Shown here: piece after piece, positions 1 to 64,000 of the stretch | Layout of the letters: every line of letters starts with the position of its first letter | How positions within the stretch are numbered: the stretch's first letter is position 1 | Assembly: GCF_900112705.1 (NCBI RefSeq) | Contig: NZ_FOMR01000010.1 | Span: forward strand, 1-64,000 | DNA length: 64,000 nucleotides | Source: Lentibacillus persicus | GTDB lineage: Bacteria; Bacillota; Bacilli; Bacillales; Amphibacillaceae | Reading direction: 5' to 3' | Position numbers and translations under genes: made by a program | Notes under the pieces: model-generated | Told to the model about the DNA's origin: nothing | The model's database searches: none | What the model saw: the letters and a program-made list of their open reading frames with translations, nothing else

Positions 1-147
1 GCCCGCAACTCGAGCGACAGCGCCCGCAACTCGAGCGACAGCGCCCGCAACTCGAGCGACAGCGCCCGCAACTCGAGCGACAGGGCCCGCAACTCGAGCG
101 ACAGCGCCCGTAACTCGAGCGACAGCACCCGTAACTCGAGCGACACC
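1..147. repeat. 21-bp tandem repeat array, 7 copies
   Basis: Seven head-to-tail 21-bp units with an invariant core CTCGAGCGACA. The first five are almost identical and the last two have drifted. The array runs off the left edge, so the true copy number is unknown. A 21-bp unit is seven codons long, but no start or ribosome site accompanies it and it lies just beyond the 3' end of metI, so I read it as intergenic. Read on the minus strand the core is TCGCTCGAGT, which resembles the TCGCGTGGT core of the second 21-bp-period array at 49665-49832. Confidence 0.9.
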
Positions 148-203
148 GCACGGTTCCGGGAGTCCTATTGTAGGATAGTGGAGCAGTGGTGCCCGCTGAC
201 TGG

Positions 204-1313
204 CTACTTAACTTCTGAAAAACCTTGCTCAAGGTCCTGAAGCAGATCGTCTGCATGCTCTATTCCTACAGAGAGCCGCAATAGTTCATTGGTCAATCCG
301 TACGAGTTACGAACGTCTTCAGGGATTTCAGCATGGGTTTGTGTTGCCGGATAGGTAATCAGGCTTTCGACACCCCCAAGGCTTTCAGCAAACGTAAACA
401 ATTTTAATGCTTGCAAAAAGGGCACCACACGGTTTTCATCTGTAAGTAAAAAGCTCACCATACCGCCTCTGCCCGGATACAGAACTTTTTTGACGAGTGG
501 CTGTGCTTCCAGATAGTCAATTACCCGTTTAGCATTCATTTCGTGCTGGCACATCCTTAAAGGCAATGTTTTCATCCCACGCATGACGAGCCAGCAGTCA
601 ACAGGAGATAACGTTGCCCCTGTTGAATTGTGTACATAAGCGAACGTTTCACATAATTCTTTACCCTTGGCCACAACGACACCGGCCAAGACGTCATTAT
701 GCCCGGCAAGATACTTAGTGGCACTATGGATGACAATATCGGCCCCATCATCAATTGGTTTCTGAATGAATGGTGTATATACCGTGTTGTCGACGATAAA
801 AAGCAGACCGTTGGCTTTTGAAATGCCGGAAATGACCGTTATATCAATGTTTGTCATGAGCGGGTTCGTCGGTGTTTCGATAAAAATCGCTTTGGTGTTC
901 GATTTAATTTGCTTTTGCAATTCCTGTTCATCCGTACCGCTCCAATATGTAAATTCAATCCCGTGTTTATGTTCAAGAAATTCAAAATAACGATAAGACC
1001 CGCCATAGACATCACGGCATGTGATAATATGATCGCCGCTTACAAATAGTGAAAAAGCCAGTTGAACCGCACTCATTCCTGAGCTTGTCGCAAAGGCCTG
1101 GTCACCGTTTTCAATATCGGCCATTGCGTCTTCAAAAACATCACGTGTCGGATTGCCGCTCCGTGTGTAGTCATAACCATGACCGTGCCCGACTTTGCTG
1201 TGTCTGTACGAAGTAGATAAATAAATTGGCGTGCTGACCGCGTTTAGCGATTCTTCTTTCCGGTTGCCGATTTGGGTGAAAAGCGTTTCATTCTGATGGT
1301 GCTGACAGGACAT
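204..1313 (-). CDS. metI: Cystathionine gamma-synthase / O-acylhomoserine thiolyase (MetI-like)
   Basis: A PLP enzyme of trans-sulfuration that joins an O-acylhomoserine to cysteine (or sulfide) on the way to methionine; cytoplasmic. The 369-residue product has the Cys/Met-metabolism fold: an SGMSA phosphate-binding stretch near residue 80, ETPTNP near 145, and the Schiff-base lysine in HSATKYLAGHND near 200. A short loop before GRGGMVSF is shared with Bacillus MetI, which supports MetI over MetC. The start is the ATG at 1313, six bases after GAGGAGA; an in-frame TTG five codons upstream overlaps that ribosome site. It is controlled by the SAM riboswitch directly upstream. No metC partner lies upstream in the window; any downstream partner would be past the left edge, beyond the repeat. 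Confidence 0.9.
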   Translation of the reverse strand: MSCQHHQNETLFTQIGNRKEESLNAVSTPIYLSTSYRHSKVGHGHGYDYTRSGNPTRDVFEDAMADIENGDQAFATSSGMSAVQLAFSLFVSGDHIITCRDVYGGSYRYFEFLEHKHGIEFTYWSGTDEQELQKQIKSNTKAIFIETPTNPLMTNIDITVISGISKANGLLFIVDNTVYTPFIQKPIDDGADIVIHSATKYLAGHNDVLAGVVVAKGKELCETFAYVHNSTGATLSPVDCWLVMRGMKTLPLRMCQHEMNAKRVIDYLEAQPLVKKVLYPGRGGMVSFLLTDENRVVPFLQALKLFTFAESLGGVESLITYPATQTHAEIPEDVRNSYGLTNELLRLSVGIEHADDLLQDLEQGFSEVK

Positions 1314-1347
1314 GTTATCTCTCCTCAAATGTTAGTTTTATAGTAAT

Positions 1348-1375
1348 AAAAAAACCTCTTCGGATAAGAAGAGGG
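1348..1375 (-). terminator. Intrinsic terminator of the S-box leader
   Basis: On the minus strand, CCTCTT pairs with AAGAGG and is followed by seven T residues, between the SAM aptamer and metI. It is the expression platform: premature termination when SAM is bound. Confidence 0.85.
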
Positions 1376-1390
1376 TGAGTGAATTCCTGC

Positions 1391-1491
1391 TTCTTATCTT
1401 AAAGCATAACGCTTTCTGGAATTGGCACAGTACTATGCAGTCTGTTGCCGAGGCTTCACAGGGCCAGTCCCTCCACCTCTCTGGATAAGAA
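1391..1491 (-). ncRNA. SAM-I (S-box) riboswitch
   Basis: On the minus strand the sequence has the S-box landmarks in order: a closing P1 helix (TTCTTATC at one end, GATAAGAA at the other), AGAGAGGTGGAGGGACTGGC, CCCTGTGAAGCC, CGGCAACAG, and a variable P3/P4 part. A terminator and then metI follow. The family is established to switch off methionine genes when S-adenosylmethionine is plentiful. Upstream of metI its role is clear. Confidence 0.95.
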
Positions 1492-1555
1492 AAATAAATT
1501 ATGAATTTTAGTGATTATTTCTAATTTACAAGGGAAAAGAGTGGTTGTCAACAAT

Positions 1556-1870
1556 GAGTTTCACTTTATCCCCGCATGTAACTGGCAGTAACCTTCCAAA
1601 AAACGGAAGGTACTGCCAGTAAATGTCCGATTCTGTTCGGGCCTGCACTAGGCAGGTCACAAAGGCGTTGCAACAGGACGTTGCGAACTTAGCCTTTGCT
1701 CCCCTACATTTAGCGGAGAGAAACGTTCCGCTAAATGAAGTTTCACTTTATCCCGCATGTAACTGGCAGTAACCTTCCAAAAAACAGAAGGTACTGCCAG
1801 TAAATGTCCGATTCTGTTCAACTAACATTTAGCGGAGAGAAACGTTCCGCTAAATGAAGTTTCACTTTAT
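1556..1870. repeat. Modular hairpin repeats, two tandem copies
   Basis: Two near-identical copies (about 1556-1638 with 1706-1737, and about 1739-1820 with 1825-1856) share the same modules. Module 1 is a long hairpin, ACTGGCAGTA-CCTTCC to GGAAGG-TACTGCCAGT (1581-1620 and 1762-1801). Module 2 is a hairpin, CATTTAGCGG to CCGCTAAATG (1706-1737 and 1825-1856). Only the first copy carries an extra 65-bp segment (about 1640-1705) with AAAGGC/GCCTTT arms and a repeated CGTTGC. No coding potential was seen. It lies between the metI leader and the HAD gene. Confidence 0.8.
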
Positions 1871-1917
1871 TTACTTTTAGCCTGCTTTAGCTTACAATGC
1901 CATCAAGAGGTGATTGG

Positions 1918-2595
1918 ATGGGCGTTGTGACGGTAGATTTTGATGGGACACTCTATCAGGGTAATTCATTTAAAGTAATGTTTCAGGCAGCAAATAAATC
2001 GTTCGGTATAAAGCAGTGGGCTGTTGTCAGCAGCGGTATAGTAAAAGCAGCTGATGCCGGACTAATTAAAGGTAAGAATGCGTTCCGAATGCATTTTTTT
2101 AAAGCGTTTGCTAAATCGTTTAAAGGTATGACTAATAACGAACTAGAAGATTTCTTTAAAAGACTGGTAGCGATGGGAAAAGAGGATGCCCATCACGGTT
2201 TGATACATAAAATTCGCGGCCACCAGCGGCAAGGTGACCACATCATTGTATTATCAGGTGCGCTTGAACCATTTTTAAAAGCATTTACGAGAGAAGTAGA
2301 CCTTGATGTACATATTATCAGCACCCAATTAAAAATTGACGAAAATGGAATATGCACAGGAAATATTGGTGCGATTGTAAATGGGGACGAGAAAGTGAAC
2401 CATGTCCGGGAATGGATCAACTATCAAAAGCAACTAGGCAATTTGACGCCATCCGAAGCAGAGGAAACGTGGGCGTATGCTGACAGTGTAAGTGATGTGC
2501 CATTGTTTCGATTTGTCAAATACCCATTTGTTGTGAACCCGGATGACTCAATGAAGAAAGTTGCCGGAAAACAGGGCTGGCCGCTGTTTGGGTGA
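1918..2595 (+). CDS. HAD-superfamily (class IB) phosphatase
   Basis: A 225-residue haloacid-dehalogenase hydrolase. Motif I is VDFDGTLY near residue 7 (nucleophile first Asp), motif II is the Ser in VLSGA near 107, and the C-terminal acidic motif is YADSVSDVP near 188. The layout with a helical cap after motif I matches the phosphoserine phosphatase-like IB group, which acts on small phosphorylated metabolites; the substrate cannot be told from sequence. The ATG at 1918 is preferred over the ATG at 1897 because AGAGGTGA sits five bases before it. It stands alone, with repeats upstream and an RNase H-like gene 109 bp downstream. Confidence 0.8.
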   Translation: MGVVTVDFDGTLYQGNSFKVMFQAANKSFGIKQWAVVSSGIVKAADAGLIKGKNAFRMHFFKAFAKSFKGMTNNELEDFFKRLVAMGKEDAHHGLIHKIRGHQRQGDHIIVLSGALEPFLKAFTREVDLDVHIISTQLKIDENGICTGNIGAIVNGDEKVNHVREWINYQKQLGNLTPSEAEETWAYADSVSDVPLFRFVKYPFVVNPDDSMKKVAGKQGWPLFG

Positions 2596-2704
2596 AGGGC
2601 CGCCAAACTGCATCCCGTTTCTTTATTGAAAACACTGACGTAAGAATACCAATACAAACAAAACGGGTACACTATTTTAACCAAATAAAAAAGGTGATTC
2701 AGCT

Positions 2705-3358
2705 ATGAACGTCAGAATCGAATTAACTTACATGACACCTAAAGGGACTAAAACCGCTTTTAGCTCTGAAGAAATGCCGGCAGCCAAAGCGCTTCTGCTT
2801 GCTGAAGATTTGGAAAAAACCGGCCGTGCAAGAGAAATAACGTTTGTAGATAATTATGAGAATCAGTGGAAAACGAAAGATTTGAAAAAACAGATCGAAG
2901 CGATTCAAACCGAACCACACGAGGTGAAGATTTATTTTGACGGGGGTTTTGATCTGCCGACAAAAAAATCCGGTTTAGGCTGTGTTATCTATTACGAACA
3001 AAACGGAAAATCGTGGCGTCAGCGCAAAAATGCCCTGGTTGAGGAGCTGGAAACAAATAATGAAGCCGAATATGCGGCACTACATCTTGCTGTAAAGGAA
3101 ATGGAATTGCTCGGTATCCACCATGGGCCTGTAACGATTGCGGGAGATTCGAAGGTAGTCATCAATCAGCTGAAAGGCGAATGGCCGTGTTATGAAGCGG
3201 AATTGAACCAATGGGCCGACCGGATTGAGGAAGATTTTAGCCGTTTAGGTATCGATCCAACATATGAGGCAATTTCACGTAAATATAATCAGGAAGCGGA
3301 TCGTCTAGCTTCACAAGCTTTGAAGGGGATAGAAATATCGAGTGTACTGGAGCTTTAG
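2705..3358 (+). CDS. RNase HI-like protein (YpeP/YpdQ type)
   Basis: A 217-residue protein with a short N-terminal domain (about residues 1-70) followed by an RNase H fold. The four acidic active-site positions are visible: Asp in YFDGG near 79, Glu in NNEAEY near 120, Asp in AGDSK near 147 and Asp in EADRLA near 199. All are present, so RNA-DNA hybrid cleavage is plausible, although such bacterial paralogues are often weak or untested nucleases. Start ATG at 2705 with AAAGGTGATTCAGCT before it. In Bacillus, ypeP/ypdQ lie beside ypdP, a YhhQ-type transporter, so the order RNase H - (queF) - YhhQ here is a conserved neighbourhood with queF in it. Confidence 0.82.
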   Translation: MNVRIELTYMTPKGTKTAFSSEEMPAAKALLLAEDLEKTGRAREITFVDNYENQWKTKDLKKQIEAIQTEPHEVKIYFDGGFDLPTKKSGLGCVIYYEQNGKSWRQRKNALVEELETNNEAEYAALHLAVKEMELLGIHHGPVTIAGDSKVVINQLKGEWPCYEAELNQWADRIEEDFSRLGIDPTYEAISRKYNQEADRLASQALKGIEISSVLEL

Positions 3359-3461
3359 TATGTCGTTAAAGCAATGTTTGGTATATTTTCGCAAAGGTCA
3401 ACTGAGGAAAACGTGTGGTTTACCTCCGCCCATACTTTCGTTTTGTGGCAAGCTTAACAAA

Positions 3462-3490
3462 TTGACAGATTTCCACTCCGGCTATATAAT
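3462..3490 (+). promoter_or_regulatory. Sigma-A promoter of the queF leader
   Basis: Perfect TTGACA (3462-3467) and TATAAT (3485-3490) separated by 17 bp, about 45 bp before the preQ1 aptamer. Confidence 0.85.
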
Positions 3491-3535
3491 AATTTGCGTG
3501 AACAGGATAAAAGTATATCCGTTCTTAAAAACGGA

Positions 3536-3573
3536 AGAGGTTCTTAGCTTTAACCCTCTATAAAAAACTAAGG
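3536..3573 (+). ncRNA. preQ1-I riboswitch aptamer
   Basis: The short preQ1 class I pattern is clear: P1 AGAGG pairing with CCTCT, an L1 loop holding CTTAG (3543-3547), an A-rich tail TATAAAAAACTAAGG, and a pseudoknot P2 in which CTTAG pairs with CTAAG (3568-3572). It precedes a terminator and queF. The tail CTAAGG (3568-3573) can alternatively pair with CCTTAG (3603-3608) inside the terminator, giving a readable antitermination switch. Confidence 0.93.
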
Positions 3574-3591
3574 ACAGATGATTGCGATTTT

Positions 3592-3622
3592 AAAACCATG
3601 TGCCTTAGGCCGTGGTTTTTTA
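3592..3622 (+). terminator. preQ1 riboswitch terminator
   Basis: AAAACCATG pairs with CGTGGTTTT and is followed by a T-run. The loop contains CCTTAG, complementary to the aptamer tail. When preQ1 locks the tail in the pseudoknot, this hairpin is free to form and stop transcription before queF. Confidence 0.85.
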
Positions 3623-3658
3623 TTTGCTTATTTTTCGGTCTGTAAAGGAGGTGCTTGC

Positions 3659-4156
3659 ATGAAAAATCGACACGATCCCAATTTACAAAATTTGTCGCAA
3701 CTGGGCAGCCAGGGAACAGCCTATCAATTTGATTACACACCAGATGTTTTGGAAACGTTTGAAAATCAGCATCCCGAGAGAGACTATTTTGTCAAATTTA
3801 ATTGCCCTGAATTTACGACATTATGCCCCAAAACCGGACAGCCGGACTTTGGAACGGTTTATATCAGCTATATTCCAGATGAGAAGATGGTCGAAAGTAA
3901 ATCATTGAAGCTTTATTTGTTCAGTTTTCGGAACCATGGTGACTTTCACGAAGACAGTATGAATATTATCATGAATGACTTAATTGAATTGATGGAACCG
4001 CGTTACATTGAAGTGTGGGGGAAATTCACACCACGTGGCGGTATTTCTATTGATCCGTATTGCAATTATGGAAAGCCGGGCACCAAATATGAAAAAATGG
4101 CTGATCATCGTCTCATAAACCACGATCTGTATCCTGAGAAAGTTGATAATCGCTAG
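3659..4156 (+). CDS. queF: NADPH-dependent preQ0 reductase
   Basis: Reduces 7-cyano-7-deazaguanine (preQ0) to preQ1 in queuosine synthesis; cytoplasmic. The 165-residue length is that of the short single-domain (YkvM) QueF type. The substrate-binding and catalytic segment is [17 protein letters not shown] near residues 50-66, with the thioimide-forming Cys in [11 protein letters not shown], and the later E-S-K-S-L-K motif is near 80. The ATG at 3659 follows AAAGGAGG by a good spacing; the open frame extends upstream into the riboswitch but is not expected to be translated. Its preQ1 riboswitch makes it feedback-controlled by its own product. The next gene is a queuosine-precursor transporter. 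Confidence 0.95.
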
Positions 4157-4219
4157 CAATCGCTGATAAAAGAGGGTAGCTATAGTTCCTTTCCTTTTGA
4201 ATAATAGGGAGAGGATAGA

Positions 4220-4813
4220 ATGTTTGTTTATTTGAATGCGTTGTTTGTCGGGCTGCTTTTACTATCCAACATTTTGGGTGTGAAGCTGTTCAGTATTGGT
4301 GAAATTGTATTACCTGCAGCGGTGATTGTGTATGTCGTGACGTATTTAATCACTGATGTGATTGGGGAAGTTTACGGAAAAGAGGCTGCACGGAAAACGG
4401 TTCAGGCTGGCTTTCTGACTCAAGTGATTGCACTGGCTTTTACGTTTATAGCAATTAAATTGCCTGCAGCGCCGGATTTTGGTTTGCAGACGGAATTCAG
4501 CGAGGTGTTGGGTGGAAGCTTCCGAGTGATGCTGGCAAGTTTGGTTTCTTATATTGTCAGCCAGAACCTTGATGTAAGTATTTTCCATTGGTTGAAAGCT
4601 CGGGATGGGGATTCAAAACTTTGGCTTCGTAATAATTTATCAACGATAGCGAGCCAGCTCGTTGACACGACGATATTTATTACTGTCGCATTCTGGGGAA
4701 TTGTTCCATTCAGTATTTTACTAGGCATGATTGTGTCACAATACCTCGTTAAACTTATGATAGCACTCATAGATACACCGATTGTGTATATACTCGTCAA
4801 ATTTGCACGATAG
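4220..4813 (+). CDS. Queuosine precursor transporter (YhhQ/VUT family)
   Basis: A 197-residue membrane protein with about six hydrophobic helices. It carries the YhhQ-family signatures: VVTYLITDVIGEVYGKEAAR near residue 40-60 and SQLVDTTIF near 143. The family imports queuine, preQ0 or preQ1. Position directly after queF, and 63 bp downstream of it with no terminator between, supports that role and joint control by the preQ1 riboswitch. A good ribosome site (GGGAGAGG) precedes the ATG. Which base it carries cannot be told. Confidence 0.85.
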   Translation: MFVYLNALFVGLLLLSNILGVKLFSIGEIVLPAAVIVYVVTYLITDVIGEVYGKEAARKTVQAGFLTQVIALAFTFIAIKLPAAPDFGLQTEFSEVLGGSFRVMLASLVSYIVSQNLDVSIFHWLKARDGDSKLWLRNNLSTIASQLVDTTIFITVAFWGIVPFSILLGMIVSQYLVKLMIALIDTPIVYILVKFAR

Positions 4814-4825
4814 AGCACATACGTT

Positions 4826-4857
4826 AGCCCCGGAACAACTTCTGTGCCGGGGCTTTT
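4826..4857 (+). terminator. Terminator after the YhhQ-type gene
   Basis: AGCCCCGG pairs with CCGGGGCT, followed by TTTT. It lies between the convergent transporter gene and ilvE. Confidence 0.85.
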
Positions 4858-4865
4858 GTGCATGT

Positions 4866-5975
4866 TTAGCTTGAAGCTTTTAAAGCTGACTCCTTCACAT
4901 TTTCAACTTTTTCAACCCAATCAAACGGATCTTCCAGCTTACCGTATTGGATGCCGGTTAATGTGTCGTATAACCGTTTAGCAATCGGACCGGTTTTGCC
5001 TTGGTTGATTTCTAAGTGTTTTTCACCTCGCACAAGCTCGCCGATTGGTGAGATAACAGCAGCTGTTCCGGCGCCAAATGCCTCTTCAAGTTTGCCATCC
5101 TGATGCGCCTTTATCACTTCTTCCATGGAAAGCTTCCGTTCTTCTACCGGCACATTCCAATGTTTCAGCAATTGAATAACCGAATTGCGCGTCACACCTT
5201 CAAGAATGCTGCCATTCAAGGCCGGTGTAACAACTTTGCCATCGATTTTGAAAAAGACGTTCATGCTGCCGACTTCCTCAATATATTTCCGTTCCACTCC
5301 GTCGAGCCACAAGACCTGAGCAATGCCTTCGTCGGCCATTTCCTGCGCTTTAAGGCTCGCTGCATAATTGCCGCCGGTTTTTGCCTCTCCTGTTCCGCCT
5401 TTTACGGTACGGACATAATCATGCTCGACTGCAATTTTAATCGGGTTGATGCCTTCTTTGTAATAGGCACCGACCGGTGACAGAATAATAATAAATTTAT
5501 AATGAGTTGATGGCGCTACACCAAGAAATGCCTCAGTTGAAATAATAAATGGCCGGATATACAGGGATGTACCTTCTGCTTCAGGTATCCAGTCTTTGTC
5601 CAGGGCGACAAGCTGTTTGAGCGCTTTCAGGGCGAATGCCTCATCAATAGGCGGGATGCAAAGCCTGTTGTTGGAATGATTCATCCGGCTGAAATTCCGT
5701 TGAGGCCGGAAAAGCTGAGCATCGCCTTCCGATGTGAGGTAAGCTTTCATGCCTTCAAACACCGATTGGCCATAATGAAACACCATTGAAGATGGATCGA
5801 TACTAAGCGGCTCGTATGGCACAATCCGGGGGTCGTGCCACCCTTTTTCATCTGAGTAGTCCATCAAAAACATATGATCTGTAAATATTCTTCCAAATTC
5901 TAACTGATCGGCTTTAGGCTTTTCTTTGCCTGAAGAGCACATTTCAGTTCGAATTTCGTGTTGTTCTTCCTCCAT
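4866..5975 (-). CDS. ilvE: Branched-chain amino acid aminotransferase
   Basis: Transfers amino groups between glutamate and the 2-keto acids of valine, leucine and isoleucine, the last step of their synthesis. The 369-residue length and sequence fit the longer bacterial/eukaryotic BCAT group (Bacillus IlvE/IlvK). Visible motifs: YGQSVFEGMKAY near 68, the PLP lysine in GEAKTGGNYAASLKAQ (Lys near 200), VLWLDG near 222, EEVGSMNVFF near 234 and GTAAVISPIG near 307. The start ATG has AAGGGGATGG upstream. It is transcribed away from the BASS/ilvD genes from a promoter at 6009-6037. Confidence 0.93.
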   Translation of the reverse strand: MEEEQHEIRTEMCSSGKEKPKADQLEFGRIFTDHMFLMDYSDEKGWHDPRIVPYEPLSIDPSSMVFHYGQSVFEGMKAYLTSEGDAQLFRPQRNFSRMNHSNNRLCIPPIDEAFALKALKQLVALDKDWIPEAEGTSLYIRPFIISTEAFLGVAPSTHYKFIIILSPVGAYYKEGINPIKIAVEHDYVRTVKGGTGEAKTGGNYAASLKAQEMADEGIAQVLWLDGVERKYIEEVGSMNVFFKIDGKVVTPALNGSILEGVTRNSVIQLLKHWNVPVEERKLSMEEVIKAHQDGKLEEAFGAGTAAVISPIGELVRGEKHLEINQGKTGPIAKRLYDTLTGIQYGKLEDPFDWVEKVENVKESALKASS

Positions 5976-6008
5976 GTCGCCATCCCCTTGTGTAAAAAGT
6001 TGTATACC

Positions 6009-6037
6009 ATCATAGGATAAATTTTGCTTAAAAGCAA
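6009..6037 (-). promoter_or_regulatory. Promoter of ilvE
   Basis: On the minus strand TTGCTT (6037-6032) and TATGAT (6014-6009) are 17 bp apart, 34 bp before the ilvE start. Confidence 0.6.
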
Positions 6038-6086
6038 GCCCAAAATTTGATTTTTTAATTAATATTAAAATGTTTCAACAACTATT

Positions 6087-6116
6087 CTTTTTCCGAAAAA
6101 GCGATTGTGCTACAAT
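6087..6116 (+). promoter_or_regulatory. CodY-like box and extended -10 promoter before the BASS gene
   Basis: CTTTTTCCGAAAAAG (6087-6101) contains a perfect TTTTC-n-GAAAA, the centre of the CodY box AATTTTCWGAAAATT; the outer bases do not match. TGCTACAAT (6108-6116) is an extended -10. The box would cover the -35 region, so repression by CodY in rich conditions is a reasonable inference. Confidence 0.5.
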
Positions 6117-6165
6117 CTAAACTTATCTGAATATCTAATCTTAATTATTTAGGAGGGGAACAGGC

Positions 6166-7128
6166 ATGAAAACTTTAACGAAAATTAGTGATTTTGCGGG
6201 GAATACATTTGCTGTCTGGGTAATACTGTTTGCTGCGTTAAGTTTAATTTTTCCGGGAGGATTTGCGTGGATTGCGCCCCATGTATCATTGCTTTTGGGA
6301 ATCATTATGTTTGGCATGGGTCTTACTTTGACGCTTGATGATTTTAAAGGGGTGCTTAAGGCACCGGTCAGCGTGCTTGTTGCCGTAGCGTTGCAATATA
6401 CGGTCATGCCGCTTATTGCATTTGGTCTCGCCGTGATTTTCCAGCTTCCTGCAGAGATCGCGGCAGGGGTGATCCTGGTTGGCTGTTGTCCGGGAGGGAC
6501 GGCTTCAAATGTGATGACATTCCTGGCTAAAGGAAACACTGCGCTGTCTGTATCGGTAACAGCAGTTTCGACTGTGCTTGCACCAATTTTAACACCGGCT
6601 CTGACATTGCTTTTTGCCAGTCAGTGGCTGCCGGTTTCTGCAGCAAACATGTTCATGTCAATCGTCCAAATCGTCCTGGTACCGATTGTACTGGGTATTG
6701 TAGCACGTTTGCTGTTCAGCAAACAGGTCGATAAAAGCATCAAAGCATTACCGCTCGTATCGGTTGTTGGTATTGTGGCGGTCGCGTCTGCAGTTGTGGC
6801 AGTTAACCGCGACGATATTCTAACGTCAGGACTTCTGATTTTTTCTGTTGTCATCTTGCATAACGTGCTCGGGCTTGCACTTGGTTATCTTATTGCGCGA
6901 TTGTTCAAATTTGAGTTTGCCAATCAAAAAGCGGTCTCAATTGAAGTTGGGATGCAAAATTCCGGGCTTGGTTCTGCCCTGGCGCTCGCACATTTTGCGC
7001 CAATTGCTGCTGTTCCAAGTGCTTTGTTCAGTGTATGGCACAATATTTCCGGCCCGGTGCTGGCAACTTGGTGGGGTAAGCGAAGTAACGACTCAGTCGA
7101 TCATGATGAACCCATCAAAACAGGCTAG
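6166..7128 (+). CDS. BASS-family sodium:organic anion symporter
   Basis: A 320-residue membrane protein with about nine to ten helices and the bile acid:sodium symporter motifs: GCCPGGTASNV near residue 105 and EVGMQNSGLG near 262, the crossover segments that bind sodium in the family. YocS/PanS-like proteins carry organic anions such as keto acids, not bile acids. The location between ilvE and ilvD, with a CodY-like box in the shared intergenic region, suggests transport of a branched-chain keto acid or ketopantoate; this is inference from context. The ribosome site AGGAGGGG is strong. Confidence 0.85.
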   Translation: MKTLTKISDFAGNTFAVWVILFAALSLIFPGGFAWIAPHVSLLLGIIMFGMGLTLTLDDFKGVLKAPVSVLVAVALQYTVMPLIAFGLAVIFQLPAEIAAGVILVGCCPGGTASNVMTFLAKGNTALSVSVTAVSTVLAPILTPALTLLFASQWLPVSAANMFMSIVQIVLVPIVLGIVARLLFSKQVDKSIKALPLVSVVGIVAVASAVVAVNRDDILTSGLLIFSVVILHNVLGLALGYLIARLFKFEFANQKAVSIEVGMQNSGLGSALALAHFAPIAAVPSALFSVWHNISGPVLATWWGKRSNDSVDHDEPIKTG

Positions 7129-7242
7129 CTGGGTGATGTGATTCGGATAATCAACACAAAACAAGCGCAATAAATTACAAAAACATTGAATTTTTATAAA
7201 ATGAGGCATATAATTATTCGAAAAAGGAAGGTGGAGTGCCGG

Positions 7243-8934
7243 ATGGAAAAAGATTTACGCATAAAAAGCCATGTCTTCAGCGATGACACAATGCGCGCAC
7301 CAAACCGTGCCATGCTGCGTGCCGTCGGTCTAAAAGACGAACATTTTGAAAAGCCGATGGTCGGTATCGCAAGTACTTGGAGTGAGGTCACGCCATGTAA
7401 TATACATATCGATGATTTGGCCCTCAGCGCCAAACAAGGTGCACGAGAAGCTGGTGCAACACCGCTTATTTTCAATACCATCACCGTCTCGGACGGGATT
7501 TCGATGGGGACTCAAGGCATGCGCTACTCGCTGCCAAGCCGTGACTTAATCGCTGATTCGATTGAAACAGTCGTCGGCGCGGAAAGTCTTGATGCTTTTG
7601 TAGCTATTGGCGCGTGTGATAAAAACATCCCCGGTTGTATGATTGCCATTGCAAATGCTGATGTGCCGGCTGTTTTTGTTTATGGCGGTACCATTGCTCC
7701 GGGTAAACATAACGGTAAGGATATCGATCTTGTTTCAGTGTTTGAAGGTGTCGGCAAGCATAATAATGGCGATATCGATGATGAGGAGCTTAAAAACATT
7801 GAATGCAAAGCGTGTCCGGGTGCCGGTGCATGCGGCGGTATGTATACGGCTAACACGATGGCATCAGCAGTCGAGGCGATGGGGATGAGCCTGCCAGGCA
7901 GTTCGTCAAACCCTGCTGAATCAGAGGAAAAAGCTGCTGACTGCGCTGACGCGGGTGAGGCAGTGTACAAGCTTCTGGAAAAAGGGATTTATCCTAAAGA
8001 CATTATGACGAAAGAAGCTTTCGAAAACGCCATGACAGTCGTTATGGCACTCGGCGGTTCGACAAACGCCATTCTGCACTTGCTCGGCATGGCGCATGCT
8101 GTCGGTGTTGATCTTAAGATTGAGGACTTTAACCGTATTCAGCAAAAAGTGCCGCATTTGGCTGATTTGAAACCAAGCGGGCAGTATGTTATGCAGGACT
8201 TGCATCATGCCGGTGGTGTTCAGGCCGTTATGAAACTTCTTTATGAAGCAGGTTACCTGCATGGCGATTGTCTCACCGTGACCGGAAAAACGGTTGCGGA
8301 AAATCTTGAAGAAGCGCCTTCGCTTAAAGAGGATCAAAAAATCATCGCACCGTTTGATAATCCAAAACGGGCGGATGGTCCGCTAATTGTGTTGAAAGGT
8401 AACCTGGCGCCAAGAGGAGCGGTTGCCAAAGTATCGGGTGTGAAAGTGAAGCGTCACACCGGACCGGCGCGTGTTTTTAATACGGAGCAGGAAGCAACCG
8501 ATGCCGTAAGACGAAATGAAATTAAAGAAGGCGATGTACTTGTCATCCGCTATGTAGGGCCAAAAGGCGGTCCTGGAATGCCTGAAATGCTGTCGGTCTC
8601 AAGTCTGCTTGTTGGAAAAGGTATGGGCGAGAAGGTCGCGTTGCTGACGGATGGACGTTTTTCCGGCGGTACACACGGACTTGTCGTCGGACATATTGCG
8701 CCTGAAGCACAGGACGGTGGACCGATTGCATTCTTACAGGAAGGTGATCAGGTCACCATCGATTCAGAACAAAAAGAAATAACATTTGATGTTTCTGACG
8801 CAGAAATTGAAAAACGCAAACAACAGTGGAGTGCACCGCCACTTTACAAAAAAGGCGTGCTTGGAAAATATGCACATAATGTATCGTGTTCTTCAAAAGG
8901 TGCTGTCACTGATTTTTTGGATGCTGAGGATTAA
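7243..8934 (+). CDS. ilvD: Dihydroxy-acid dehydratase
   Basis: Dehydrates 2,3-dihydroxyisovalerate and 2,3-dihydroxy-3-methylvalerate to the keto acids that IlvE aminates. The 563-residue protein shows the cluster cysteines in ACDKNIPGC near residue 122 and [15 protein letters not shown] near 188, plus [10 protein letters not shown] near 472. The start is the ATG at 7243, after AAGGAAGGTGGAG; the open frame upstream of it has no ribosome site. It is read 114 bp after the BASS gene with no terminator between, and ends at a strong terminator before the T-box operon. Confidence 0.95.
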
Positions 8935-8949
8935 AGAATGGATTGACTA

Positions 8950-8983
8950 CCCTGGGCTTACTAAGAAGCCCAGGGGTTTTTTT
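8950..8983 (+). terminator. Terminator after ilvD
   Basis: CCCTGGGCTT pairs with AAGCCCAGGG, followed by seven T residues. Confidence 0.93.
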
Positions 8984-9086
8984 GGTTTATCTATTTGTAA
9001 CAAAATTGAAACATTTCAGTTAGTTTTGCTCTATGCCGTCATTGTAAGCGCTAGCACGAATGGAGTATTATAAAAACCTTCAAAAA

Positions 9087-9131
9087 AATTTTCAAAAAGC
9101 TGTTGACCAAATGCGAAAATCGGTATATGAT
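9087..9131 (+). promoter_or_regulatory. Promoter and possible CodY box of the ilv-leu operon
   Basis: TTGACC (9103-9108) and TATGAT (9126-9131) with 17 bp between. AATTTTCAAAAAGCT (9087-9101) differs from the CodY box at three of fifteen positions and ends next to the -35. CodY control of ilv-leu is well known in Bacillus, so this site is plausible. Confidence 0.65.
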
Positions 9132-9194
9132 TATCGGCAATATCAATTATTCATTTTTCGAATTTGCCTAACAAATTATACAAAAAATAAAACA

Positions 9195-9495
9195 CGATGA
9201 CGGGAAAAAAGGAACATGTCCCATGCATTTACAGAGAGCCGGGGTTGCTGGAAGCCCGGAAATGCATATTGTTCCGACATCTTCTCTGAGTGCCTTGCTG
9301 AACGGTGTTTCTCATTAGGCTTGGCCAGGTGCATGCTCATGTACCTGTTATCAAATCAGCTGACTTACCTCAGCTGGCAAGATAGTATTTGCGAAGATAC
9401 TATGAACCTGGGTGGTACCGTGGAAAGAAGACTCTTTTCTCCCCAATGATTCTGTAAACAGACAGTTTTGTGTGGGAAGAAAAGGGTCTTTTTTC
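9195..9495 (+). ncRNA. T-box leader of the ilv-leu operon
   Basis: It has the T-box landmarks: stem I with GATGACGGG at the base, AGAGAGCCGGGGTTG near 9233 in the AG-bulge arm, and GAACCTGGGTGGTACCGTGG (9404-9422) as the T-box, whose TGGT reads the free CCA end of a tRNA with discriminator A. A terminator hairpin (about 9427-9495: AGACTCTTTTCT with AGAAAAGGGTCT and a T-run) follows. The specifier is hard to call. Folding GGGAA (9202-9206) with TTCTC (9282-9286) leaves GACATC in the loop, giving ATC (Ile); the alternative is CTC at 9284-9286 (Leu). Uncharged tRNA would allow read-through into ilvB. Confidence 0.92.
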
Positions 9496-9569
9496 AATTC
9501 AAAACTTTAGCGAACCACTACAGAAAAGTGTGGCGCTGCAAGTAATAATATTAAAGGAGGCGAGCAGCA

Positions 9570-11296
9570 GTGAGTGTTAAGGCTGAGCAGGAAGTTCAAC
9601 AAACAGAAAAAAAGGTGACGGGTGCCGATATACTCATTCAGGCGTTGACAGCTGCCGGCGTCGATACGGTGTTCGGCTACCCGGGCGGTGCGGTTTTGCC
9701 AATCTATGATGCGCTTTACCGGAATGATGCACCTTTTAAGCATGTGCTGTCCCGCCATGAGCAGGGATCGGTACACGCAGCAGAGGGATATGCACGCGTC
9801 ACCGGAAAACCTGGTGTTGTTCTGGCAACGTCAGGACCCGGAGCAACCAATCTGATTACAGGCATAACGGATGCCATGATGGATTCATTGCCTTTGGTCG
9901 TATTCACCGGTCAGGTTGCCAGTAATGTCATCGGGACAGATGCCTTCCAGGAATCGGATGTTATGGGGATAACAACCCCGGTGACCAAATATAATTACCA
10001 AGTCCGGGATTTGGAACAATTGCCGAAAATCGTTAACGAGGCATTTCATATCGCATCGACAGGCAGACCGGGTCCGGTCGTTGTGGATATACCGAAAGAC
10101 ATTTCATCAAGCGTATCGGCCCAAAAGGCTGAAGTGAGCAGCAGTAACTGTTACCTGCCTGGCTACCAGCCGAACAAAAAGCCCAATCCGCTGCAAATCG
10201 TAAAATTGGCTGATGCGGTAAGCCGGGCGAAAAAGCCGCTTATATTGGCAGGTGCAGGCGTCATTTTCGCTGAAGCAGCTGAGGAACTCAAAACGTTTGC
10301 TGAAGCACATAAACTCCCGGTCGTCAATACACTGCTCGGTCTTGGAGGCTTTCCCGGCACGCACGAATTATCACTGGGAATGGGCGGCATGCACGGAAAC
10401 TATGCAGCCAACACCGGAATTTACGATTGCGATTTGCTGATTAATTTTGGCGCCCGATTTGATGACCGGCTCACCGGAAACCTGAAGCACTTTGCTCCCA
10501 ATGCGAAAGTTGCTCATGTCGACATTGACCCGGCGGAAATCGGCAAAAATGTCGAAACTGAAATACCGGTTGTCGCTGATGCTAAAAAGGCATTGGCCGC
10601 ATTAAACGATACAGACATTACGGCAAATGATCATGATGAATGGCTTGATGAGCTGCGGGAAAATCAGACAGCGTATCCATATTGGTATGACCGTTCCGAT
10701 CGCTATATTTCGCCGCAGTGGCTTACCGAACAAGTTTACACGGCATCAGACGGAAAAGCGATTGTGACAACAGATGTTGGCCAACACCAAATGTGGGCCG
10801 CTCAATACTACCCGTTTGATCAACCAAATAAGTGGGTAACATCAGGCGGCCTGGGCACGATGGGATTCGGGTTCCCGGCTGCAGTAGGCGCCCAGCTCGG
10901 TAAACCGGATGAACTGGTTGTGGCAGTTGTGGGAGATGGCGGTTTTCAAATGACGGCACAGGAGCTGTCGGTCATTAAAGAAAGACAGCTGCCGGTAAAA
11001 GTCGTGATTGTCAATAATCAATCACTCGGCATGGTTCGCCAGTGGCAGGAAAGCTTTTATGAAGAACGCTACTCCGAATCGATCTTTCCGGAGAACCCGG
11101 ATTTTGTCAAATTAGCTGAATGTTATGGCATCCGCGGTATGAAAGCAGAGAATGAAGCAGAAGTCAAAGACGTTCTGGCTGAAGCATTTGCCTATGACGG
11201 CCCGGTTGTCATTGATTGCCATGTAGAACAAAAAGAGTGTGTGTACCCTATGATCGCGCCAGGAAAAGGGCTGCACGAAATGATCGGGGTGAGCCG

Positions 11297-11300
<4 letters not shown>
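9570..11300 (+). CDS. ilvB: Acetolactate synthase, catalytic subunit
   Basis: ThDP-dependent synthesis of acetolactate or acetohydroxybutyrate from pyruvate and a keto acid. The 576-residue product has the ThDP-activating Glu in [16 protein letters not shown] near residue 61, the FAD/central domain and the metal-ThDP motif [11 protein letters not shown]...NNQSLGM near 452-480. The start is GTG at 9570, ten bases after AAAGGAGG. First gene of the T-box operon; its stop overlaps ilvN (ATGA). Confidence 0.96.
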
Positions 11301-14436
<3,136 letters not shown>

Positions 14437-14512
14437 AATTGAATAAATTGCTTAAACGCAAACTCGATGGACTGATAGAGAAAAGACTCATCAATTAAAG
14501 GAGGGGAAGTAA

Positions 14513-15619
14513 ATGAATAAACACATCGTTACGCTCCCGGGGGATGGAATTGGAAAAGAAATTATGGAATCGGCCAAACAGGTTCTGAACGCTGTCGGCA
14601 ATGAATTTGGTCATGGATTTACCCTTCAGGAGCATGCAATCGGCGGCAGCGCCATTGATCAATATGATACACCTTTGCCTGAAGCAACACTTACAGCAAG
14701 TCAAAAGGCCGATGCTATTTTACTCGGTGCGGTAGGCGGTGAAAAATGGGATGCAATGCCTAAAGAAAAGCGGCCCGAAAAAGGTTTGCTGGGCATTCGC
14801 AAAGAACTTGGGTTGTTCGCTAATTTACGGCCTGTGAAAGGATTCCCATCGCTACTTCATGCTTCCCCGCTTAAAGAACATATCATTGATGGCAGTGATA
14901 TTCTGATCATCCGTGAACTTACCGGCGGACTCTACTTCGGTCAGCCAAGCGAACGACGTGATAATGGAAACGAAGTGGTTGATACACTGCATTATCGGAA
15001 AGATGAGATGGAACGGATTATCGACAAAGCATTTCAAAGCGCCCGCTTGCGGAATCATCACGTGACATCGATTGATAAAGCGAATGTTTTGGAATCGAGC
15101 CGAATGTGGCGCGAAATCGTTGAGGAAAAGCGTCATGAATATCCGGATGTCACTGTTGAACACATGCTGGTTGACGCAGCAGCAATGAAGCTGATTACAG
15201 CGCCAAATCAATTTGATGTTATGGTAACTGAGAATATGTTCGGCGACATTTTAAGCGATGAGGCTTCGGTTTTGACCGGCTCGTTGGGCATGCTGCCATC
15301 AGCAAGTGTCCGGAGTGACGGTGTCGGCTTATACGAACCGGTTCATGGTTCCGCCCCTGACATTGCCGGAAAAGGCATCGCAAACCCGTTGGGCATGATT
15401 CTTTCAGTGGCATTAATGCTTCGTCACTCTTTCCAGATGGAAACAGAGGCAGCCGCTGTCGAACGGGCGGTTCGCGAATCTCTGGAGCAAGGTTATTATA
15501 CAGCTGACTTGGATATGAAAAACGGACAAATTGCAGGCACCCGGCAAATGACCGCTGCTGTTATCGAAAATCTGACGGTTAAGAGTGTGTCTGACAGTAT
15601 TTGTAATATGTATGTATAG
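14513..15619 (+). CDS. leuB: 3-isopropylmalate dehydrogenase
   Basis: NAD-dependent oxidative decarboxylation of 3-isopropylmalate. In 368 residues the visible motifs are [10 protein letters not shown] near 5, the substrate-binding [11 protein letters not shown] near 138, and the metal/substrate segment [12 protein letters not shown] near 238. A very good ribosome site (AAAGGAGGGG) precedes the ATG. Fifth gene of the operon. Confidence 0.95.
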
Positions 15620-15630
15620 GAGGTGTTGAA

Positions 15631-17040
15631 ATGGGCAAACCGAAAACGATTATTGAAAAAATTTGGGAAAATCATATGGTTCACCAGGAACCGGAAAAAC
15701 CGGATTTAATGTATATTGATTTGCATTTGGTTCATGAAGTGACATCTCCGCAGGCATTTGAAGGGTTGCGCCTGAACAACCGTAAAGTAAGGCGGCCGGA
15801 TTTAACATTTGCGACAATGGACCATAATGTTCCAACGCAAAACAGGGATGTTATTAAAGATGAAATTTCCAAAAAGCAAATGGAAACGCTGAGAAAAAAC
15901 TGTAAAGATTTTGGTGTACCATTGGCAGATATGTTCCATCCTGATCAGGGGATTGTTCACGTCATTGGTCCGCAGCTTGGGCTTACACAGCCTGGAAAAA
16001 CAATCGTCTGCGGTGACAGTCATACGTCCACGCATGGTGCTTTTGGCGCGTTGGCATTTGGTATTGGCACGAGTGAAGTTGAGCATGTTTTAGCAACGCA
16101 GACGCTGTGGCAAAAACCGCCAAAAACATTGAACGTTCATGTGGAAGGAGACTTGGGGACCGGCGTGACCGCCAAAGACTTGATACTGGCGATTATTTCA
16201 AAGTTCGGTGTGCGATTCGGTACGGGGCATGTCATTGAATATACGGGCGAAGCTGTCCGAAATCTTTCAATGGAAGGCCGCATGACCGTTTGCAACATGT
16301 CGATTGAAGCTGGTGCAAGAGCCGGTCTGATCAGCCCTGATGAAACAACGGTTGAATTTCTGCGGGATAAACCACATGTCCCTCAGGGTGAAGCATTTGA
16401 TGAAAAAGCAGAAGAATGGCTTTCCTTGGCCACTGATGAAGGTGCTGAATATGATCAGACGGTTACGATTAAAGCCGAAGAAATCGAACCGCAAGTATCG
16501 TGGGGAACAAACCCGGGCATGTGTGTACCGGTGAGCGGCAATACGCCGGCTGTAAATGAATCAGAGGACCCTGAAGATATCGAACGGGCATTGGAATACA
16601 TGGGGCTTGAGGAAAATCAGGCAATCGAATCCATTGACATTGATCACGTTTTTATCGGCTCGTGCACAAACTCCCGGATTACTGACTTGCGTAAAGCCGC
16701 AAAAGTGGTCGAAGGTCATCAGGTCAACGATAATGTCAGAGCGATTGTGGTCCCCGGCTCATTCGGAACAAAGTTACAGGCCGAAAAAGAAGGGCTGGAT
16801 TCGATTTTTAAAGAAGCCGGATTTGAATGGCGCGAGGCCGGGTGCAGCATGTGTCTGGCGATGAACGATGATGTGGTACCGCCCGGCGGACGCTGCGCAT
16901 CAACATCAAACCGCAATTTTGAAGGCAGACAAGGAAATGGCGCCCGCACACATCTTGTCAGTCCGGAGATGGCGGCAGCCGCAGCTATTGAAGGCCATTT
17001 TGTCGACGTTCGCAAGTTTGCGTCGAACGTATACGCATAG
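15631..17040 (+). CDS. leuC: 3-isopropylmalate dehydratase, large subunit
   Basis: With LeuD, isomerises 2- to 3-isopropylmalate using a [4Fe-4S] cluster. The 469-residue subunit has the aconitase signatures [19 protein letters not shown] near residue 129 and cluster cysteines in IGSCTNSR near 346 and GCSMCLAMN near 407. AGGAGGTGTTGAA precedes the ATG. leuD follows 12 bp later after the same AGGAGGTG. Confidence 0.95.
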
Positions 17041-17052
17041 GAGGTGTTGAAC

Positions 17053-17637
17053 ATGGAAGCGATTCAGGAACATGAAGGATTGACTGTGCCGTTAAACCGG
17101 TCAAACGTCGACACGGACCAAATCATACCGAAACAATTTTTAAAGCGGGTTGAACGGACCGGTTTTGGTCAGTTCCTCTTTTATAATTGGCGGTTTGATG
17201 AGGATGGAACAATGAGAGAGGATTTTGTGCTTAACGACCCGTCATTCCAGGAAGGATCCATCCTTCTTGCCGGTGAAAACTTCGGTTGCGGTTCTTCACG
17301 GGAACATGCGCCATGGTCGTTGCTTGACTATGGTTTCCGTGTTATCATTGCACCGAGCTTTGCAGACATTTTTTATAACAATGCGTTAAAAAATGGCATT
17401 ATACCCATTCAAATGAATGAAGCGCAAGTTAAAAAGTGGATGGCGCAGGCCGAAAATGGCAACTTCGCATTAAAAGTTGATTTGGAAAAGCAGCTTATCA
17501 TTGACAGTGAACAAAGCGTCCATTTTGACATTCCTGCCTTTCATAAGGATAATCTTATTAATGGATACGATGATATTGCCCTGACTTTGAAACATGAGGA
17601 TAAAATTACGGCGTTTGAAAGTGCCGCTCACGTTTAG
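17053..17637 (+). CDS. leuD: 3-isopropylmalate dehydratase, small subunit
   Basis: The 194-residue swivelling domain partner of LeuC, with NVDTDQIIPKQFLKR near residue 17 and GENFGCGSSREHAPW near 76. The start is the ATG at 17053, a few bases after TAGGAGGTG; the in-frame GTG and TTG at 17044-17049 lie inside or too near that ribosome site. Confidence 0.95.
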   Translation: MEAIQEHEGLTVPLNRSNVDTDQIIPKQFLKRVERTGFGQFLFYNWRFDEDGTMREDFVLNDPSFQEGSILLAGENFGCGSSREHAPWSLLDYGFRVIIAPSFADIFYNNALKNGIIPIQMNEAQVKKWMAQAENGNFALKVDLEKQLIIDSEQSVHFDIPAFHKDNLINGYDDIALTLKHEDKITAFESAAHV

Positions 17638-17665
17638 TGAATGATGCACACTTAGCCAACTAATT

Positions 17666-17684
17666 AAAGGAGAGTGACGAAATT
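17666..17684 (+). promoter_or_regulatory. Ribosome site facing an ATT codon (ilvA)
   Basis: AAAGGAG (17666-17672) is followed by nine bases and then ATT (17682-17684) in the ilvA frame. That frame opens after TAA at 17661-17663 and contains no ATG, GTG or TTG until 17811. A TTG at 17683 lies one base out of frame and stops after four codons. Confidence 0.6.
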
Positions 17685-18668
17685 GGGAATTGCTTAACAG
17701 GTGACCTCGTTGCTGAAGCCAGAGATCGCTTAGCAACAGTCGCTCACCGTACACCTATATTAAGATCAGCGACAACGGATTCGCTCGTTGGAAAACATGT
17801 TTATTTCAAAATGGAAAATCAGCAAAAAACCGGTTCGTTTAAATTTAGAGGCGCTACATTTAAATTGATGCAGTTGTCAAAAGAAAAACTGCAAAAAGGT
17901 GTGATTGCTGCATCTGCCGGAAATCATGCACAAGGTGTGGCGAACGCAGCTGCCAAATTAAATGCCAAAGCGACGATTTTCATGCCTGAAAAAACGCCTT
18001 CAGCTAAAGTGGATGCCACACGTGCCTATGGCGCTGAAGTTGTATTAACCGGGCAGTCTTTCCAGGAAGCGTATGATGCTTCAATGAAAAGACAACTGCA
18101 AACCGGAGCTGAATACATTCATCCATTTGATGATTATGATGTAATGGCCGGGCAAGGTACGGCTGCAGCAGAAATGCTTCAGCAGGAAGACAGAATTGAT
18201 ACCGTTCTGGTCCCTGTTGGCGGCGGTGGTCTGATCAGTGGTACAGCGGCAGCCGCAAAGTATATGAATCCAAAGATAAAAGTAATTGGTGTGCAGTCTG
18301 CCGGCGCACCGGCTATGTATCAGAGCTTCCATCATAATCGTGGTAAACAGCTTGATCATGTATCGACGATTGCGGAAGGTATCGCCGTTAAAAAACCGGG
18401 CGAACGCACATTGCCGCTGATCAATGAGTATGTTGATGACATTGTCACGGTAAGCGATGAAGAAATTGCGTCTGCCATTGTCTATATGCTCGAAAGGAAC
18501 AAGACATTGCTGGAAGGAGCAGGCGCTGCAGCACTGGCCGCACTGTTATCCCAAGGCAGCCGATTAAAGTCCGACCACTGTGGTATTATCGTCAGTGGCG
18601 GTAACATGGACATCAGCACACTGCCAATGATCCAGCGGCTGTCGAATAAATTGCATCATTCAGCGTGA
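17682..18668 (+). CDS. ilvA: Threonine dehydratase, short form; start unusual or frameshifted
   Basis: PLP-dependent deamination of threonine to 2-ketobutyrate, the entry to isoleucine. About 328 residues, with no C-terminal ACT domain (TdcB-like length). The PLP lysine is in TGSFKFRGA near residue 53, SAGNHAQGVA is near 81 and the phosphate loop VGGGGLISG near 181. Homology extends upstream of the first ATG (17811): GDLVAEARDRLATVAHRTPI is the normal N-terminal helix. Either the gene starts at ATT 17682, or a single base was lost near 17694 and the gene originally started at TTG 17683. If only the ATG at 17811 is used, about 43 residues before the active-site lysine are lost. Last gene of the operon. 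Confidence 0.85.
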   Translation: MGNCLTGDLVAEARDRLATVAHRTPILRSATTDSLVGKHVYFKMENQQKTGSFKFRGATFKLMQLSKEKLQKGVIAASAGNHAQGVANAAAKLNAKATIFMPEKTPSAKVDATRAYGAEVVLTGQSFQEAYDASMKRQLQTGAEYIHPFDDYDVMAGQGTAAAEMLQQEDRIDTVLVPVGGGGLISGTAAAAKYMNPKIKVIGVQSAGAPAMYQSFHHNRGKQLDHVSTIAEGIAVKKPGERTLPLINEYVDDIVTVSDEEIASAIVYMLERNKTLLEGAGAAALAALLSQGSRLKSDHCGIIVSGGNMDISTLPMIQRLSNKLHHSA

Positions 18669-18672
18669 TAAT

Positions 18673-18706
18673 AAAAACCTGCACATACTTTTGTGCAGGT
18701 TTTTAT
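18673..18706 (+). terminator. Terminator of the ilv-leu operon
   Basis: AAAACCTGCACA pairs with TGTGCAGGTTTT, with A and T runs on the two sides, so it could serve both strands. Confidence 0.93.
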
Positions 18707-18740
18707 TATTTCAAGCTGGATAGTAGGACCATTCAGCCTG

Positions 18741-19208
18741 CTATAAACCGATGTGAATTGAAATGAAAATAAATAAAGATATGCCCAGCCAAATATGGAT
18801 CATGCGTTTTCTCCCAGTGGAACGAAACAATCGCATCCAACCGCTAACAACCATCGCAATTAATAAAATCCCCGCGATTAGACCACTTAACAGTTTCACA
18901 TTATGCCAGGCGAACCCGAATAGATTGATTGTCAGGGAAGCATGAATCAATATGATAATAAGCGTTGTGGTGCCAATCCATCGGTGGTATGGCACGATTT
19001 TCTTTGATAAATTAGCAAGCTTAATTTTTGTTTGCCTGTTCGGTGTATTGCGGATGGTTGAAAACACCGCGTGCCGGGTCCAGTTAAACAAAAATAATAA
19101 TAACCCTGCTGCTCCAAATATGACGTGGGCAGGAAAACGGCTATGTTCAGTGATTTGCCATATGCCTGCCGCCAGCAACAACAGGTTGAAGTAAAACCAT
19201 TTGTTCAT
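18741..19208 (-). CDS. Four-helix membrane protein, possible haem b type
   Basis: A 155-residue protein with four to five hydrophobic helices, ending with a helix rich in Ile/Phe. Histidines sit at helix ends (HAVF, HRWIG, LIHASL, HIWLG, IHIGL), the arrangement seen in ferric-reductase-like and cytochrome b561-like membrane domains; haem binding is a guess. The ATG at 19208 follows GGAGGACACT. It lies downstream of the nitroreductase on the same strand, with a pair of palindromes in the gap. I do not recognise a named family. Confidence 0.65.
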   Translation of the reverse strand: MNKWFYFNLLLLAAGIWQITEHSRFPAHVIFGAAGLLLFLFNWTRHAVFSTIRNTPNRQTKIKLANLSKKIVPYHRWIGTTTLIIILIHASLTINLFGFAWHNVKLLSGLIAGILLIAMVVSGWMRLFRSTGRKRMIHIWLGISLFIFISIHIGL

Positions 19209-19260
19209 AGTGTCCTCCATCATCAAACTTATGTGAACAATTAATGGATTGATTGTATCA

Positions 19261-19302
19261 CACAAATTGTGGTGAGGGATGTGTTGATCATCACAACTTG
19301 TG
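19261..19302. promoter_or_regulatory. Pair of 11-bp palindromes, possible operator
   Basis: CACAAATTGTG (19261-19271) and CACAACTTGTG (19292-19302) are both perfect CACAANTTGTG palindromes with centres 31 bp apart, about three helical turns. They lie upstream of the membrane-protein gene (start 19208) and after the nitroreductase stop. The regulator is unknown. Confidence 0.5.
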
Positions 19303-19342
19303 GTCAATGTCAGCGGCAACTATCGGTCGCACTTTTAATCTA

Positions 19343-19909
19343 TTACTCAAACGTTCCTTCAAACAATGATTCTGTTAATGGACGGCGATCAGATGGCTGC
19401 TCCCGCTCCTGCAGTTTTTCATCCAGCGATTCTTTATCGCCCTGATAGCCGATAGCTACGAGTGCCTGAATATCAAACTCGTCTGGAATGTTTAACACTT
19501 CGCGTGCTTTATCCTTGTAGAATCCGCCCATGGCATGCGTCGCCACACCCAGCTTTGCAGCTTGCAATGAGAGATAACCCCAGGAAGCACCGGCGTCGAA
19601 AGCATGTGCGTTGTCCTCTTTGTCTGAGATAATTAAAGCCAGGACAGGCGCTTTTTCACACCATATTCGATTGCCATCCATTATAAAGGAATGAAATTTT
19701 TCTTTGTCTTCTTTTGTACGGGCAATAATAAAACGCCACGGCTGAATATTCATAGCAGAAGGTGCCCAGCGTGCCGCTTCAAATATATTCATTAGTACGT
19801 CATCATCTACTTCTTTTTCCAAAAATGATCGGGGCGACCAACGATTAAGAAAAATTGGATCAATGTCACGCTCTGTATGTCGAAACTGCTTGATGTCTGT
19901 TGCAATCAT
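19343..19909 (-). CDS. Nitroreductase-family FMN oxidoreductase
   Basis: A 188-residue NAD(P)H:FMN oxidoreductase of the nitroreductase fold. The FMN-binding segments are RWSPRSF near residue 23, AARWAPSAMNIQPWRFI near 46 and the C-terminal G-YQGD segment. Members reduce quinones, nitro compounds or flavins; the substrate here is unknown. GGAGGATTTACAT precedes the ATG. The downstream membrane protein and palindromic sites suggest a small redox-stress unit, but that is speculative. Confidence 0.85.
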   Translation of the reverse strand: MIATDIKQFRHTERDIDPIFLNRWSPRSFLEKEVDDDVLMNIFEAARWAPSAMNIQPWRFIIARTKEDKEKFHSFIMDGNRIWCEKAPVLALIISDKEDNAHAFDAGASWGYLSLQAAKLGVATHAMGGFYKDKAREVLNIPDEFDIQALVAIGYQGDKESLDEKLQEREQPSDRRPLTESLFEGTFE

Positions 19910-20096
19910 ATGTAAATCCTCCTGTAGAAATTTGTAGCGATGTGAATCATTATAATGAAAAAATACTGAGAAATCAAAGTAATTAAATCAAAAAAGTCAC
20001 TGTTAAATGCAATTGTTGTCATAAATAAAAAAGTAAAAACGAAAGGAACCGATTTTATGACAAAACTGTCTTCGCTTTAGCAAGTTAAACAAAACA
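19910..20096. other. Intergenic stretch
   Basis: AT-rich sequence upstream of the nitroreductase. A seven-codon ATG frame at 20057 with a ribosome-like GAAAGGAA is present but too short to support. Nothing else was recognised. Confidence 0.5.
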
Positions 20097-20128
20097 AAAA
20101 AGCGTCATGACGTTCGTCATGACGCTTT
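20097..20128 (-). terminator. Terminator of tRNA-Ala
   Basis: AGCGTCATGACG and CGTCATGACGCT form a perfect 12-bp stem. On the minus strand it is followed by a T-run, ending the tRNA transcript. Confidence 0.9.
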
Positions 20129-20134
20129 TCTATA

Positions 20135-20207
20135 TGGAGCATATCGGGCTCGAACCGATGACCTCATCGCTGCCAGCGATGCGCTCTCCCAACTGAGCTA
20201 ATGCCCC
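20135..20207 (-). tRNA. tRNA-Ala (GGC)
   Basis: A 73-nt cloverleaf on the minus strand. The acceptor GGGGCAT pairs with ATGCTCC and has the G3-U70 wobble that identifies alanine tRNAs. The anticodon loop CTGGCAG gives GGC, and the T loop is TTCGAGC. CCA is not encoded. A single tRNA gene, followed by its own terminator. Confidence 0.97.
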
Positions 20208-20471
20208 GTTTGATTCCGATACTCATTATAGCACTTTTTAGCTGTTTTTCAAGGGACTCGAATTAATTTTAAATTTTATTACAATTATACAGTCTGTTAT
20301 TGCCCGGGGAATATTGTCAGAATAACGCTGGGAGTGATAAAAGGTGTCGTAACGTGTTTTAATGGTGTTGGTTGCAATTTTCAGACAAGTAACTGAATCT
20401 GTGCTACAATTAAACTACTATATCATGGAAGAAAAATGTATAGATAATTAGAATAAGCAGGGGGACGTTTA

Positions 20472-21410
20472 ATGCTGGACCAGCTGGGACTTAAACGCGT
20501 GACGCTTGATCTTCCGTTTCGGCTTGACCATGTAAACTGCTTCTTGGCAGAGGGAGCGAACGGATGGACGGTTATCGATGCCGGCTTGCATAATGAAGAA
20601 ACAATTAAACGGTGGGATGAAGAGCTGAGCGGAAAAGACGTGAACCGTATTATCATCACCCATTATCATCCCGATCACTTTGGCTATGCCGGCGGTCTTC
20701 AGGCAAAGCTAGACAGCAGTGTTTACATGACAGAAACTGATTATAAAGCAGCTGAAAATGCATGGGATCAGCATTTTCTAAATGAGCTGGAAACTAACTA
20801 TGAATTGGCGGGAATTCCTGAAGACGAGGCCGAAAAGATGCTCTCAAATACGAAAGCGTTTGTACCGATTGTGACGCCTTTTCCAAAAGTTGATCACTAT
20901 TTTAAGGACGGTGAAACGGTTCGTATCGGGGCATTTGATTATGAAGTCATTGCAACGCCGGGACATTCTGACGGTTTAGTTACCTTTTACAATCGGGATA
21001 AAAATACACTTCTGTCAACGGATCATATTTTGCCAAAGATTACACCTAATATATCATACTGGTTTCACGGTGATCCGAATCCTTTAGGGAGCTATCTGGA
21101 CTCGCTGGATAGAATTAAACAGCTTGATGCTGCGTTTGTCATACCATCACATGGGGACCCATTTCATGGAGCAAATGACAGAATTAATGAAATTAAGGCA
21201 CACCACGCTGATCGATTGGATGAGACATTAGAGGCACTTGGCAATGGCGGCACCGTTTATCAGGTCTGTCAGCAGTTGTTCAAAAAAGAGCTCACTGTTC
21301 ATGAAATGCGGTTTGCGGTTGGTGAAACGTTGGCTCATCTCGAGTATTTGCGCTACCGGAAAGCGTGTAAAAGAGCGTTAAATGCCGGTAAGTATTGGTA
21401 CCAGTTGTGA
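20472..21410 (+). CDS. MBL-fold metallohydrolase
   Basis: A 312-residue metallo-beta-lactamase-fold hydrolase. The zinc motif HYHPDHFGYAGG lies near residue 62, a further metal His is in TPGHSDG near 168, Asp in STDHI near 188, and a late His in PSHGDPF near 235. A helical C-terminal part (240-312) is typical of the YqjP-like/SoxH group. The substrate is unknown. GGGGGA precedes the ATG, and TGCTACAAT near 20403-20411 is a likely extended -10. Confidence 0.85.
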   Translation: MLDQLGLKRVTLDLPFRLDHVNCFLAEGANGWTVIDAGLHNEETIKRWDEELSGKDVNRIIITHYHPDHFGYAGGLQAKLDSSVYMTETDYKAAENAWDQHFLNELETNYELAGIPEDEAEKMLSNTKAFVPIVTPFPKVDHYFKDGETVRIGAFDYEVIATPGHSDGLVTFYNRDKNTLLSTDHILPKITPNISYWFHGDPNPLGSYLDSLDRIKQLDAAFVIPSHGDPFHGANDRINEIKAHHADRLDETLEALGNGGTVYQVCQQLFKKELTVHEMRFAVGETLAHLEYLRYRKACKRALNAGKYWYQL

Positions 21411-21557
21411 GAAGTGTGGGATATGAAAAGTCTATTGAAACAGTTGCGGTCAATGCATGACTCTATCATAATAGGCGACGGGATTGTTGGCTTGATTACA
21501 TAATGCAGCAATGTGCAAGTATTAAATTTTTTATTGATTTTAATCGGGGGTTTTAAT

Positions 21558-22349
21558 GTGGATTTGAATTTGAACGATAAATCGGTTGTTGTGCTGGCTT
21601 CCAGTAAAGGACTCGGAAAAGCAACTGCCCGTCAGTTCGCTTCGGAAGGCGCCCGGGTGTTTTTGGCCAGTCGTGATGAAGATGCGCTGGAAAAAACGGC
21701 TGCGGAAATACGTGAAGAGACTGGTAATCCAAATGTGGCTTTCAGTGTTTGTGACATTAAAGATGCTGGTTCAATCAAGCAGTTAATCACAAAAGCAGTA
21801 AGCGCACACGGGCCGATCGACATACTGGTTAATAATGCGGGCGGACCACCGGCCGGTTCATTTGACGATATTGATGATGATGCATGGCAACATGCTTTTG
21901 AACTAAACCTGTTAAGTTTCACTCGGGCTATCAGGGAAGTGTTGCCCCATATGAGAAAGCAAGGCGGCGGCCACATTCTCAATTTTTCTTCCTCATCGAT
22001 CAAGGAACCGATAGACGGGCTGATTTTATCCAACACATTCAGGGCCGGGATTATCGGACTTGCCAAAAGTTTATCACAGGAGCTGGCACCGGATAATATC
22101 CTGATAAACACAATTGGACCGGGGCGGATTGGCACGGATCGTGTTGATCATCTTGATAGTGTGAATGCTGAGAAACTAGGTATACCGATCGAAGACGTGA
22201 GAGAAGAGGCGAAAAACAAAATTCCATTGGGCCGTTACGGATCGCCTGAAGAATTTGCCAAAATTGCCGTTTTCCTTTGTTCCCAGGCAAATACTTATGT
22301 GACAGGTCAATCGTTCTTGATTGATGGCGGAATGGTGAAGGCGTTGTAG
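21558..22349 (+). CDS. SDR-family protein lacking the Tyr-Lys pair
   Basis: A 263-residue Rossmann protein with a nucleotide-binding segment ASSKGLGKATAR near residue 14, NNAGGPP near 90 and a conserved SSSSIKEP segment near 143. Where classical SDRs have YxxxK, this one reads SNTFRAG, so the catalytic Tyr and Lys are absent. This is seen in a known Bacillus subgroup annotated as oxidoreductase. It may have another chemistry or a binding role. The start is GTG at 21558, seven bases after GGGGG; the upstream extension of the frame lacks a ribosome site. Confidence 0.8.
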   Translation: MDLNLNDKSVVVLASSKGLGKATARQFASEGARVFLASRDEDALEKTAAEIREETGNPNVAFSVCDIKDAGSIKQLITKAVSAHGPIDILVNNAGGPPAGSFDDIDDDAWQHAFELNLLSFTRAIREVLPHMRKQGGGHILNFSSSSIKEPIDGLILSNTFRAGIIGLAKSLSQELAPDNILINTIGPGRIGTDRVDHLDSVNAEKLGIPIEDVREEAKNKIPLGRYGSPEEFAKIAVFLCSQANTYVTGQSFLIDGGMVKAL

Positions 22350-22412
22350 AAAAGATAAAAGGGGGTGAGGTTAATTTCTTTCCCCTCTTTATTCCGAAAT
22401 TTTAAATAACCA

Positions 22413-22500
22413 TTGACAAATAATTGTAAGCGTTTTATCATATTGTGTAACGGGTTACATAACATTAAAAATTTTTGCGATGAAATGTAACCCGTTACAT
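22413..22500 (+). promoter_or_regulatory. rbs promoter, cre-like site and two RbsR operators
   Basis: TTGACA (22413-22418), 17 bp, TATCAT (22436-22441). TGTAAGCGTTTTAT (22425-22438) between them resembles the CcpA cre consensus (TG-AA-CG-T). Downstream, TGTAACGGGTTACA (22446-22459) and ATGTAACCCGTTACAT (22485-22500) are LacI-type palindromes with centres 40 bp apart. This fits self-repression by RbsR plus glucose repression. Confidence 0.82.
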
Positions 22501-22537
22501 ATTTGAAAAGCTGAACAATGATGAGAGGGCTTATTAT

Positions 22538-23527
22538 ATGGCAACTATTCGTGATGTGGCTAAACTCGCAAACGTTTCAACAGCAACAGTTTCCAGAGTG
22601 ATTAACAGTAATGGATATGTCAATGATGAAACAAAAAAGCGGGTTAAAGATGCCATTCAACAATTAAATTACCTGCCCAATGACGTGGCACGAAGTCTGT
22701 TTAAGGGCCGGTCAAAAATGATCGCGCTGTTCGTACCGGACATTACAAACCCCTTTTTTCCGGAGCTTGCTCGTGCTGTCGAGGATGTCACGAATCAGTA
22801 CGATTACACATTTGTCCTTTGCAATACAGATAACGATATTGAAAAACAAATGGATTATTTGAATGCGCTGCAGCAAAAGTCGGTTGATGGCTTTATTATC
22901 GTTTCCAGTACAATTAAAAAGGAGCATCTGCAGCATATTCAAGTACCAATTGTGGCGCTTGACCGAATCATAAGTTCTGATATTTCATCTGTAACGGTTA
23001 ATAACCGAAGCGGCAGCAGGCAGGTGGTTCAATATTTGAAATCAATTGGATGCCAAAGGATTGCACATGTTGCCGGTCCGGAACACGTAGACAACGCTAT
23101 ATACCGTATGCGGGGCTATCTTGATGAAGTAAAGGAAGAGGCCTGGTTTAACAGCAGCTATGTGGTGTCTGGGAAATATAATTTTGACGCAGCACGGGAA
23201 GCTGCCATGGCATTGTTAAGTGAATTACCGGAAGTCGATGGTATCTTTGCTGGGAATGACTTGATGGGTGCCGGTGTATTAAATGCAGCAGCGTCACTGG
23301 GAAAGAACGTACCTGGTGATTTGGCAGTGGCAGGCTTTGACGGTATTGCGATTGGGGAGACATTAACACCTACGCTGACAACAATGGCACAGCCGATTTA
23401 TGAAATTGGTGCAAAGGCTGCCGAAATACTTATGACGCATATCCAGTCGCTTGAACATCACGTGACAGCAAAAGAGTATTCCGTCAAACTTATTGAGCGA
23501 CAATCAACAATGAAGGGAGGGTTTTGA
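22538..23527 (+). CDS. rbsR: Ribose operon repressor, LacI family
   Basis: A 329-residue repressor. The N-terminal helix-turn-helix is TIRDVAKLANVSTATVSRVIN (residues 3-23), a hinge follows near 50, and the periplasmic-binding-like effector domain fills the rest. It is the first gene of the operon and sits just behind two palindromic operators, so autoregulation is expected. Its stop overlaps rbsK. Confidence 0.92.
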   Translation: MATIRDVAKLANVSTATVSRVINSNGYVNDETKKRVKDAIQQLNYLPNDVARSLFKGRSKMIALFVPDITNPFFPELARAVEDVTNQYDYTFVLCNTDNDIEKQMDYLNALQQKSVDGFIIVSSTIKKEHLQHIQVPIVALDRIISSDISSVTVNNRSGSRQVVQYLKSIGCQRIAHVAGPEHVDNAIYRMRGYLDEVKEEAWFNSSYVVSGKYNFDAAREAAMALLSELPEVDGIFAGNDLMGAGVLNAAASLGKNVPGDLAVAGFDGIAIGETLTPTLTTMAQPIYEIGAKAAEILMTHIQSLEHHVTAKEYSVKLIERQSTMKGGF

Positions 23528-24423
23528 TGAGTACTCAGCCAAATGTTTGTATTGTTGGAAGTATTAATATGGATCTGACAGTAACAACCGATAAGATGCC
23601 GATGCAGGGCGAAACTGTTCTGGGTCAGGATTTTTTTACCAATCCGGGGGGCAAGGGAGCTAATCAAGCTGTTGCTGCCGCTCGCATGGGAGCGAACGTG
23701 AAGTTTATTGGTGCTGTCGGTGATGATCCATTCGGTAAAACACTTCTTACAAATTTTACAAACGAGAACATCCGGACGGAAGGGATTGAAATTGTGCGTG
23801 ATGCATCCACCGGAACGGCGACCATCATTCTATCCGAAAATGACAATCGGATAATTGTTGCATCAGGCGCAAACCAGTCTGTAACACCGGACCATGTCAG
23901 AAAGCATCGCAACCTGATAATTACAAGTGACTTGGTATTACTGCAGCTTGAAGTGCCGTTGGAGACTATTGTTGCAACAATGGAGATCGCCAAGGCCAAT
24001 AATGTACCGGTTATTCTAAATCCTGCTCCTTATCAGCCGCTTCCGGAAGAAATCCTTAAAGCTGCGGCATACTTGACGCCAAATGAAATTGAACTGGCCT
24101 CAATGAAAGCGTCGCCATTGTTCACGTCCATTAAGGATAAATTAATTGTTACACGCGGTGATAAAGGTGTGTCCTTCGCTGAACATGGTATTGAACGGGA
24201 AATTAGCGGTCACAGTGTCCAGGTGATTGATACAACTGGCGCCGGGGATACGTTTAATGGTGCCTTGGCGGCAGAGTTGGCCGGTGGTACAGAACTGGCG
24301 GATGCGGTAACCGCAGCAAATGCTGCAGCTGCGATTTCTGTTTCCAAAACTGGCGCACAGGCTGGAATGCCGGTAAAAGAAGACATCCAGGGATTTTTGC
24401 ATGAAAGGAACATGTCCGAATGA
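23527..24423 (+). CDS. rbsK: Ribokinase
   Basis: Phosphorylates ribose to ribose-5-phosphate. The 298-residue PfkB-fold protein has GSINMDLTV near residue 11, GGKGANQAVAAARMG near 42 and the ATP/catalytic-base motif DTTGAGDTFNGA near 238. ATG at 23527 follows GAAGGGAGGG and shares one base with the rbsR stop; an in-frame TTG one codon upstream is less well placed. Confidence 0.95.
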   Translation: MSTQPNVCIVGSINMDLTVTTDKMPMQGETVLGQDFFTNPGGKGANQAVAAARMGANVKFIGAVGDDPFGKTLLTNFTNENIRTEGIEIVRDASTGTATIILSENDNRIIVASGANQSVTPDHVRKHRNLIITSDLVLLQLEVPLETIVATMEIAKANNVPVILNPAPYQPLPEEILKAAAYLTPNEIELASMKASPLFTSIKDKLIVTRGDKGVSFAEHGIEREISGHSVQVIDTTGAGDTFNGALAAELAGGTELADAVTAANAAAAISVSKTGAQAGMPVKEDIQGFLHERNMSE

Positions 24424-24815
24424 AGAAAACAGGAATTCTAAATCGCGAAATTGCGTCGGTTTTAGCTGGGATGGGGCATACCGATACACTCATCATTGCA
24501 GATTGCGGGCTGCCGATTCCGGATAACACCGCTGCGATTGATCTATCAGTGAAACTAGGTACCCCGGATTTTCGAACGGTCCTTGAGGCTGTCGCAGAGG
24601 ATATGGTGATTGAAGAAATGACGCTTGCAGAAGAGGTGAAGACGTCAAATCCCGTACTTCATACGCAAGTGACAAAGGATTATGCCGATATTCCCCTCCA
24701 GTATATTGCACATGAAAATTTGAAGCAGGAAACAAATCATGCCAAAGCTGTTATCCGTACTGGCGAAGCGACACCGTTTGCCAATGTGATTTTAAAGTCA
24801 GGTGTCATTTTCTAA
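24420..24815 (+). CDS. rbsD: D-ribose pyranase
   Basis: Interconverts pyranose and furanose forms of ribose, supplying ribokinase. A 131-residue protein with the catalytic His in GMGHTD near residue 20 and the C-terminal [14 protein letters not shown] that binds sugar. It overlaps rbsK by ATGA. Confidence 0.95.
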
Positions 24816-24834
24816 TGAAAGACGGGGTGAAATC

Positions 24835-26334
24835 ATGGTGACTACACCTTTTGTAGAAATGAACGGGATAAGTAAATCTTTTTCAGGCAACCGCGTGTTA
24901 AAAGAGGTGGACTTTTCGATCGATAAAGGCGAAGTGCATGCGCTCGTTGGGGAAAACGGTGCTGGTAAATCGACGCTGATAAAAATACTGACCGGAATTC
25001 ATAAACGGGACGATGGCATGATCAGGATTAATGGACAGGAAGTTCATTTTTCTCATCCGAAACAGGCGGAGCAGAAAGGAATTATGGTGATTCACCAGGA
25101 ATTGAATATCATTCCGCATCTCACGGTTACCGAAAACATGTTTCTAGGTAAAAATATGACGTATGGCAAAACCGGCATCCTCAATACAAAGGCGATGAAA
25201 ATACAATGTGAAGAAAACCTGCGAAAATTAGGGGTTTCAAACATTGACCCGGGTGATATAGCAGGTGATTTATCAGTCGGCAAGCAGCAGATGGTTGAAA
25301 TTGCCCGTGCCATATCAACGAATGCTGAGCTGATTGTAATGGATGAACCAACTGCTGCGCTGACAGATCGGGAAATTGACAATCTCTTTGATGTTGTGGA
25401 GTCGTTACGGAAACAAGGTGTTGCAGTCATTTATATTTCACACCGGATGGAGGAGATTTTCAGGATTTGTGACCGTATTACTGTTTTGCGGGATGGCGAA
25501 TATGTCGGGACAGAGAACATTCAGGATGTTGACTTTGATGCCATTGTCAAAATGATGGTGGGCCGTGAACTTGGCAATCGATTTCCCCAGCGCGATCATC
25601 GTCCCGGTGATGTGATATTTGAAGCGAGGAACCTGACTAGAAAAGGCTTGTTTGAGGATATCAGCTTTTCGGTAAAAAAAGGGGAGATTCTGGGAGTTGC
25701 CGGGTTAATGGGGGCAGGGCGCTCTGAAATTATGGAAACGATTTTTGGCTACACCGAAAAACAAAACGGCAGTATATACTTGGACGGTCAGGAGCTAAGC
25801 ATCAAACACCCTTCAGATGCCATTAAAGCTGGGATCGGCTTTATTACGGAAGACCGGAAATCAAAAGGATTGCTAACTGATTTCTCCATAGGGGATAATA
25901 TCTCGCTGACGAATTTGAAGTCCATTTCCAGTAATGGCGTCATTTCAGCAAATAGAGAACACCAATTGGTTGCCGAGCTAATGGATCGGTTAACTGTTAA
26001 GGCTACCGGTGCAGAACAGGAAACCAAGGCGTTGAGCGGTGGTAACCAGCAAAAAGTCGTGATCGCTAAATGGCTCGGCATAAAGCCAAAACTGCTTATT
26101 TTGGATGAGCCAACAAGGGGTGTTGATGTTGGTGCCAAAAAGGAAATTTATACAATCATGAATGAGCTGACCAAAAGTGGTGTAGCAGTCATCATGGTTT
26201 CATCAGAACTGCCGGAGATATTGGGTGTCAGTGATCGGATCATGGTCATTCATGAAGGAAAAATAGCAAAAATCATCGATCGTGAAGAAGCGGATCAGGA
26301 GAAAATTATGACTGCTGCTGCAGGGGGTGAGTAA
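24835..26334 (+). CDS. rbsA: Ribose ABC transporter, ATP-binding protein
   Basis: A 499-residue fusion of two ABC domains. The first has Walker [10 protein letters not shown] near 37 and [11 protein letters not shown] near 163. The second has a degenerate Walker [10 protein letters not shown] near 293 and signature LSGGNQQK near 402, the pattern normal for RbsA. The ATG at 24835 follows GGGGTGA; an upstream in-frame ATG at 24802 lies inside rbsD without a ribosome site. Confidence 0.95.
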
Positions 26335-26335
26335 G

Positions 26336-27277
26336 TTGAAATGGAAGGAATCGCTTTTTAAAGATTTTTCTAAATTAGGTCCATTGATTGGTCTCATTAT
26401 CATGGTGATTTTTCTTGGTTTTATGAGTGATAGCTTTTTTACATTGGATAATATTTTTAATCTGCTGCGGCAAATCTCCGTTAATGCCCTGATAGCATTT
26501 GGTATGACGTTTGTGATCCTGACTGCAGGTATCGATTTATCCGTTGGGTCTCTGCTGGCATTGGGAAGTGCGTTAACGGCAGGTCTTCTGGCAGGTGGTA
26601 TGGATCCCGTTCTAGCTGTTCTGTTGGGGCTTATAATTGGATTAGGATTAGGCGCTGTAAACGGCCTGATCATCACGAAAGGAAAAGTTGCGCCGTTTAT
26701 TGCGACGCTTGCTACCATGACCATTTACCGCGGGGCAACACTTGTTTATACAGACGGCCGGCCGATCACAGGTTTATCAGACAGTTTTGCGTTTGAAATG
26801 ATTGGCCGCGGCTATGTTTTTGGTGTGCCGTTCCCGGTGATTCTGATGCTTGCTGTTTTTGTAATTCTTTACTTTGTTCTCAAAAAAACCGTGTTTGGCC
26901 GTCAGGTGTACGCGGTAGGCGGAAATGAAGAAGCTTCAATTCTGTCTGGTATAAAGGCTGATCGTGTGAAAATAGGCGTTTATTCCCTGACCGGGATGCT
27001 ATCTGTTTTGGCCGGGATTATTTTGACAAGCCGGCTTAACTCGGCCCAGCCTACTGCCGGGGAAATGTTTGAATTAGATGCAATTGCAGCAGTCGTTATT
27101 GGTGGTACCAGCCTGATGGGAGGACGCGGGCGGATTACTGGCACATTGATCGGTGCCCTGATTATAGGTGTTATCGATAATGGCCTGAATCTGATGAATG
27201 TCTCATCATTCTATCAGCAGATTGTAAAAGGTGGCGTCATACTGCTTGCTGTATTATTGGATAGAAAATCTAACTAA
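26336..27277 (+). CDS. rbsC: Ribose ABC transporter, permease
   Basis: A hydrophobic protein of about 313 residues with eight to ten helices. Family signatures are ILTAGIDLSVGSLLALGSA near 63 and AVVIGGTSLMGGRG near 255. I choose TTG at 26336, six bases after GGGGGTG, over GTG at 26327, which lies inside that ribosome site. It overlaps the end of rbsA closely, so translation is likely coupled. Confidence 0.93.
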   Translation: MKWKESLFKDFSKLGPLIGLIIMVIFLGFMSDSFFTLDNIFNLLRQISVNALIAFGMTFVILTAGIDLSVGSLLALGSALTAGLLAGGMDPVLAVLLGLIIGLGLGAVNGLIITKGKVAPFIATLATMTIYRGATLVYTDGRPITGLSDSFAFEMIGRGYVFGVPFPVILMLAVFVILYFVLKKTVFGRQVYAVGGNEEASILSGIKADRVKIGVYSLTGMLSVLAGIILTSRLNSAQPTAGEMFELDAIAAVVIGGTSLMGGRGRITGTLIGALIIGVIDNGLNLMNVSSFYQQIVKGGVILLAVLLDRKSN

Positions 27278-27298
27278 TTATTTTAAGGAGGAATTTTT

Positions 27299-28243
27299 AT
27301 GACTAAATGGTTGAAGCGAATGGGGATTTTGGCGGTATTACTGTTGGTTGTCAGTGCTTGTTCTACTGAAAGTCCTGGTTCAGATGACGGGAAGGATTCA
27401 TCATCTGAAGGCGAATCGGATGACTCGGTAAAAGTCGGGCTTTCCATTTCGACACTGAACAATCCCTTTTTTGTTACGTTACGTGATGGTGCAGAGTCTG
27501 CAGCAGAAGAAGCGGGGTATGAGATTGTTGTAACAGATGCCCAGGACGATGCATCATCACAATTAAGTGACATTGAAGATTTACTGCAGCAAAATATTGA
27601 TGTTCTGCTTGTAAACCCTGTTGATTCGGAGGCTGTTGTTACGGCTGTTGAATCTGCCAATTCACAAGATGTACCGGTTATCACGGTTGACCGGAGTGCA
27701 GATGGCGGCGAAGTCGTTACCCATATTGCTTCCGATAACGTGGCAGGTGGCGAAATGGCTGGTGAATATATTGCGGAAGAATTAGACGAGAGCGGTAAAA
27801 TGGTTGAATTGCAGGGTGTGCCCGGCGCTTCGGCTACGAATGAACGGGGAGAAGGTTTCCATAATGTTGTAGATGAAATGGATGATCTTGAAGTTGTTGC
27901 CCAGCAATCCGCCAACTTTAACCGTTCTGAAGGTCTGAATGTGATGGAAAATATCCTTCAAAGTACAGAGGAGGTCGATGCTGTTTTTGCCCACAATGAT
28001 GAAATGGCGCTTGGTGCAGTTGAGGCACTTGAATCGAATGGCATGCTTGATGATGTAACAGTTGTCGGTTTTGATGCAACAGACGATGCTGTTGCAGCTG
28101 TTGAAGAAGGGACCATGGATGCAACAATTGCGCAACAGCCTGTGCTGATTGGTGAAAATGCAATTGATGCTGTTGGGTCTGTCGTAAATGATGAGTCATT
28201 GGATGAATTTATTCCGGTAGAATTAGAACTGGTTACTGAATAA
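27299..28243 (+). CDS. rbsB: Ribose-binding lipoprotein
   Basis: A 314-residue substrate-binding protein anchored outside the membrane. The signal peptide has lipobox VVSAC (Cys near residue 20). A Ser/Asp/Glu-rich linker (about 22-44) follows, then the two-lobed sugar-binding fold (VGLSISTLNNPFFV near 46, ITVDRSADGG near 127, NDEMALGA near 235). The strong acidity fits an extracellular protein of a salt-adapted organism. Last gene of the rbs operon. Confidence 0.94.
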   Translation: MTKWLKRMGILAVLLLVVSACSTESPGSDDGKDSSSEGESDDSVKVGLSISTLNNPFFVTLRDGAESAAEEAGYEIVVTDAQDDASSQLSDIEDLLQQNIDVLLVNPVDSEAVVTAVESANSQDVPVITVDRSADGGEVVTHIASDNVAGGEMAGEYIAEELDESGKMVELQGVPGASATNERGEGFHNVVDEMDDLEVVAQQSANFNRSEGLNVMENILQSTEEVDAVFAHNDEMALGAVEALESNGMLDDVTVVGFDATDDAVAAVEEGTMDATIAQQPVLIGENAIDAVGSVVNDESLDEFIPVELELVTE

Positions 28244-28251
28244 CAATTAAT

Positions 28252-28283
28252 AAGGTCACTTCATATCAATGAGGTGGCCTTTG
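28252..28283 (+). terminator. Terminator of the rbs operon
   Basis: AAGGTCACTTCAT pairs with ATGAGGTGGCCTT (one G-T pair), followed by TTGTT. Confidence 0.8.
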
Positions 28284-28415
28284 TTATGTTTTTTACTTCT
28301 TCAGGAATTCTTCTGAAGTGTCGACAGTTATTGTCTGAAACATGTATGGTTTAGGGAACTTAGGGGGAGCCTACAGGTGACAAACGACTCAAAAATCATA
28401 CATGTGGTGATATAA

Positions 28416-28733
28416 ATGAAACCTCTAATTTTGACAATTTTATTTTGTGTTATGATTTTCCTGACGCCTGGTCTGGCCAAAGCAGAAGCTGAGCCGATTG
28501 AAGAAGAACCAAAGCAGCATAATTGGGAAGTGTACAGCACCCATTATGAAACGGTTGAAGCCGGAACGCACACGTTTACATATTGGAAAAATTTCATTGA
28601 AAAACGCCGCACATGCCAGATATCCCATAAAGTCAAAACGGTTGTATATTATTGCAGTCGGCATGATCATACTGATTCAAAAATTACATTTGAAGAAACA
28701 CTTCATAGTGAAAAACATAGTGATCACTACTGA
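28416..28733 (+). CDS. Small secreted protein of unknown function
   Basis: A 105-residue protein with a clear signal peptide (hydrophobic residues 3-20, cleavage likely after AKA near 22). The mature part is small and rich in His and Glu, with two cysteines (RTCQ and YYCSRH, about 16 apart) that could form a disulfide. GTGGTGATATAA precedes the ATG. I do not recognise a family. It stands alone between rbsB and rocA. Confidence 0.6.
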   Translation: MKPLILTILFCVMIFLTPGLAKAEAEPIEEEPKQHNWEVYSTHYETVEAGTHTFTYWKNFIEKRRTCQISHKVKTVVYYCSRHDHTDSKITFEETLHSEKHSDHY

Positions 28734-28905
28734 AATGGCGGACGTACAGGTGCAGGTTGTTTGCAGGCTGTACTTTCAGTCTGCCAGCCGGATGACGCTT
28801 TTCTTATGTGCCTTCTAACCCTTCTCTATGCATGATTGCGTTTTCATAAGACTTTATAGTAAACTAGTATTGGATTGAACCAAATTACCACGAGGAGGTT
28901 ATATT

Positions 28906-30453
28906 TTGGTACTACCTTATAAGCATGAGCCATTTACAGATTTTACAGATAAGCAAAACAGGGCTGATTATGAATCCGCTCTCAAAAAAGTAGAAAGTGA
29001 ATTGGGACAAGACTATCCGCTGGTTATCGGCGGTGAAAAAGTTTATACGGATAATAAGTTTGATTCAATAAATCCTGCTAATAAATCGCAAGTTATCGGC
29101 AGATCATCCATGGCTGCGACCGAACACATTGACAAGGCCATGGAAGAAGCTAAAAAAGCCTTTAAAGAATGGAAAAAATGGACGGCAGAAGAACGTGCGG
29201 AGGTGCTCTTCAAAGCGGCAGCTATTACACGCCGTCGTAAGCATGAAATTTCGGCATGGATGTCGTATGAAGCGAATAAGCCCTGGGGACAGTCTGATGC
29301 AGACACCGCAGAAGCCATTGATTTTATGGAGTACTATGGCCGTCAAATGCTCCGCCTTGGACAGGGTCGGGAAATTAATGACCGTCCAGGCGAAAATAAT
29401 ACGTTCTTCTATCAACCGCTGGGCCCTGGTGTCACCATACCACCATGGAACTTTGCTTTTGCAATTGTGACCGGCACAACTGTTGGTCCAATCGTAGCCG
29501 GGAATCCGGTATTAATGAAACCGTCTGAAAACACGCCGGTAGTTGCTTATAAGTTAGTTGAGATTTTAGAAGAAGCTGGTCTGCCAAAAGGGGTTCTTAA
29601 TTTTGTGCCTGGTGATCCTGCTGAAATTGGTGACTACCTCGTTGATCATAAAGATACCCATTTCGTTAACTTTACGGGATCAGTTCAAACTGGTAAACGC
29701 ATTTACAACCGGGCGTCGGTTGTTCAGGAAGGCCAGAAGCATTTGAAACGTGTAGTTGCTGAAATGGGCGGTAAGGACACCATTATCGTTGATAACGATG
29801 CAGATCTTGACCTTGCTGCGAAATCGATTGTTGATTCAGCATTTGGTTTCCAGGGTCAAAAATGTTCAGCATGCTCACGGGCAATTGTGCATCAGGACGT
29901 TTATGATGAAGTTCTGGAAAAAGCAATTGAAAAAGCGAAAGCCTATACAACCGGCAACCCCGGCGAGGAAGATGTGCCGATGGGTGCCGTCGTGAATCAA
30001 AAACAATTTGATAAAATCAAAGAATACATTGAAATCGGAAAACAGGAAGGTGAACTCGCGTACGGCGGGGAAACGGATGATTCCAAAGGGTACCATGTAT
30101 CGCCAACCATCTTTAAGGACATGGATCCGGAGGGACGGATTATGCAGGAAGAAATCTTTGGACCGGTTGTTGGTTTTGCCAAAGCTAAGGATTTTGATGA
30201 ACTTCTTGAGCTCGCCAACAATACGGACTACGCACTGACCGGAGCCGTTATATCCAATAACCGTGCCCATTTGAACCGTGCCCGTTATGAATTCGAAGTT
30301 GGAAATCTGTATTTCAACCGTGGCTGCACAGGCTCAATCGTCGGCTATCAGCCATTTGGAGGATTCAAAATGTCCGGAACAGACGCCAAAGCCGGCGGAC
30401 CGGATTACCTCTTGAACTTCCTGGCACCAAAAACTGTGACGGAATCGTGGTAA
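28906..30453 (+). CDS. rocA: L-glutamate gamma-semialdehyde dehydrogenase
   Basis: Oxidises delta-1-pyrroline-5-carboxylate/glutamate semialdehyde to glutamate in proline, arginine and ornithine breakdown. The 515 residues match the Bacillus RocA/PutC length. Motifs: PWNFAFAI near 177, [10 protein letters not shown] near 249, catalytic Glu in AEMGGKD near 286 and catalytic Cys in QKCSACSR near 320. Start is TTG at 28906, seven bases after GAGGAGG. Monocistronic, with its own terminator. Confidence 0.93.
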
Positions 30454-30476
30454 GTAAACAAAAGCTAAAATTATAA

Positions 30477-30513
30477 AATGAGCGGCGGTTTTTGGAACTG
30501 CCGCTCATTTTTT
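30477..30513 (+). terminator. Terminator after rocA
   Basis: AATGAGCGGC pairs with GCCGCTCATT, followed by TTTTTT. Confidence 0.92.
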
Positions 30514-31937
30514 GTGTTGAACATTTCGGTAGCGAGACTGTTGGTGCCCATAGCAGGAGTTGATTTGATGTCGTTTTTTCTAGCGCATAAATATTTGTAT
30601 TTTTTTAAATAATGTAACTGAGATAATTTGATCTGTGCAATCCATCTTCCTTGGGTGTCTCTACAAAACTCTAGATAATGGCATTGGATTTTGCTCCCCT
30701 AGCGGTAAAGGTGAAAGTCCAATTTTTCCTCCATAGCAAAAAACTTGACGGACCATGCTCTGCACGGTTGATCTCAATTTCCAAGCGGCCGTCCTTTTAA
30801 ATAAGCTTCTAAATGTTACCACTGTTTACAACATATTGATCGCTTGGCTAAGAGCACTTTTGGCAGCACACGAGATGTCTGTGCCTGAAGTCTTGAGCAA
30901 CCTCCCACACTGGTTGGCTGTGCTACATACGCTTAACACAGCGTGGTTGGGGGACTTGCCATTTTTTAATCTATTTACAATGTCAAACAGTAAGCATTCC
31001 CAAAAATTGTTATATTTAATATTGTAATTAAATGAAAACATCCATAGAACAAATTTAAAAGTGGTCAATAGCTTCCTCTTTACAAGATAGGAGTAAGCGT
31101 CGAATAAAATATGCGTATTAACCGTAACTCATTGATGTGATAATCGTCTTAGAGATTCATCTAAGAGATTTTTTCGATGATCCAAAAAGAAAAAGAATAA
31201 TGGTAAACACGGTATGATGCCTGGAAAGAAAGTGGGCAAATCGATTATGGAGAGGAGCCGGAACCAAGACGTCAAAAGTCAACAAAATTATTATTGGATT
31301 CAAGCATTGCCTGACTTCGCATAATGTACTACGGGAGTGAAAACAAAAGAAGGGTTGGCCTTCTGTAAGCCGCTTCTACACGCTCAAGTTCTTCCCGAGG
31401 TATTAAATATCCCAATGTTTTCCAAAAAGGCGTATTCACCCGATTTGCGACATTGTCTATACATTTACTAGGTATGTATGATTTGGCTGCACCATGAGTA
31501 CGTGTTTACCGCAAGATTTATATTTTACACGAGATATTCTGGCATGAAGTAAAGTTTGTTATCGCTAAAAATCAAGATGTCACAATGTGCGATTTTGGTC
31601 TTGAATATTGAATTTTATACCCTGGTTTTCCCAGTTAGGGCATGTAAATTCAAAACCTTCTAGTTGTTCGATATAACAAACAAAGTGCGATGAGAATATA
31701 TTAATACTTCACTTTAAAACTTTTCATAAAGTTTACACTTCCGGATATTTTGGGGTTTTAATTCAGTATACGCCTCTAGATATTATAAAACCTGTTTTTT
31801 AGCAATAAGTTATTAATTTTCTTGAATTTTGCTTATAACGCCAACTCTCTAATCCTTTCTAGTTAAAATATTAATTCACTGGTACACAAATTAATATATT
31901 AGTAGGTTTTCGAAAAGAATTTTTTTTCTAAATAAAC
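30514..31937. other. Long gene-poor stretch with decayed coding fragments
   Basis: About 1.4 kb without a supportable gene. Short open patches with coding-like composition appear on both strands. One, at about 31219-31310 (plus), reads DAWKESGQIDYGEEPEPRR before a stop; another, about 31345-31445 (minus), reads LGYLIPREELERVEAAY. A 90-codon frame at 30755-31027 has no ribosome site and is contradicted by an overlapping frame on the other strand. I read this as relics at the left edge of an acquired island. No inverted repeats typical of insertion sequences were recognised. Confidence 0.5.
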
Positions 31938-31984
31938 TTTACAATTAGAAAAATTTGTAGTATGTTATATGTAAACGTTTTCTA
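31938..31984 (+). promoter_or_regulatory. Promoter and LacI-type operator of the island regulator
   Basis: TTTACA (31938-31943), 17 bp, TATGTT (31961-31966). TGTAAACGTTTTCTA (31970-31984) follows at once. The centre AAACGTTT is shared with the sites at 33130 and 41714. Confidence 0.7.
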
Positions 31985-32009
31985 AAGAATAAAATGAAGG
32001 TGAATTTAT

Positions 32010-33092
32010 TTGAAAAGAAAAACTATTAGCGACATTGCTAAGCTTGCTAACACCTCTACAGCAACTGTTTCAAGAGTTTTAAACAATAGTAACTATCCCG
32101 TTTCAGAAAGCCTAAGAAAAAAAGTATTGAATTCTGCAACAGAGTTAAAATATGTTCCTAATCTTGCAGGAAAACAACTTAAAACAAACGAGAGTAATGA
32201 AATAGGGGTTATAATTCCAAGTATATCAAATCCTTATTATGCTAAATTAATTTCAGGAATTGAATATGTGGCAAGCAGATGGAACAAGTATATACTTCTG
32301 TGCAATACTAACGAGGATTCTGATTTAGAAAAGAAATATTTAGAGTACCTTTGCCAAAAGCAAGTAAATGGGGTGATAATATCTTCAATTGGAGAAAATA
32401 CAGATTACTTAGAATATATGAAAAAAATTGGAATTGATATAGTAGCATTTGAACAAGATATTGACTTGGAATGTACCAAAGTAAACTTTAATTATTACAG
32501 AGGAGGCTATCTCGCGGCAAAACATTTAATTAATAACGGACATAATGACATTGGTTTTATCAGTGCTCCATTAAATAGACATAGCAGAAATAAAGTGTTT
32601 AGCGGTTTTATGGAGTGTTTAAAAGAATATAATATAACTCCAAATGATAATTTTATAAAAATTGGTCTAGATGAAAAAAAGATTACTGATACAGTATTTG
32701 AATATAATAACGGTCGAAAAATTATTGCGAGTTTATTAGACAAAAAGGCTGAAAATGGTTTGCCAAGTGCCATATTTTGTATTAACGATATGACTGCCAT
32801 CGGAGTTATGCAAAACTTGATGGAAAACAATATTAAAGTACCAGATGATATATCGGTAATGGGCTTTGATAATATCGATATTTGTGAAATGATCACTCCT
32901 TCTTTGTCCACAATAGACCAAAAAACTTTTCAAATGGGAGAATTAGCTGCTCAAACATTAATCCACATAATCAAAGAAGAGGAATCAATACCCGTTTCTA
33001 AATTATTAGAGCCTTATTTAGTTCAAAGAAGCTCTACTAAAATATTAAAAAGCGCAGCTAGAAAAAGTACAAATTACCAGTTAGAACTATAG
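32010..33092 (+). CDS. LacI-family transcriptional regulator
   Basis: A 360-residue repressor: helix-turn-helix TISDIAKLANTSTATVSRVLN (residues 4-24) and a sugar-binding effector domain after residue 60 (GVIIPSISNPYYAKL near 68). Start TTG at 32010 after GAAGGTGA. Its codons are AT-rich compared with rbsR, consistent with foreign origin. Palindromes before itself, before dctP and before uxuA suggest it controls TRAP transport and uronate use, with a uronate or its product as the likely inducer (inference). Confidence 0.88.
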   Translation: MKRKTISDIAKLANTSTATVSRVLNNSNYPVSESLRKKVLNSATELKYVPNLAGKQLKTNESNEIGVIIPSISNPYYAKLISGIEYVASRWNKYILLCNTNEDSDLEKKYLEYLCQKQVNGVIISSIGENTDYLEYMKKIGIDIVAFEQDIDLECTKVNFNYYRGGYLAAKHLINNGHNDIGFISAPLNRHSRNKVFSGFMECLKEYNITPNDNFIKIGLDEKKITDTVFEYNNGRKIIASLLDKKAENGLPSAIFCINDMTAIGVMQNLMENNIKVPDDISVMGFDNIDICEMITPSLSTIDQKTFQMGELAAQTLIHIIKEEESIPVSKLLEPYLVQRSSTKILKSAARKSTNYQLEL

Positions 33093-33129
33093 GAAGGTCA
33101 AAAAAACTTCTTATATTTTTAAAATCAAA

Positions 33130-33143
33130 AGTAAACGTTTACT
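33130..33143 (+). promoter_or_regulatory. LacI-type operator before dctP
   Basis: AGTAAACGTTTACT is a perfect 14-bp palindrome 67 bp upstream of dctP, with the same AAACGTTT centre as the operator before the LacI gene. Confidence 0.75.
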
Positions 33144-33210
33144 AGAAAGGGGGATCTAGTTAACCGCAGTTTGTTAAATAATCAGCTTTAAAACGAAGGG
33201 AGATTATATT

Positions 33211-34203
33211 ATGAAAAAGTTCTTACCACTTATGTTTATTGTTTTTATTGCAGTAATTATCGGGGGCTGCTCCCAATCTGGAAGTGGAGAAGAGTCGGGA
33301 GAGCCAGAAGAAGTAGTGTTAAGGCTCGCAGAGAATCAACCTGAAAATAATCCGGTTACCATTGCAATGAAAGAGTTTTCGGATATAGCTGAACAAAAAT
33401 CTGACGGCGAGGTAAAGATTGAAGTTTATCCAAATGCCCAACTAGGAGAGGAAACTGAAAATATTGACCAGGTCCAATCAGGAGAATTAGATATGGCAAG
33501 AGTAAACTCAGTTCCAGTAAGTCAGGTTGTAGGAGAGTTAAGTGTATTTACGCTTCCATATATATTTACTGATCAAGAACATAAATATCGAGTCCTTGAC
33601 GGGGAAATAGGAAAGGAAGTTTCAGAAAAATTCAAAGACCATGATTTAATAAACTTTGGGTATTTAGAAGCTGGGAGTAGGAATTTCTATACTACTGAGA
33701 AACCCATAAAATCAGTAGAGGATATGGAAGGAATGAAGATTAGAGTGCAACCCTCAGATATATCGGTACAAATGGTGGAATTACTGGGAGCTGTTCCAAC
33801 CCCAATGGATTATGGAGAGGTTTTCTCATCACTACAAACTGGAGTAATAGACGGAGCAGAAAATGACTTTGTTAGCTATCATACTTCAGGTCACTATGAA
33901 GTAGCACCATACTATACGCTTGATGGTCATTTAAGCCCACCAGCTTTGATTATTATGAATAAGGATACTTGGGAAGGTTTATCCGAAAAACACCAGAATG
34001 TGATTTCAGAAGCAGCTGATGAGGCGATAGAATTTGAAAGAGAGGAAATGAATAAAAGCCAAGAAGAGTTTAGAAAAGAGGTTGAGGAAGCCGGCACTGA
34101 AATATTTGAAGTTGATGTAGAAGAGTTTCAAGAAGCAGTAAGCCCTATTTACGAAGAAATGTCAGAATATGAAGAACTAATAGAAAGAGTGAGGGAGGAA
34201 TAA
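33211..34203 (+). CDS. TRAP transporter, substrate-binding lipoprotein (DctP)
   Basis: A 330-residue extracytoplasmic solute receptor. Signal peptide with lipobox IGGC (Cys near residue 20), then the DctP fold: the carboxylate-binding Arg lies in GMKIRVQPSD near 174, and GVIDGAENDF is near 210. TRAP receptors bind organic acids; the operon's uronate enzymes point to a hexuronate, though sialic acid or another acid sugar is possible given nagA/nagB. A strong hairpin separates it from dctQ, which would favour excess receptor over membrane subunits. Confidence 0.9.
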   Translation: MKKFLPLMFIVFIAVIIGGCSQSGSGEESGEPEEVVLRLAENQPENNPVTIAMKEFSDIAEQKSDGEVKIEVYPNAQLGEETENIDQVQSGELDMARVNSVPVSQVVGELSVFTLPYIFTDQEHKYRVLDGEIGKEVSEKFKDHDLINFGYLEAGSRNFYTTEKPIKSVEDMEGMKIRVQPSDISVQMVELLGAVPTPMDYGEVFSSLQTGVIDGAENDFVSYHTSGHYEVAPYYTLDGHLSPPALIIMNKDTWEGLSEKHQNVISEAADEAIEFEREEMNKSQEEFRKEVEEAGTEIFEVDVEEFQEAVSPIYEEMSEYEELIERVREE

Positions 34204-34215
34204 TAGAAGTAAAAA

Positions 34216-34270
34216 GTTAACTAGAAGTTGTGATTGATATAAAATTAATCAGTCACAACTTCTAGTTAAC
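34216..34270 (+). repeat. Perfect 18-bp inverted repeat between dctP and dctQ
   Basis: GTTAACTAGAAGTTGTGA pairs with TCACAACTTCTAGTTAAC around a 19-nt loop. No T-run follows; the dctQ ribosome site comes directly after. More likely an mRNA-stabilising or partial-attenuation hairpin than a full terminator. Confidence 0.85.
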
Positions 34271-34271
34271 T

Positions 34272-34289
34272 AAGGAGTGATATAAAATT
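34272..34289 (+). promoter_or_regulatory. Ribosome site facing an ATT codon (dctQ)
   Basis: AAGGAG (34272-34277) is followed by nine bases and then ATT (34287-34289). The frame from this ATT gives the expected DctQ N-terminus (KTFEKALNQFIYILDLLLG). The next standard starts (TTG 34359, ATG 34362) would remove about 24 residues and half of the first helix. Confidence 0.75.
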
Positions 34290-34778
34290 AAAACATTTGA
34301 GAAAGCTTTAAACCAGTTTATATATATATTAGACTTACTTCTCGGAGTTATACTATTCTTGATGCTGTTTATTATATTTAGTCAAGTAGTATTGAGATAT
34401 GTATTTAATTCCCCTTTAATATGGGCTGAGGAAGTGACTATGATCCTTCTTGTATGGTATGGATACCTTGCTATTAGTAAATTAGTCAAAGATAATGGTC
34501 ATATATCGATAGAATATTTTTACTCTTTGGCTAACAAAGTAATACAAAAATATCTAGATGTTTTTGTATGCATATTATTAATTATCTTTTCAATACTTAT
34601 GGTTAAATTCGGATTTGAGATGGTGTCCAATTCAATCGGTAAGAATTTTCCTGCCTCCCACTTGCCAAGGGTTATATTAAATTTACCAATACTTATTTCT
34701 GGATTGATAATAGTTGTATTTTCAGTAAATAATATTTTAAAAATATTATTAAAGTATGAAGTGGGTGGTGAAGATTAG
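34287..34778 (+). CDS. TRAP transporter, small membrane subunit (DctQ)
   Basis: About 163 residues with four hydrophobic helices, the usual DctQ length when counted from the ATT at 34287. Family signatures are QVVLRYVFNSPLIWAEEV near 35 and a conserved G-H in DNGHISIEYF near 72. Works with DctM to couple sodium or proton flow to uptake of the ligand held by DctP. It abuts dctM directly. The non-standard start is discussed among the findings. Confidence 0.85.
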   Translation: MKTFEKALNQFIYILDLLLGVILFLMLFIIFSQVVLRYVFNSPLIWAEEVTMILLVWYGYLAISKLVKDNGHISIEYFYSLANKVIQKYLDVFVCILLIIFSILMVKFGFEMVSNSIGKNFPASHLPRVILNLPILISGLIIVVFSVNNILKILLKYEVGGED

Positions 34779-36059
34779 ATGGAAGGAGCTTTAATATTAT
34801 TTAGCTTGCTATTCATTTTAATGTTTCTAAAGGTACCGATAGCATTTGCCTTAGGAATGTCGTCGGTTCTGACAGCATTAGTGTTTGATATTCCTCTGTT
34901 ATTACTTTTTCAAAATATGGTTAGTGGGATAAACAATTTTACATTTTTAGCAGTCCCTTTTTTTATCCTCGCTGCTCAAATAATGACAGATGGTGAAATC
35001 AGTGACAAAATCATGAACCTTGCTAAAGTTATTGTAGGGAAGATACGTGGTGGAACAGCTATGGTTAATGTTACATCAAGTATGTTTTTTGGGGGAGTGT
35101 CAGGTTCCTCAGTAGCCGATGTGTCTTCTATAGGCTCAATGCTAATACCAGCGATGAAAAAGCAAGGCTATGACAGTGACTATAGCGTTGCTGTTACTGT
35201 TACTTCCTCTGTTCAAGGGGTTATTATTCCTCCAAGTCAAAATATGATTTATTTTGCACTAGCTGCTGGTGGTATATCGATTGGTGATTTATTTATAGCT
35301 GGGATATTTCCAGGAGTTATTTTGGGAATTTCTTTACTGATTGTTACATATGTACTTGCAGTTATTAGAAAGTATCCTAAAGGACAAAGCTTTTCATTAA
35401 AAGAAAGCTTAAAAATAGCAAAAGATGCTATTCTTGGGATGGTAACCGCTTTAATAATCATAGGAGGTATAATATTCGGGGTCTTTACAGCGACGGAATC
35501 AGCAGCTGTGGCTGCAGTTTATGCGCTTATTATTACTGTTTTTGTATATAAAAATATGTCAATAAAGAAAGTGAAAAATATCTTATTTTCTTGCTCAAAA
35601 ACAGTTGGGATGATTGTAGCAATAATTGCTACTTCGTCTGCTTTTGGGTATGTTATGGCGTATTTAAGGATCCCGGATCAGGTAACAACATTTTTCTTAA
35701 ATATATCTAATAATCCGTTAATTCTTACGCTTTTAATACTTTTCTTATTGATTTTACTTGGTATGTTTATGGATATGGGCGTCCTTATTTTATTAGTAAC
35801 GCCAATCTTGTTACCAGTTGCTACAGAGATAGGTATTGATCCGATACACTTCGGGGTGATTATGGTCTTAACTTTAGGAATAGGATTATGCACACCTCCA
35901 GTAGGCACTTCGCTGTTTGTTGGCTGTGCTATTGGAGAATTACCAATTGAAAAATCAATTAAAGCTTTACTGCCATTTTATTTTGTTATGATAATGGCGG
36001 TATTAATAATTACGTTTATTCCAGAAATATCTTTATGGTTGCCCAGTGTAATAAATTAA
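34779..36059 (+). CDS. TRAP transporter, large membrane subunit (DctM)
   Basis: A 426-residue protein with about twelve helices. Family segments include VPFFILAAQIMTDGEIS near 58, the SSMFFGGVSGSSVADVSS turn near 100 and IPPSQNMIYFA near 149. It is the translocation channel. GGGTGGTGAAG precedes the ATG, which follows the dctQ stop. Confidence 0.93.
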   Translation: MEGALILFSLLFILMFLKVPIAFALGMSSVLTALVFDIPLLLLFQNMVSGINNFTFLAVPFFILAAQIMTDGEISDKIMNLAKVIVGKIRGGTAMVNVTSSMFFGGVSGSSVADVSSIGSMLIPAMKKQGYDSDYSVAVTVTSSVQGVIIPPSQNMIYFALAAGGISIGDLFIAGIFPGVILGISLLIVTYVLAVIRKYPKGQSFSLKESLKIAKDAILGMVTALIIIGGIIFGVFTATESAAVAAVYALIITVFVYKNMSIKKVKNILFSCSKTVGMIVAIIATSSAFGYVMAYLRIPDQVTTFFLNISNNPLILTLLILFLLILLGMFMDMGVLILLVTPILLPVATEIGIDPIHFGVIMVLTLGIGLCTPPVGTSLFVGCAIGELPIEKSIKALLPFYFVMIMAVLIITFIPEISLWLPSVIN

Positions 36060-36195
36060 TATAAGTTTATGTGCTAAAGCGTATATTATTACTACTGCAA
36101 ATTATATAGTAGTTTTAACATAAAATAAAATTAGGGGGGCAAAAGAAGAAAAGGTAGTACATTATCAAATATATATAATATTGGAGGATTTTAAA

Positions 36196-36921
36196 ATGGA
36201 TATTATAAAAGCTAAAGATGCTCAAGAATTGGGAAAGAAAGCAGCAGAATTAACTGCAAATTATTTAAATGATGCTATTAATAAAAAAGGACAAGCAAGA
36301 TTACTATTGGCTACTGGAAAATCTCAACTGACCACTCTTCAAGAATTATTGAAACAGAAAGTTGAGTGGAAACACGTTGAAGTTTTTCATTTAGATGAAT
36401 ATATAGGTCTTACAAGGGAACATGCTGCTAGTTTCCAAAAGTATATAGCGGAGAGATTTGTTGATAAATTAGAACTAAAAAAGGCTCACTACATAAGTGG
36501 GGATGAAGATGCAGAGAAAACAATAAAAAATCTCACAAACGAAATTCGCACAAGTCCTGTAGATGTGGCTCTTGTTGGTATCGGGGAAAATTCTCACATA
36601 GCTTTCAATGACCCACCAGCTGATTTTCAAACTAAAGAAGCCTTTATAAGAGTTAAGCTGGATGAGGTTGCTAGGGAACAGCAAGTTAAAGAAGGATGGT
36701 TTAGCTCTATAAATGATGTGCCCACTGAAGCAATAACAATGACGGTTTATCAGATAATGCAGAGTGAGAAAATAATTTCGTGTGTACCATATAAATCCAA
36801 AGCTAAAGCTGTAAAAAGAACATTGGAATCTGATTTGACTAATGAAATACCTGCTACAATCTTAAAAAGACACAACAATTGGTCTTTATTCTTAGATGAA
36901 GATTCCTCTTCATTATTATAA
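36196..36921 (+). CDS. nagB: Glucosamine-6-phosphate deaminase-like protein
   Basis: A 241-residue member of the NagB/6-phosphogluconolactonase fold. The LATGKSQ phosphate loop is near residue 35, the aldose-binding FHLDEYIGL near 62, and VALVGIGENSHIAFNDPPADF near 120, where the common Gly of G-ENGHIAF is Ser. The DPPADF variant differs from classical NagB (NEPGSS), so the exact substrate may be another amino sugar phosphate. The ATG at 36196 follows GGAGG; an in-frame start at 36181 overlaps it. No amino-sugar kinase or PTS is nearby. Confidence 0.75.
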   Translation: MDIIKAKDAQELGKKAAELTANYLNDAINKKGQARLLLATGKSQLTTLQELLKQKVEWKHVEVFHLDEYIGLTREHAASFQKYIAERFVDKLELKKAHYISGDEDAEKTIKNLTNEIRTSPVDVALVGIGENSHIAFNDPPADFQTKEAFIRVKLDEVAREQQVKEGWFSSINDVPTEAITMTVYQIMQSEKIISCVPYKSKAKAVKRTLESDLTNEIPATILKRHNNWSLFLDEDSSSLL

Positions 36922-37200
36922 TATTAGCACAAAATTTTTATTAGCTATTTATTGGAAGAAATCAAAAAATATGGTGACAAAATAGAGGAACGCTTGTATT
37001 TAACTACTATAGCTGACACCTGTTAATAAGATGGCTTTAATAGAAAAATAAAATTGAATTCTAATCCATTTGCTAAAGTGGATAAAGAAAAAAGTATCTT
37101 TCCCTATAGTTAGTATGTCGTACCTCTGTGTGTTACTAAAATGTAAATTGGATTCTGAAATATAACATGTTTGGAAATGTTAAGTGTACAAACAAAAAAG

Positions 37201-37219
37201 AGAGGAGGCGTCAGAGATT
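37201..37219 (+). promoter_or_regulatory. Ribosome site facing an ATT codon (nagA)
   Basis: AGAGGAGG (37201-37208) is followed by eight bases and ATT (37217-37219) in the nagA frame. The only standard start nearby is GTG at 37184, upstream of this ribosome site and without one of its own. Confidence 0.6.
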
Positions 37220-38377
37220 TCAAATCAAATAGAGGGTATACATTATAAAACGAATGAACCAATTAATGTGTATATTGAAAATGGAAAGATAAAAGAAATA
37301 AAGAAGCTATATTCGAATAGGAATACTAAAGAATTAGATATTATAGCTCCAGGGCTAATAGATCTACAAATAAATGGATTTAAAGGGATTGACTTTAATA
37401 ACGACCCCTTAAAATTAATAGAATGGGAAACTGTAACAAAGGAATTGTCAAAACATGGATTAACCTCATTTTACCCAACAATCATCACTAATTCGTTTGA
37501 GAATTTACAAAAAATTTTTCAATTAAATTATGAGTATTTAAGTAAGAGGTTTGAAAATAGCAATCTAATACAAGGTTTCCATCTAGAAGGTCCTTATATT
37601 TCTAAAGAAGACGGGCCTCGTGGAGCCCATAACATTAATTACGTCCGTTCACCTAATCTGATTGAATTTAAAAAATTACAAGAAACTTCAGGTAATCTTA
37701 TTAAAATATTAACTATATCACCTGAGTGGTCTACCTCAAATGATTTTATAAAAGAAGTTACTAAGACGGGTACTAAAATTGCACTAGGACATACGAGTGC
37801 GTCAGAAAACCAAATCAATCAAGCAATTCAGAGTGGAGCTTTATTTTCAACACACCTTGGGAACGGAACACATACTACCCTACCAAGGCATAACAACTAT
37901 TTATGGGATCAGTTAGCCGCAGAGGAATTATCAGCATCTGTAGTTGCAGATGGACATCACTTACCCCTTAACTTACTTAAGATTTTTAACAAAGTAAAAA
38001 AGGAGAAAATGTTTTTAGTCAGTGATTCTGTGGCATTGGCTGGGTTAGAACCTGGAGAGTATGAGACATTTGTAGGTGGAAAAGTACGGTTAACACATGA
38101 AAGAAAATTGCATCTGCATGATAATTCTAATATCTTGGCTGGGTCAGCAAAGTCCTTAATTGAGGGAGTATCACATTTAGTAAATAATCATATTTGTAGT
38201 CTTGCTGAAGCGTTAGATAAGGCTTCCGTAATACCAGCAAGTATAATGAATCTCCCTCAAAAATATGGAGTTACTGAAGGAAGTCCCGCAGATTTAATTC
38301 AAATTAGAGATGTTAATGGAATTATACAAATTACGAAAACTATAAAAAAAGGTCAAGTAATTTACGAGGGATCATAG
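37217..38377 (+). CDS. nagA: N-acetylglucosamine-6-phosphate deacetylase-like amidohydrolase
   Basis: About 386 residues of amidohydrolase barrel. APGLIDLQINGFKG near 44 has the Q-x-N found in E. coli-type NagA in place of H-x-H. Metal and substrate residues follow: HLEGPYIS near 122, LGHTSAS near 190, THLGNGTH near 210, DGHHLP near 244 and the catalytic Asp in VSDSVALAG near 269. It would remove acetyl from an N-acetylated sugar phosphate, feeding the nagB-like enzyme. The start is unclear: ATT at 37217 is best placed, GTG at 37184 is the alternative. Confidence 0.8.
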   Translation: MSNQIEGIHYKTNEPINVYIENGKIKEIKKLYSNRNTKELDIIAPGLIDLQINGFKGIDFNNDPLKLIEWETVTKELSKHGLTSFYPTIITNSFENLQKIFQLNYEYLSKRFENSNLIQGFHLEGPYISKEDGPRGAHNINYVRSPNLIEFKKLQETSGNLIKILTISPEWSTSNDFIKEVTKTGTKIALGHTSASENQINQAIQSGALFSTHLGNGTHTTLPRHNNYLWDQLAAEELSASVVADGHHLPLNLLKIFNKVKKEKMFLVSDSVALAGLEPGEYETFVGGKVRLTHERKLHLHDNSNILAGSAKSLIEGVSHLVNNHICSLAEALDKASVIPASIMNLPQKYGVTEGSPADLIQIRDVNGIIQITKTIKKGQVIYEGS

Positions 38378-39008
38378 TTACCTTCCATGTAATATATTGA
38401 AATGAAAAGAACTATTAGTGTGAAAAACTCAAAGGTTGATCGTTTCAAAAACTCTTAAGCTGCCGCCGCATTGACTTCCCAGGAAGAGAATTCTCACGCG
38501 ATAACCGGCCCGAGTTCAAGGTGAATACAGAGTAGTACCTATATATTTCGAAACTGCGTTAGAGTTTCATTTGGATGTAGGCTTTAACCATGCTAGACGA
38601 GCTGAAGATATCACCTATGGAACAGAGGAAAGGATAGTTGTTACAAAAGCAATCCACTCCTACTGGTTAGATGGGGGTGAGCGGTAACTCTTTGATAAAG
38701 AAAACAATAATTGTACAGGATCAATGTACGGTGCTCCATATTGGAACGAAGTTGAACATATTTCAGATGCAACCTCAAAGGGGGAATCCGATTTAAAACA
38801 AGATCTTTGTTAATAGTATTGAAAAATCAGTTGATAGGGAAACTAGACGATAAAAATTATGTTGGATTTTTACTTTTATTATGTATTAATTGATAATAAA
38901 TTAGTTAGGTCACTACAAAGGATAACATTAAAAACCTTAGCAATGCTAAGCTGATATGGAAGTTGTCACCTTTGGATTAATAAAATTGTATGAGGGTGGA
39001 TTGAAAAC
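38378..39008. pseudogene. Decayed coding stretch between nagA and uxaE
   Basis: About 630 bp. At about 38549-38685 (plus) a frame reads ETALEFHLDVGFNHARRAED then an open stretch to WLDGGER, a TAA, and the same frame continues LFDKENNNCTGSMYGAPYWN. This looks like the remains of one gene interrupted by a stop and without a proper start. The family was not recognised. More relic-like sequence precedes it around 38450-38540. Confidence 0.5.
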
Positions 39009-40502
39009 ATGGAAAAATTAATACCAATTATTGAACTGCTAAAGCAAGGTAAAGTAGCAGTAGATACAACTGATGTCAAAGTATATGAAAAGTCGAACAC
39101 AAAACATGATAATGTTCAAATGCTAATGGTAAAACTGGAATCTAACAAATATATTTTAGCGGTTGGAAGCGGCCCTTTATATGATGAGTTAACTGGTGAA
39201 GAGGTAATCAAAAAAGGGAAGGTTTGTTCGCTCACCCATGAAAATCGCCTTGTATTAAATCGTTATTTTGATTACACGGTGCCTCGTGCATTTGGTACGA
39301 AAGTAGCCACGATTGGTTTAGGGGATCGTTTGGGTTTAGCTTCTCCAGGGCATATTGAGACAGTTAGAGATAGAAACGTTAGCCCCGTTTTAGCTCAACA
39401 AAGTATCCGCGAATTGTCGCTTACAAATAGAACAATGAATGATATATTGGATGCGGCAGCTTTTGCAGTTTTTCAAGAAGGATATGAAGATGGATACGGT
39501 GCAGACGGTGATCATATAAAAGAAGAGTCTGATATTAGGCATGCATTATCACTGGGTATGTCAATGATTACCTTGGATTGCTCAGAACAAATTGATAAAA
39601 CCGCCGAAGAAGCTTCATCTGAAACCGTTCAAATTGAGTATAATAAATTACCGGAAGATATTAAGATTCGGTACGAAGATCACTACTTAAATAAAACATT
39701 TCAAGTTAATGGGCTATCGCTTACGTTTGATAATATATCATTAATGAGAAATGTTCTACTTTATCATACAGCCATTAAGTATATGACTCATGTATATAAT
39801 AAATATATAAGTAAAGAAAATCGGCCAATAGACTTTGAAATTTCAATTGACGAAACAGAAACAATAACATCACCTCTTTCACACTTTTTTGTTGCAAATG
39901 AATTATCACAAAAAAATGTAAAGCTTGTTAGTCTTGCACCAAAGTTTTGCGGAGAATTCCAAAAAGGAATCGATTATATTGGGGACCTTGAACAATTTGA
40001 GAAGGAACTGAGTGAGCATGCTTTAATTGCAGAACATTTTGGATATAAATTAAGTATCCATTCAGGTAGTGATAAGTTTAAAGTTTTTCCAATTATCGCT
40101 AAGTATACCAAAGGTGTTTTCCATGTGAAAACAGCAGGTACAAATTGGCTTGAAGCGATACGGGTAATTGCTAAAACAAATCCGTCATTTTATCGAAAAA
40201 TGCATGAATTTGCCTTGGAACATTTTGAAGAAACACTGAAGTACTATCATGTAACACCAGACTTGGATGGGGTTCAACCACTGGAAAATGTTGCAGATAC
40301 TGACCTTCCAGATTACATGAATGACGATGCGGCCAGACAATTATTTCATGTTACGTATGGTCTGATTTTGACACACAAAGATGACAGCGGGGACTATGTA
40401 TTCAAAGATGATTTTTTCAAAATGCTGAGCAAACATGAGACAGAATACACAGACGAACTTGTTCGCCATATTGGACGGCATGCTGATATGCTTGGATTAT
40501 AA
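39009..40502 (+). CDS. uxaE: Tagaturonate epimerase
   Basis: Converts D-tagaturonate to D-fructuronate, letting galacturonate enter the glucuronate branch. The 497 residues match the UxaE family. Recognised stretches are VPRAFGTKVATIGLGDRLGLASPGH near 93-118, SIDETET near 282, SIHSGSDKF near 350 and HVKTAGTNWLEA near 375. Not linked by a clear operon to the genes before it. Uronate isomerase (uxaC) is not in the window. Confidence 0.85.
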   Translation: MEKLIPIIELLKQGKVAVDTTDVKVYEKSNTKHDNVQMLMVKLESNKYILAVGSGPLYDELTGEEVIKKGKVCSLTHENRLVLNRYFDYTVPRAFGTKVATIGLGDRLGLASPGHIETVRDRNVSPVLAQQSIRELSLTNRTMNDILDAAAFAVFQEGYEDGYGADGDHIKEESDIRHALSLGMSMITLDCSEQIDKTAEEASSETVQIEYNKLPEDIKIRYEDHYLNKTFQVNGLSLTFDNISLMRNVLLYHTAIKYMTHVYNKYISKENRPIDFEISIDETETITSPLSHFFVANELSQKNVKLVSLAPKFCGEFQKGIDYIGDLEQFEKELSEHALIAEHFGYKLSIHSGSDKFKVFPIIAKYTKGVFHVKTAGTNWLEAIRVIAKTNPSFYRKMHEFALEHFEETLKYYHVTPDLDGVQPLENVADTDLPDYMNDDAARQLFHVTYGLILTHKDDSGDYVFKDDFFKMLSKHETEYTDELVRHIGRHADMLGL

Positions 40503-40653
40503 TATTATAGATTGGTTATCAGCTGCTCGCTTTAAGTAGCTGATAATCTTTAAAAACAAAAAAGTATCCATGATTCTTTACGAACTCACATGTGAGTTAG
40601 CCTACACAAACATCTCTCTTGGGTGCTTAATAAGTGTATTCGGGGGTATTGAA

Positions 40654-41640
40654 ATGAGAGTTCCGTTTTCTTACATGGAAAGTGAATTCAGAAGAATATT
40701 GATAAAAAAAGGGTGTTCACAAGCAGTTGCTGATGAAGCCGCTAGATCATTTACGAATACAAGTTGTGACGGTATTTATTCTCATGGTGTTAATAGATTC
40801 CCTAGAGTCATACGGTATATTGAAAAAGGTTATATAAGACCCGATGCAATGCCTGAAAAAAAAGATGCTTTCGGTGCATTAGAAAGGTGGGATGGAAACT
40901 TAGGGTTAGGAAACCTTATTGCCAAACGTTCCATGAACCGGGCGATAGAGCTGGCAGATGAATATGGTATTGGGTGTGTTGCATTAAGAAATAATAATCA
41001 TTGGATGAGAGGGGGAGAATATGGCTGGCAGGCAGCAAATAAAGGTTATATAGGAATCAGTTGGACGAACACTCTACCAAATATGCCGGCTTGGGGGGCG
41101 ATTGATCAAAGAATTGGAAATAACCCATTAATATTAGCACTTCCAAGAAAAAAAGGTAATGTTGTAGTAGACCTTGCCCTGTCACAATTCTCATATGGAA
41201 AAATTGAAGAATACAAATTTGGAAATCAAACACTACCTGTACCGGGAGGGTATGATTCTGATGGTAACTTAACAAAGAATCCAAAAGAAATCAAGGGAGT
41301 ACTTCCCATTGGATTTTGGAAAGGTTCAGGATTATCAATTGTACTCGACTTAATGGCTGCCATGCTGGCAAACGGAAACACTACGAATGATATCGGAAAG
41401 CTTGGTGATGACGAGTATGCTGTATCGCAAGTATTCATTGCTATTTCGCCATTGGGGAGTTTGGATGAGATTGAAGAATTAATCAATGAGTCCGTAGAAT
41501 ATATTAAGAATTCACATATCAAAAATGAAGCAGATGGCGTGTATTATCCAGGAGAACGTTCTGCTGCAACAAGGAAAGAGAATTTAAAATTAGGTATTCC
41601 AGTTGATGAGGATGTTTGGAAAACCATACAATCCATGTAA
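40654..41640 (+). CDS. LDH2-type malate/lactate/ketogulonate dehydrogenase
   Basis: A 328-residue NAD(P)-dependent reductase of the LDH2/MDH2 family (2,3-diketo-L-gulonate reductase YiaK, ureidoglycolate and malate/lactate dehydrogenases). The catalytic His lies in YSHGVNRFPR near 46, and RNNNHWMRGGEYGWQA near 114 is the family's nucleotide/substrate segment. YiaK-like activity would fit an acid-sugar locus, but the substrate is not readable. ATG at 40654 follows GGGGGT; the upstream part of the frame lacks a ribosome site. Confidence 0.82.
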   Translation: MRVPFSYMESEFRRILIKKGCSQAVADEAARSFTNTSCDGIYSHGVNRFPRVIRYIEKGYIRPDAMPEKKDAFGALERWDGNLGLGNLIAKRSMNRAIELADEYGIGCVALRNNNHWMRGGEYGWQAANKGYIGISWTNTLPNMPAWGAIDQRIGNNPLILALPRKKGNVVVDLALSQFSYGKIEEYKFGNQTLPVPGGYDSDGNLTKNPKEIKGVLPIGFWKGSGLSIVLDLMAAMLANGNTTNDIGKLGDDEYAVSQVFIAISPLGSLDEIEELINESVEYIKNSHIKNEADGVYYPGERSAATRKENLKLGIPVDEDVWKTIQSM

Positions 41641-42050
41641 TGATTGAGAGGCATTGTTTTATTGCGAGCTAATCCTTATATTTGTCAATTTAACCTAATT
41701 AATCCTTGGAAATAAAACGTTTACATATATTATTGAGATTTGTTTAGTTTGTATGATATACAAACTAAACAGTATATATGACTATGTCTGCCAAAAAGAA
41801 GGAATAAAGGGTCAATAAGCTCCTTACAAATATTGGATTTAAACAGTTTATTTTGAAAACAAATTAAATAAGCTTATGCTGGAGCGACCTTAAACAGACT
41901 TGAGCTTTTTGGTTTTCAGAAAATAATATAACATTTATTTCTAATTCAAGTTATTTTGAAACAAAAAAATCTATCAACATTAGGAGAAAATGCAAAATAA
42001 TAATTGAGTAAACATCTAATCTGTTTATTTAATACTTAGGGGGTATACCT
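41641..42050. promoter_or_regulatory. Control region before the hexuronate operon
   Basis: A 410-bp region. AAAACGTTTACAT (41714-41726) matches the operator centre used by the island LacI. A 31-bp near-perfect palindrome (41741-41771: arms TGTTTAGTTTGTAT and ATACAAACTAAACA around GAT) contains TTGTATGATATACAA, a GntR-like shape. A possible core promoter (TTGAGA 41733, TATACA 41757) overlaps it. The rest, to 42037, shows only AT-rich sequence and then the uxuA ribosome site AGGGGG. Confidence 0.7.
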
Positions 42051-43085
42051 ATGGAAATGAGTTTCCGGTGGTACGGCGAGGACGACCCGGTCACATTGGA
42101 GCATATTCGCCAAATACCGGGGATGACAGGCGTTGTTTCAGCCATATATGATATCCCGGCAGGTGAGGTCTGGCCGTACGATAAGATTATTAAGTTGAAA
42201 AAGACCATTGAAGAACATGGCTTACGCTTAAATGTGATTGAAAGTGTCCCGGTGCATGAAGATATTAAGATGGGTTTGGATTCAAGAGATGAGTGGATTG
42301 CAAATTATAAAGAAACATTAAGGAATCTTTCCAAAGCCGGGGTCAGAACAGTCTGCTACAATTTTATGCCGGTATTTGACTGGACCCGGTCAGAACTCGA
42401 TGCGGTTTTGCCGGATGGATCTAATTCACTCAAATACGATAATGAAACAGTTAAGGATATTGATCCACTGAGCGGTGAACTGACTTTGCCGGGTTGGGAC
42501 CTTTCCTATCAGACCGATGATTTGCGCCGGATTATCGATGGTTATCAGACAATCACGGAAGATATGTTAATGGATAATTTGATTTATTTTCTGAAGGAGA
42601 TAATTCCGGTGGCCGAGGAAGAGGATGTTTTAATGGCGATTCATCCGGATGATCCACCATGGTCAATTTTTGGACTTCCGAGAGTCGTCACAAACAGACA
42701 GAACGTTGACTACATCCTGAAAGAAGTGGATAGCCCGAATAATGGGATTACATTTTGTGCAGGGTCTTATGGTGCCGATCCCTCGAACAATTTGTTTGAA
42801 ATCATCGAAACGGCAAAAGGGAGAATTCATTTTGCTCATGCCCGGAATATTAAATGGACCGGTCATTATTCGTTTCAGGAGACATCGCATCTTGCAGCTG
42901 ATGGCTCTTTAAATCTGCCGGCTATCATCGAAAAATTACATGAGACAGGATTTAATGGGCCGATCAGACCGGATCATGGTCGGATGATCTGGGGTGAAGA
43001 AGGCAGACCCGGCTATGGTTTGTATGACCGTGCACTGGGGGCCGCGTATTTAAATGGTATACGTGATACTTTAAATAATCGTTAG
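42051..43085 (+). CDS. uxuA: D-mannonate dehydratase
   Basis: Dehydrates D-mannonate to 2-keto-3-deoxygluconate. In 344 residues the TIM-barrel, metal-binding motifs are AIHPDDPPWSIFGLPR near 194, TFCAGSYGAD near 232, FAHARNIKW near 260 and RPDHGRMIWGE near 301. First gene of a tight four-gene set (gaps 5-11 bp). Base composition returns to that of the surrounding chromosome here, so the right edge of the AT-rich island lies just upstream. Confidence 0.94.
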   Translation: MEMSFRWYGEDDPVTLEHIRQIPGMTGVVSAIYDIPAGEVWPYDKIIKLKKTIEEHGLRLNVIESVPVHEDIKMGLDSRDEWIANYKETLRNLSKAGVRTVCYNFMPVFDWTRSELDAVLPDGSNSLKYDNETVKDIDPLSGELTLPGWDLSYQTDDLRRIIDGYQTITEDMLMDNLIYFLKEIIPVAEEEDVLMAIHPDDPPWSIFGLPRVVTNRQNVDYILKEVDSPNNGITFCAGSYGADPSNNLFEIIETAKGRIHFAHARNIKWTGHYSFQETSHLAADGSLNLPAIIEKLHETGFNGPIRPDHGRMIWGEEGRPGYGLYDRALGAAYLNGIRDTLNNR

Positions 43086-43095
43086 GAGCGTTCGT

Positions 43096-43947
43096 ATGGA
43101 ATTACCTTTTCAAATTGATTTAAACGATAAAGTAGCAGTTGTAACTGGAGGCAGCGGTGTTCTTGGGTCAGTTTTTGCAAAAGCACTGGCAAAAGCGGGT
43201 GCAAAAGTTGCTGTTTTGGCACGGACCAAGGATAAAATTAACACGGTTGTCAATGATATAACATCCGATGGCGGTGAGGCTATCGGATATAGTGTGGACG
43301 TTCTTGATAAAACATCATTGGAAGACGTTCATGCAGATGTTCTTAAAAAGCTAGGACCTTGTTCCATCTTGATTAACGGAGCCGGTGGAAATAATCCCAA
43401 AGCAACGACGTCCAAGGAATATTTTCACACAGCAGATTTGAATGATACGTCATTACAGTCATTTTTTGATTTAGATGAGGTTGGGGTAAACGAGCTGTTT
43501 AACTTGAATTTTCTCGGGACGTTGCTTCCGACTCAAGTGTTTGCCCGCGATATGGTGGATCAGGAAACGTCTACGGTCATCAATGTTTCGTCCATGAATG
43601 CCTACACACCACTGACGAAAATCCCGGCATACAGCGGGGCAAAAGCAGCGATCAGCAATTTTACCCAGTGGCTGGCGGTGCATTTTTCCAAAGTGGGAAT
43701 TCGTGTGAATGCGATGGCGCCCGGCTTTTTCCTGACTGAACAAAACAGAGATTTGATGATCAAAGAAGATGGCGAATTAAGCGATCGGGCACATAAAATT
43801 ATCTCCCAAACACCAATGGAACGTTTCGGTGAGGCCGAAGAACTTGTCGGAACATTACTATGGCTCGTGGACCATAAGTCATCAAGCTTTGTAAATGGAA
43901 TTGTTGTCCCGGTTGATGGCGGCTTTTCAGCTTATTCTGGTGTGTAG
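43096..43947 (+). CDS. D-fructuronate reductase, SDR type (UxuB-like, YjmF-like)
   Basis: Reduces D-fructuronate to D-mannonate. A 283-residue SDR with VTGGSGVLGSVFAK near 17, NGAGGNNP near 94, the Ser in NVSSMNA near 161 and catalytic YSGAK near 178. The insert after NGAGGNNP is as in YjmF-type enzymes. Position between uxuA and the KDPG aldolase supports this role over a generic 3-oxoacyl reductase. Confidence 0.88.
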   Translation: MELPFQIDLNDKVAVVTGGSGVLGSVFAKALAKAGAKVAVLARTKDKINTVVNDITSDGGEAIGYSVDVLDKTSLEDVHADVLKKLGPCSILINGAGGNNPKATTSKEYFHTADLNDTSLQSFFDLDEVGVNELFNLNFLGTLLPTQVFARDMVDQETSTVINVSSMNAYTPLTKIPAYSGAKAAISNFTQWLAVHFSKVGIRVNAMAPGFFLTEQNRDLMIKEDGELSDRAHKIISQTPMERFGEAEELVGTLLWLVDHKSSSFVNGIVVPVDGGFSAYSGV

Positions 43948-43958
43948 GAGGATTTTAA

Positions 43959-44588
43959 ATGCAGACGTATCACATTTTAAACGAGATGATGGAACATAAG
44001 TTGGCTGTTGTTATACGGGGGGAAAGCCGCAGCATGGCTGAAAAAACGGCTGCTGCGTGTGTTAAAGGCGGTGTTAAAACACTTGAGGTAACGTTTACAG
44101 TTCCCGGTGCTCAAGGTTTATTGGAATCATTGTCTGAAACATATGATGACGCGCTAATCGGTGCCGGAACTGTTTTGGACAGTGAAACAGCACGCATTGC
44201 TATTCTCTCGGGTGCACGGTTCATTGTCAGTCCCGGATTTAACAAAGAAACCGCAAAATTGTGCAATCGCTACGGCATTCCCTACTTGCCCGGGTGTATG
44301 ACGGTAAATGAAATACTGCAAGCGGCCGAGTATGGCATCTCTGTTGTCAAATTGTTCCCGGGCAATGCTTTTAATCCGTCATTTATCAAAGACATTCATG
44401 GCCCGTTGCCGCATATTAACATGATGCCAACAGGCGGTGTCTCACTTGAAAATGCGAAAGAATGGCTGGAGGCAGGAGCCGTCATGTTAGGAGTTGGCGG
44501 TGAAATAACCAAGCCGGCTAAAAAAGGAAACTATGATAAGGTGACAAATCTGGCAGAGAAGTTTCAGAATATGGTAAAAGAAGGATGA
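43959..44588 (+). CDS. eda: KDPG aldolase (2-keto-3-deoxy-6-phosphogluconate aldolase)
   Basis: Splits KDPG to pyruvate and glyceraldehyde-3-phosphate. 209 residues; catalytic Glu in LEVTFTVPGA near 46, GAGTVLD near 69 and Schiff-base lysine in VVKLFPGNAF near 130. GGAGG precedes the ATG 12 bp after the SDR gene. Confidence 0.94.
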   Translation: MQTYHILNEMMEHKLAVVIRGESRSMAEKTAAACVKGGVKTLEVTFTVPGAQGLLESLSETYDDALIGAGTVLDSETARIAILSGARFIVSPGFNKETAKLCNRYGIPYLPGCMTVNEILQAAEYGISVVKLFPGNAFNPSFIKDIHGPLPHINMMPTGGVSLENAKEWLEAGAVMLGVGGEITKPAKKGNYDKVTNLAEKFQNMVKEG

Positions 44589-44592
44589 TAGC

Positions 44593-45594
44593 ATGGGAAA
44601 AGTGATAACGTTCGGCGAGCTGATGCTGAGGCTGACGCCCAATAGAAAAGGACGGCTGAATCAGGCCTCTGAATTTAAGGCATATTATGGTGGTGCCGAG
44701 GCAAATGTGGCGATGTCCTTAAGCAAGTTTGGCCATGATACCGGGTTTCTTTCTGCTTTTCCTCAAAATGATATAGGTGATGCGGCCATTTCTCATCTGT
44801 CTTCCGGTGGCGTGGATACTGCTTGGGTTTTCCGGCAAGGTGAACGGCTTGGGACTTATTATTACGAAGAAGGCTATTCACTGAAACAAGCGAAAGTGAT
44901 ATATGACAGGGAGCATTCAGCGATCCACCAACTGCCGGAACTGCCACTTGATTGGCAATCCATTTATCGTGATGTGGACTTGCTTCATATTACAGGCATA
45001 ACACCAGCACTTAGCAAACCGCTTAAAGACCTGACACTGGAAGCAGTGCAAGCGGCGAACGAATATGGTGTAAAAGTCAGCTTCGACTTCAATTTCCGCG
45101 GTAAGCTTTGGACAGCCGATGAAGCTAAAGAGACATTCTTGGTTATTCTGACATATGCGGATATTTGTTTTGCCGGGTATAAAGATTTTATCCATCTTCT
45201 TGGTGAGGATGGCCCTGAAACATTCAGTGAAACGCATTTGGCCAAGTTCTATGAAGATTACGCCAAGCAATATAACATAGACGTATTTGCATCGACTGAT
45301 CGCCAAGTTATGTCCGCTAGTCAAAATCGGTTGAGAGGTTTTATTTATCAGAATGGTCAATTTGTTCAATCAGAAACATTTTCGTTTGAGCTACTTGAGC
45401 GGATTGGCGGCGGAGATGCATTTGCGGCCGGTATCTTACATGGATTACTGAAACAAATGGATCCGTCTGAAACGGTTGAATTCGGAACCGCATCAGGTGT
45501 TCTGAAGCATATGGTCTATGGGGACCATAATCAGTATACCGAAACGGAAGTACAGGATTTCTTAAAGCATTATGATCAAGATGTCAGCAGGTAG
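44593..45594 (+). CDS. kdgK: 2-keto-3-deoxygluconate kinase
   Basis: Phosphorylates KDG to KDPG. A 333-residue PfkB-family kinase with GGAEANVAMSLSKFG near 37, SFDFNFRGKLW near 165 and the ATP/base motif GGGDAFAAGI near 273. Last gene of the hexuronate operon. Confidence 0.93.
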   Translation: MGKVITFGELMLRLTPNRKGRLNQASEFKAYYGGAEANVAMSLSKFGHDTGFLSAFPQNDIGDAAISHLSSGGVDTAWVFRQGERLGTYYYEEGYSLKQAKVIYDREHSAIHQLPELPLDWQSIYRDVDLLHITGITPALSKPLKDLTLEAVQAANEYGVKVSFDFNFRGKLWTADEAKETFLVILTYADICFAGYKDFIHLLGEDGPETFSETHLAKFYEDYAKQYNIDVFASTDRQVMSASQNRLRGFIYQNGQFVQSETFSFELLERIGGGDAFAAGILHGLLKQMDPSETVEFGTASGVLKHMVYGDHNQYTETEVQDFLKHYDQDVSR

Positions 45595-45660
45595 AGAAGG
45601 TCTGCTTGTCATTTAGTTTCTGTTATTTGTTTTCCTGCACTCTTTAGTTTAAAGCTAACG

Positions 45661-45699
45661 AAAAAACTGCTGTTACAAGGTTCGTAACAGCAGTTTTTA
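45661..45699. terminator. Bidirectional terminator between kdgK and the ABC operon
   Basis: AAACTGCTGTTAC pairs with GTAACAGCAGTTT, with A-run and T-run flanks. It serves kdgK (plus) and the sulfonate-type binding protein (minus). Confidence 0.93.
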
Positions 45700-45738
45700 T
45701 GCTATCCTCGGAGACCACGTGTGTTTAGATGTTTAGCG

Positions 45739-46752
45739 CTACTCAACAAATGACGTATTCACAAACCCTTCAAAGTTGGGCTTTTCTTTCAGGAATTGCA
45801 GGTCGTGAGATGAATTTCCGAATTCCTGAATGACTTCGGGGTCTACATCATAAGTGAAATTGGTGCGCTTCCAGGCATTTTCCATAACGCTTTTTTCCAA
45901 TTGCTGATCGGTAATGTCCGCAATGCCTTCAATCGTAATGTCGATGGCTTCGTCAGGATTGTCGTTTATATATTGAACGGCTTCTTTATGTGCATCGACT
46001 AATTTTTGGACCTGTTCACTATTGTTTTCGATCATGTCATCCGATGTCACCATCACAGCCGCCGGAAGCGTTTTTCCAAATGAAACCTCGCTGGTCGGAA
46101 TGACAACGTTGGCGTTCACTTCTTTTTCCATGACCGATGCCCATGGTTCAGGTGCTGTTGCAACGTCGACATCACCGTTTTCAAACATGGATTGATAGCG
46201 GGCAGGCTCGCCGGTAACATGCGTCATAGAACCGCCCACCCGTTCAGACGTGATGCCTTTTTCTTTCATATACGTTTCGAATTGTACATTATGCGTGCAT
46301 CCAACGCGTGGTGAGATGAATGTTTTGCCTTCAACATCTTCCCATGATTTAATACCGCTCCCGTCGCGGGATACGATAACAGTGCCGCCGGTTGACGATG
46401 CGCCGATGATTTGTGCTTCAACCCCGGAAATGAAACTGTTCATGGCAGGACCCGGTCCGACAAGCCCACCTTGAATTTCACCGGCTGCCAGTGCTTTCAT
46501 AAATGTGGCACCATCAGGAAAGGTTTGATAGTCGATATTAACATTTTCACCCAGATGGTCTTTATACATTTCTTTTTGCTTGGCAACCATAGCTGGTGCG
46601 TGGTTCAAGTTCGGGAAATAGCCAATGGTAACCGTTTCATTTTCGCTTTTCTCCCCACTGCCCCCATCACCTGAGGCCTTGCCGTTGCCGCCACCGCATG
46701 CAGCAAGCACCAAAATGATACTGATTGCAAAAAGCCCTGAAAATTTTTTCAA
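45739..46752 (-). CDS. ABC transporter binding lipoprotein, sulfonate/nitrate/taurine type
   Basis: A 337-residue SsuA-like receptor with signal peptide and lipobox VLAAC (Cys near 19), then IGYFPNLNHAPAMVA near 43 and GLVGPGPAMNSFISG near 90. This family binds aliphatic sulfonates, taurine, nitrate or thiamine precursors. No sulfonate monooxygenase (ssuD/ssuE) is in the window. Start is TTG at 46752 after AAAGGGGAT; a longer ATG form (46779) would start within that leader. Confidence 0.85.
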   Translation of the reverse strand: MKKFSGLFAISIILVLAACGGGNGKASGDGGSGEKSENETVTIGYFPNLNHAPAMVAKQKEMYKDHLGENVNIDYQTFPDGATFMKALAAGEIQGGLVGPGPAMNSFISGVEAQIIGASSTGGTVIVSRDGSGIKSWEDVEGKTFISPRVGCTHNVQFETYMKEKGITSERVGGSMTHVTGEPARYQSMFENGDVDVATAPEPWASVMEKEVNANVVIPTSEVSFGKTLPAAVMVTSDDMIENNSEQVQKLVDAHKEAVQYINDNPDEAIDITIEGIADITDQQLEKSVMENAWKRTNFTYDVDPEVIQEFGNSSHDLQFLKEKPNFEGFVNTSFVE

Positions 46753-46799
46753 CTTGAAAATCCCCTTTCTTTTTCTCAAATAATTGTATTGTTAAGCCG

Positions 46800-47561
46800 C
46801 TAAGCTGCTTCCTCCATCCCCCAGCGTTTGAGTACTTTATTTTCAATGCGCTGGAATACGAGCTGGTCGACAATTGAACCAATGACGCCAATAATAATGA
46901 TAATCCCAATGACAAGGCTCATGTTATTAAAATCAGACGCATAGCTGAGCGTATAACCGAGTCCGGGGCCTGTGCTCAGCATTTCCCCGGCCATGAGGGC
47001 GCGCCAGCTGAATGCCCAGGCCAGCCGAACACCGGTCACTGCGTGTGGGATGGAAGCGGGCACAACGACCTTGAAAAATAAATCCACACCTTTGGATCCC
47101 ATTGTACGCGCTGCTTTCAAATACATAGGCGCCACATTTTTGATGCCAATGCGCATGTTCATCGTCATGACAAATGTACCGCCGATAATCACAACAAAGA
47201 TAATGGACGCTTCAGTGAAGCCGAACCAGATAATCGCAAGCGGCACCCAAACAATACTTGGGACGCTTTGCAGCGCTAAAATCATTGTGCCAAGCGTTTC
47301 ATCTGCCGTTTTAACTTTAGCAAGAAGCACACCAAGCAGTGTTCCAATCACAAGCGAAATAGAAAGCCCGATAAAAAGATGCCGGAAACTGGCGATAATA
47401 TCATAGACCAGTGTCATGTCGGCAAAACCCGCGTAGATTGTTTGGGCAACGGTCAGTGGACTTGGAATCATTGATTCGGGCCAAATCCCCAGCAGATAGA
47501 TCCCGTGCCAGATTAATAGAAGAGCCGCGAAAAATAGGATGCGTTTAATGATTACCGGCAT
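46800..47561 (-). CDS. ABC transporter permease, SsuC type
   Basis: A 253-residue permease with about six helices. The ATPase-coupling loop is AARTMGSKGVDLFFKVVVPASIP near 147. It overlaps the ATPase gene by 17 bp and precedes the binding protein. GAGGAG stands before the ATG. Confidence 0.92.
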   Translation of the reverse strand: MPVIIKRILFFAALLLIWHGIYLLGIWPESMIPSPLTVAQTIYAGFADMTLVYDIIASFRHLFIGLSISLVIGTLLGVLLAKVKTADETLGTMILALQSVPSIVWVPLAIIWFGFTEASIIFVVIIGGTFVMTMNMRIGIKNVAPMYLKAARTMGSKGVDLFFKVVVPASIPHAVTGVRLAWAFSWRALMAGEMLSTGPGLGYTLSYASDFNNMSLVIGIIIIIGVIGSIVDQLVFQRIENKVLKRWGMEEAA

Positions 47562-48327
47562 ATTGCAACTCCTCTTTCATGACGTTTTCAATTTCAGTTT
47601 TCAAAATAGCCATGACGTCCTCTTCAAGTTTGGCCATATCCTGTTGCTGCCTTGGCCGCTCAATATCAACTTTGAAGTCTGAAATGATTGAGCCTGGCCG
47701 CGCACTCATGATAATGATGCGATCTGACAGTTTAATCGCTTCGCGGATGCTGTGTGTGACAAAAACGATTGTTTTCTTGGTCTCGAGCCATATGCGCTCG
47801 ACCTCTTCCTGCAGAACAAGCCGTGTTTGTTCGTCCAACGCTCCAAATGGTTCATCCATCAGGAGAAGTCCTGAGTCCATTGCGAGTGCCCTGGCAATTG
47901 CTACACGCTGCTGCATACCGCCGGAAAGTTCATGCGGGTGATTTTCGGCAAACTGACTGAGGTGGACCATTTTCAAGTATGCCGCAGCCGCCTGCTCCTG
48001 TTCGTGTTTGCGCATTTTTTTCCGTAATGGAAAGGTCACGTTTTCTTTTACAGACATCCACGGAAACAATGCAGGTTCCTGAAATACCATGCTCTTATCA
48101 GGCCCCGGTTCAGTGATTTCTTTACTGTCCAGGCTGACCGCACCCGATGATGGTTTAGTCAGACCGGCAATGATGGACAGTAATGTTGATTTGCCGCAGC
48201 CGGATGGACCCAATAATGAAATAAATTCTCCTTCTTTGATTTCCAGGTTAATATCTTTCAACGCCTGAAGCGACTGTTCATCGTTTCGCTGGAATGATTT
48301 GGAGATGTTGCTGATGTCAAGGTACAT
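47545..48327 (-). CDS. ABC transporter ATPase, SsuB type
   Basis: A 260-residue ABC ATPase: Walker A GPSGCGKST near 39, signature ELSGGMQQR near 134, Walker B LLLMDEPFGALD near 155, switch His in VTHSIREA near 192. First gene of the three-gene transporter operon; GAGAGGAG precedes the ATG. Confidence 0.93.
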   Translation of the reverse strand: MYLDISNISKSFQRNDEQSLQALKDINLEIKEGEFISLLGPSGCGKSTLLSIIAGLTKPSSGAVSLDSKEITEPGPDKSMVFQEPALFPWMSVKENVTFPLRKKMRKHEQEQAAAAYLKMVHLSQFAENHPHELSGGMQQRVAIARALAMDSGLLLMDEPFGALDEQTRLVLQEEVERIWLETKKTIVFVTHSIREAIKLSDRIIIMSARPGSIISDFKVDIERPRQQQDMAKLEEDVMAILKTEIENVMKEELQYAGNH

Positions 48328-48491
48328 AGCGTGTCTTTACTCCTCTCCATTTAAAACTTATTAATTTTATCGGAAATGTGTGTTTTAAGCATTTTACCAT
48401 GGATTTATATATTTTCCAATAGAAAGCTCGTCTCAAATTGCGTTATTTAAAAAAATGGGCATATGTGGAGAGGGAGACGACCGTTGCCATT

Positions 48492-48534
48492 AAAAAAAGA
48501 CCGACGCTCGAAAGTTTCTTTCGCGTCAGTCTTT
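48492..48534 (-). terminator. Terminator after the dipeptidase gene
   Basis: On the minus strand AGACTGACGC pairs with GCGTCGGTCT (one G-T pair) and is followed by seven T residues. Confidence 0.88.
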
Positions 48535-48548
48535 ATACGTACCCGCAA

Positions 48549-49595
48549 TTATTTCCACGTGTCTTCCAAAACCCGCACCCAATTGCTGTATGTGATTTTT
48601 TCCAACGCATCATCGTGAAAACCGTGAGCTTTTAGCCGGTCGATCAGTTTCGGCAGACCTGTGACATCTTTTAAAGCGTCGGGGATGTTGGTGCCATCAA
48701 AATCAGAGCCTAACGCAACATGATCAACACCGAATTTTTCAGCGATGTAGGCCACGTGCCGGACGATTTGCTCAAGTGATATGTCGGTTCCAAGGCCGCC
48801 GTCTTCGCGCAGCATGTTGACTGCATAGTTAATGCCGACAACCCCATTTGACTCGGCGATGGCTTTGAGCTGTTTATCGGTCAGATTCCTTGCAATCGGG
48901 CTGATGGAATGGACGTTGGAATGGGTGGCAACAAGTGGTGCATCTGTAATGGAAGCAACATCCCAAAAACCTTTTTCATTAAGATGGGTGGTATCGATCA
49001 TAACACCAAGTTGATTACATTCACGGACGAGTGCTTTTCCTTCATCAGTGAGCCCCGGGCCTGTATCGGGAGAGGAAGGGTACCGGAATGGGACGCCTTC
49101 TCCGTAAATGTTCGGCCGGCTCCAGACGATACCGAGGGATCTAAGCCCTGCCTGGTAGAGTACATGAAGTGCATCAAAATCAGGATCAATCGCTTCAGCG
49201 CCTTCAATATGAAAAATCGCAGCTGTCACGTCATTTTGGAGGCAGTCCTTTAATTCATCGGCTGTTCTGACGACTTTGAGCTGCCCGTCTGATTCAGCTT
49301 CAAGTCTGAACAATCGGGCAGCCAGTGTATTCGTGTATGCCAAGGCCTGCTCCTGGCTTATAGGCGGCGGCAGCGGCACGTCATAGCCATCTTTGGTAAT
49401 GTGATCTGCCGGCCCGTCATTGTCGTCTTCATTAGGGGTGAAAACGGCGAAAAATCCGCCGCCGAAACTGCTTTTCTGTGCGCGGGGGAGATCAATATGA
49501 CCAGCAGGACTTTCAGTGAAAAAAGACGGGGCATCGGTTGCTTGGAGTCTTAAAAGGGTGTCATTATGGCCATCAAAAATTGGATAGTTTGTCAT
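48549..49595 (-). CDS. M19 (renal-type) dipeptidase
   Basis: A 348-residue zinc dipeptidase. Metal ligands are in FDGHNDTLLRL near 8 (H-x-D), the bridging Glu in HIEGAEAI near 121, and histidines in IDTTHLNEKG near 197 and THSNVHS near 217. GSDFDGTN near 293 closes the set. M19 enzymes hydrolyse dipeptides, including ones with a D-residue. ATG at 49595 follows AAAAGGAGCG; the in-frame ATG at 49616 lies before that site. Confidence 0.9.
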   Translation of the reverse strand: MTNYPIFDGHNDTLLRLQATDAPSFFTESPAGHIDLPRAQKSSFGGGFFAVFTPNEDDNDGPADHITKDGYDVPLPPPISQEQALAYTNTLAARLFRLEAESDGQLKVVRTADELKDCLQNDVTAAIFHIEGAEAIDPDFDALHVLYQAGLRSLGIVWSRPNIYGEGVPFRYPSSPDTGPGLTDEGKALVRECNQLGVMIDTTHLNEKGFWDVASITDAPLVATHSNVHSISPIARNLTDKQLKAIAESNGVVGINYAVNMLREDGGLGTDISLEQIVRHVAYIAEKFGVDHVALGSDFDGTNIPDALKDVTGLPKLIDRLKAHGFHDDALEKITYSNWVRVLEDTWK

Positions 49596-49664
49596 CAAAT
49601 CGCTCCTTTTCGTCATGTAATGGTATCATATCATACATGCCGGGTGAGGCGGAGAGCTGTATCG

Positions 49665-49832
49665 ATATTTCGGTTGACATAGTAGGATTTCGCGTGGTGT
49701 GGCGGCGATATCGGTTGGTTACAGCGGAATTTCGCGTGGTGCAGGCCAGATTTCGATTAGTCAACCGATGATCTCGCTTGGTCCCGGGCTAAATTCGGTT
49801 GGTGTCAGTAAAATATCGCGTGGTTTTAATAA
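49665..49832. repeat. Degenerate 21-bp-period array, 8 units
   Basis: Eight diverged 21-bp units start at 49665, 49686, 49707, 49728, 49749, 49770, 49791 and 49812. Each has a near-constant first half (consensus GATTTCGCGTGGT) and a free second half. The period equals that of the array at 1-147, and the TCGC core is similar to its minus strand. It fills the gap between the divergent dipeptidase and CaCA genes. No coding frame with a ribosome site was found. Confidence 0.8.
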
Positions 49833-49957
49833 AAATGGAAACAGTCAATACATAAAGCGTGAATCAATTGGCGGGAGATGGCATTTGCTTTAAAATGAGC
49901 ATATTGGGGAAGATTAAGTTATGGATCTGCGTCAGCAAGATTAAGGAGTTTTTTACA

Positions 49958-50950
49958 TTGGTATTTATCTGGTTTTTATTAGCAGCTGCACTTACAGTCT
50001 ATACAGCGCGCAAACTATCTGTTTATGCAGATGTGATTAGTGAAAAGACAGCAATGGGCGGGATGATTGTCGGGACAATTCTCCTGGCTGGGGCGACATC
50101 CTTGCCGGAGGTGACGACGAGTTTTTCGGCTGTCATTATTGATAATATTGATATAGCGGTCGGAAATATGCTCGGTTCGAATCTATTTAATGTGTTCATT
50201 CTTGCTGCATTTGATCTCTATTACCGACGACACAGGCTGTTTCATCTGGCAAGCAGCAATCATAAATATACCGCATTTCTTGGGTTGTTCTTGATGATTT
50301 TAGTATCAGTCGCACTGATTGCGGGAATCGATTACACGGTGGTTGGAATCGGTCTGGATGCATTGATCATAATGTTGACCTATATCATTGGGATGGCTGT
50401 AATCAGCCGTATGCCCTCACCGGAGATCACTGAACATGAGGCAGGACAATCAGAACCAAAACCCGCAAATAAGAAAGACATTTCAGCCAAGCATGCGATA
50501 GTCGGTTTTATTATTGCAGCCATCTTCATACTCGGTGCCGGGACGCTGCTCTCGATAACAGGTGATAAAATTGCAGTTGTAACAGGCATGGGCTCCAGTT
50601 TTGTCGGGAGTTTTTTGATTGCAGCAACGACCTCGCTTCCTGAGGGCGTCTCTGTTTTATCAGCATTACGTTTAAAAAACGTCAATTTAGCAGTTGGTGC
50701 GATTCTTGGCAGCAATATGCTGAATATGTTTATCCTGGCAGCATCTGATGTGGTTTACCAAAAAGGGTCGATTTTTTCTGATGGTTCTTCGTCGCATTTG
50801 CTGACAGCTATTGGTGGTTCACTGCTTGTTGTTGTTATTATATGGGCGTTTATGCGAAAACGTTCACCATCGCTTTGGAGTTACAGTGTGCCGTCGATTT
50901 TAACGGTCCTTGGCTATTTTGTTGTACAGTATCTCGTGTTTTACAGTTGA
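49958..50950 (+). CDS. CaCA-family sodium/calcium exchanger-like protein
   Basis: A 330-residue membrane protein with ten to eleven helices in two homologous halves. Each half carries an alpha repeat: GATSLPEVTTSFSA near 45 with GNMLGSNLFNVFILA near 67, and ATTSLPEGVSVLSA near 225 with GAILGSNMLNMFILA near 247. These Glu/Asn positions coordinate the cation in the family (YrbG type). Start is TTG at 49958, eight bases after AAGGAG; a longer frame from 49859 has no ribosome site. Confidence 0.88.
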   Translation: MVFIWFLLAAALTVYTARKLSVYADVISEKTAMGGMIVGTILLAGATSLPEVTTSFSAVIIDNIDIAVGNMLGSNLFNVFILAAFDLYYRRHRLFHLASSNHKYTAFLGLFLMILVSVALIAGIDYTVVGIGLDALIIMLTYIIGMAVISRMPSPEITEHEAGQSEPKPANKKDISAKHAIVGFIIAAIFILGAGTLLSITGDKIAVVTGMGSSFVGSFLIAATTSLPEGVSVLSALRLKNVNLAVGAILGSNMLNMFILAASDVVYQKGSIFSDGSSSHLLTAIGGSLLVVVIIWAFMRKRSPSLWSYSVPSILTVLGYFVVQYLVFYS

Positions 50951-51068
50951 GAGGTTACTGGGAGGTGTGGATAAGCAGGTCTAAGGTTTAGCGGGCATTG
51001 TTCAGGGAAAAAGTAAATAGCATCATCATCTGGACATAAAGCGTTTAGGCGAAAGGAGATGAAAGCAT

Positions 51069-51785
51069 ATGGCAGAGCAAAAAGTTAAATTGCTTAAAAA
51101 GGAAGAAATTGCAAAAGACACAATGGCGTTTCATTGGGAAGTGCCGGAGGGGTTTGAGTTTAAAGCCGGCCAATTCGGTGATTTCACCTTAATTAATCCG
51201 AGCGAAACCGATGACAAAGGAAATAGCCGAGAGTTTTCCTTTGTGCATGCCCCTTCCGAAAACGCATTAACGACAGCCACAAGAATACGGGATACAGCTT
51301 TTAAACGGGAGCTGAGCAATTTGGCAGAAGGAGAAGTTGTGAATTTTGAAGGACCGATCGGTGATTTCAAATTGCATAAAACTGAATCAACACCAGCTGT
51401 CTTCTTAATTGGCGGCATTGGCGTCACAGCTATTCGAAGTATGATCGCTGAAGCTACAAAACAACAAACGAACCATCATATGACACTTCTCCATTCCAAT
51501 AGCAGACCGGAGGATGCTCCGTTTCAGGATGACTTTAAAAAATTTGAAGAACAAAATAAAAATTTCAAGTTCGTTCCTGTTATGACACAAGTTGATTCAG
51601 CTGAATGGAAGGGCGAAACCGGCCATATTGATGAAGACATGCTGAAGCGTTATGTTTCAGATGTGAACGAACCGATTTATTATCTTTCAGGCCCAGGCGG
51701 CATGGTCAATGCGATGTATGACATGCTAGTGGAAGCTGGCGTGAACGAGGACAATATTCGGGCAGAGGAATTTTACGGCTATTAA
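51069..51785 (+). CDS. FAD-dependent oxidoreductase (ferredoxin reductase-like)
   Basis: A 238-residue FNR-fold protein. The FAD-binding stretch is REFSFVHAP near 55 (variant of RxYS) and the NAD(P) site is LIGGIGVTAIRSM near 116, with a C-terminal YYLSGPGGMV near 200. No iron-sulfur domain is fused, so it probably passes electrons to a separate carrier; a flavodoxin lies nearby but is not in the same operon. AAAGGAG stands before the ATG. Confidence 0.85.
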   Translation: MAEQKVKLLKKEEIAKDTMAFHWEVPEGFEFKAGQFGDFTLINPSETDDKGNSREFSFVHAPSENALTTATRIRDTAFKRELSNLAEGEVVNFEGPIGDFKLHKTESTPAVFLIGGIGVTAIRSMIAEATKQQTNHHMTLLHSNSRPEDAPFQDDFKKFEEQNKNFKFVPVMTQVDSAEWKGETGHIDEDMLKRYVSDVNEPIYYLSGPGGMVNAMYDMLVEAGVNEDNIRAEEFYGY

Positions 51786-51802
51786 TAATGATTCAATCCA
51801 AA

Positions 51803-51841
51803 AAAACTGTCATGGTACACGCTACCGTGACAGTTTTTTTT
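51803..51841 (+). terminator. Terminator after the flavin reductase
   Basis: AAACTGTCATGGTA pairs with TACCGTGACAGTTT (one mismatch-type pair), followed by a run of T. Confidence 0.92.
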
Positions 51842-51902
51842 CGTACTGAAGAAACTGGAGATAGTATAATGTATAATAGGAGTTAAAAGGAGGGCAGTGA
51901 AT

Positions 51903-52787
51903 TTGAATAAAAAGACATTTATCTTTGCGTTCATAACAATTATTATTTGGGGGTCCACTTTCGCTGCCATCCGGGCAAGTCTTCATGGCGGTTACAGTTC
52001 CGGGCATTTAGTACTGACGCGGTTTTTAATCGCATCAGGTGCTTTTGCACTTTATGCTTTATTGCCGGGAACGAAATTCGGGATGCCGAAAAAAGAAGAT
52101 CTTATTAAAATACTAGTCCTCGGATGGGTCGGCATTACCGTTTATCATACCGGTATTACCTTCGGCGAGCAGACAGTCGGAGCCGGTGCGACTGCTATGA
52201 TTGTTGCATCAGCACCGATATTCACGGCAATTATTGCAATTTTTGCATTAAATGAATATCCGAGCTTCTTCGGATGGATCGGGCTTGGCGTTGGGTTTAT
52301 CGGGATTTTCCTGATTACACTTGGTACAGCTGGGTCAGGCTTCACTATGACGTCGGGAGCGGTGCTGATCGTTATCGCAACGATTGCCACTTCAATCTTT
52401 TTTGTGTTTCAAAAAACATTGCTGCCAAAGTACCGGCCGGTTGAATTGACCGCCTATTTCACTTGGGCGGGGACGCTTCCGCTCTTATTATTTTCACCCG
52501 GGCTTCTTCAGACAATAGAGGGCGCAACGCTTGAAGCTCATTTAGCGGCGGTGTATGTCGGTATTTTTCCCGCAGCAATTGCTTATGTACTGTGGGCCAT
52601 TGCGCTTTCGTCAGGGAGAGTGGGGGCAGTAACAAGCTTAATGTACATCGAGCCGGTGTTTGCGATTATTGTGGCTTGGATTTGGCTTAGAGAACTGCCA
52701 AGTATGCTTTCAGTAATAGGTGGGACGATTGCCATTTCCAGTGTCTTTTTGGTAAATATTTTTGAACGCAAACGCCGGGCACAATAA
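51903..52787 (+). CDS. EamA-family (DMT) permease
   Basis: A 294-residue membrane protein with ten helices and two EamA repeats (WGSTFAAIRASL near 18; VLWAIALSSGRVGAVTSLMYIEPVFA near 225-250). The family exports amino acids or metabolites; substrate unknown. TTG at 51903 is preferred because AAAGGAGGG lies eight bases before it; the GTG at 51897 is too near. TATAAT occurs about 30 bp upstream of the start. Confidence 0.88.
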   Translation: MNKKTFIFAFITIIIWGSTFAAIRASLHGGYSSGHLVLTRFLIASGAFALYALLPGTKFGMPKKEDLIKILVLGWVGITVYHTGITFGEQTVGAGATAMIVASAPIFTAIIAIFALNEYPSFFGWIGLGVGFIGIFLITLGTAGSGFTMTSGAVLIVIATIATSIFFVFQKTLLPKYRPVELTAYFTWAGTLPLLLFSPGLLQTIEGATLEAHLAAVYVGIFPAAIAYVLWAIALSSGRVGAVTSLMYIEPVFAIIVAWIWLRELPSMLSVIGGTIAISSVFLVNIFERKRRAQ

Positions 52788-52795
52788 CAAATCAC

Positions 52796-52833
52796 AAAAA
52801 AACGCGAAATCCCTGGAAGGATTCCGCGTTTTG
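52796..52833. terminator. Bidirectional terminator
   Basis: AACGCGAAATCC with GGATTCCGCGTT (one mismatch), A-run before and TTTTG after, between the convergent EamA and flavodoxin genes. Confidence 0.85.
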
Positions 52834-52836
52834 TAT

Positions 52837-53280
52837 TTACTTAAGATTGATGACCGCATCTGCAAAAGCGGTGCCATGTTCAATATCTTTATCATCCGGT
52901 TCCAGTTCGAATTTGAACTTTTCTTCATGCACGGTGGCGCCGCGTTCTTTTGCTTTCGCTGTCAGCGTATCAATTGCCGGCCCATATATATCATAATAGG
53001 CGTCACACGAACCGAAAACGCCAACTGTTTTTCCGGTTAAATCAACATCATCTAAATCGAAGTAGAAATCTTCCACTTCAAACGGAATATCATCGTCCCA
53101 TGAATAAGACCCAAACAGGATGCTGTCAAACTCTTCCAGACGTGCTGGCTCGATCGGGTCGAGATCGAATGATTTGTGCTCTACCTCATGGCCGTTTGCC
53201 TTCAAATGTTCGGTCATTTCCTCCGCCATGATTTCAGTGCTGCCTGTCAGACTTGCGTATAATACTAAGACTTTTGCCAT
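52837..53280 (-). CDS. Flavodoxin
   Basis: A 147-residue FMN electron carrier of the YkuN/YkuP type. The phosphate loop is YASLTGSTEIMAE near 8-20, the FMN-flanking aromatic is in GSYSWDDD near 58 and GSCDAYYD near 90. Highly acidic. CAAGGAGATGATAGG precedes the ATG. Single gene. Confidence 0.93.
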   Translation of the reverse strand: MAKVLVLYASLTGSTEIMAEEMTEHLKANGHEVEHKSFDLDPIEPARLEEFDSILFGSYSWDDDIPFEVEDFYFDLDDVDLTGKTVGVFGSCDAYYDIYGPAIDTLTAKAKERGATVHEEKFKFELEPDDKDIEHGTAFADAVINLK

Positions 53281-53384
53281 GTCCTATCATCTCCTTGTAC
53301 TTGCTAGCCTTCGTATATTATACATTCTGATGAGAATTGGTTTCAATTAAAACATGACATCTTTATGAAAGTTAAATGGAAAAC

Positions 53385-53813
53385 TTATTCGATTCCATTA
53401 TAATAATCCTCAAGAAAGGCCTGTTCAAAAGGTTTCTCTACCACATTGTAAAATTTATGACTGATTAAAATTTTCTCATCAAAAATAACAATAAAATCCA
53501 TTTTATCATCATGTTCAGCATATAAATAAACCATACTTGCGCTCATCGGAAGTTCCGAAGGCTCGTCGCCCCTTATTCTTTCGTAGCTTAATAAATTCAT
53601 GTAATCAACGAATGCTTTTATTTTATCGGGGTCCTCGGTTGTTTTATAGATGCTTTCAGCAGGAAGGGATAATTTTAATTCTGTAATCGCTTGCGGATCA
53701 ACATTGAGTGTATCCGTGAATTGCCGCAAATTCCAATCAACTTGCATGAGAAACGCCAATAGAGCGGTAGCGGTTACAATCACCACGTATGCTATTTTCT
53801 TCATCAGCCTCAC
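53385..53813 (-). CDS. Hypothetical exported or membrane-anchored protein
   Basis: A 142-residue protein with an N-terminal hydrophobic segment (about 5-22) and an extracellular alpha/beta domain of about 115 residues. The first codon given is GTG; an ATG three codons later (53804) is an equally likely start but lies very near the GAGG. The tail FDEKILISHKFYNVVEKPFE recalls small Bacillus lipoprotein-like domains of unknown function. No firm family. Monocistronic. Confidence 0.6.
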   Translation of the reverse strand: MRLMKKIAYVVIVTATALLAFLMQVDWNLRQFTDTLNVDPQAITELKLSLPAESIYKTTEDPDKIKAFVDYMNLLSYERIRGDEPSELPMSASMVYLYAEHDDKMDFIVIFDEKILISHKFYNVVEKPFEQAFLEDYYNGIE

Positions 53814-54078
53814 ATCCGGTGTTTAGATTTGTTCTTACTCTAAGTATGCAGGCAAAGGTTATTTTTTCACTTGATGCACATCAATTTTCGAAAAAAAACA
53901 CTGTAACATGTGAGTAATTTGGGTTTGGTCCTGCGAATGACGGGAAATGAAATAGTAAGCAGGACTTTTTGCATAATAGATGAGATTAAAAAAGTACAAG
54001 TAAATCGTCTCTATTCAGAGTAAATGCGTGCAAGATCCGCCTATTTGTCATTAACCATTCAAAATGTACAAATAAAGA

Positions 54079-54252
54079 TTGACACTTCGGAATTTCATGA
54101 ATATAATGTAATTAACCTTATGTCGACAATCGACAAGCTAGTCCTTTTTCCTTACAGATAGATTCACTCGTTTTATTTTTTTACCCTATCAATATATCTC
54201 ATCGAGAAGCACCATTTCTCTTATGTGTCGACAAAAAAGAAAGCGCTTACCA
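54079..54252 (+). promoter_or_regulatory. doeA promoter, GntR operators and cre-like site
   Basis: TTGACA (54079-54084), 17 bp, TATAAT (54102-54107): a perfect promoter. TGTCGACAATCGACA (54121-54135) is a perfect palindrome (arms TGTCGA/TCGACA, spacer CAA), identical to the site before gntR. A second partial copy, TGTCGACAAAAAAGA, lies at 54226-54240. AGAAAGCGCTTACC (about 54238-54251) fits the CcpA cre pattern with one mismatch in the outer TG. The 265 bp before 54079 show nothing recognisable. Confidence 0.8.
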
Positions 54253-54288
54253 AAGGCGGCGAAAAGGAACGACGGGGAGGGATAATCT

Positions 54289-55476
54289 ATGTTGGCATTT
54301 CCTATTTCTGAATATCACGAACGTTTAAACAAAACGAAACACAAAATGGCTCAGGCCGGGGTTGATTTGCTGATTGTTACGGACCCTGCAAACATGAACT
54401 ATTTAACAGGGTATGATGCGTGGTCGTTTTACGTGCACCAGATGCTCCTTGTGGCGCTCGAGGAAGAACAGCCGATTTGGGTAGGACGCGGCCAGGATGC
54501 GAATGCCGCGCTCCATACGACATGGCTGGAGGAAGACCGCATCATTTCATATGGGGATGACTATGTCCAGTCATCTGTGAAGCATCCAATGGATTTTGTA
54601 TGTGATATTTTGAAGCAGAATAACTATGATACTAAAACAATCGCCGTTGAGATGGATGCTTACTATTTTACGGCCAAGAATTATGTGTGTTTAACACAAG
54701 GGCTGCCGAATGCCACATTTAAAGACGGAACAAACATGGTAAACTGGGTGCGCATTATTAAATCAGATCGTGAAATAGCTTATTTGAAACAAGCTGCCCG
54801 GATCTCTGAAAATGCCATGCAGGTGGCATTTGATATGATAAATGAAGGTGTGAGGGAATGTGACGTCGTTGCGGAAATATCCCATGCACAAATCAGCGGC
54901 ACCGAGGATTTTGGCGGTGACTACCCGTCAATTGTGCCACTCTTGCCAACCGGTGAAAAAACATCAGCATCCCATCTGACGTGGACGGATGATCGATTTA
55001 AGGATGGCGATCCTGTCATAATCGAATTGGCTGGCGTATACCGGCGTTATCATTCACCGCTTGCCCGAACAGTGGTGATAGGAAGACCTTCAGAAGATAT
55101 GCAGTACGTCTCGGACATTGTCCTTAATGGCATCAATACGACGCTTGACGCGGTGCGTCCCGGTATAACATGCGGGGAACTGGAAGGCGTCTGGCGCAGT
55201 GTTATTGAAAAAAGCGGCATTCGTAAAGAATCAAGAATGGGTTATTCAGTGGGGCTCAATTATCCGCCTGATTGGGGTGAGCATACAGCGAGCCTTAGAC
55301 CTGAAGACGAGACGGTTCTGGAACCAAACATGACATTTCATTTGATCCCGGGTATCTGGATGGAGAAAATGGGAGTGGAAATTAGTGAATCATTTCGTGT
55401 GACTGAATCAGGCTGTGAAGTTCTTGCCGAGTTTCCGCGGGAGCTCATGGTCAAACCAAACATCCGGCTGGCATGA
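54289..55476 (+). CDS. doeA: Ectoine hydrolase
   Basis: Opens the ectoine ring to N-acetyl-L-2,4-diaminobutyrate, the first step of ectoine degradation (DoeA/EutD). A 395-residue creatinase/aminopeptidase-P-fold protein. The sequence closely follows known DoeA: LIVTDPANMNYLTGYDAWSF near 28-47, VGRGQDANAA near 64, FGGDYPSIVPLLPTG near 206-220, RRYHSPLARTV near 256 and GLNYPPDWGEHTASLRPED near 322-340. It does not keep the full metal set of true aminopeptidase P, as expected. It has its own promoter with the regulon palindrome, separate from the rest of the pathway. Confidence 0.92.
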   Translation: MLAFPISEYHERLNKTKHKMAQAGVDLLIVTDPANMNYLTGYDAWSFYVHQMLLVALEEEQPIWVGRGQDANAALHTTWLEEDRIISYGDDYVQSSVKHPMDFVCDILKQNNYDTKTIAVEMDAYYFTAKNYVCLTQGLPNATFKDGTNMVNWVRIIKSDREIAYLKQAARISENAMQVAFDMINEGVRECDVVAEISHAQISGTEDFGGDYPSIVPLLPTGEKTSASHLTWTDDRFKDGDPVIIELAGVYRRYHSPLARTVVIGRPSEDMQYVSDIVLNGINTTLDAVRPGITCGELEGVWRSVIEKSGIRKESRMGYSVGLNYPPDWGEHTASLRPEDETVLEPNMTFHLIPGIWMEKMGVEISESFRVTESGCEVLAEFPRELMVKPNIRLA

Positions 55477-55538
55477 CACTTCAGTGCTAAGGAGCTGGCT
55501 TGAATATGATAGCTGTTTGTTATCATTATGCTTTTAAT

Positions 55539-55578
55539 TAAAACAGCCGTACAAGGCAAGCGAAGTACGGCTGTTTTT
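55539..55578. terminator. Bidirectional terminator after doeA
   Basis: AAAACAGCCGTAC pairs with GTACGGCTGTTTT, with T-run on the plus side and A-run on the other, between convergent doeA and the D-2-hydroxyacid dehydrogenase. Confidence 0.93.
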
Positions 55579-55585
55579 GTGTGTT

Positions 55586-56569
55586 TCACGCTTTTTTTAT
55601 TGATTCAGGATTAACTAAATTCGGCGGATTCTCGCCGTTTATGCCCGCTTCAAGGTTCTTGGCGGCAAGTTCTGACATGGCAAGTTCGGTTTCGTGTGTG
55701 GACGAGCCAATATGCGGTGTTGTCACCACGTTTTTCATCTTCAGGAGCGGGTTATCGGGCTCAACTGGTTCGTTTTCAAATACATCAAGAGCCGCAGCTG
55801 CTATTTCGCCATCTTCAAGGGCTTTAATCAGGTCTTTTTCCACAATTGTTTTGCCGCGGGAGCCGTTAACGAAAATAGCCGAGTTTTTCATCAGCTGAAA
55901 CTCCCGAAAGCCGAGCATTTCTTCTGTTTCCGACGTCAGTGGCGTGATCATGCAGACAAAATCGGATTCCTGAAGCAGTTCATCCAGCTCGCGATAGCCT
56001 GCAGAAAAAGTTGCTTCAGCATCTTGCTTCCGGCTGCGGCTGTGATAAAGGATAGCCATGTCAAATCCAAAGTGGGCACGCTGGGCAATGGCTTTTCCAA
56101 TCCGGCCCATCCCAATGATACCGAGCGTTTTATGGTGAATGTTTGTCCCGTAATGTTCTTCACCAATTGCTTCAGTCTGCCAGTTTCCATTTTTGACAAA
56201 TTGGTCAAGCTCCGGAATGCGTCTCGCCGCTGCTGTAAGTATGCTGAAAACGGCGTCTGCCACTGTATCGGTAAGAATGCCCGGTGTGTTAGTGGCCATA
56301 ATTTGCCGCTTGTTCATTTCCTCTATATCCAGGTTATTGTATCCGACCGAGACATTACTGACGACCTTTAAGTTTGGTGCGTTTTCGAGCAGGTCACGGT
56401 CAACAGGGGTTTCAAGCCCAATAATTCCTTCCGCGTCTTTTAGATGTTCCAAAAACGCCGGGTCTTTTTTTGTATCGACGTTTTCAAAAAAATGGACGTC
56501 GTACTTTTCTTTTAAATCATCCAGAACCGGCTGTTCAACACGGTTATAGGCTATAATTTTCTTTTTCAA
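55586..56569 (-). CDS. D-2-hydroxyacid dehydrogenase
   Basis: A 327-residue NAD(P)-dependent dehydrogenase of the glyoxylate/hydroxypyruvate/2-ketogluconate reductase group. Rossmann motif GIIGMGRIGKAIAQRA near 147, catalytic Arg in VNGSRGKTI near 230, Glu in DVFENEP near 259, His in TPHIGSST near 280. TTG at 56569 is taken as start because GGAGGGA lies five bases before it. It is transcribed divergently from gntR and convergently to doeA, inside the ectoine block; a role on a hydroxy or keto acid from hydroxyectoine is possible but unproven. Confidence 0.88.
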   Translation of the reverse strand: MKKKIIAYNRVEQPVLDDLKEKYDVHFFENVDTKKDPAFLEHLKDAEGIIGLETPVDRDLLENAPNLKVVSNVSVGYNNLDIEEMNKRQIMATNTPGILTDTVADAVFSILTAAARRIPELDQFVKNGNWQTEAIGEEHYGTNIHHKTLGIIGMGRIGKAIAQRAHFGFDMAILYHSRSRKQDAEATFSAGYRELDELLQESDFVCMITPLTSETEEMLGFREFQLMKNSAIFVNGSRGKTIVEKDLIKALEDGEIAAAALDVFENEPVEPDNPLLKMKNVVTTPHIGSSTHETELAMSELAAKNLEAGINGENPPNLVNPESIKKA

Positions 56570-56710
56570 GTCAATCCCTCCATTTTGCGTCACAGTTTTT
56601 AATCCTGTAACAGGTAAAGAGCTACAAAATTTTATTATAAAGTGCCTTTCTTTTAAAATAGACGCAAATCAGAACTAAGTCAATTAATTTCAAATTATCT
56701 AAAATTTTTG

Positions 56711-56771
56711 TTGACAATGAAATGGTGCTAAATTATGATGAGTGTAGGATGTTTTTTGTCGACAATCGACA
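56711..56771 (+). promoter_or_regulatory. Promoter and operator of the gntR-doeDC operon
   Basis: TTGACA (56711-56716), 17 bp, TATGAT (56734-56739). TGTCGACAATCGACA (56757-56771) lies 17 bp after the -10, identical in all 15 bases to the site before doeA and placed to block transcription. The likely binder is the FCD regulator encoded next. Confidence 0.85.
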
Positions 56772-56809
56772 CTGAACAAAAAGACATTTCCAGAAAGGAG
56801 CAGTTGGTT

Positions 56810-57490
56810 TTGCAGCCTATCAATAGCGCCATTATGCAAAAACCATTAAGCGAACTGATTGCTGATGAACTGAAGCATAAGATTTGGAATGAAGAGATTC
56901 AGTTTGGTGAGAGGCTCCTGGAAACCGATTTGGCGGAAAGTTACGATGTCAGCCGAAGTACAATCAGAGAAGCGCTGAAAATACTTGAAAGTGAAGAACT
57001 TGTTGTCAGTCAGGCACGAAAAGGAACCTATGTTGCTGATTTCACCAACCACGATGTCAATGAAATGATTGAATTAAGAACGCTTTTAGAATCACATGCA
57101 TTTAAGCAGGCAGTAGCACGCCTTAAACCTGAAGACACGGCAAAACTGGAAGCCATTGTAAACGAAATGAAACAAAAGGCAGACGAAAATGACTGGAATG
57201 GTTTATTCGATTTGGATATGACATTTCATAGTTATGTCGTTGGGTTGTGCGGGAATACAAGAATTATTAAGATTTATGATTCCCTTCAAGTACAGATCAG
57301 AACATTTTTAATGCATCTGGACAGGTACTACTCAAGCCCGCAAGCGTTTTATAATGAGCACAAGCAATTGCTTGAGGCATTAGTCTCAAAGGATGGGCAT
57401 ATTGTGAATGGGAGAGTCAGAGAACACATTGAGTATGTCGAGACTAAGCTGCTGGGAAAAAATAGTGATATAGATTATAAGGAGGTATGA
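56810..57490 (+). CDS. GntR/FCD-family regulator of the ectoine cluster
   Basis: A 226-residue regulator. The winged helix is about residues 10-75 (DLAESYDVSRSTIREALKILE near 38-58) and the FCD effector domain about 80-215 (ELRTLLESHAF near 84, with metal/ligand histidines around FHSYVVG and EHKQLLEA). It is not of the MocR type known as EnuR in proteobacteria. TTG at 56810 is nine bases after AAAGGAG; longer frames start upstream of the operator. First gene of the operon and probably self-regulated. Confidence 0.88.
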   Translation: MQPINSAIMQKPLSELIADELKHKIWNEEIQFGERLLETDLAESYDVSRSTIREALKILESEELVVSQARKGTYVADFTNHDVNEMIELRTLLESHAFKQAVARLKPEDTAKLEAIVNEMKQKADENDWNGLFDLDMTFHSYVVGLCGNTRIIKIYDSLQVQIRTFLMHLDRYYSSPQAFYNEHKQLLEALVSKDGHIVNGRVREHIEYVETKLLGKNSDIDYKEV

Positions 57491-57493
57491 CAA

Positions 57494-58846
57494 ATGAGTA
57501 AAAAATTTGCTAATGTCAAAACGGAACTGCCAGGACCAAAGGCAAAGGAGCTGCTTGACCGCAGGCATAATATAGTGCCTGATGGCGTGAGTTATGGTGC
57601 GCCGACATTTGTGGATACGGCAAAAGGGGCGCTTCTGAAAGATGTGGACGGTAATCAGTTTATTGATTTTGCCGGGGCGATTGGCGTTATTAATGCCGGT
57701 CATAGCCATGACACCGTTGTAAGCGCTTTACAGGATCAGGCTGCTAAGTATATTCATACAGGTTTTAACGTCATGATGTACGACCCGTATATCGAATTTG
57801 CAGAAAAACTAGCAGAACTTGCGCCAGGCAGCTTTGACAAAAAAGTCATGTTTCTTAACAGTGGTGCCGAAGCGAATGAAAATGCCATTAAAATTGCCCG
57901 GAAATATACCGGTCGCCAAGCGGTTGTTTCGTTTACCGGCGGCTTTCATGGCCGGACACTGATGACGATGTCAATGACAGGGAAAGTGAAACCGTACAAA
58001 TTTGAGTATGGCCCATTTGCTCCCGAAGTTTATCATGCACCGTTCCCGTATAATTATCGCCGACCTGAATCGATGGGTGAAGATGAATATGCTGAATACT
58101 TGCTGAAACAAGTTGAGGATTTCTTCATTACGGAAGTCGATCCGACACAAGTGGCCGCGTTTATTATGGAACCGGTCCAGGGCGAGAGCGGGTTTATCAT
58201 CCCGAATAAAAAGTTCGTCCAAGGGGTATATGAACTATGCAAGCAGCATGGCATCCTGTTTATCGCTGATGAAATCCAGACAGGGTTTGGCCGAACAGGC
58301 AAATATTTTGCAATGGAGCATTTCGACGTTGCTCCTGATATGGTTACTGTATCCAAGTCCATGGCTGCCGGGTTGCCGATCAGCGGCGTGATTGGCCGGC
58401 AGGAAGTTATGGACGGAGCCGGAGCAGGCGAACTGGGCGGCACATATTGTGGAAGTCCGCTTGGCTGCCGCGCAGGTCTTGCAGTATTGGAAGTTATGGA
58501 AAAAGAAAACTTGAATGACCGTGGGGTTGCAATCGGTGAAAAAGTTATGAGGAAGTTCAGTGAAATGTACGACCGGTTTGATGCCATCGGTGATTACCGT
58601 GGTCTTGGTGCCATGTGTGCGCTTGAGTTTGTCACGGACCGGGACAGCAAAGAACCGGATAAGAAAATGGCCCCGCAAGTATTAAAAGAAGCGCGTGACC
58701 GTGGGCTGATTGCTTTGAAAGCGGGTGTTTATGACAATGTTGTCCGCCTGTTAATGCCGCTGGTGATTACTGATGAACAGCTGGAAGAAGGTTTGGAGAT
58801 TCTTGAAGAGGCAATTGAAGCAGCGACAGCCAGCGTAAAAGTTTAG
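57494..58846 (+). CDS. doeD: Class III aminotransferase, DoeD-like (GabT-related)
   Basis: A 450-residue omega-aminotransferase. Motifs: FIDFAGAIGVINAGHSH near 55-71, NSGAEANENAIKIAR near 120, FTGGFHGRT near 147, and the PLP pair Asp in LFIADEIQTGFGRTG near 255 and Lys in VSKSMAAGLP near 286. By sequence it could be a 4-aminobutyrate aminotransferase. In this cluster the expected substrate is L-2,4-diaminobutyrate, whose 4-amino transfer gives aspartate semialdehyde. Four bases after the gntR stop. Confidence 0.82.
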   Translation: MSKKFANVKTELPGPKAKELLDRRHNIVPDGVSYGAPTFVDTAKGALLKDVDGNQFIDFAGAIGVINAGHSHDTVVSALQDQAAKYIHTGFNVMMYDPYIEFAEKLAELAPGSFDKKVMFLNSGAEANENAIKIARKYTGRQAVVSFTGGFHGRTLMTMSMTGKVKPYKFEYGPFAPEVYHAPFPYNYRRPESMGEDEYAEYLLKQVEDFFITEVDPTQVAAFIMEPVQGESGFIIPNKKFVQGVYELCKQHGILFIADEIQTGFGRTGKYFAMEHFDVAPDMVTVSKSMAAGLPISGVIGRQEVMDGAGAGELGGTYCGSPLGCRAGLAVLEVMEKENLNDRGVAIGEKVMRKFSEMYDRFDAIGDYRGLGAMCALEFVTDRDSKEPDKKMAPQVLKEARDRGLIALKAGVYDNVVRLLMPLVITDEQLEEGLEILEEAIEAATASVKV

Positions 58847-58868
58847 GCCATATTCGAAAAAACATTTC

Positions 58869-58903
58869 AAAAAAGCTGGCAGCGGGTTAAATCCTGTGCC
58901 AGC
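58869..58903. terminator. Hairpin between doeD and doeC
   Basis: GCTGGCA pairs with TGCCAGC. There is an A-run before it and no T-run after it, so it would end minus-strand transcripts or stabilise the operon mRNA rather than stop the plus-strand operon. Confidence 0.55.
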
Positions 58904-58934
58904 CAATAGACTAAAACACAGGAGTGATGCAGTG

Positions 58935-60377
58935 ATGGCAGTTCAAACGAAAAACTATTCAATGTGTATTAACGGTGAATGGGTTGGCAGTGATCTTGAT
59001 ACGATGGACGTTGTGAATCCGGCTAATGGCGAAGTGATTGGGACGGTTCCATATGGCGGTGAAAAAGAAGCTGAGCAGGCTGTCGATGCAGCTTATGACG
59101 CTTTTCAACCATGGTCCGAACTGACAGCGTATGATCGCGCAGCATACCTGGAAAAATTGAACCAGCTAATGCTCGACAACCAGGAAGAAATGGCTGAAAT
59201 CATGACGCTTGAAATGGGGAAACCGATTAATGAATCGAGAGGCGAAGTTAAATATGCCGCTTCATTCTTGAAATGGTTTGCAGAAGAAGGAAAACGCATC
59301 TATGGTCAAACGGTACCGACCCACGGGAGTGATAAACGGCTTCAAGTGTGGAAGAAACCAGTTGGCGTCGTAACCGCTATTACACCATGGAACTTCCCGG
59401 CAGCTATGCTGACACGTAAGATGGGACCGGCGCTTGCCTCGGGCTGTACCTTTATCATGAAGCCATCGAGTGATAGCCCGCTCACGGCTGTTAAACTGAT
59501 GGAACTGGTCGAGCAAGCCGGATTTCCAAAAGGGGTCGTCAATCTTGTAACAGGCTCATCATCCAAGATTGCGAAAGTATCGATGGAAAACAGCAAAGTG
59601 CGCAAAGTGACATTCACCGGCTCAACCGAGGTCGGCAAAACATTAATTCGTCAGAGCGCCGATCAGGTGAAAAAGTTATCGCTTGAACTTGGCGGGCACG
59701 CGCCTTTGGTTGTTCTTGACGATGCCGACCTCGATGCTGCAGTTCAGGGAACAGTCGCATCTAAATTCCGCAATTCGGGGCAGACATGTATTTGTGCTAA
59801 CCGGGTTTATGTGCAGGAAGGTATTTATGATCAATTCGTTGAGAAGCTGACCGAAGCTGTTAAAGAATTGAACGTCGGGGACGGCATGGACGAATCTAAC
59901 CAAATTGGACCATTAATCAACCAGGATGGTCTGGATAAAGTAAAACGTCATGTTGATGATGCGGTCTCAAAAGGCGCAACTGTAGAAACCGGCGGTGAAA
60001 CAGCTGGCGGGAGTGAAGGGCTCTTTTATCAGCCCACAGTTATTAAAGATGTAGACCAATCAATGGTCGTCATGCAGGAAGAAACATTTGGTCCCGTTAC
60101 CCCTGTTGAGAAAATCAAATCTGATGAAGAAGCGGTCAAGATGGCTAACGATACGCCGTATGGGCTGGCAGCATATGTCTTTACCGAAAGTGTCTCCAGA
60201 GGCACACAGTTAATTGAAAAACTTGATTTTGGAATTGTCGGCTGGAACAATGGTGCTCCGTCAGCGGCACAGGTGCCATTCGGCGGCATGAAAGAAAGCG
60301 GGATCGGCCGTGAAGGCGGTCATGAAGGAATCGAGGAATTTGTGGAATCACAGTATGTAGCAATCGGCATGAAATAA
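58935..60377 (+). CDS. doeC: Aldehyde dehydrogenase, DoeC-like (GabD-related)
   Basis: A 480-residue NAD(P)-dependent dehydrogenase. PWNFPA near 151, FTGSTEVGK near 231, catalytic Glu in LELGGHAP near 254 and catalytic Cys in GQTCICANR near 288. It is closest in style to succinate-semialdehyde dehydrogenase; in this cluster oxidation of aspartate semialdehyde to aspartate is the expected step. ATG at 58935 after AGGAGTG. Confidence 0.82.
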   Translation: MAVQTKNYSMCINGEWVGSDLDTMDVVNPANGEVIGTVPYGGEKEAEQAVDAAYDAFQPWSELTAYDRAAYLEKLNQLMLDNQEEMAEIMTLEMGKPINESRGEVKYAASFLKWFAEEGKRIYGQTVPTHGSDKRLQVWKKPVGVVTAITPWNFPAAMLTRKMGPALASGCTFIMKPSSDSPLTAVKLMELVEQAGFPKGVVNLVTGSSSKIAKVSMENSKVRKVTFTGSTEVGKTLIRQSADQVKKLSLELGGHAPLVVLDDADLDAAVQGTVASKFRNSGQTCICANRVYVQEGIYDQFVEKLTEAVKELNVGDGMDESNQIGPLINQDGLDKVKRHVDDAVSKGATVETGGETAGGSEGLFYQPTVIKDVDQSMVVMQEETFGPVTPVEKIKSDEEAVKMANDTPYGLAAYVFTESVSRGTQLIEKLDFGIVGWNNGAPSAAQVPFGGMKESGIGREGGHEGIEEFVESQYVAIGMK

Positions 60378-60401
60378 GCACTCAGAAAGGATGAGTATCT
60401 G

Positions 60402-60788
60402 ATGAAAGAAGCCATCCAAACGCTGAACGCGCCTCAGCCGGGCGGACCATATTCACAGGGCGTTAAGACTGAGTCATTCATCTTTGTTTCCGGACAGGAT
60501 GGTGTAAAGGCGAACGGTGAGTCAGTCGGGGCATCAATTGCTGCCCAAACGACTGCCGCGCTCGAGAATATTAACAATATACTGGCGGCGAAAGATGCTG
60601 ATTTATCAAGTTTGGTCTATGTAACGTGTCATTTGACAGATTTAAACGATGAGACGGTTCGCGAATTTAATAAAGCTTATGAGGATTATTTTCACGACGT
60701 TGATGTGAAACCTGCCCGGATCACCGTCGGAAGCCAGCTTTTGGAAACGGATGTCGAAATAACAGCAATCGCCGCGGTGGAGCGGTAA
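60402..60788 (+). CDS. ridA: RidA-family enamine/imine deaminase
   Basis: A 128-residue RidA (YjgF) trimer protein that hydrolyses reactive 2-imino or enamine acids. GGPYSQGVKT near 14-23, catalytic Arg in KPARITVGSQL near 106 and Glu in DVEITAIA near 120. A PLP dehydratase (eutB) lies two genes downstream in the same operon and would produce such enamines, which explains its presence. Confidence 0.9.
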   Translation: MKEAIQTLNAPQPGGPYSQGVKTESFIFVSGQDGVKANGESVGASIAAQTTAALENINNILAAKDADLSSLVYVTCHLTDLNDETVREFNKAYEDYFHDVDVKPARITVGSQLLETDVEITAIAAVER

Positions 60789-60880
60789 ATAGTTAAAGTG
60801 AATAATAGAAACGTGTGACGGAATCGGCTTGGGTGTCGATTCCCTTTTCTCACTAAGAATTTAAAGCAGGGGGGGTAAGA

Positions 60881-62080
60881 TTGTCGAGCGATATAAAGTC
60901 AGCTGCAAAAAATATGCAAACGCAATTATCACAATGGCGGCAGCATTTACACCGGCATCCGGAATTGAGTTTCCAGGAAACTGAAACGGCTAATTTTATT
61001 GCAAAAAACCTGGAGGCGATTCCAGATATGACAGTAACCACGGGAGTCGGTTATCCAACAGCTGTAATGGGAACGCTTACAAATGGTGCCGGACCAACTG
61101 TGGTCATCAGGGCAGATATGGATGCATTGCCGATTCAGGAAGAAAATGAGTGCAGCTATAAATCATTGCATGATGGGGTTATGCATGCATGCGGACACGA
61201 TGCCCACACAACCATTGGACTGGGAACTGCCAGTTTAATAGGTGACTTGTTTGAAAAAGGTGAGTTAAAAGGAACGGTCAGATTTCTCTTCCAGCCGGCC
61301 GAAGAAGCTGCAGATCAATACGGTTCAACAGGGGCCCCGTATATGATCAAAGCTGGGGCACTGGAAGGTGCTGATTGTGTCCTCGCACTTCACATGAGCC
61401 CGGAAGATGAGCTTGGTCAGGTTAAAGTTCATGACGGATACAGCATGGCCAACGTGGATGTGTTTGAAGCAGTCGTTACCGGCAGTGGCGGTCATGGTGC
61501 ATACCCGCACCTCGGCAAAGATCCGGTGTGGATGCTTGGTCCCGTGCTTCAAGCGCTTCATGGAATTGTTGCGCGCCGTGTTTCACCGCTTGATTCAGCT
61601 GTGGTCAGTGTTGGCAGTATTCAAAGCGGTTTTGCAAGCAATGTCATCCCCTCAGAAGTTCATGTAAAAGGTACGATTCGCAGCTATCATCCCAAGGTTC
61701 GTGAATTGCTGCATAACGAGCTGGAAAAAGCATTTTCATTAGTCCGGGCGCTTGATGGAGATTATCACTTGACGATTAAACCTGAAGATCCCGCTCTCTA
61801 CAATCATGCCGTCGTCAACCAGCTAGTCAGACAAACAATCAGCGAATTATATCCCGATTTTTTAATGCTTAATACACCGTTTGGGCTGGGTGGCGAGGAT
61901 TTCGCCCATATGACACAAGAGGCCCCTGGCGCAATGTTCTTTCTTGGCTGCGCAGTCGGAGATGATAAGGTTCGTGATTTGCACACGCCGCATTTTGATA
62001 TAGATGAGAATGTATTGCCTGTCGGGACAGCAATTCTGGCTGAGTCAGCGCGGCGCTTTTTAAATAATGGGTCACCGTAG
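60881..62080 (+). CDS. M20-family amidohydrolase in the place of DoeB
   Basis: A 399-residue zinc amidohydrolase of the aminoacylase/IAA-amino-acid hydrolase type. HRHPELSFQE near 26, metal-binding MHACGHDAHT near 103, catalytic Glu-Glu in QPAEEAADQ near 143, HMSPEDELG near 170, and GGEDFAHM near 333. Known DoeB/EutE deacetylases belong to a different zinc family (AstE/AspA), so this would be a non-homologous replacement that releases acetate from N-acetyl-diaminobutyrate. Start TTG at 60881 after a GGGGGG run. No other deacetylase is in the window. Confidence 0.85.
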   Translation: MSSDIKSAAKNMQTQLSQWRQHLHRHPELSFQETETANFIAKNLEAIPDMTVTTGVGYPTAVMGTLTNGAGPTVVIRADMDALPIQEENECSYKSLHDGVMHACGHDAHTTIGLGTASLIGDLFEKGELKGTVRFLFQPAEEAADQYGSTGAPYMIKAGALEGADCVLALHMSPEDELGQVKVHDGYSMANVDVFEAVVTGSGGHGAYPHLGKDPVWMLGPVLQALHGIVARRVSPLDSAVVSVGSIQSGFASNVIPSEVHVKGTIRSYHPKVRELLHNELEKAFSLVRALDGDYHLTIKPEDPALYNHAVVNQLVRQTISELYPDFLMLNTPFGLGGEDFAHMTQEAPGAMFFLGCAVGDDKVRDLHTPHFDIDENVLPVGTAILAESARRFLNNGSP

Positions 62081-62158
62081 TAGCTGGATACTGTTTGAAT
62101 TGGCTTATTGACACATAAACAGAAATAGCAATCATACCATCCAAAAAGGGGGGGTGAC

Positions 62159-63151
62159 ATGGCAATAAATCAAGTTACCCAACAAGATGTTTGGAATGCT
62201 AAACGTCGGATTGCACCGATTGTTTCGAAATCACCATTAATATTCTCTGAACAGCTTTCAGAATACACCGGGATTCCGATTCATTTAAAACTGGAAAACT
62301 TGAATGTCAGTCATTCGTTTAAAATCAGAGGGGCTGCCAACAAAATTCTGAGCCTATCAAGCGAAGAACAAGCGCGGGGTGTGACAACATTTTCAACAGG
62401 CAACTTTGGAATGAGTGTTGCATATGTTGCGAGACAGCTCGGTATCAATGCGATTATCTGCATTTCCAGACGCGTTCCAAAAGCGAAAGTAGATGCTTTA
62501 AAACGTTCCGGCGCACAAATTGAAATTTATGGCGACTCGCAGGATGATGCAGAGGAGCGCAGTTATCAGCTTGAAAAAGAGCAAGGATTGACAGTGGTCC
62601 ATCCCTTTGATGACGCGCATATCATTGCTGGTCAGGGAACGATCGGGCTTGAATTACTGGAAGACTTGCCGGATGTAGACACGGTAATCGGCGGTTTATC
62701 AGGCGGCGGCCTTCATTCCGGTCTTGGTGTTTCGTTGAAATCAGCTAATGCCGGGATTCAAATTTTTGGTGCTTCCACCGAAAAAGGCCCCGCAATGTAT
62801 GAAAGCATTCAAAAAGGAAAACCGGTCGTGATAGAAGAGCAGGATACGCTTGCTGATAGTCTGCTTGGTGGTATCGGACTGGAAAATAAGTATACGTTTA
62901 ACATGGTGCAGCAATATGTTGATGATATCCAGTTGCTGGATGAAGCTGAAATGGGAATGGGAATGGCTTTCATGCTGGATAAACACCGTATGATGGTGGA
63001 AGGGGCCGCTGCTTCAGGTGTCGGTGCAATCTTGAATAACCGCTTCACACTGGGTTCAAAAGGCGTCGTTGTTATCAGTGGCTGCAGTGTTGATACGGAA
63101 ACAATAATGGACGTTATGAAAAAGTACGGTGATTATGGTCCCGGAAGTTAA
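62159..63151 (+). CDS. eutB: Hydroxyectoine utilisation dehydratase EutB
   Basis: A 330-residue fold-type II PLP dehydratase related to threonine dehydratase. PLP lysine in SHSFKIRGAANK near 57, STGNFGMSVA near 82, IYGDSQDDAEERS near 121, phosphate loop GGLSGGGLHS near 180 and LADSLLGGIGLENKYTFNMV near 226-245. The last two stretches are characteristic of EutB rather than IlvA. Compared with the window's ilvA it has Phe for His in the usual GNHG/GNHA turn. A 3-hydroxylated amino acid from hydroxyectoine, such as 3-hydroxyaspartate, is a plausible substrate. EutC was not found in the window. Confidence 0.87.
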   Translation: MAINQVTQQDVWNAKRRIAPIVSKSPLIFSEQLSEYTGIPIHLKLENLNVSHSFKIRGAANKILSLSSEEQARGVTTFSTGNFGMSVAYVARQLGINAIICISRRVPKAKVDALKRSGAQIEIYGDSQDDAEERSYQLEKEQGLTVVHPFDDAHIIAGQGTIGLELLEDLPDVDTVIGGLSGGGLHSGLGVSLKSANAGIQIFGASTEKGPAMYESIQKGKPVVIEEQDTLADSLLGGIGLENKYTFNMVQQYVDDIQLLDEAEMGMGMAFMLDKHRMMVEGAAASGVGAILNNRFTLGSKGVVVISGCSVDTETIMDVMKKYGDYGPGS

Positions 63152-63172
63152 CTAGCAGAAGGAGGTTTTACA

Positions 63173-64000
63173 GTGGGAAAAATGCTTTATAATGATCAGA
63201 TTATGGAGCGGGAAAGCGTGATGGATATTGAGGACCGCGCGTATCAATTTGGTGATGGCGTATATGAAGTCATCGGTGTGTATGACGGCACCCCGCTGAT
63301 GATGGATGAACATATGGAGCGTTTGGAAAGAAGTGCGCGTGAACTGCGGCTGGATTTGCCTGCTCCCGTCAAGGATATCAAAGCTAACCTCGAGAAATTG
63401 GTGGAAGCCAACGAGCTGGAAGAAGGGATTATCTATATGCAAATCTCCCGTGGCATCGCTTCTCGTGAACATGCATTTCCTGAACCAGGCACTCAGGCTG
63501 TCACCGTTGCCTATACACGTGAAGAGACCCGGCAGTCTGACCTTGAAGATAATGGCGGAACAGCAGTGCTTGCTGAAGATATTCGCTGGCTGCGCTGTGA
63601 TATTAAAACACTTAACCTGCTCCCTAACGTCATGGCCAAACAAAAAGCTGTCGAGAATGACGCAGTGGAAGCCATCCTGCACAGAGGCAATACTGTGACA
63701 GAAGCAAGCGCATCGAATGTTTTTATCGTTAAAGACGGTGAGTTATATACCCACCCTGCTGATAATTATATATTAAATGGCATTACAAGAAGAAAAATAA
63801 TTCAGTTAAGCGGCGAGTTGGGTATTAAAGTGAACGAACAAACATATACGGTTGATGATTTGCTGAATGCTGATGAAGTCTTTATTTCAGCTACAAAACA
63901 AGACATTGTTCCAATTTTGAAGGTTGACGACCAAACGATAGGCGATGGCCGGGCTGGTAAAATAACACACAAGATATTACAGGCGTTCCGGTCACTTTAT
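63173..64000 (+). CDS. dat: D-amino acid aminotransferase (incomplete at right edge)
   Basis: 276 codons are present with no stop; the family is about 280-290 residues, so little is missing. A fold-type IV PLP enzyme: DIEDRAYQFGDGVYEVIGVY near 17-36, Schiff-base Lys in CDIKTLNLLPNV near 144, EASASNVFIVK near 177 and LNGITRRKII near 202. It resembles D-alanine aminotransferase rather than IlvE. GTG at 63173 follows GGAGG. Last visible gene of the ectoine operon, 21 bp after eutB. Reason for a D-specific enzyme here is not known. Confidence 0.88.
   Translation, partial: MGKMLYNDQIMERESVMDIEDRAYQFGDGVYEVIGVYDGTPLMMDEHMERLERSARELRLDLPAPVKDIKANLEKLVEANELEEGIIYMQISRGIASREHAFPEPGTQAVTVAYTREETRQSDLEDNGGTAVLAEDIRWLRCDIKTLNLLPNVMAKQKAVENDAVEAILHRGNTVTEASASNVFIVKDGELYTHPADNYILNGITRRKIIQLSGELGIKVNEQTYTVDDLLNADEVFISATKQDIVPILKVDDQTIGDGRAGKITHKILQAFRSLY

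Follow-up and report, generated by a model that had tools for sequence, protein, structure and literature searches.

We propose that the right-hand end of the 64,000-nucleotide stretch of Lentibacillus persicus DNA analysed here (the window) belongs to a regulon for the uptake and catabolism of ectoine and hydroxyectoine under the control of an FCD-type GntR repressor, a reading to which we assign a probability of about 0.78. An ectoine/hydroxyectoine catabolic regulon in a Gram-positive bacterium was the core of a preliminary description of this DNA, and four lines of evidence agree with it: the genome-wide specificity of a palindromic putative operator, its conservation and co-occurrence with the regulator gene, its position relative to promoters, and EhuBCDA-type genes in relatives.

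The palindrome, TGTCGACAATCGACA, is a perfect 6-3-6 inverted repeat with arms TGTCGA and TCGACA around a central CAA. The two copies reported in the preliminary description, the predicted operators O1 (54121..54135, doeA) and O2 (56757..56771, gntR operon), are indeed exact and identical. The genome search for further copies that it had suggested retrieved one more exact match in the 3.31 Mb genome, giving three in all; the third is found at an operon for a TRAP transporter on a different contig, so that the two-promoter regulon originally predicted has to be extended to at least three promoters. When up to three mismatches to the 15-mer were allowed over the whole genome, three exact matches, none with one mismatch and eight with two were found; the total of 91 compares with 99 in the control, and the weaker matches, as a class, are therefore not above chance. 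The looser repeat TGTCGANNNTCGACA occurs at three sites in the same genome against none for the reversed-pattern control, which makes a chance origin of the palindromes very unlikely. Because TGTCGANNNTCGACA turns up in 49 of the 159 family genomes, and in G095 and G101 very often and with different centres among the matches listed, the exact 15-mer was used in its place. The doeA leader also contains a lone TGTCGACA octamer (54226..54233), one of five such octamers in the window, which is possibly an accessory element.

All three genomic palindromes follow near-perfect sigma-A promoters, at a distance of 13-17 bp from the -10 box. The promoter of doeA, TTGACA-17-TATAAT (54079..54107, forward strand), matches the consensus in 12 of 12 letters, and O1 follows its -10 box after 13 bp; the promoter of the gntR operon, TTGACA-17-TATGAT (56711..56739, forward strand), matches in 11 of 12 letters, and O2 follows after 17 bp. 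The earlier claim that each palindrome lies just downstream of a sigma-A promoter with a 17-bp spacer is thus borne out, and the arrangement clearly exceeds the control: a promoter match of at least 10/12 was present just upstream of 69 of 75 sites, as against 57 of 2883 control positions situated 30-250 bp upstream of other open reading frames in the same loci. The 75 sites carry at most one mismatch and adjoin doeA, gntR, a second aminotransferase gene or TRAP genes; this preselection biases their letter counts toward conservation. The placement is as expected for a predicted repressor roadblock. Boxes resembling CcpA cre sites near O1 (54237) and near the TRAP operator (position 2402 of locus L109), found with a cre consensus and up to two mismatches, were dropped; such boxes numbered 77 against 53 expected in the window and 7 against 6 in L109.

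The gntR gene (56810..57490, forward strand) encodes a predicted repressor of 226 amino acids that passes the Pfam gathering thresholds for both GntR (65.1 bits, threshold 27) and FCD (97.6 bits, threshold 24.3). We took TTG as the start codon; the earliest in-frame ATG (56735) falls within the promoter. The EhuR model NF052286 aligned with residues 8-124 only, at 26.4 bits against a cut-off of 480, and Pfam revealed in the 226-residue protein no C-terminal aminotransferase-like PLP domain of the EnuR/MocR type, in keeping with the initial assignment to FCD-type rather than MocR-type regulators. Most relatives of the protein retain the helix-turn-helix region together with the FCD residues D..FH, EH and H. 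The FCD-type GntR proteins in PDB entries 7xp0 and 3sxy likewise combine a winged helix-turn-helix with an FCD domain, and the residues D..FH, EH and H of 3sxy, presumably TM0439, align with those found here; both are nevertheless weak matches (60 and 58 bits), and their target genes and operator differ.

The first gene behind O1 (54289..55476, forward strand) encodes a predicted DoeA-like ectoine hydrolase of 395 amino acids, whose best family is TIGR02993 (510.8 bits, equivalog cut-off 613) and whose best PDB match is the ectoine hydrolase DoeA, 6twk (E 4e-122, residues 2-389). The two best families of the eutB-like PLP ammonia-lyase (62159..63151, forward strand) are NF005680 (395.6 bits, cut-off 413) and TIGR02991 (349.2 bits, cut-off 413.35). 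The identities first given to doeA and eutB therefore stand as far as the best-scoring families, which are ectoine ones, but both products stay below the curated equivalog cut-offs. The other enzymes originally placed between these genes, all on the forward strand, are a class III aminotransferase (57494..58846; GABA transaminase model NF005376, 756.8 bits, cut-off 676), an aldehyde dehydrogenase (ALDH; 58935..60377, start assumed; SSADH model TIGR01780, 654.3 bits, cut-off 646.35) and a RidA-family protein (60402..60788; PF01042, 96.1 bits, cut-off 27.3; TIGR00004, 95 bits, under its cut-off of 106.25). The first two score above the cut-offs of these models and may play DoeD-like and DoeC-like roles, respectively. 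To these we add several genes absent from the preliminary description: an M20 amidohydrolase (60881..62080, forward strand; TIGR01891, 367.6 bits, cut-off 153.75; DoeB2 model NF038260, 244 bits, cut-off 550), a candidate N-acetyl-DABA deacetylase; hdh, a D-2-hydroxyacid dehydrogenase gene divergent from gntR (55586..56593, reverse strand; GhrB-like, 380 bits, cut-off 492); dat, a D-amino-acid transaminase gene that continues past the window end (63173..64000, forward strand; TIGR01121, 364.9 bits, cut-off 277.45); and, downstream of it, a racemase gene (C5:64099-65229) followed by an antiporter-like open reading frame. There was no EutE/DoeB deacetylase among the nine window proteins scanned, and a search for EutC at E≤1e-60 gave hits in 11 of the 159 family genomes, the home genome not among them.

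The third exact operator (predicted) fronts the unlinked TRAP operon, which runs from C12:186513; the orthologous TRAP genes of G083 (63%) lack it, and this third regulon target thus rests on one genome. An assignment of the TRAP solute from sequence was dropped: the DctP component has 90 PDB matches and is closer to others (best, 201.6 bits) than to 2vpn (118.8 bits), which we take to be TeaA. A second TRAP system of the home genome, together with a relative of DapE/ArgE-type deacylases, lies behind a two-mismatch operator (C12:320556). EhuBCDA-type genes are found between doeA and hdh, within the doeA operon, in three relatives (G148, G151 and G069). The only set scored, that of G151, exceeds all four curated ectoine-transporter cut-offs, and its EhuB has 2q88 as best match. 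The scores of the G151 set are the strongest independent indication of the substrate.

Among 159 genomes of the family, the exact 15-mer is present in 29 of the 40 that encode GntR (E≤1e-40) and in 2 of the 119 that do not (Fisher p 1.8e-20, although the genomes are related and hence not independent trials). In G146, one of the two exceptions, the contig stops about 360 bases beyond the site, at the expected beginning of gntR. DoeA accompanies GntR in 37 of 40 genomes, as compared with 49 of the 119 others. Across the order, GntR was detected at E≤1e-45 in 5 of 397 genomes, two of the five from another family; among these, L143 has a one-mismatch site 23 bp ahead of hdh, and the sites of L142 all have two mismatches. 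One could argue that a regulator other than GntR binds the palindrome, or that the palindrome serves in activation or processing, with gntR as a passenger. Binding of GntR to the palindrome is, after all, a prediction; G067 has an exact 15-mer beside a GntR relative of only 33%, and in G057, where no GntR reaches the cut-off, doeA has a one-mismatch site with a 12/12 promoter (parts of the cluster are also kept without GntR in G056 and G065). The co-occurrence figures, the site in front of gntR itself, downstream of the -10 box, and the well-kept recognition region of the GntR proteins make such an arrangement highly improbable.

The gene content of the loci bears on what the regulon is for. 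In 37 gntR loci (the 40 GntR genomes minus the home genome, G113 and G143), genes were scored present at ≥45% identity in a greedy set of open reading frames, genes cut by contig ends or lying in overlapping frames, ridA most of all, being undercounted. We found hdh in 37/37, ALDH in 35/37 and doeA in 33/37. Conceivably, then, the regulon predates ectoine use: a GntR/hdh/ALDH core would have served another N-acylated or omega-amino acid, doeA would have joined later, and a downstream hydroxy- or oxo-acid would be the inducer. DoeA was not found at E≤1e-60 in the GntR genomes G023, G033 and G116 and is encoded at a locus other than that of gntR in G110 and G113; in all five, the neighbours of gntR are hdh, a relative of ALDH and a deacylase gene of the DapE/ArgE type, the kind of gene seen with the second TRAP system at C12:320556. 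The window aminotransferase and ALDH, moreover, exceed the GABA transaminase and SSADH cut-offs. Against this, 25 of the 33 doeA loci have a site with at most one mismatch upstream of doeA (none was assigned to doeA in the other eight), and EhuBCDA-type genes lie inside the doeA operon of three relatives. We consider an older regulon unlikely; it overlaps the preferred explanation, so that the likelihoods given to the two do not sum to one. Barely credible is a D-alanine/GABA cluster misnamed through resemblance, for which speak the scores of doeA and eutB and the fact that the cluster racemase is the sole racemase match in the home genome (E≤1e-60): doeA and gntR share one locus with similar neighbours across 12 genera, ectoine-type transporter genes occur within the doeA operon, and the best solved relative of DoeA is an ectoine hydrolase. 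The sub-cut-off DoeA and EutB, the GABA transaminase- and SSADH-like scores, the GntR genomes without DoeA and the G057 site without GntR do count against our ectoine regulon.

From the sequences, promoter-like elements, genome-wide specificity, conservation and co-occurrence described above, we infer DNA binding, repression, the ligand and every enzyme step as follows. A GntR dimer would occupy TGTCGACAATCGACA shortly after the start point at three sigma-A promoters and block transcription of doeA, of the gntR operon itself and of the unlinked TRAP uptake operon. The DoeA-like hydrolase would open traces of imported ectoine, yielding N-acetyl-diaminobutyrate or the corresponding hydroxy compound, and this product or a later carboxylate would enter the FCD pocket, upon which the repressor would let go. 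The M20 amidohydrolase would carry out deacetylation, the class III aminotransferase would yield aspartate semialdehyde and ALDH aspartate, while the hydroxyectoine branch would fall to EutB and RidA together with the D-amino-acid transaminase and the racemase. More tentatively, and with considerable doubt, this may be a further, separately evolved GntR-FCD ectoine regulon that works without EutC: EutB would give an oxo-acid, RidA would clear the imine, Dat and the racemase would re-aminate via a D-amino acid, a metal-held carboxylate in the FCD pocket would be the inducer, and the operator would recruit unlinked transporters lineage by lineage. The home genome has no second racemase at E≤1e-60, so a housekeeping role of the cluster racemase is possible, which weakens the EutC-less version. 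Since the genome also contains an ectoine synthase gene, the GntR switch may separate the making of ectoine from its consumption.

Ectoine catabolic genes had formerly been reported from Proteobacteria alone, according to the available text of a 2026 study that proposes Gram-positive clusters, notes their PucR genes and calls for validation (PMC13188858). Neither a GntR-FCD ectoine regulon nor the 15-mer itself was found in the literature searched. Our analysis offers a precise operator and regulator, both predicted, for another group of halophilic Bacilli, places an unlinked transporter among the predicted targets and indicates a possible replacement for EutC; the predictions are cheaply testable. 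The putative PucR-linked Bacillota clusters of that study are, as far as its available text describes them, also Gram-positive, with DoeA/EutB homologues, an amidohydrolase gene and no EnuR, and its main text as available contains no occurrence of GntR or Lentibacillus. Their order is pucR-eutBCD-atf, a layout not found in the gene map of the window, whereas here the regulator is GntR-FCD, EutC was not found, and dat and a racemase gene follow eutB. EnuR (EhuR), the MocR-type protein of Proteobacteria such as Ruegeria pomeroyi, is in the accessible descriptions likewise a repressor of ectoine uptake and catabolism acting at a sigma-70 type promoter; the regulator described here is instead an FCD protein without a PLP-binding aminotransferase domain, and one identical 15-bp site is common to three separate operons. 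Compared with the DoeABCD route of Halomonas elongata, as given in the available text of PMC5924519, our cluster has a candidate enzyme for each of the four steps and a hydrolase whose best solved relative is DoeA itself, but it differs in its M20-kind deacetylase candidate, its GABA-T/SSADH-scoring enzymes and its regulator.

The cluster opens with doeA, followed by the divergent D-2-hydroxyacid dehydrogenase gene hdh and then, in this order, by gntR and the genes for a class III aminotransferase, an aldehyde dehydrogenase, RidA, an M20 amidohydrolase, EutB and a D-amino-acid transaminase (dat); a racemase gene and an ORF for a putative NhaC-like antiporter lie past the end of the window. The TTG at 56810 was taken as the gntR start because the first ATG of this frame falls inside the promoter. 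DoeA and EutB have the expected families as their best matches, though their scores (510.8 and 395.6) are below the equivalog cut-offs of 613 and 413. The best PDB match of DoeA is a solved ectoine hydrolase (E 4e-122). By analogy, we infer that the enzyme order of the cluster would follow the DoeABCD route.

As had been described, the 15-mer TGTCGACAATCGACA is present exactly at 54121-54135 (doeA) and 56757-56771 (gntR operon), each time just downstream of a promoter-like element with a 17-bp spacer (12/12 and 11/12 letters, respectively). A search of the whole home genome (3,314,552 bases, 23 contigs) found the 15-mer intact in three places and with two mismatches in eight others, whereas no place differs from it by a single mismatch. 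Matches with up to three mismatches numbered 91 versus 99 in the control, and weak matches as a class are therefore ascribed to chance. The third exact copy is at position 186319 of another contig, C12, upstream of a DctP-DctQ-DctM TRAP operon, where a promoter-like element also has a 17-bp spacer and 12/12 letters. At least three home-genome promoters, and not the two predicted earlier, carry the operator. The distance from the -10 box to the operator is 13 (doeA), 17 (gntR) and 17 (TRAP) bp. Since the operator is located just past the -10 box, a bound repressor would mask the transcript start and stop the polymerase. The simplest reading predicts roadblock repression and autoregulation by GntR, which a carboxylate intermediate would release from the operator.

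We scored 75 operator-like sites (each differing from TGTCGACANTCGACA at no more than one position) beside doeA, gntR, second aminotransferase or TRAP genes. A promoter match of at least 10/12 letters was found just upstream of 69 of them, compared with 57 of 2883 control positions; two of the six exceptions (genomes G023 and G033) serve hdh by position.

GntR (E<=1e-40) was detected in 40 of 159 family genomes and DoeA (E<=1e-60) in 86, namely 37/40 with GntR and 49/119 without; doeA lies within the gntR locus in 12 genera. The exact 15-mer is present in 31 genomes, 29/40 with GntR and 2/119 without. In one of these two, G146, the contig ends ~360 bases past the site, where gntR would start. 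In the other, G067, a 33%-identical GntR relative adjoins the site, which lies between it and an ORF that reads as short-chain-dehydrogenase-like from its sequence (locus L107, 8257-9779); it is the same site with different genes. By maps and coordinates, 52 of the 55 exact copies precede doeA or fall between hdh and gntR; of the remaining three, one adjoins a second aminotransferase (G078), one belongs to the home TRAP operon and the last is that of G067. Each of the 11 GntR genomes lacking the exact 15-mer has at least one site within one mismatch of TGTCGACANTCGACA in its locus, and doeA has its own such site in 25 of 33 doeA-holding loci. Eight loci (L095, L096, L097, L100, L101, L102, L103 and L121) carry another class III aminotransferase, which is encoded divergently from doeA and has an operator-like site of its own. 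It apparently replaces the first, which is absent from the gntR operon in seven of them, L121 being cut by a contig end; the only one scored (L103) belongs to subfamily PRK07678. Genomes G095 and G101 contain 64 and 13 copies of TGTCGANNNTCGACA, with other centres (e.g., TGTCGAAATTCGACA) among the matches listed, which points to a different repeat or regulon.

In three genomes (G148, G151 and G069), the stretch from doeA to hdh contains four ABC-transporter genes oriented like doeA. The G151 set exceeds the cut-offs for EhuB (245.3 > 190.9), EhuC (198.9 > 196.95), EhuD (226 > 205.2) and EhuA (366.1 > 345.4), and is 75-87% identical to that of G148 and 71-81% to that of G069. The best PDB match of the G151 EhuB is 2q88, the S. 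meliloti ectoine-binding protein. A single EhuB relative (70-72%) is present in the loci of G045 and G049. We read the cluster as part of a probable ectoine regulon that is conserved among relatives and comprises no fewer than three home-genome promoters; for the regulon and its substrate taken together, we put the prediction at a probability of nearly 0.8. The home genome also encodes an ectoine synthase (C12:136821-137195; PF06339, 197.6 bits), and L. persicus is likely an ectoine producer as well as a predicted consumer.

Several results speak against a purely ectoine-related function. DoeA was not found in three GntR genomes (G023, G033 and G116), and in G110 and G113 it is away from the GntR locus. 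In all five, GntR is accompanied by hdh, an aldehyde dehydrogenase relative and a DapE/ArgE-type deacylase (scored in G023 and G110, assigned in the others by identity). A deacylase 63-75% identical to this one is also encoded in the home genome, together with a second TRAP that shares 56-74% identity with the TRAPs of G110 and G113. An intergenic two-mismatch operator, TGTCGACAATCGATT, precedes them at C12:320556 (locus L134, 3557) and is possibly a weak fourth target, although two-mismatch sites as a class are no more frequent than chance. Also in this locus is an ORF (11020-11712) with some similarity to ZorB1 of the Zorya anti-phage system (87 bits versus a cut-off of 400), preceded by a 613-aa ORF with no family match at E<=1e-20. 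In G057, a one-mismatch operator, TGTCGACAATCGGCA (locus L125, 7100), with a 12/12 promoter precedes doeA in a genome where no GntR reaches the cut-off. Parts of the cluster also persist in G056 and G065, which lack GntR. No operator was found at the TRAP orthologue of G083.

The closest named GntR relatives (80-85% identity) are from Lentibacillus (L. halodurans, L. jeotgali, L. salicampi and Lentibacillus sp. CBA3610). The FCD domain of the regulator has the D..FH, EH and H residues, which bind metal in FCD proteins and are kept in most relatives; in G110 and G113, Q replaces one H. No link between a GntR-FCD regulator and ectoine was found in the literature searched.

EutC (E<=1e-60) is encoded in 11/159 genomes, among which only G110 has GntR, at another locus, while GntR loci keep dat (32/37) and the racemase (31/37). 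This pattern suggests that dat and the racemase may replace EutC. Identity to the home racemase is 54-87% for the cluster racemases and 34-40% for the other racemases listed. The G047 relative (82% identical) exceeds the alanine-racemase cut-off. No second racemase was found in the home genome at E<=1e-60, so the enzyme may instead have a housekeeping role. Compared with the pucR-eutBCD-atf clusters, without EnuR, that a 2026 paper describes for Bacillota (PMC13188858), the GntR loci are distinguished by their dat and racemase genes.
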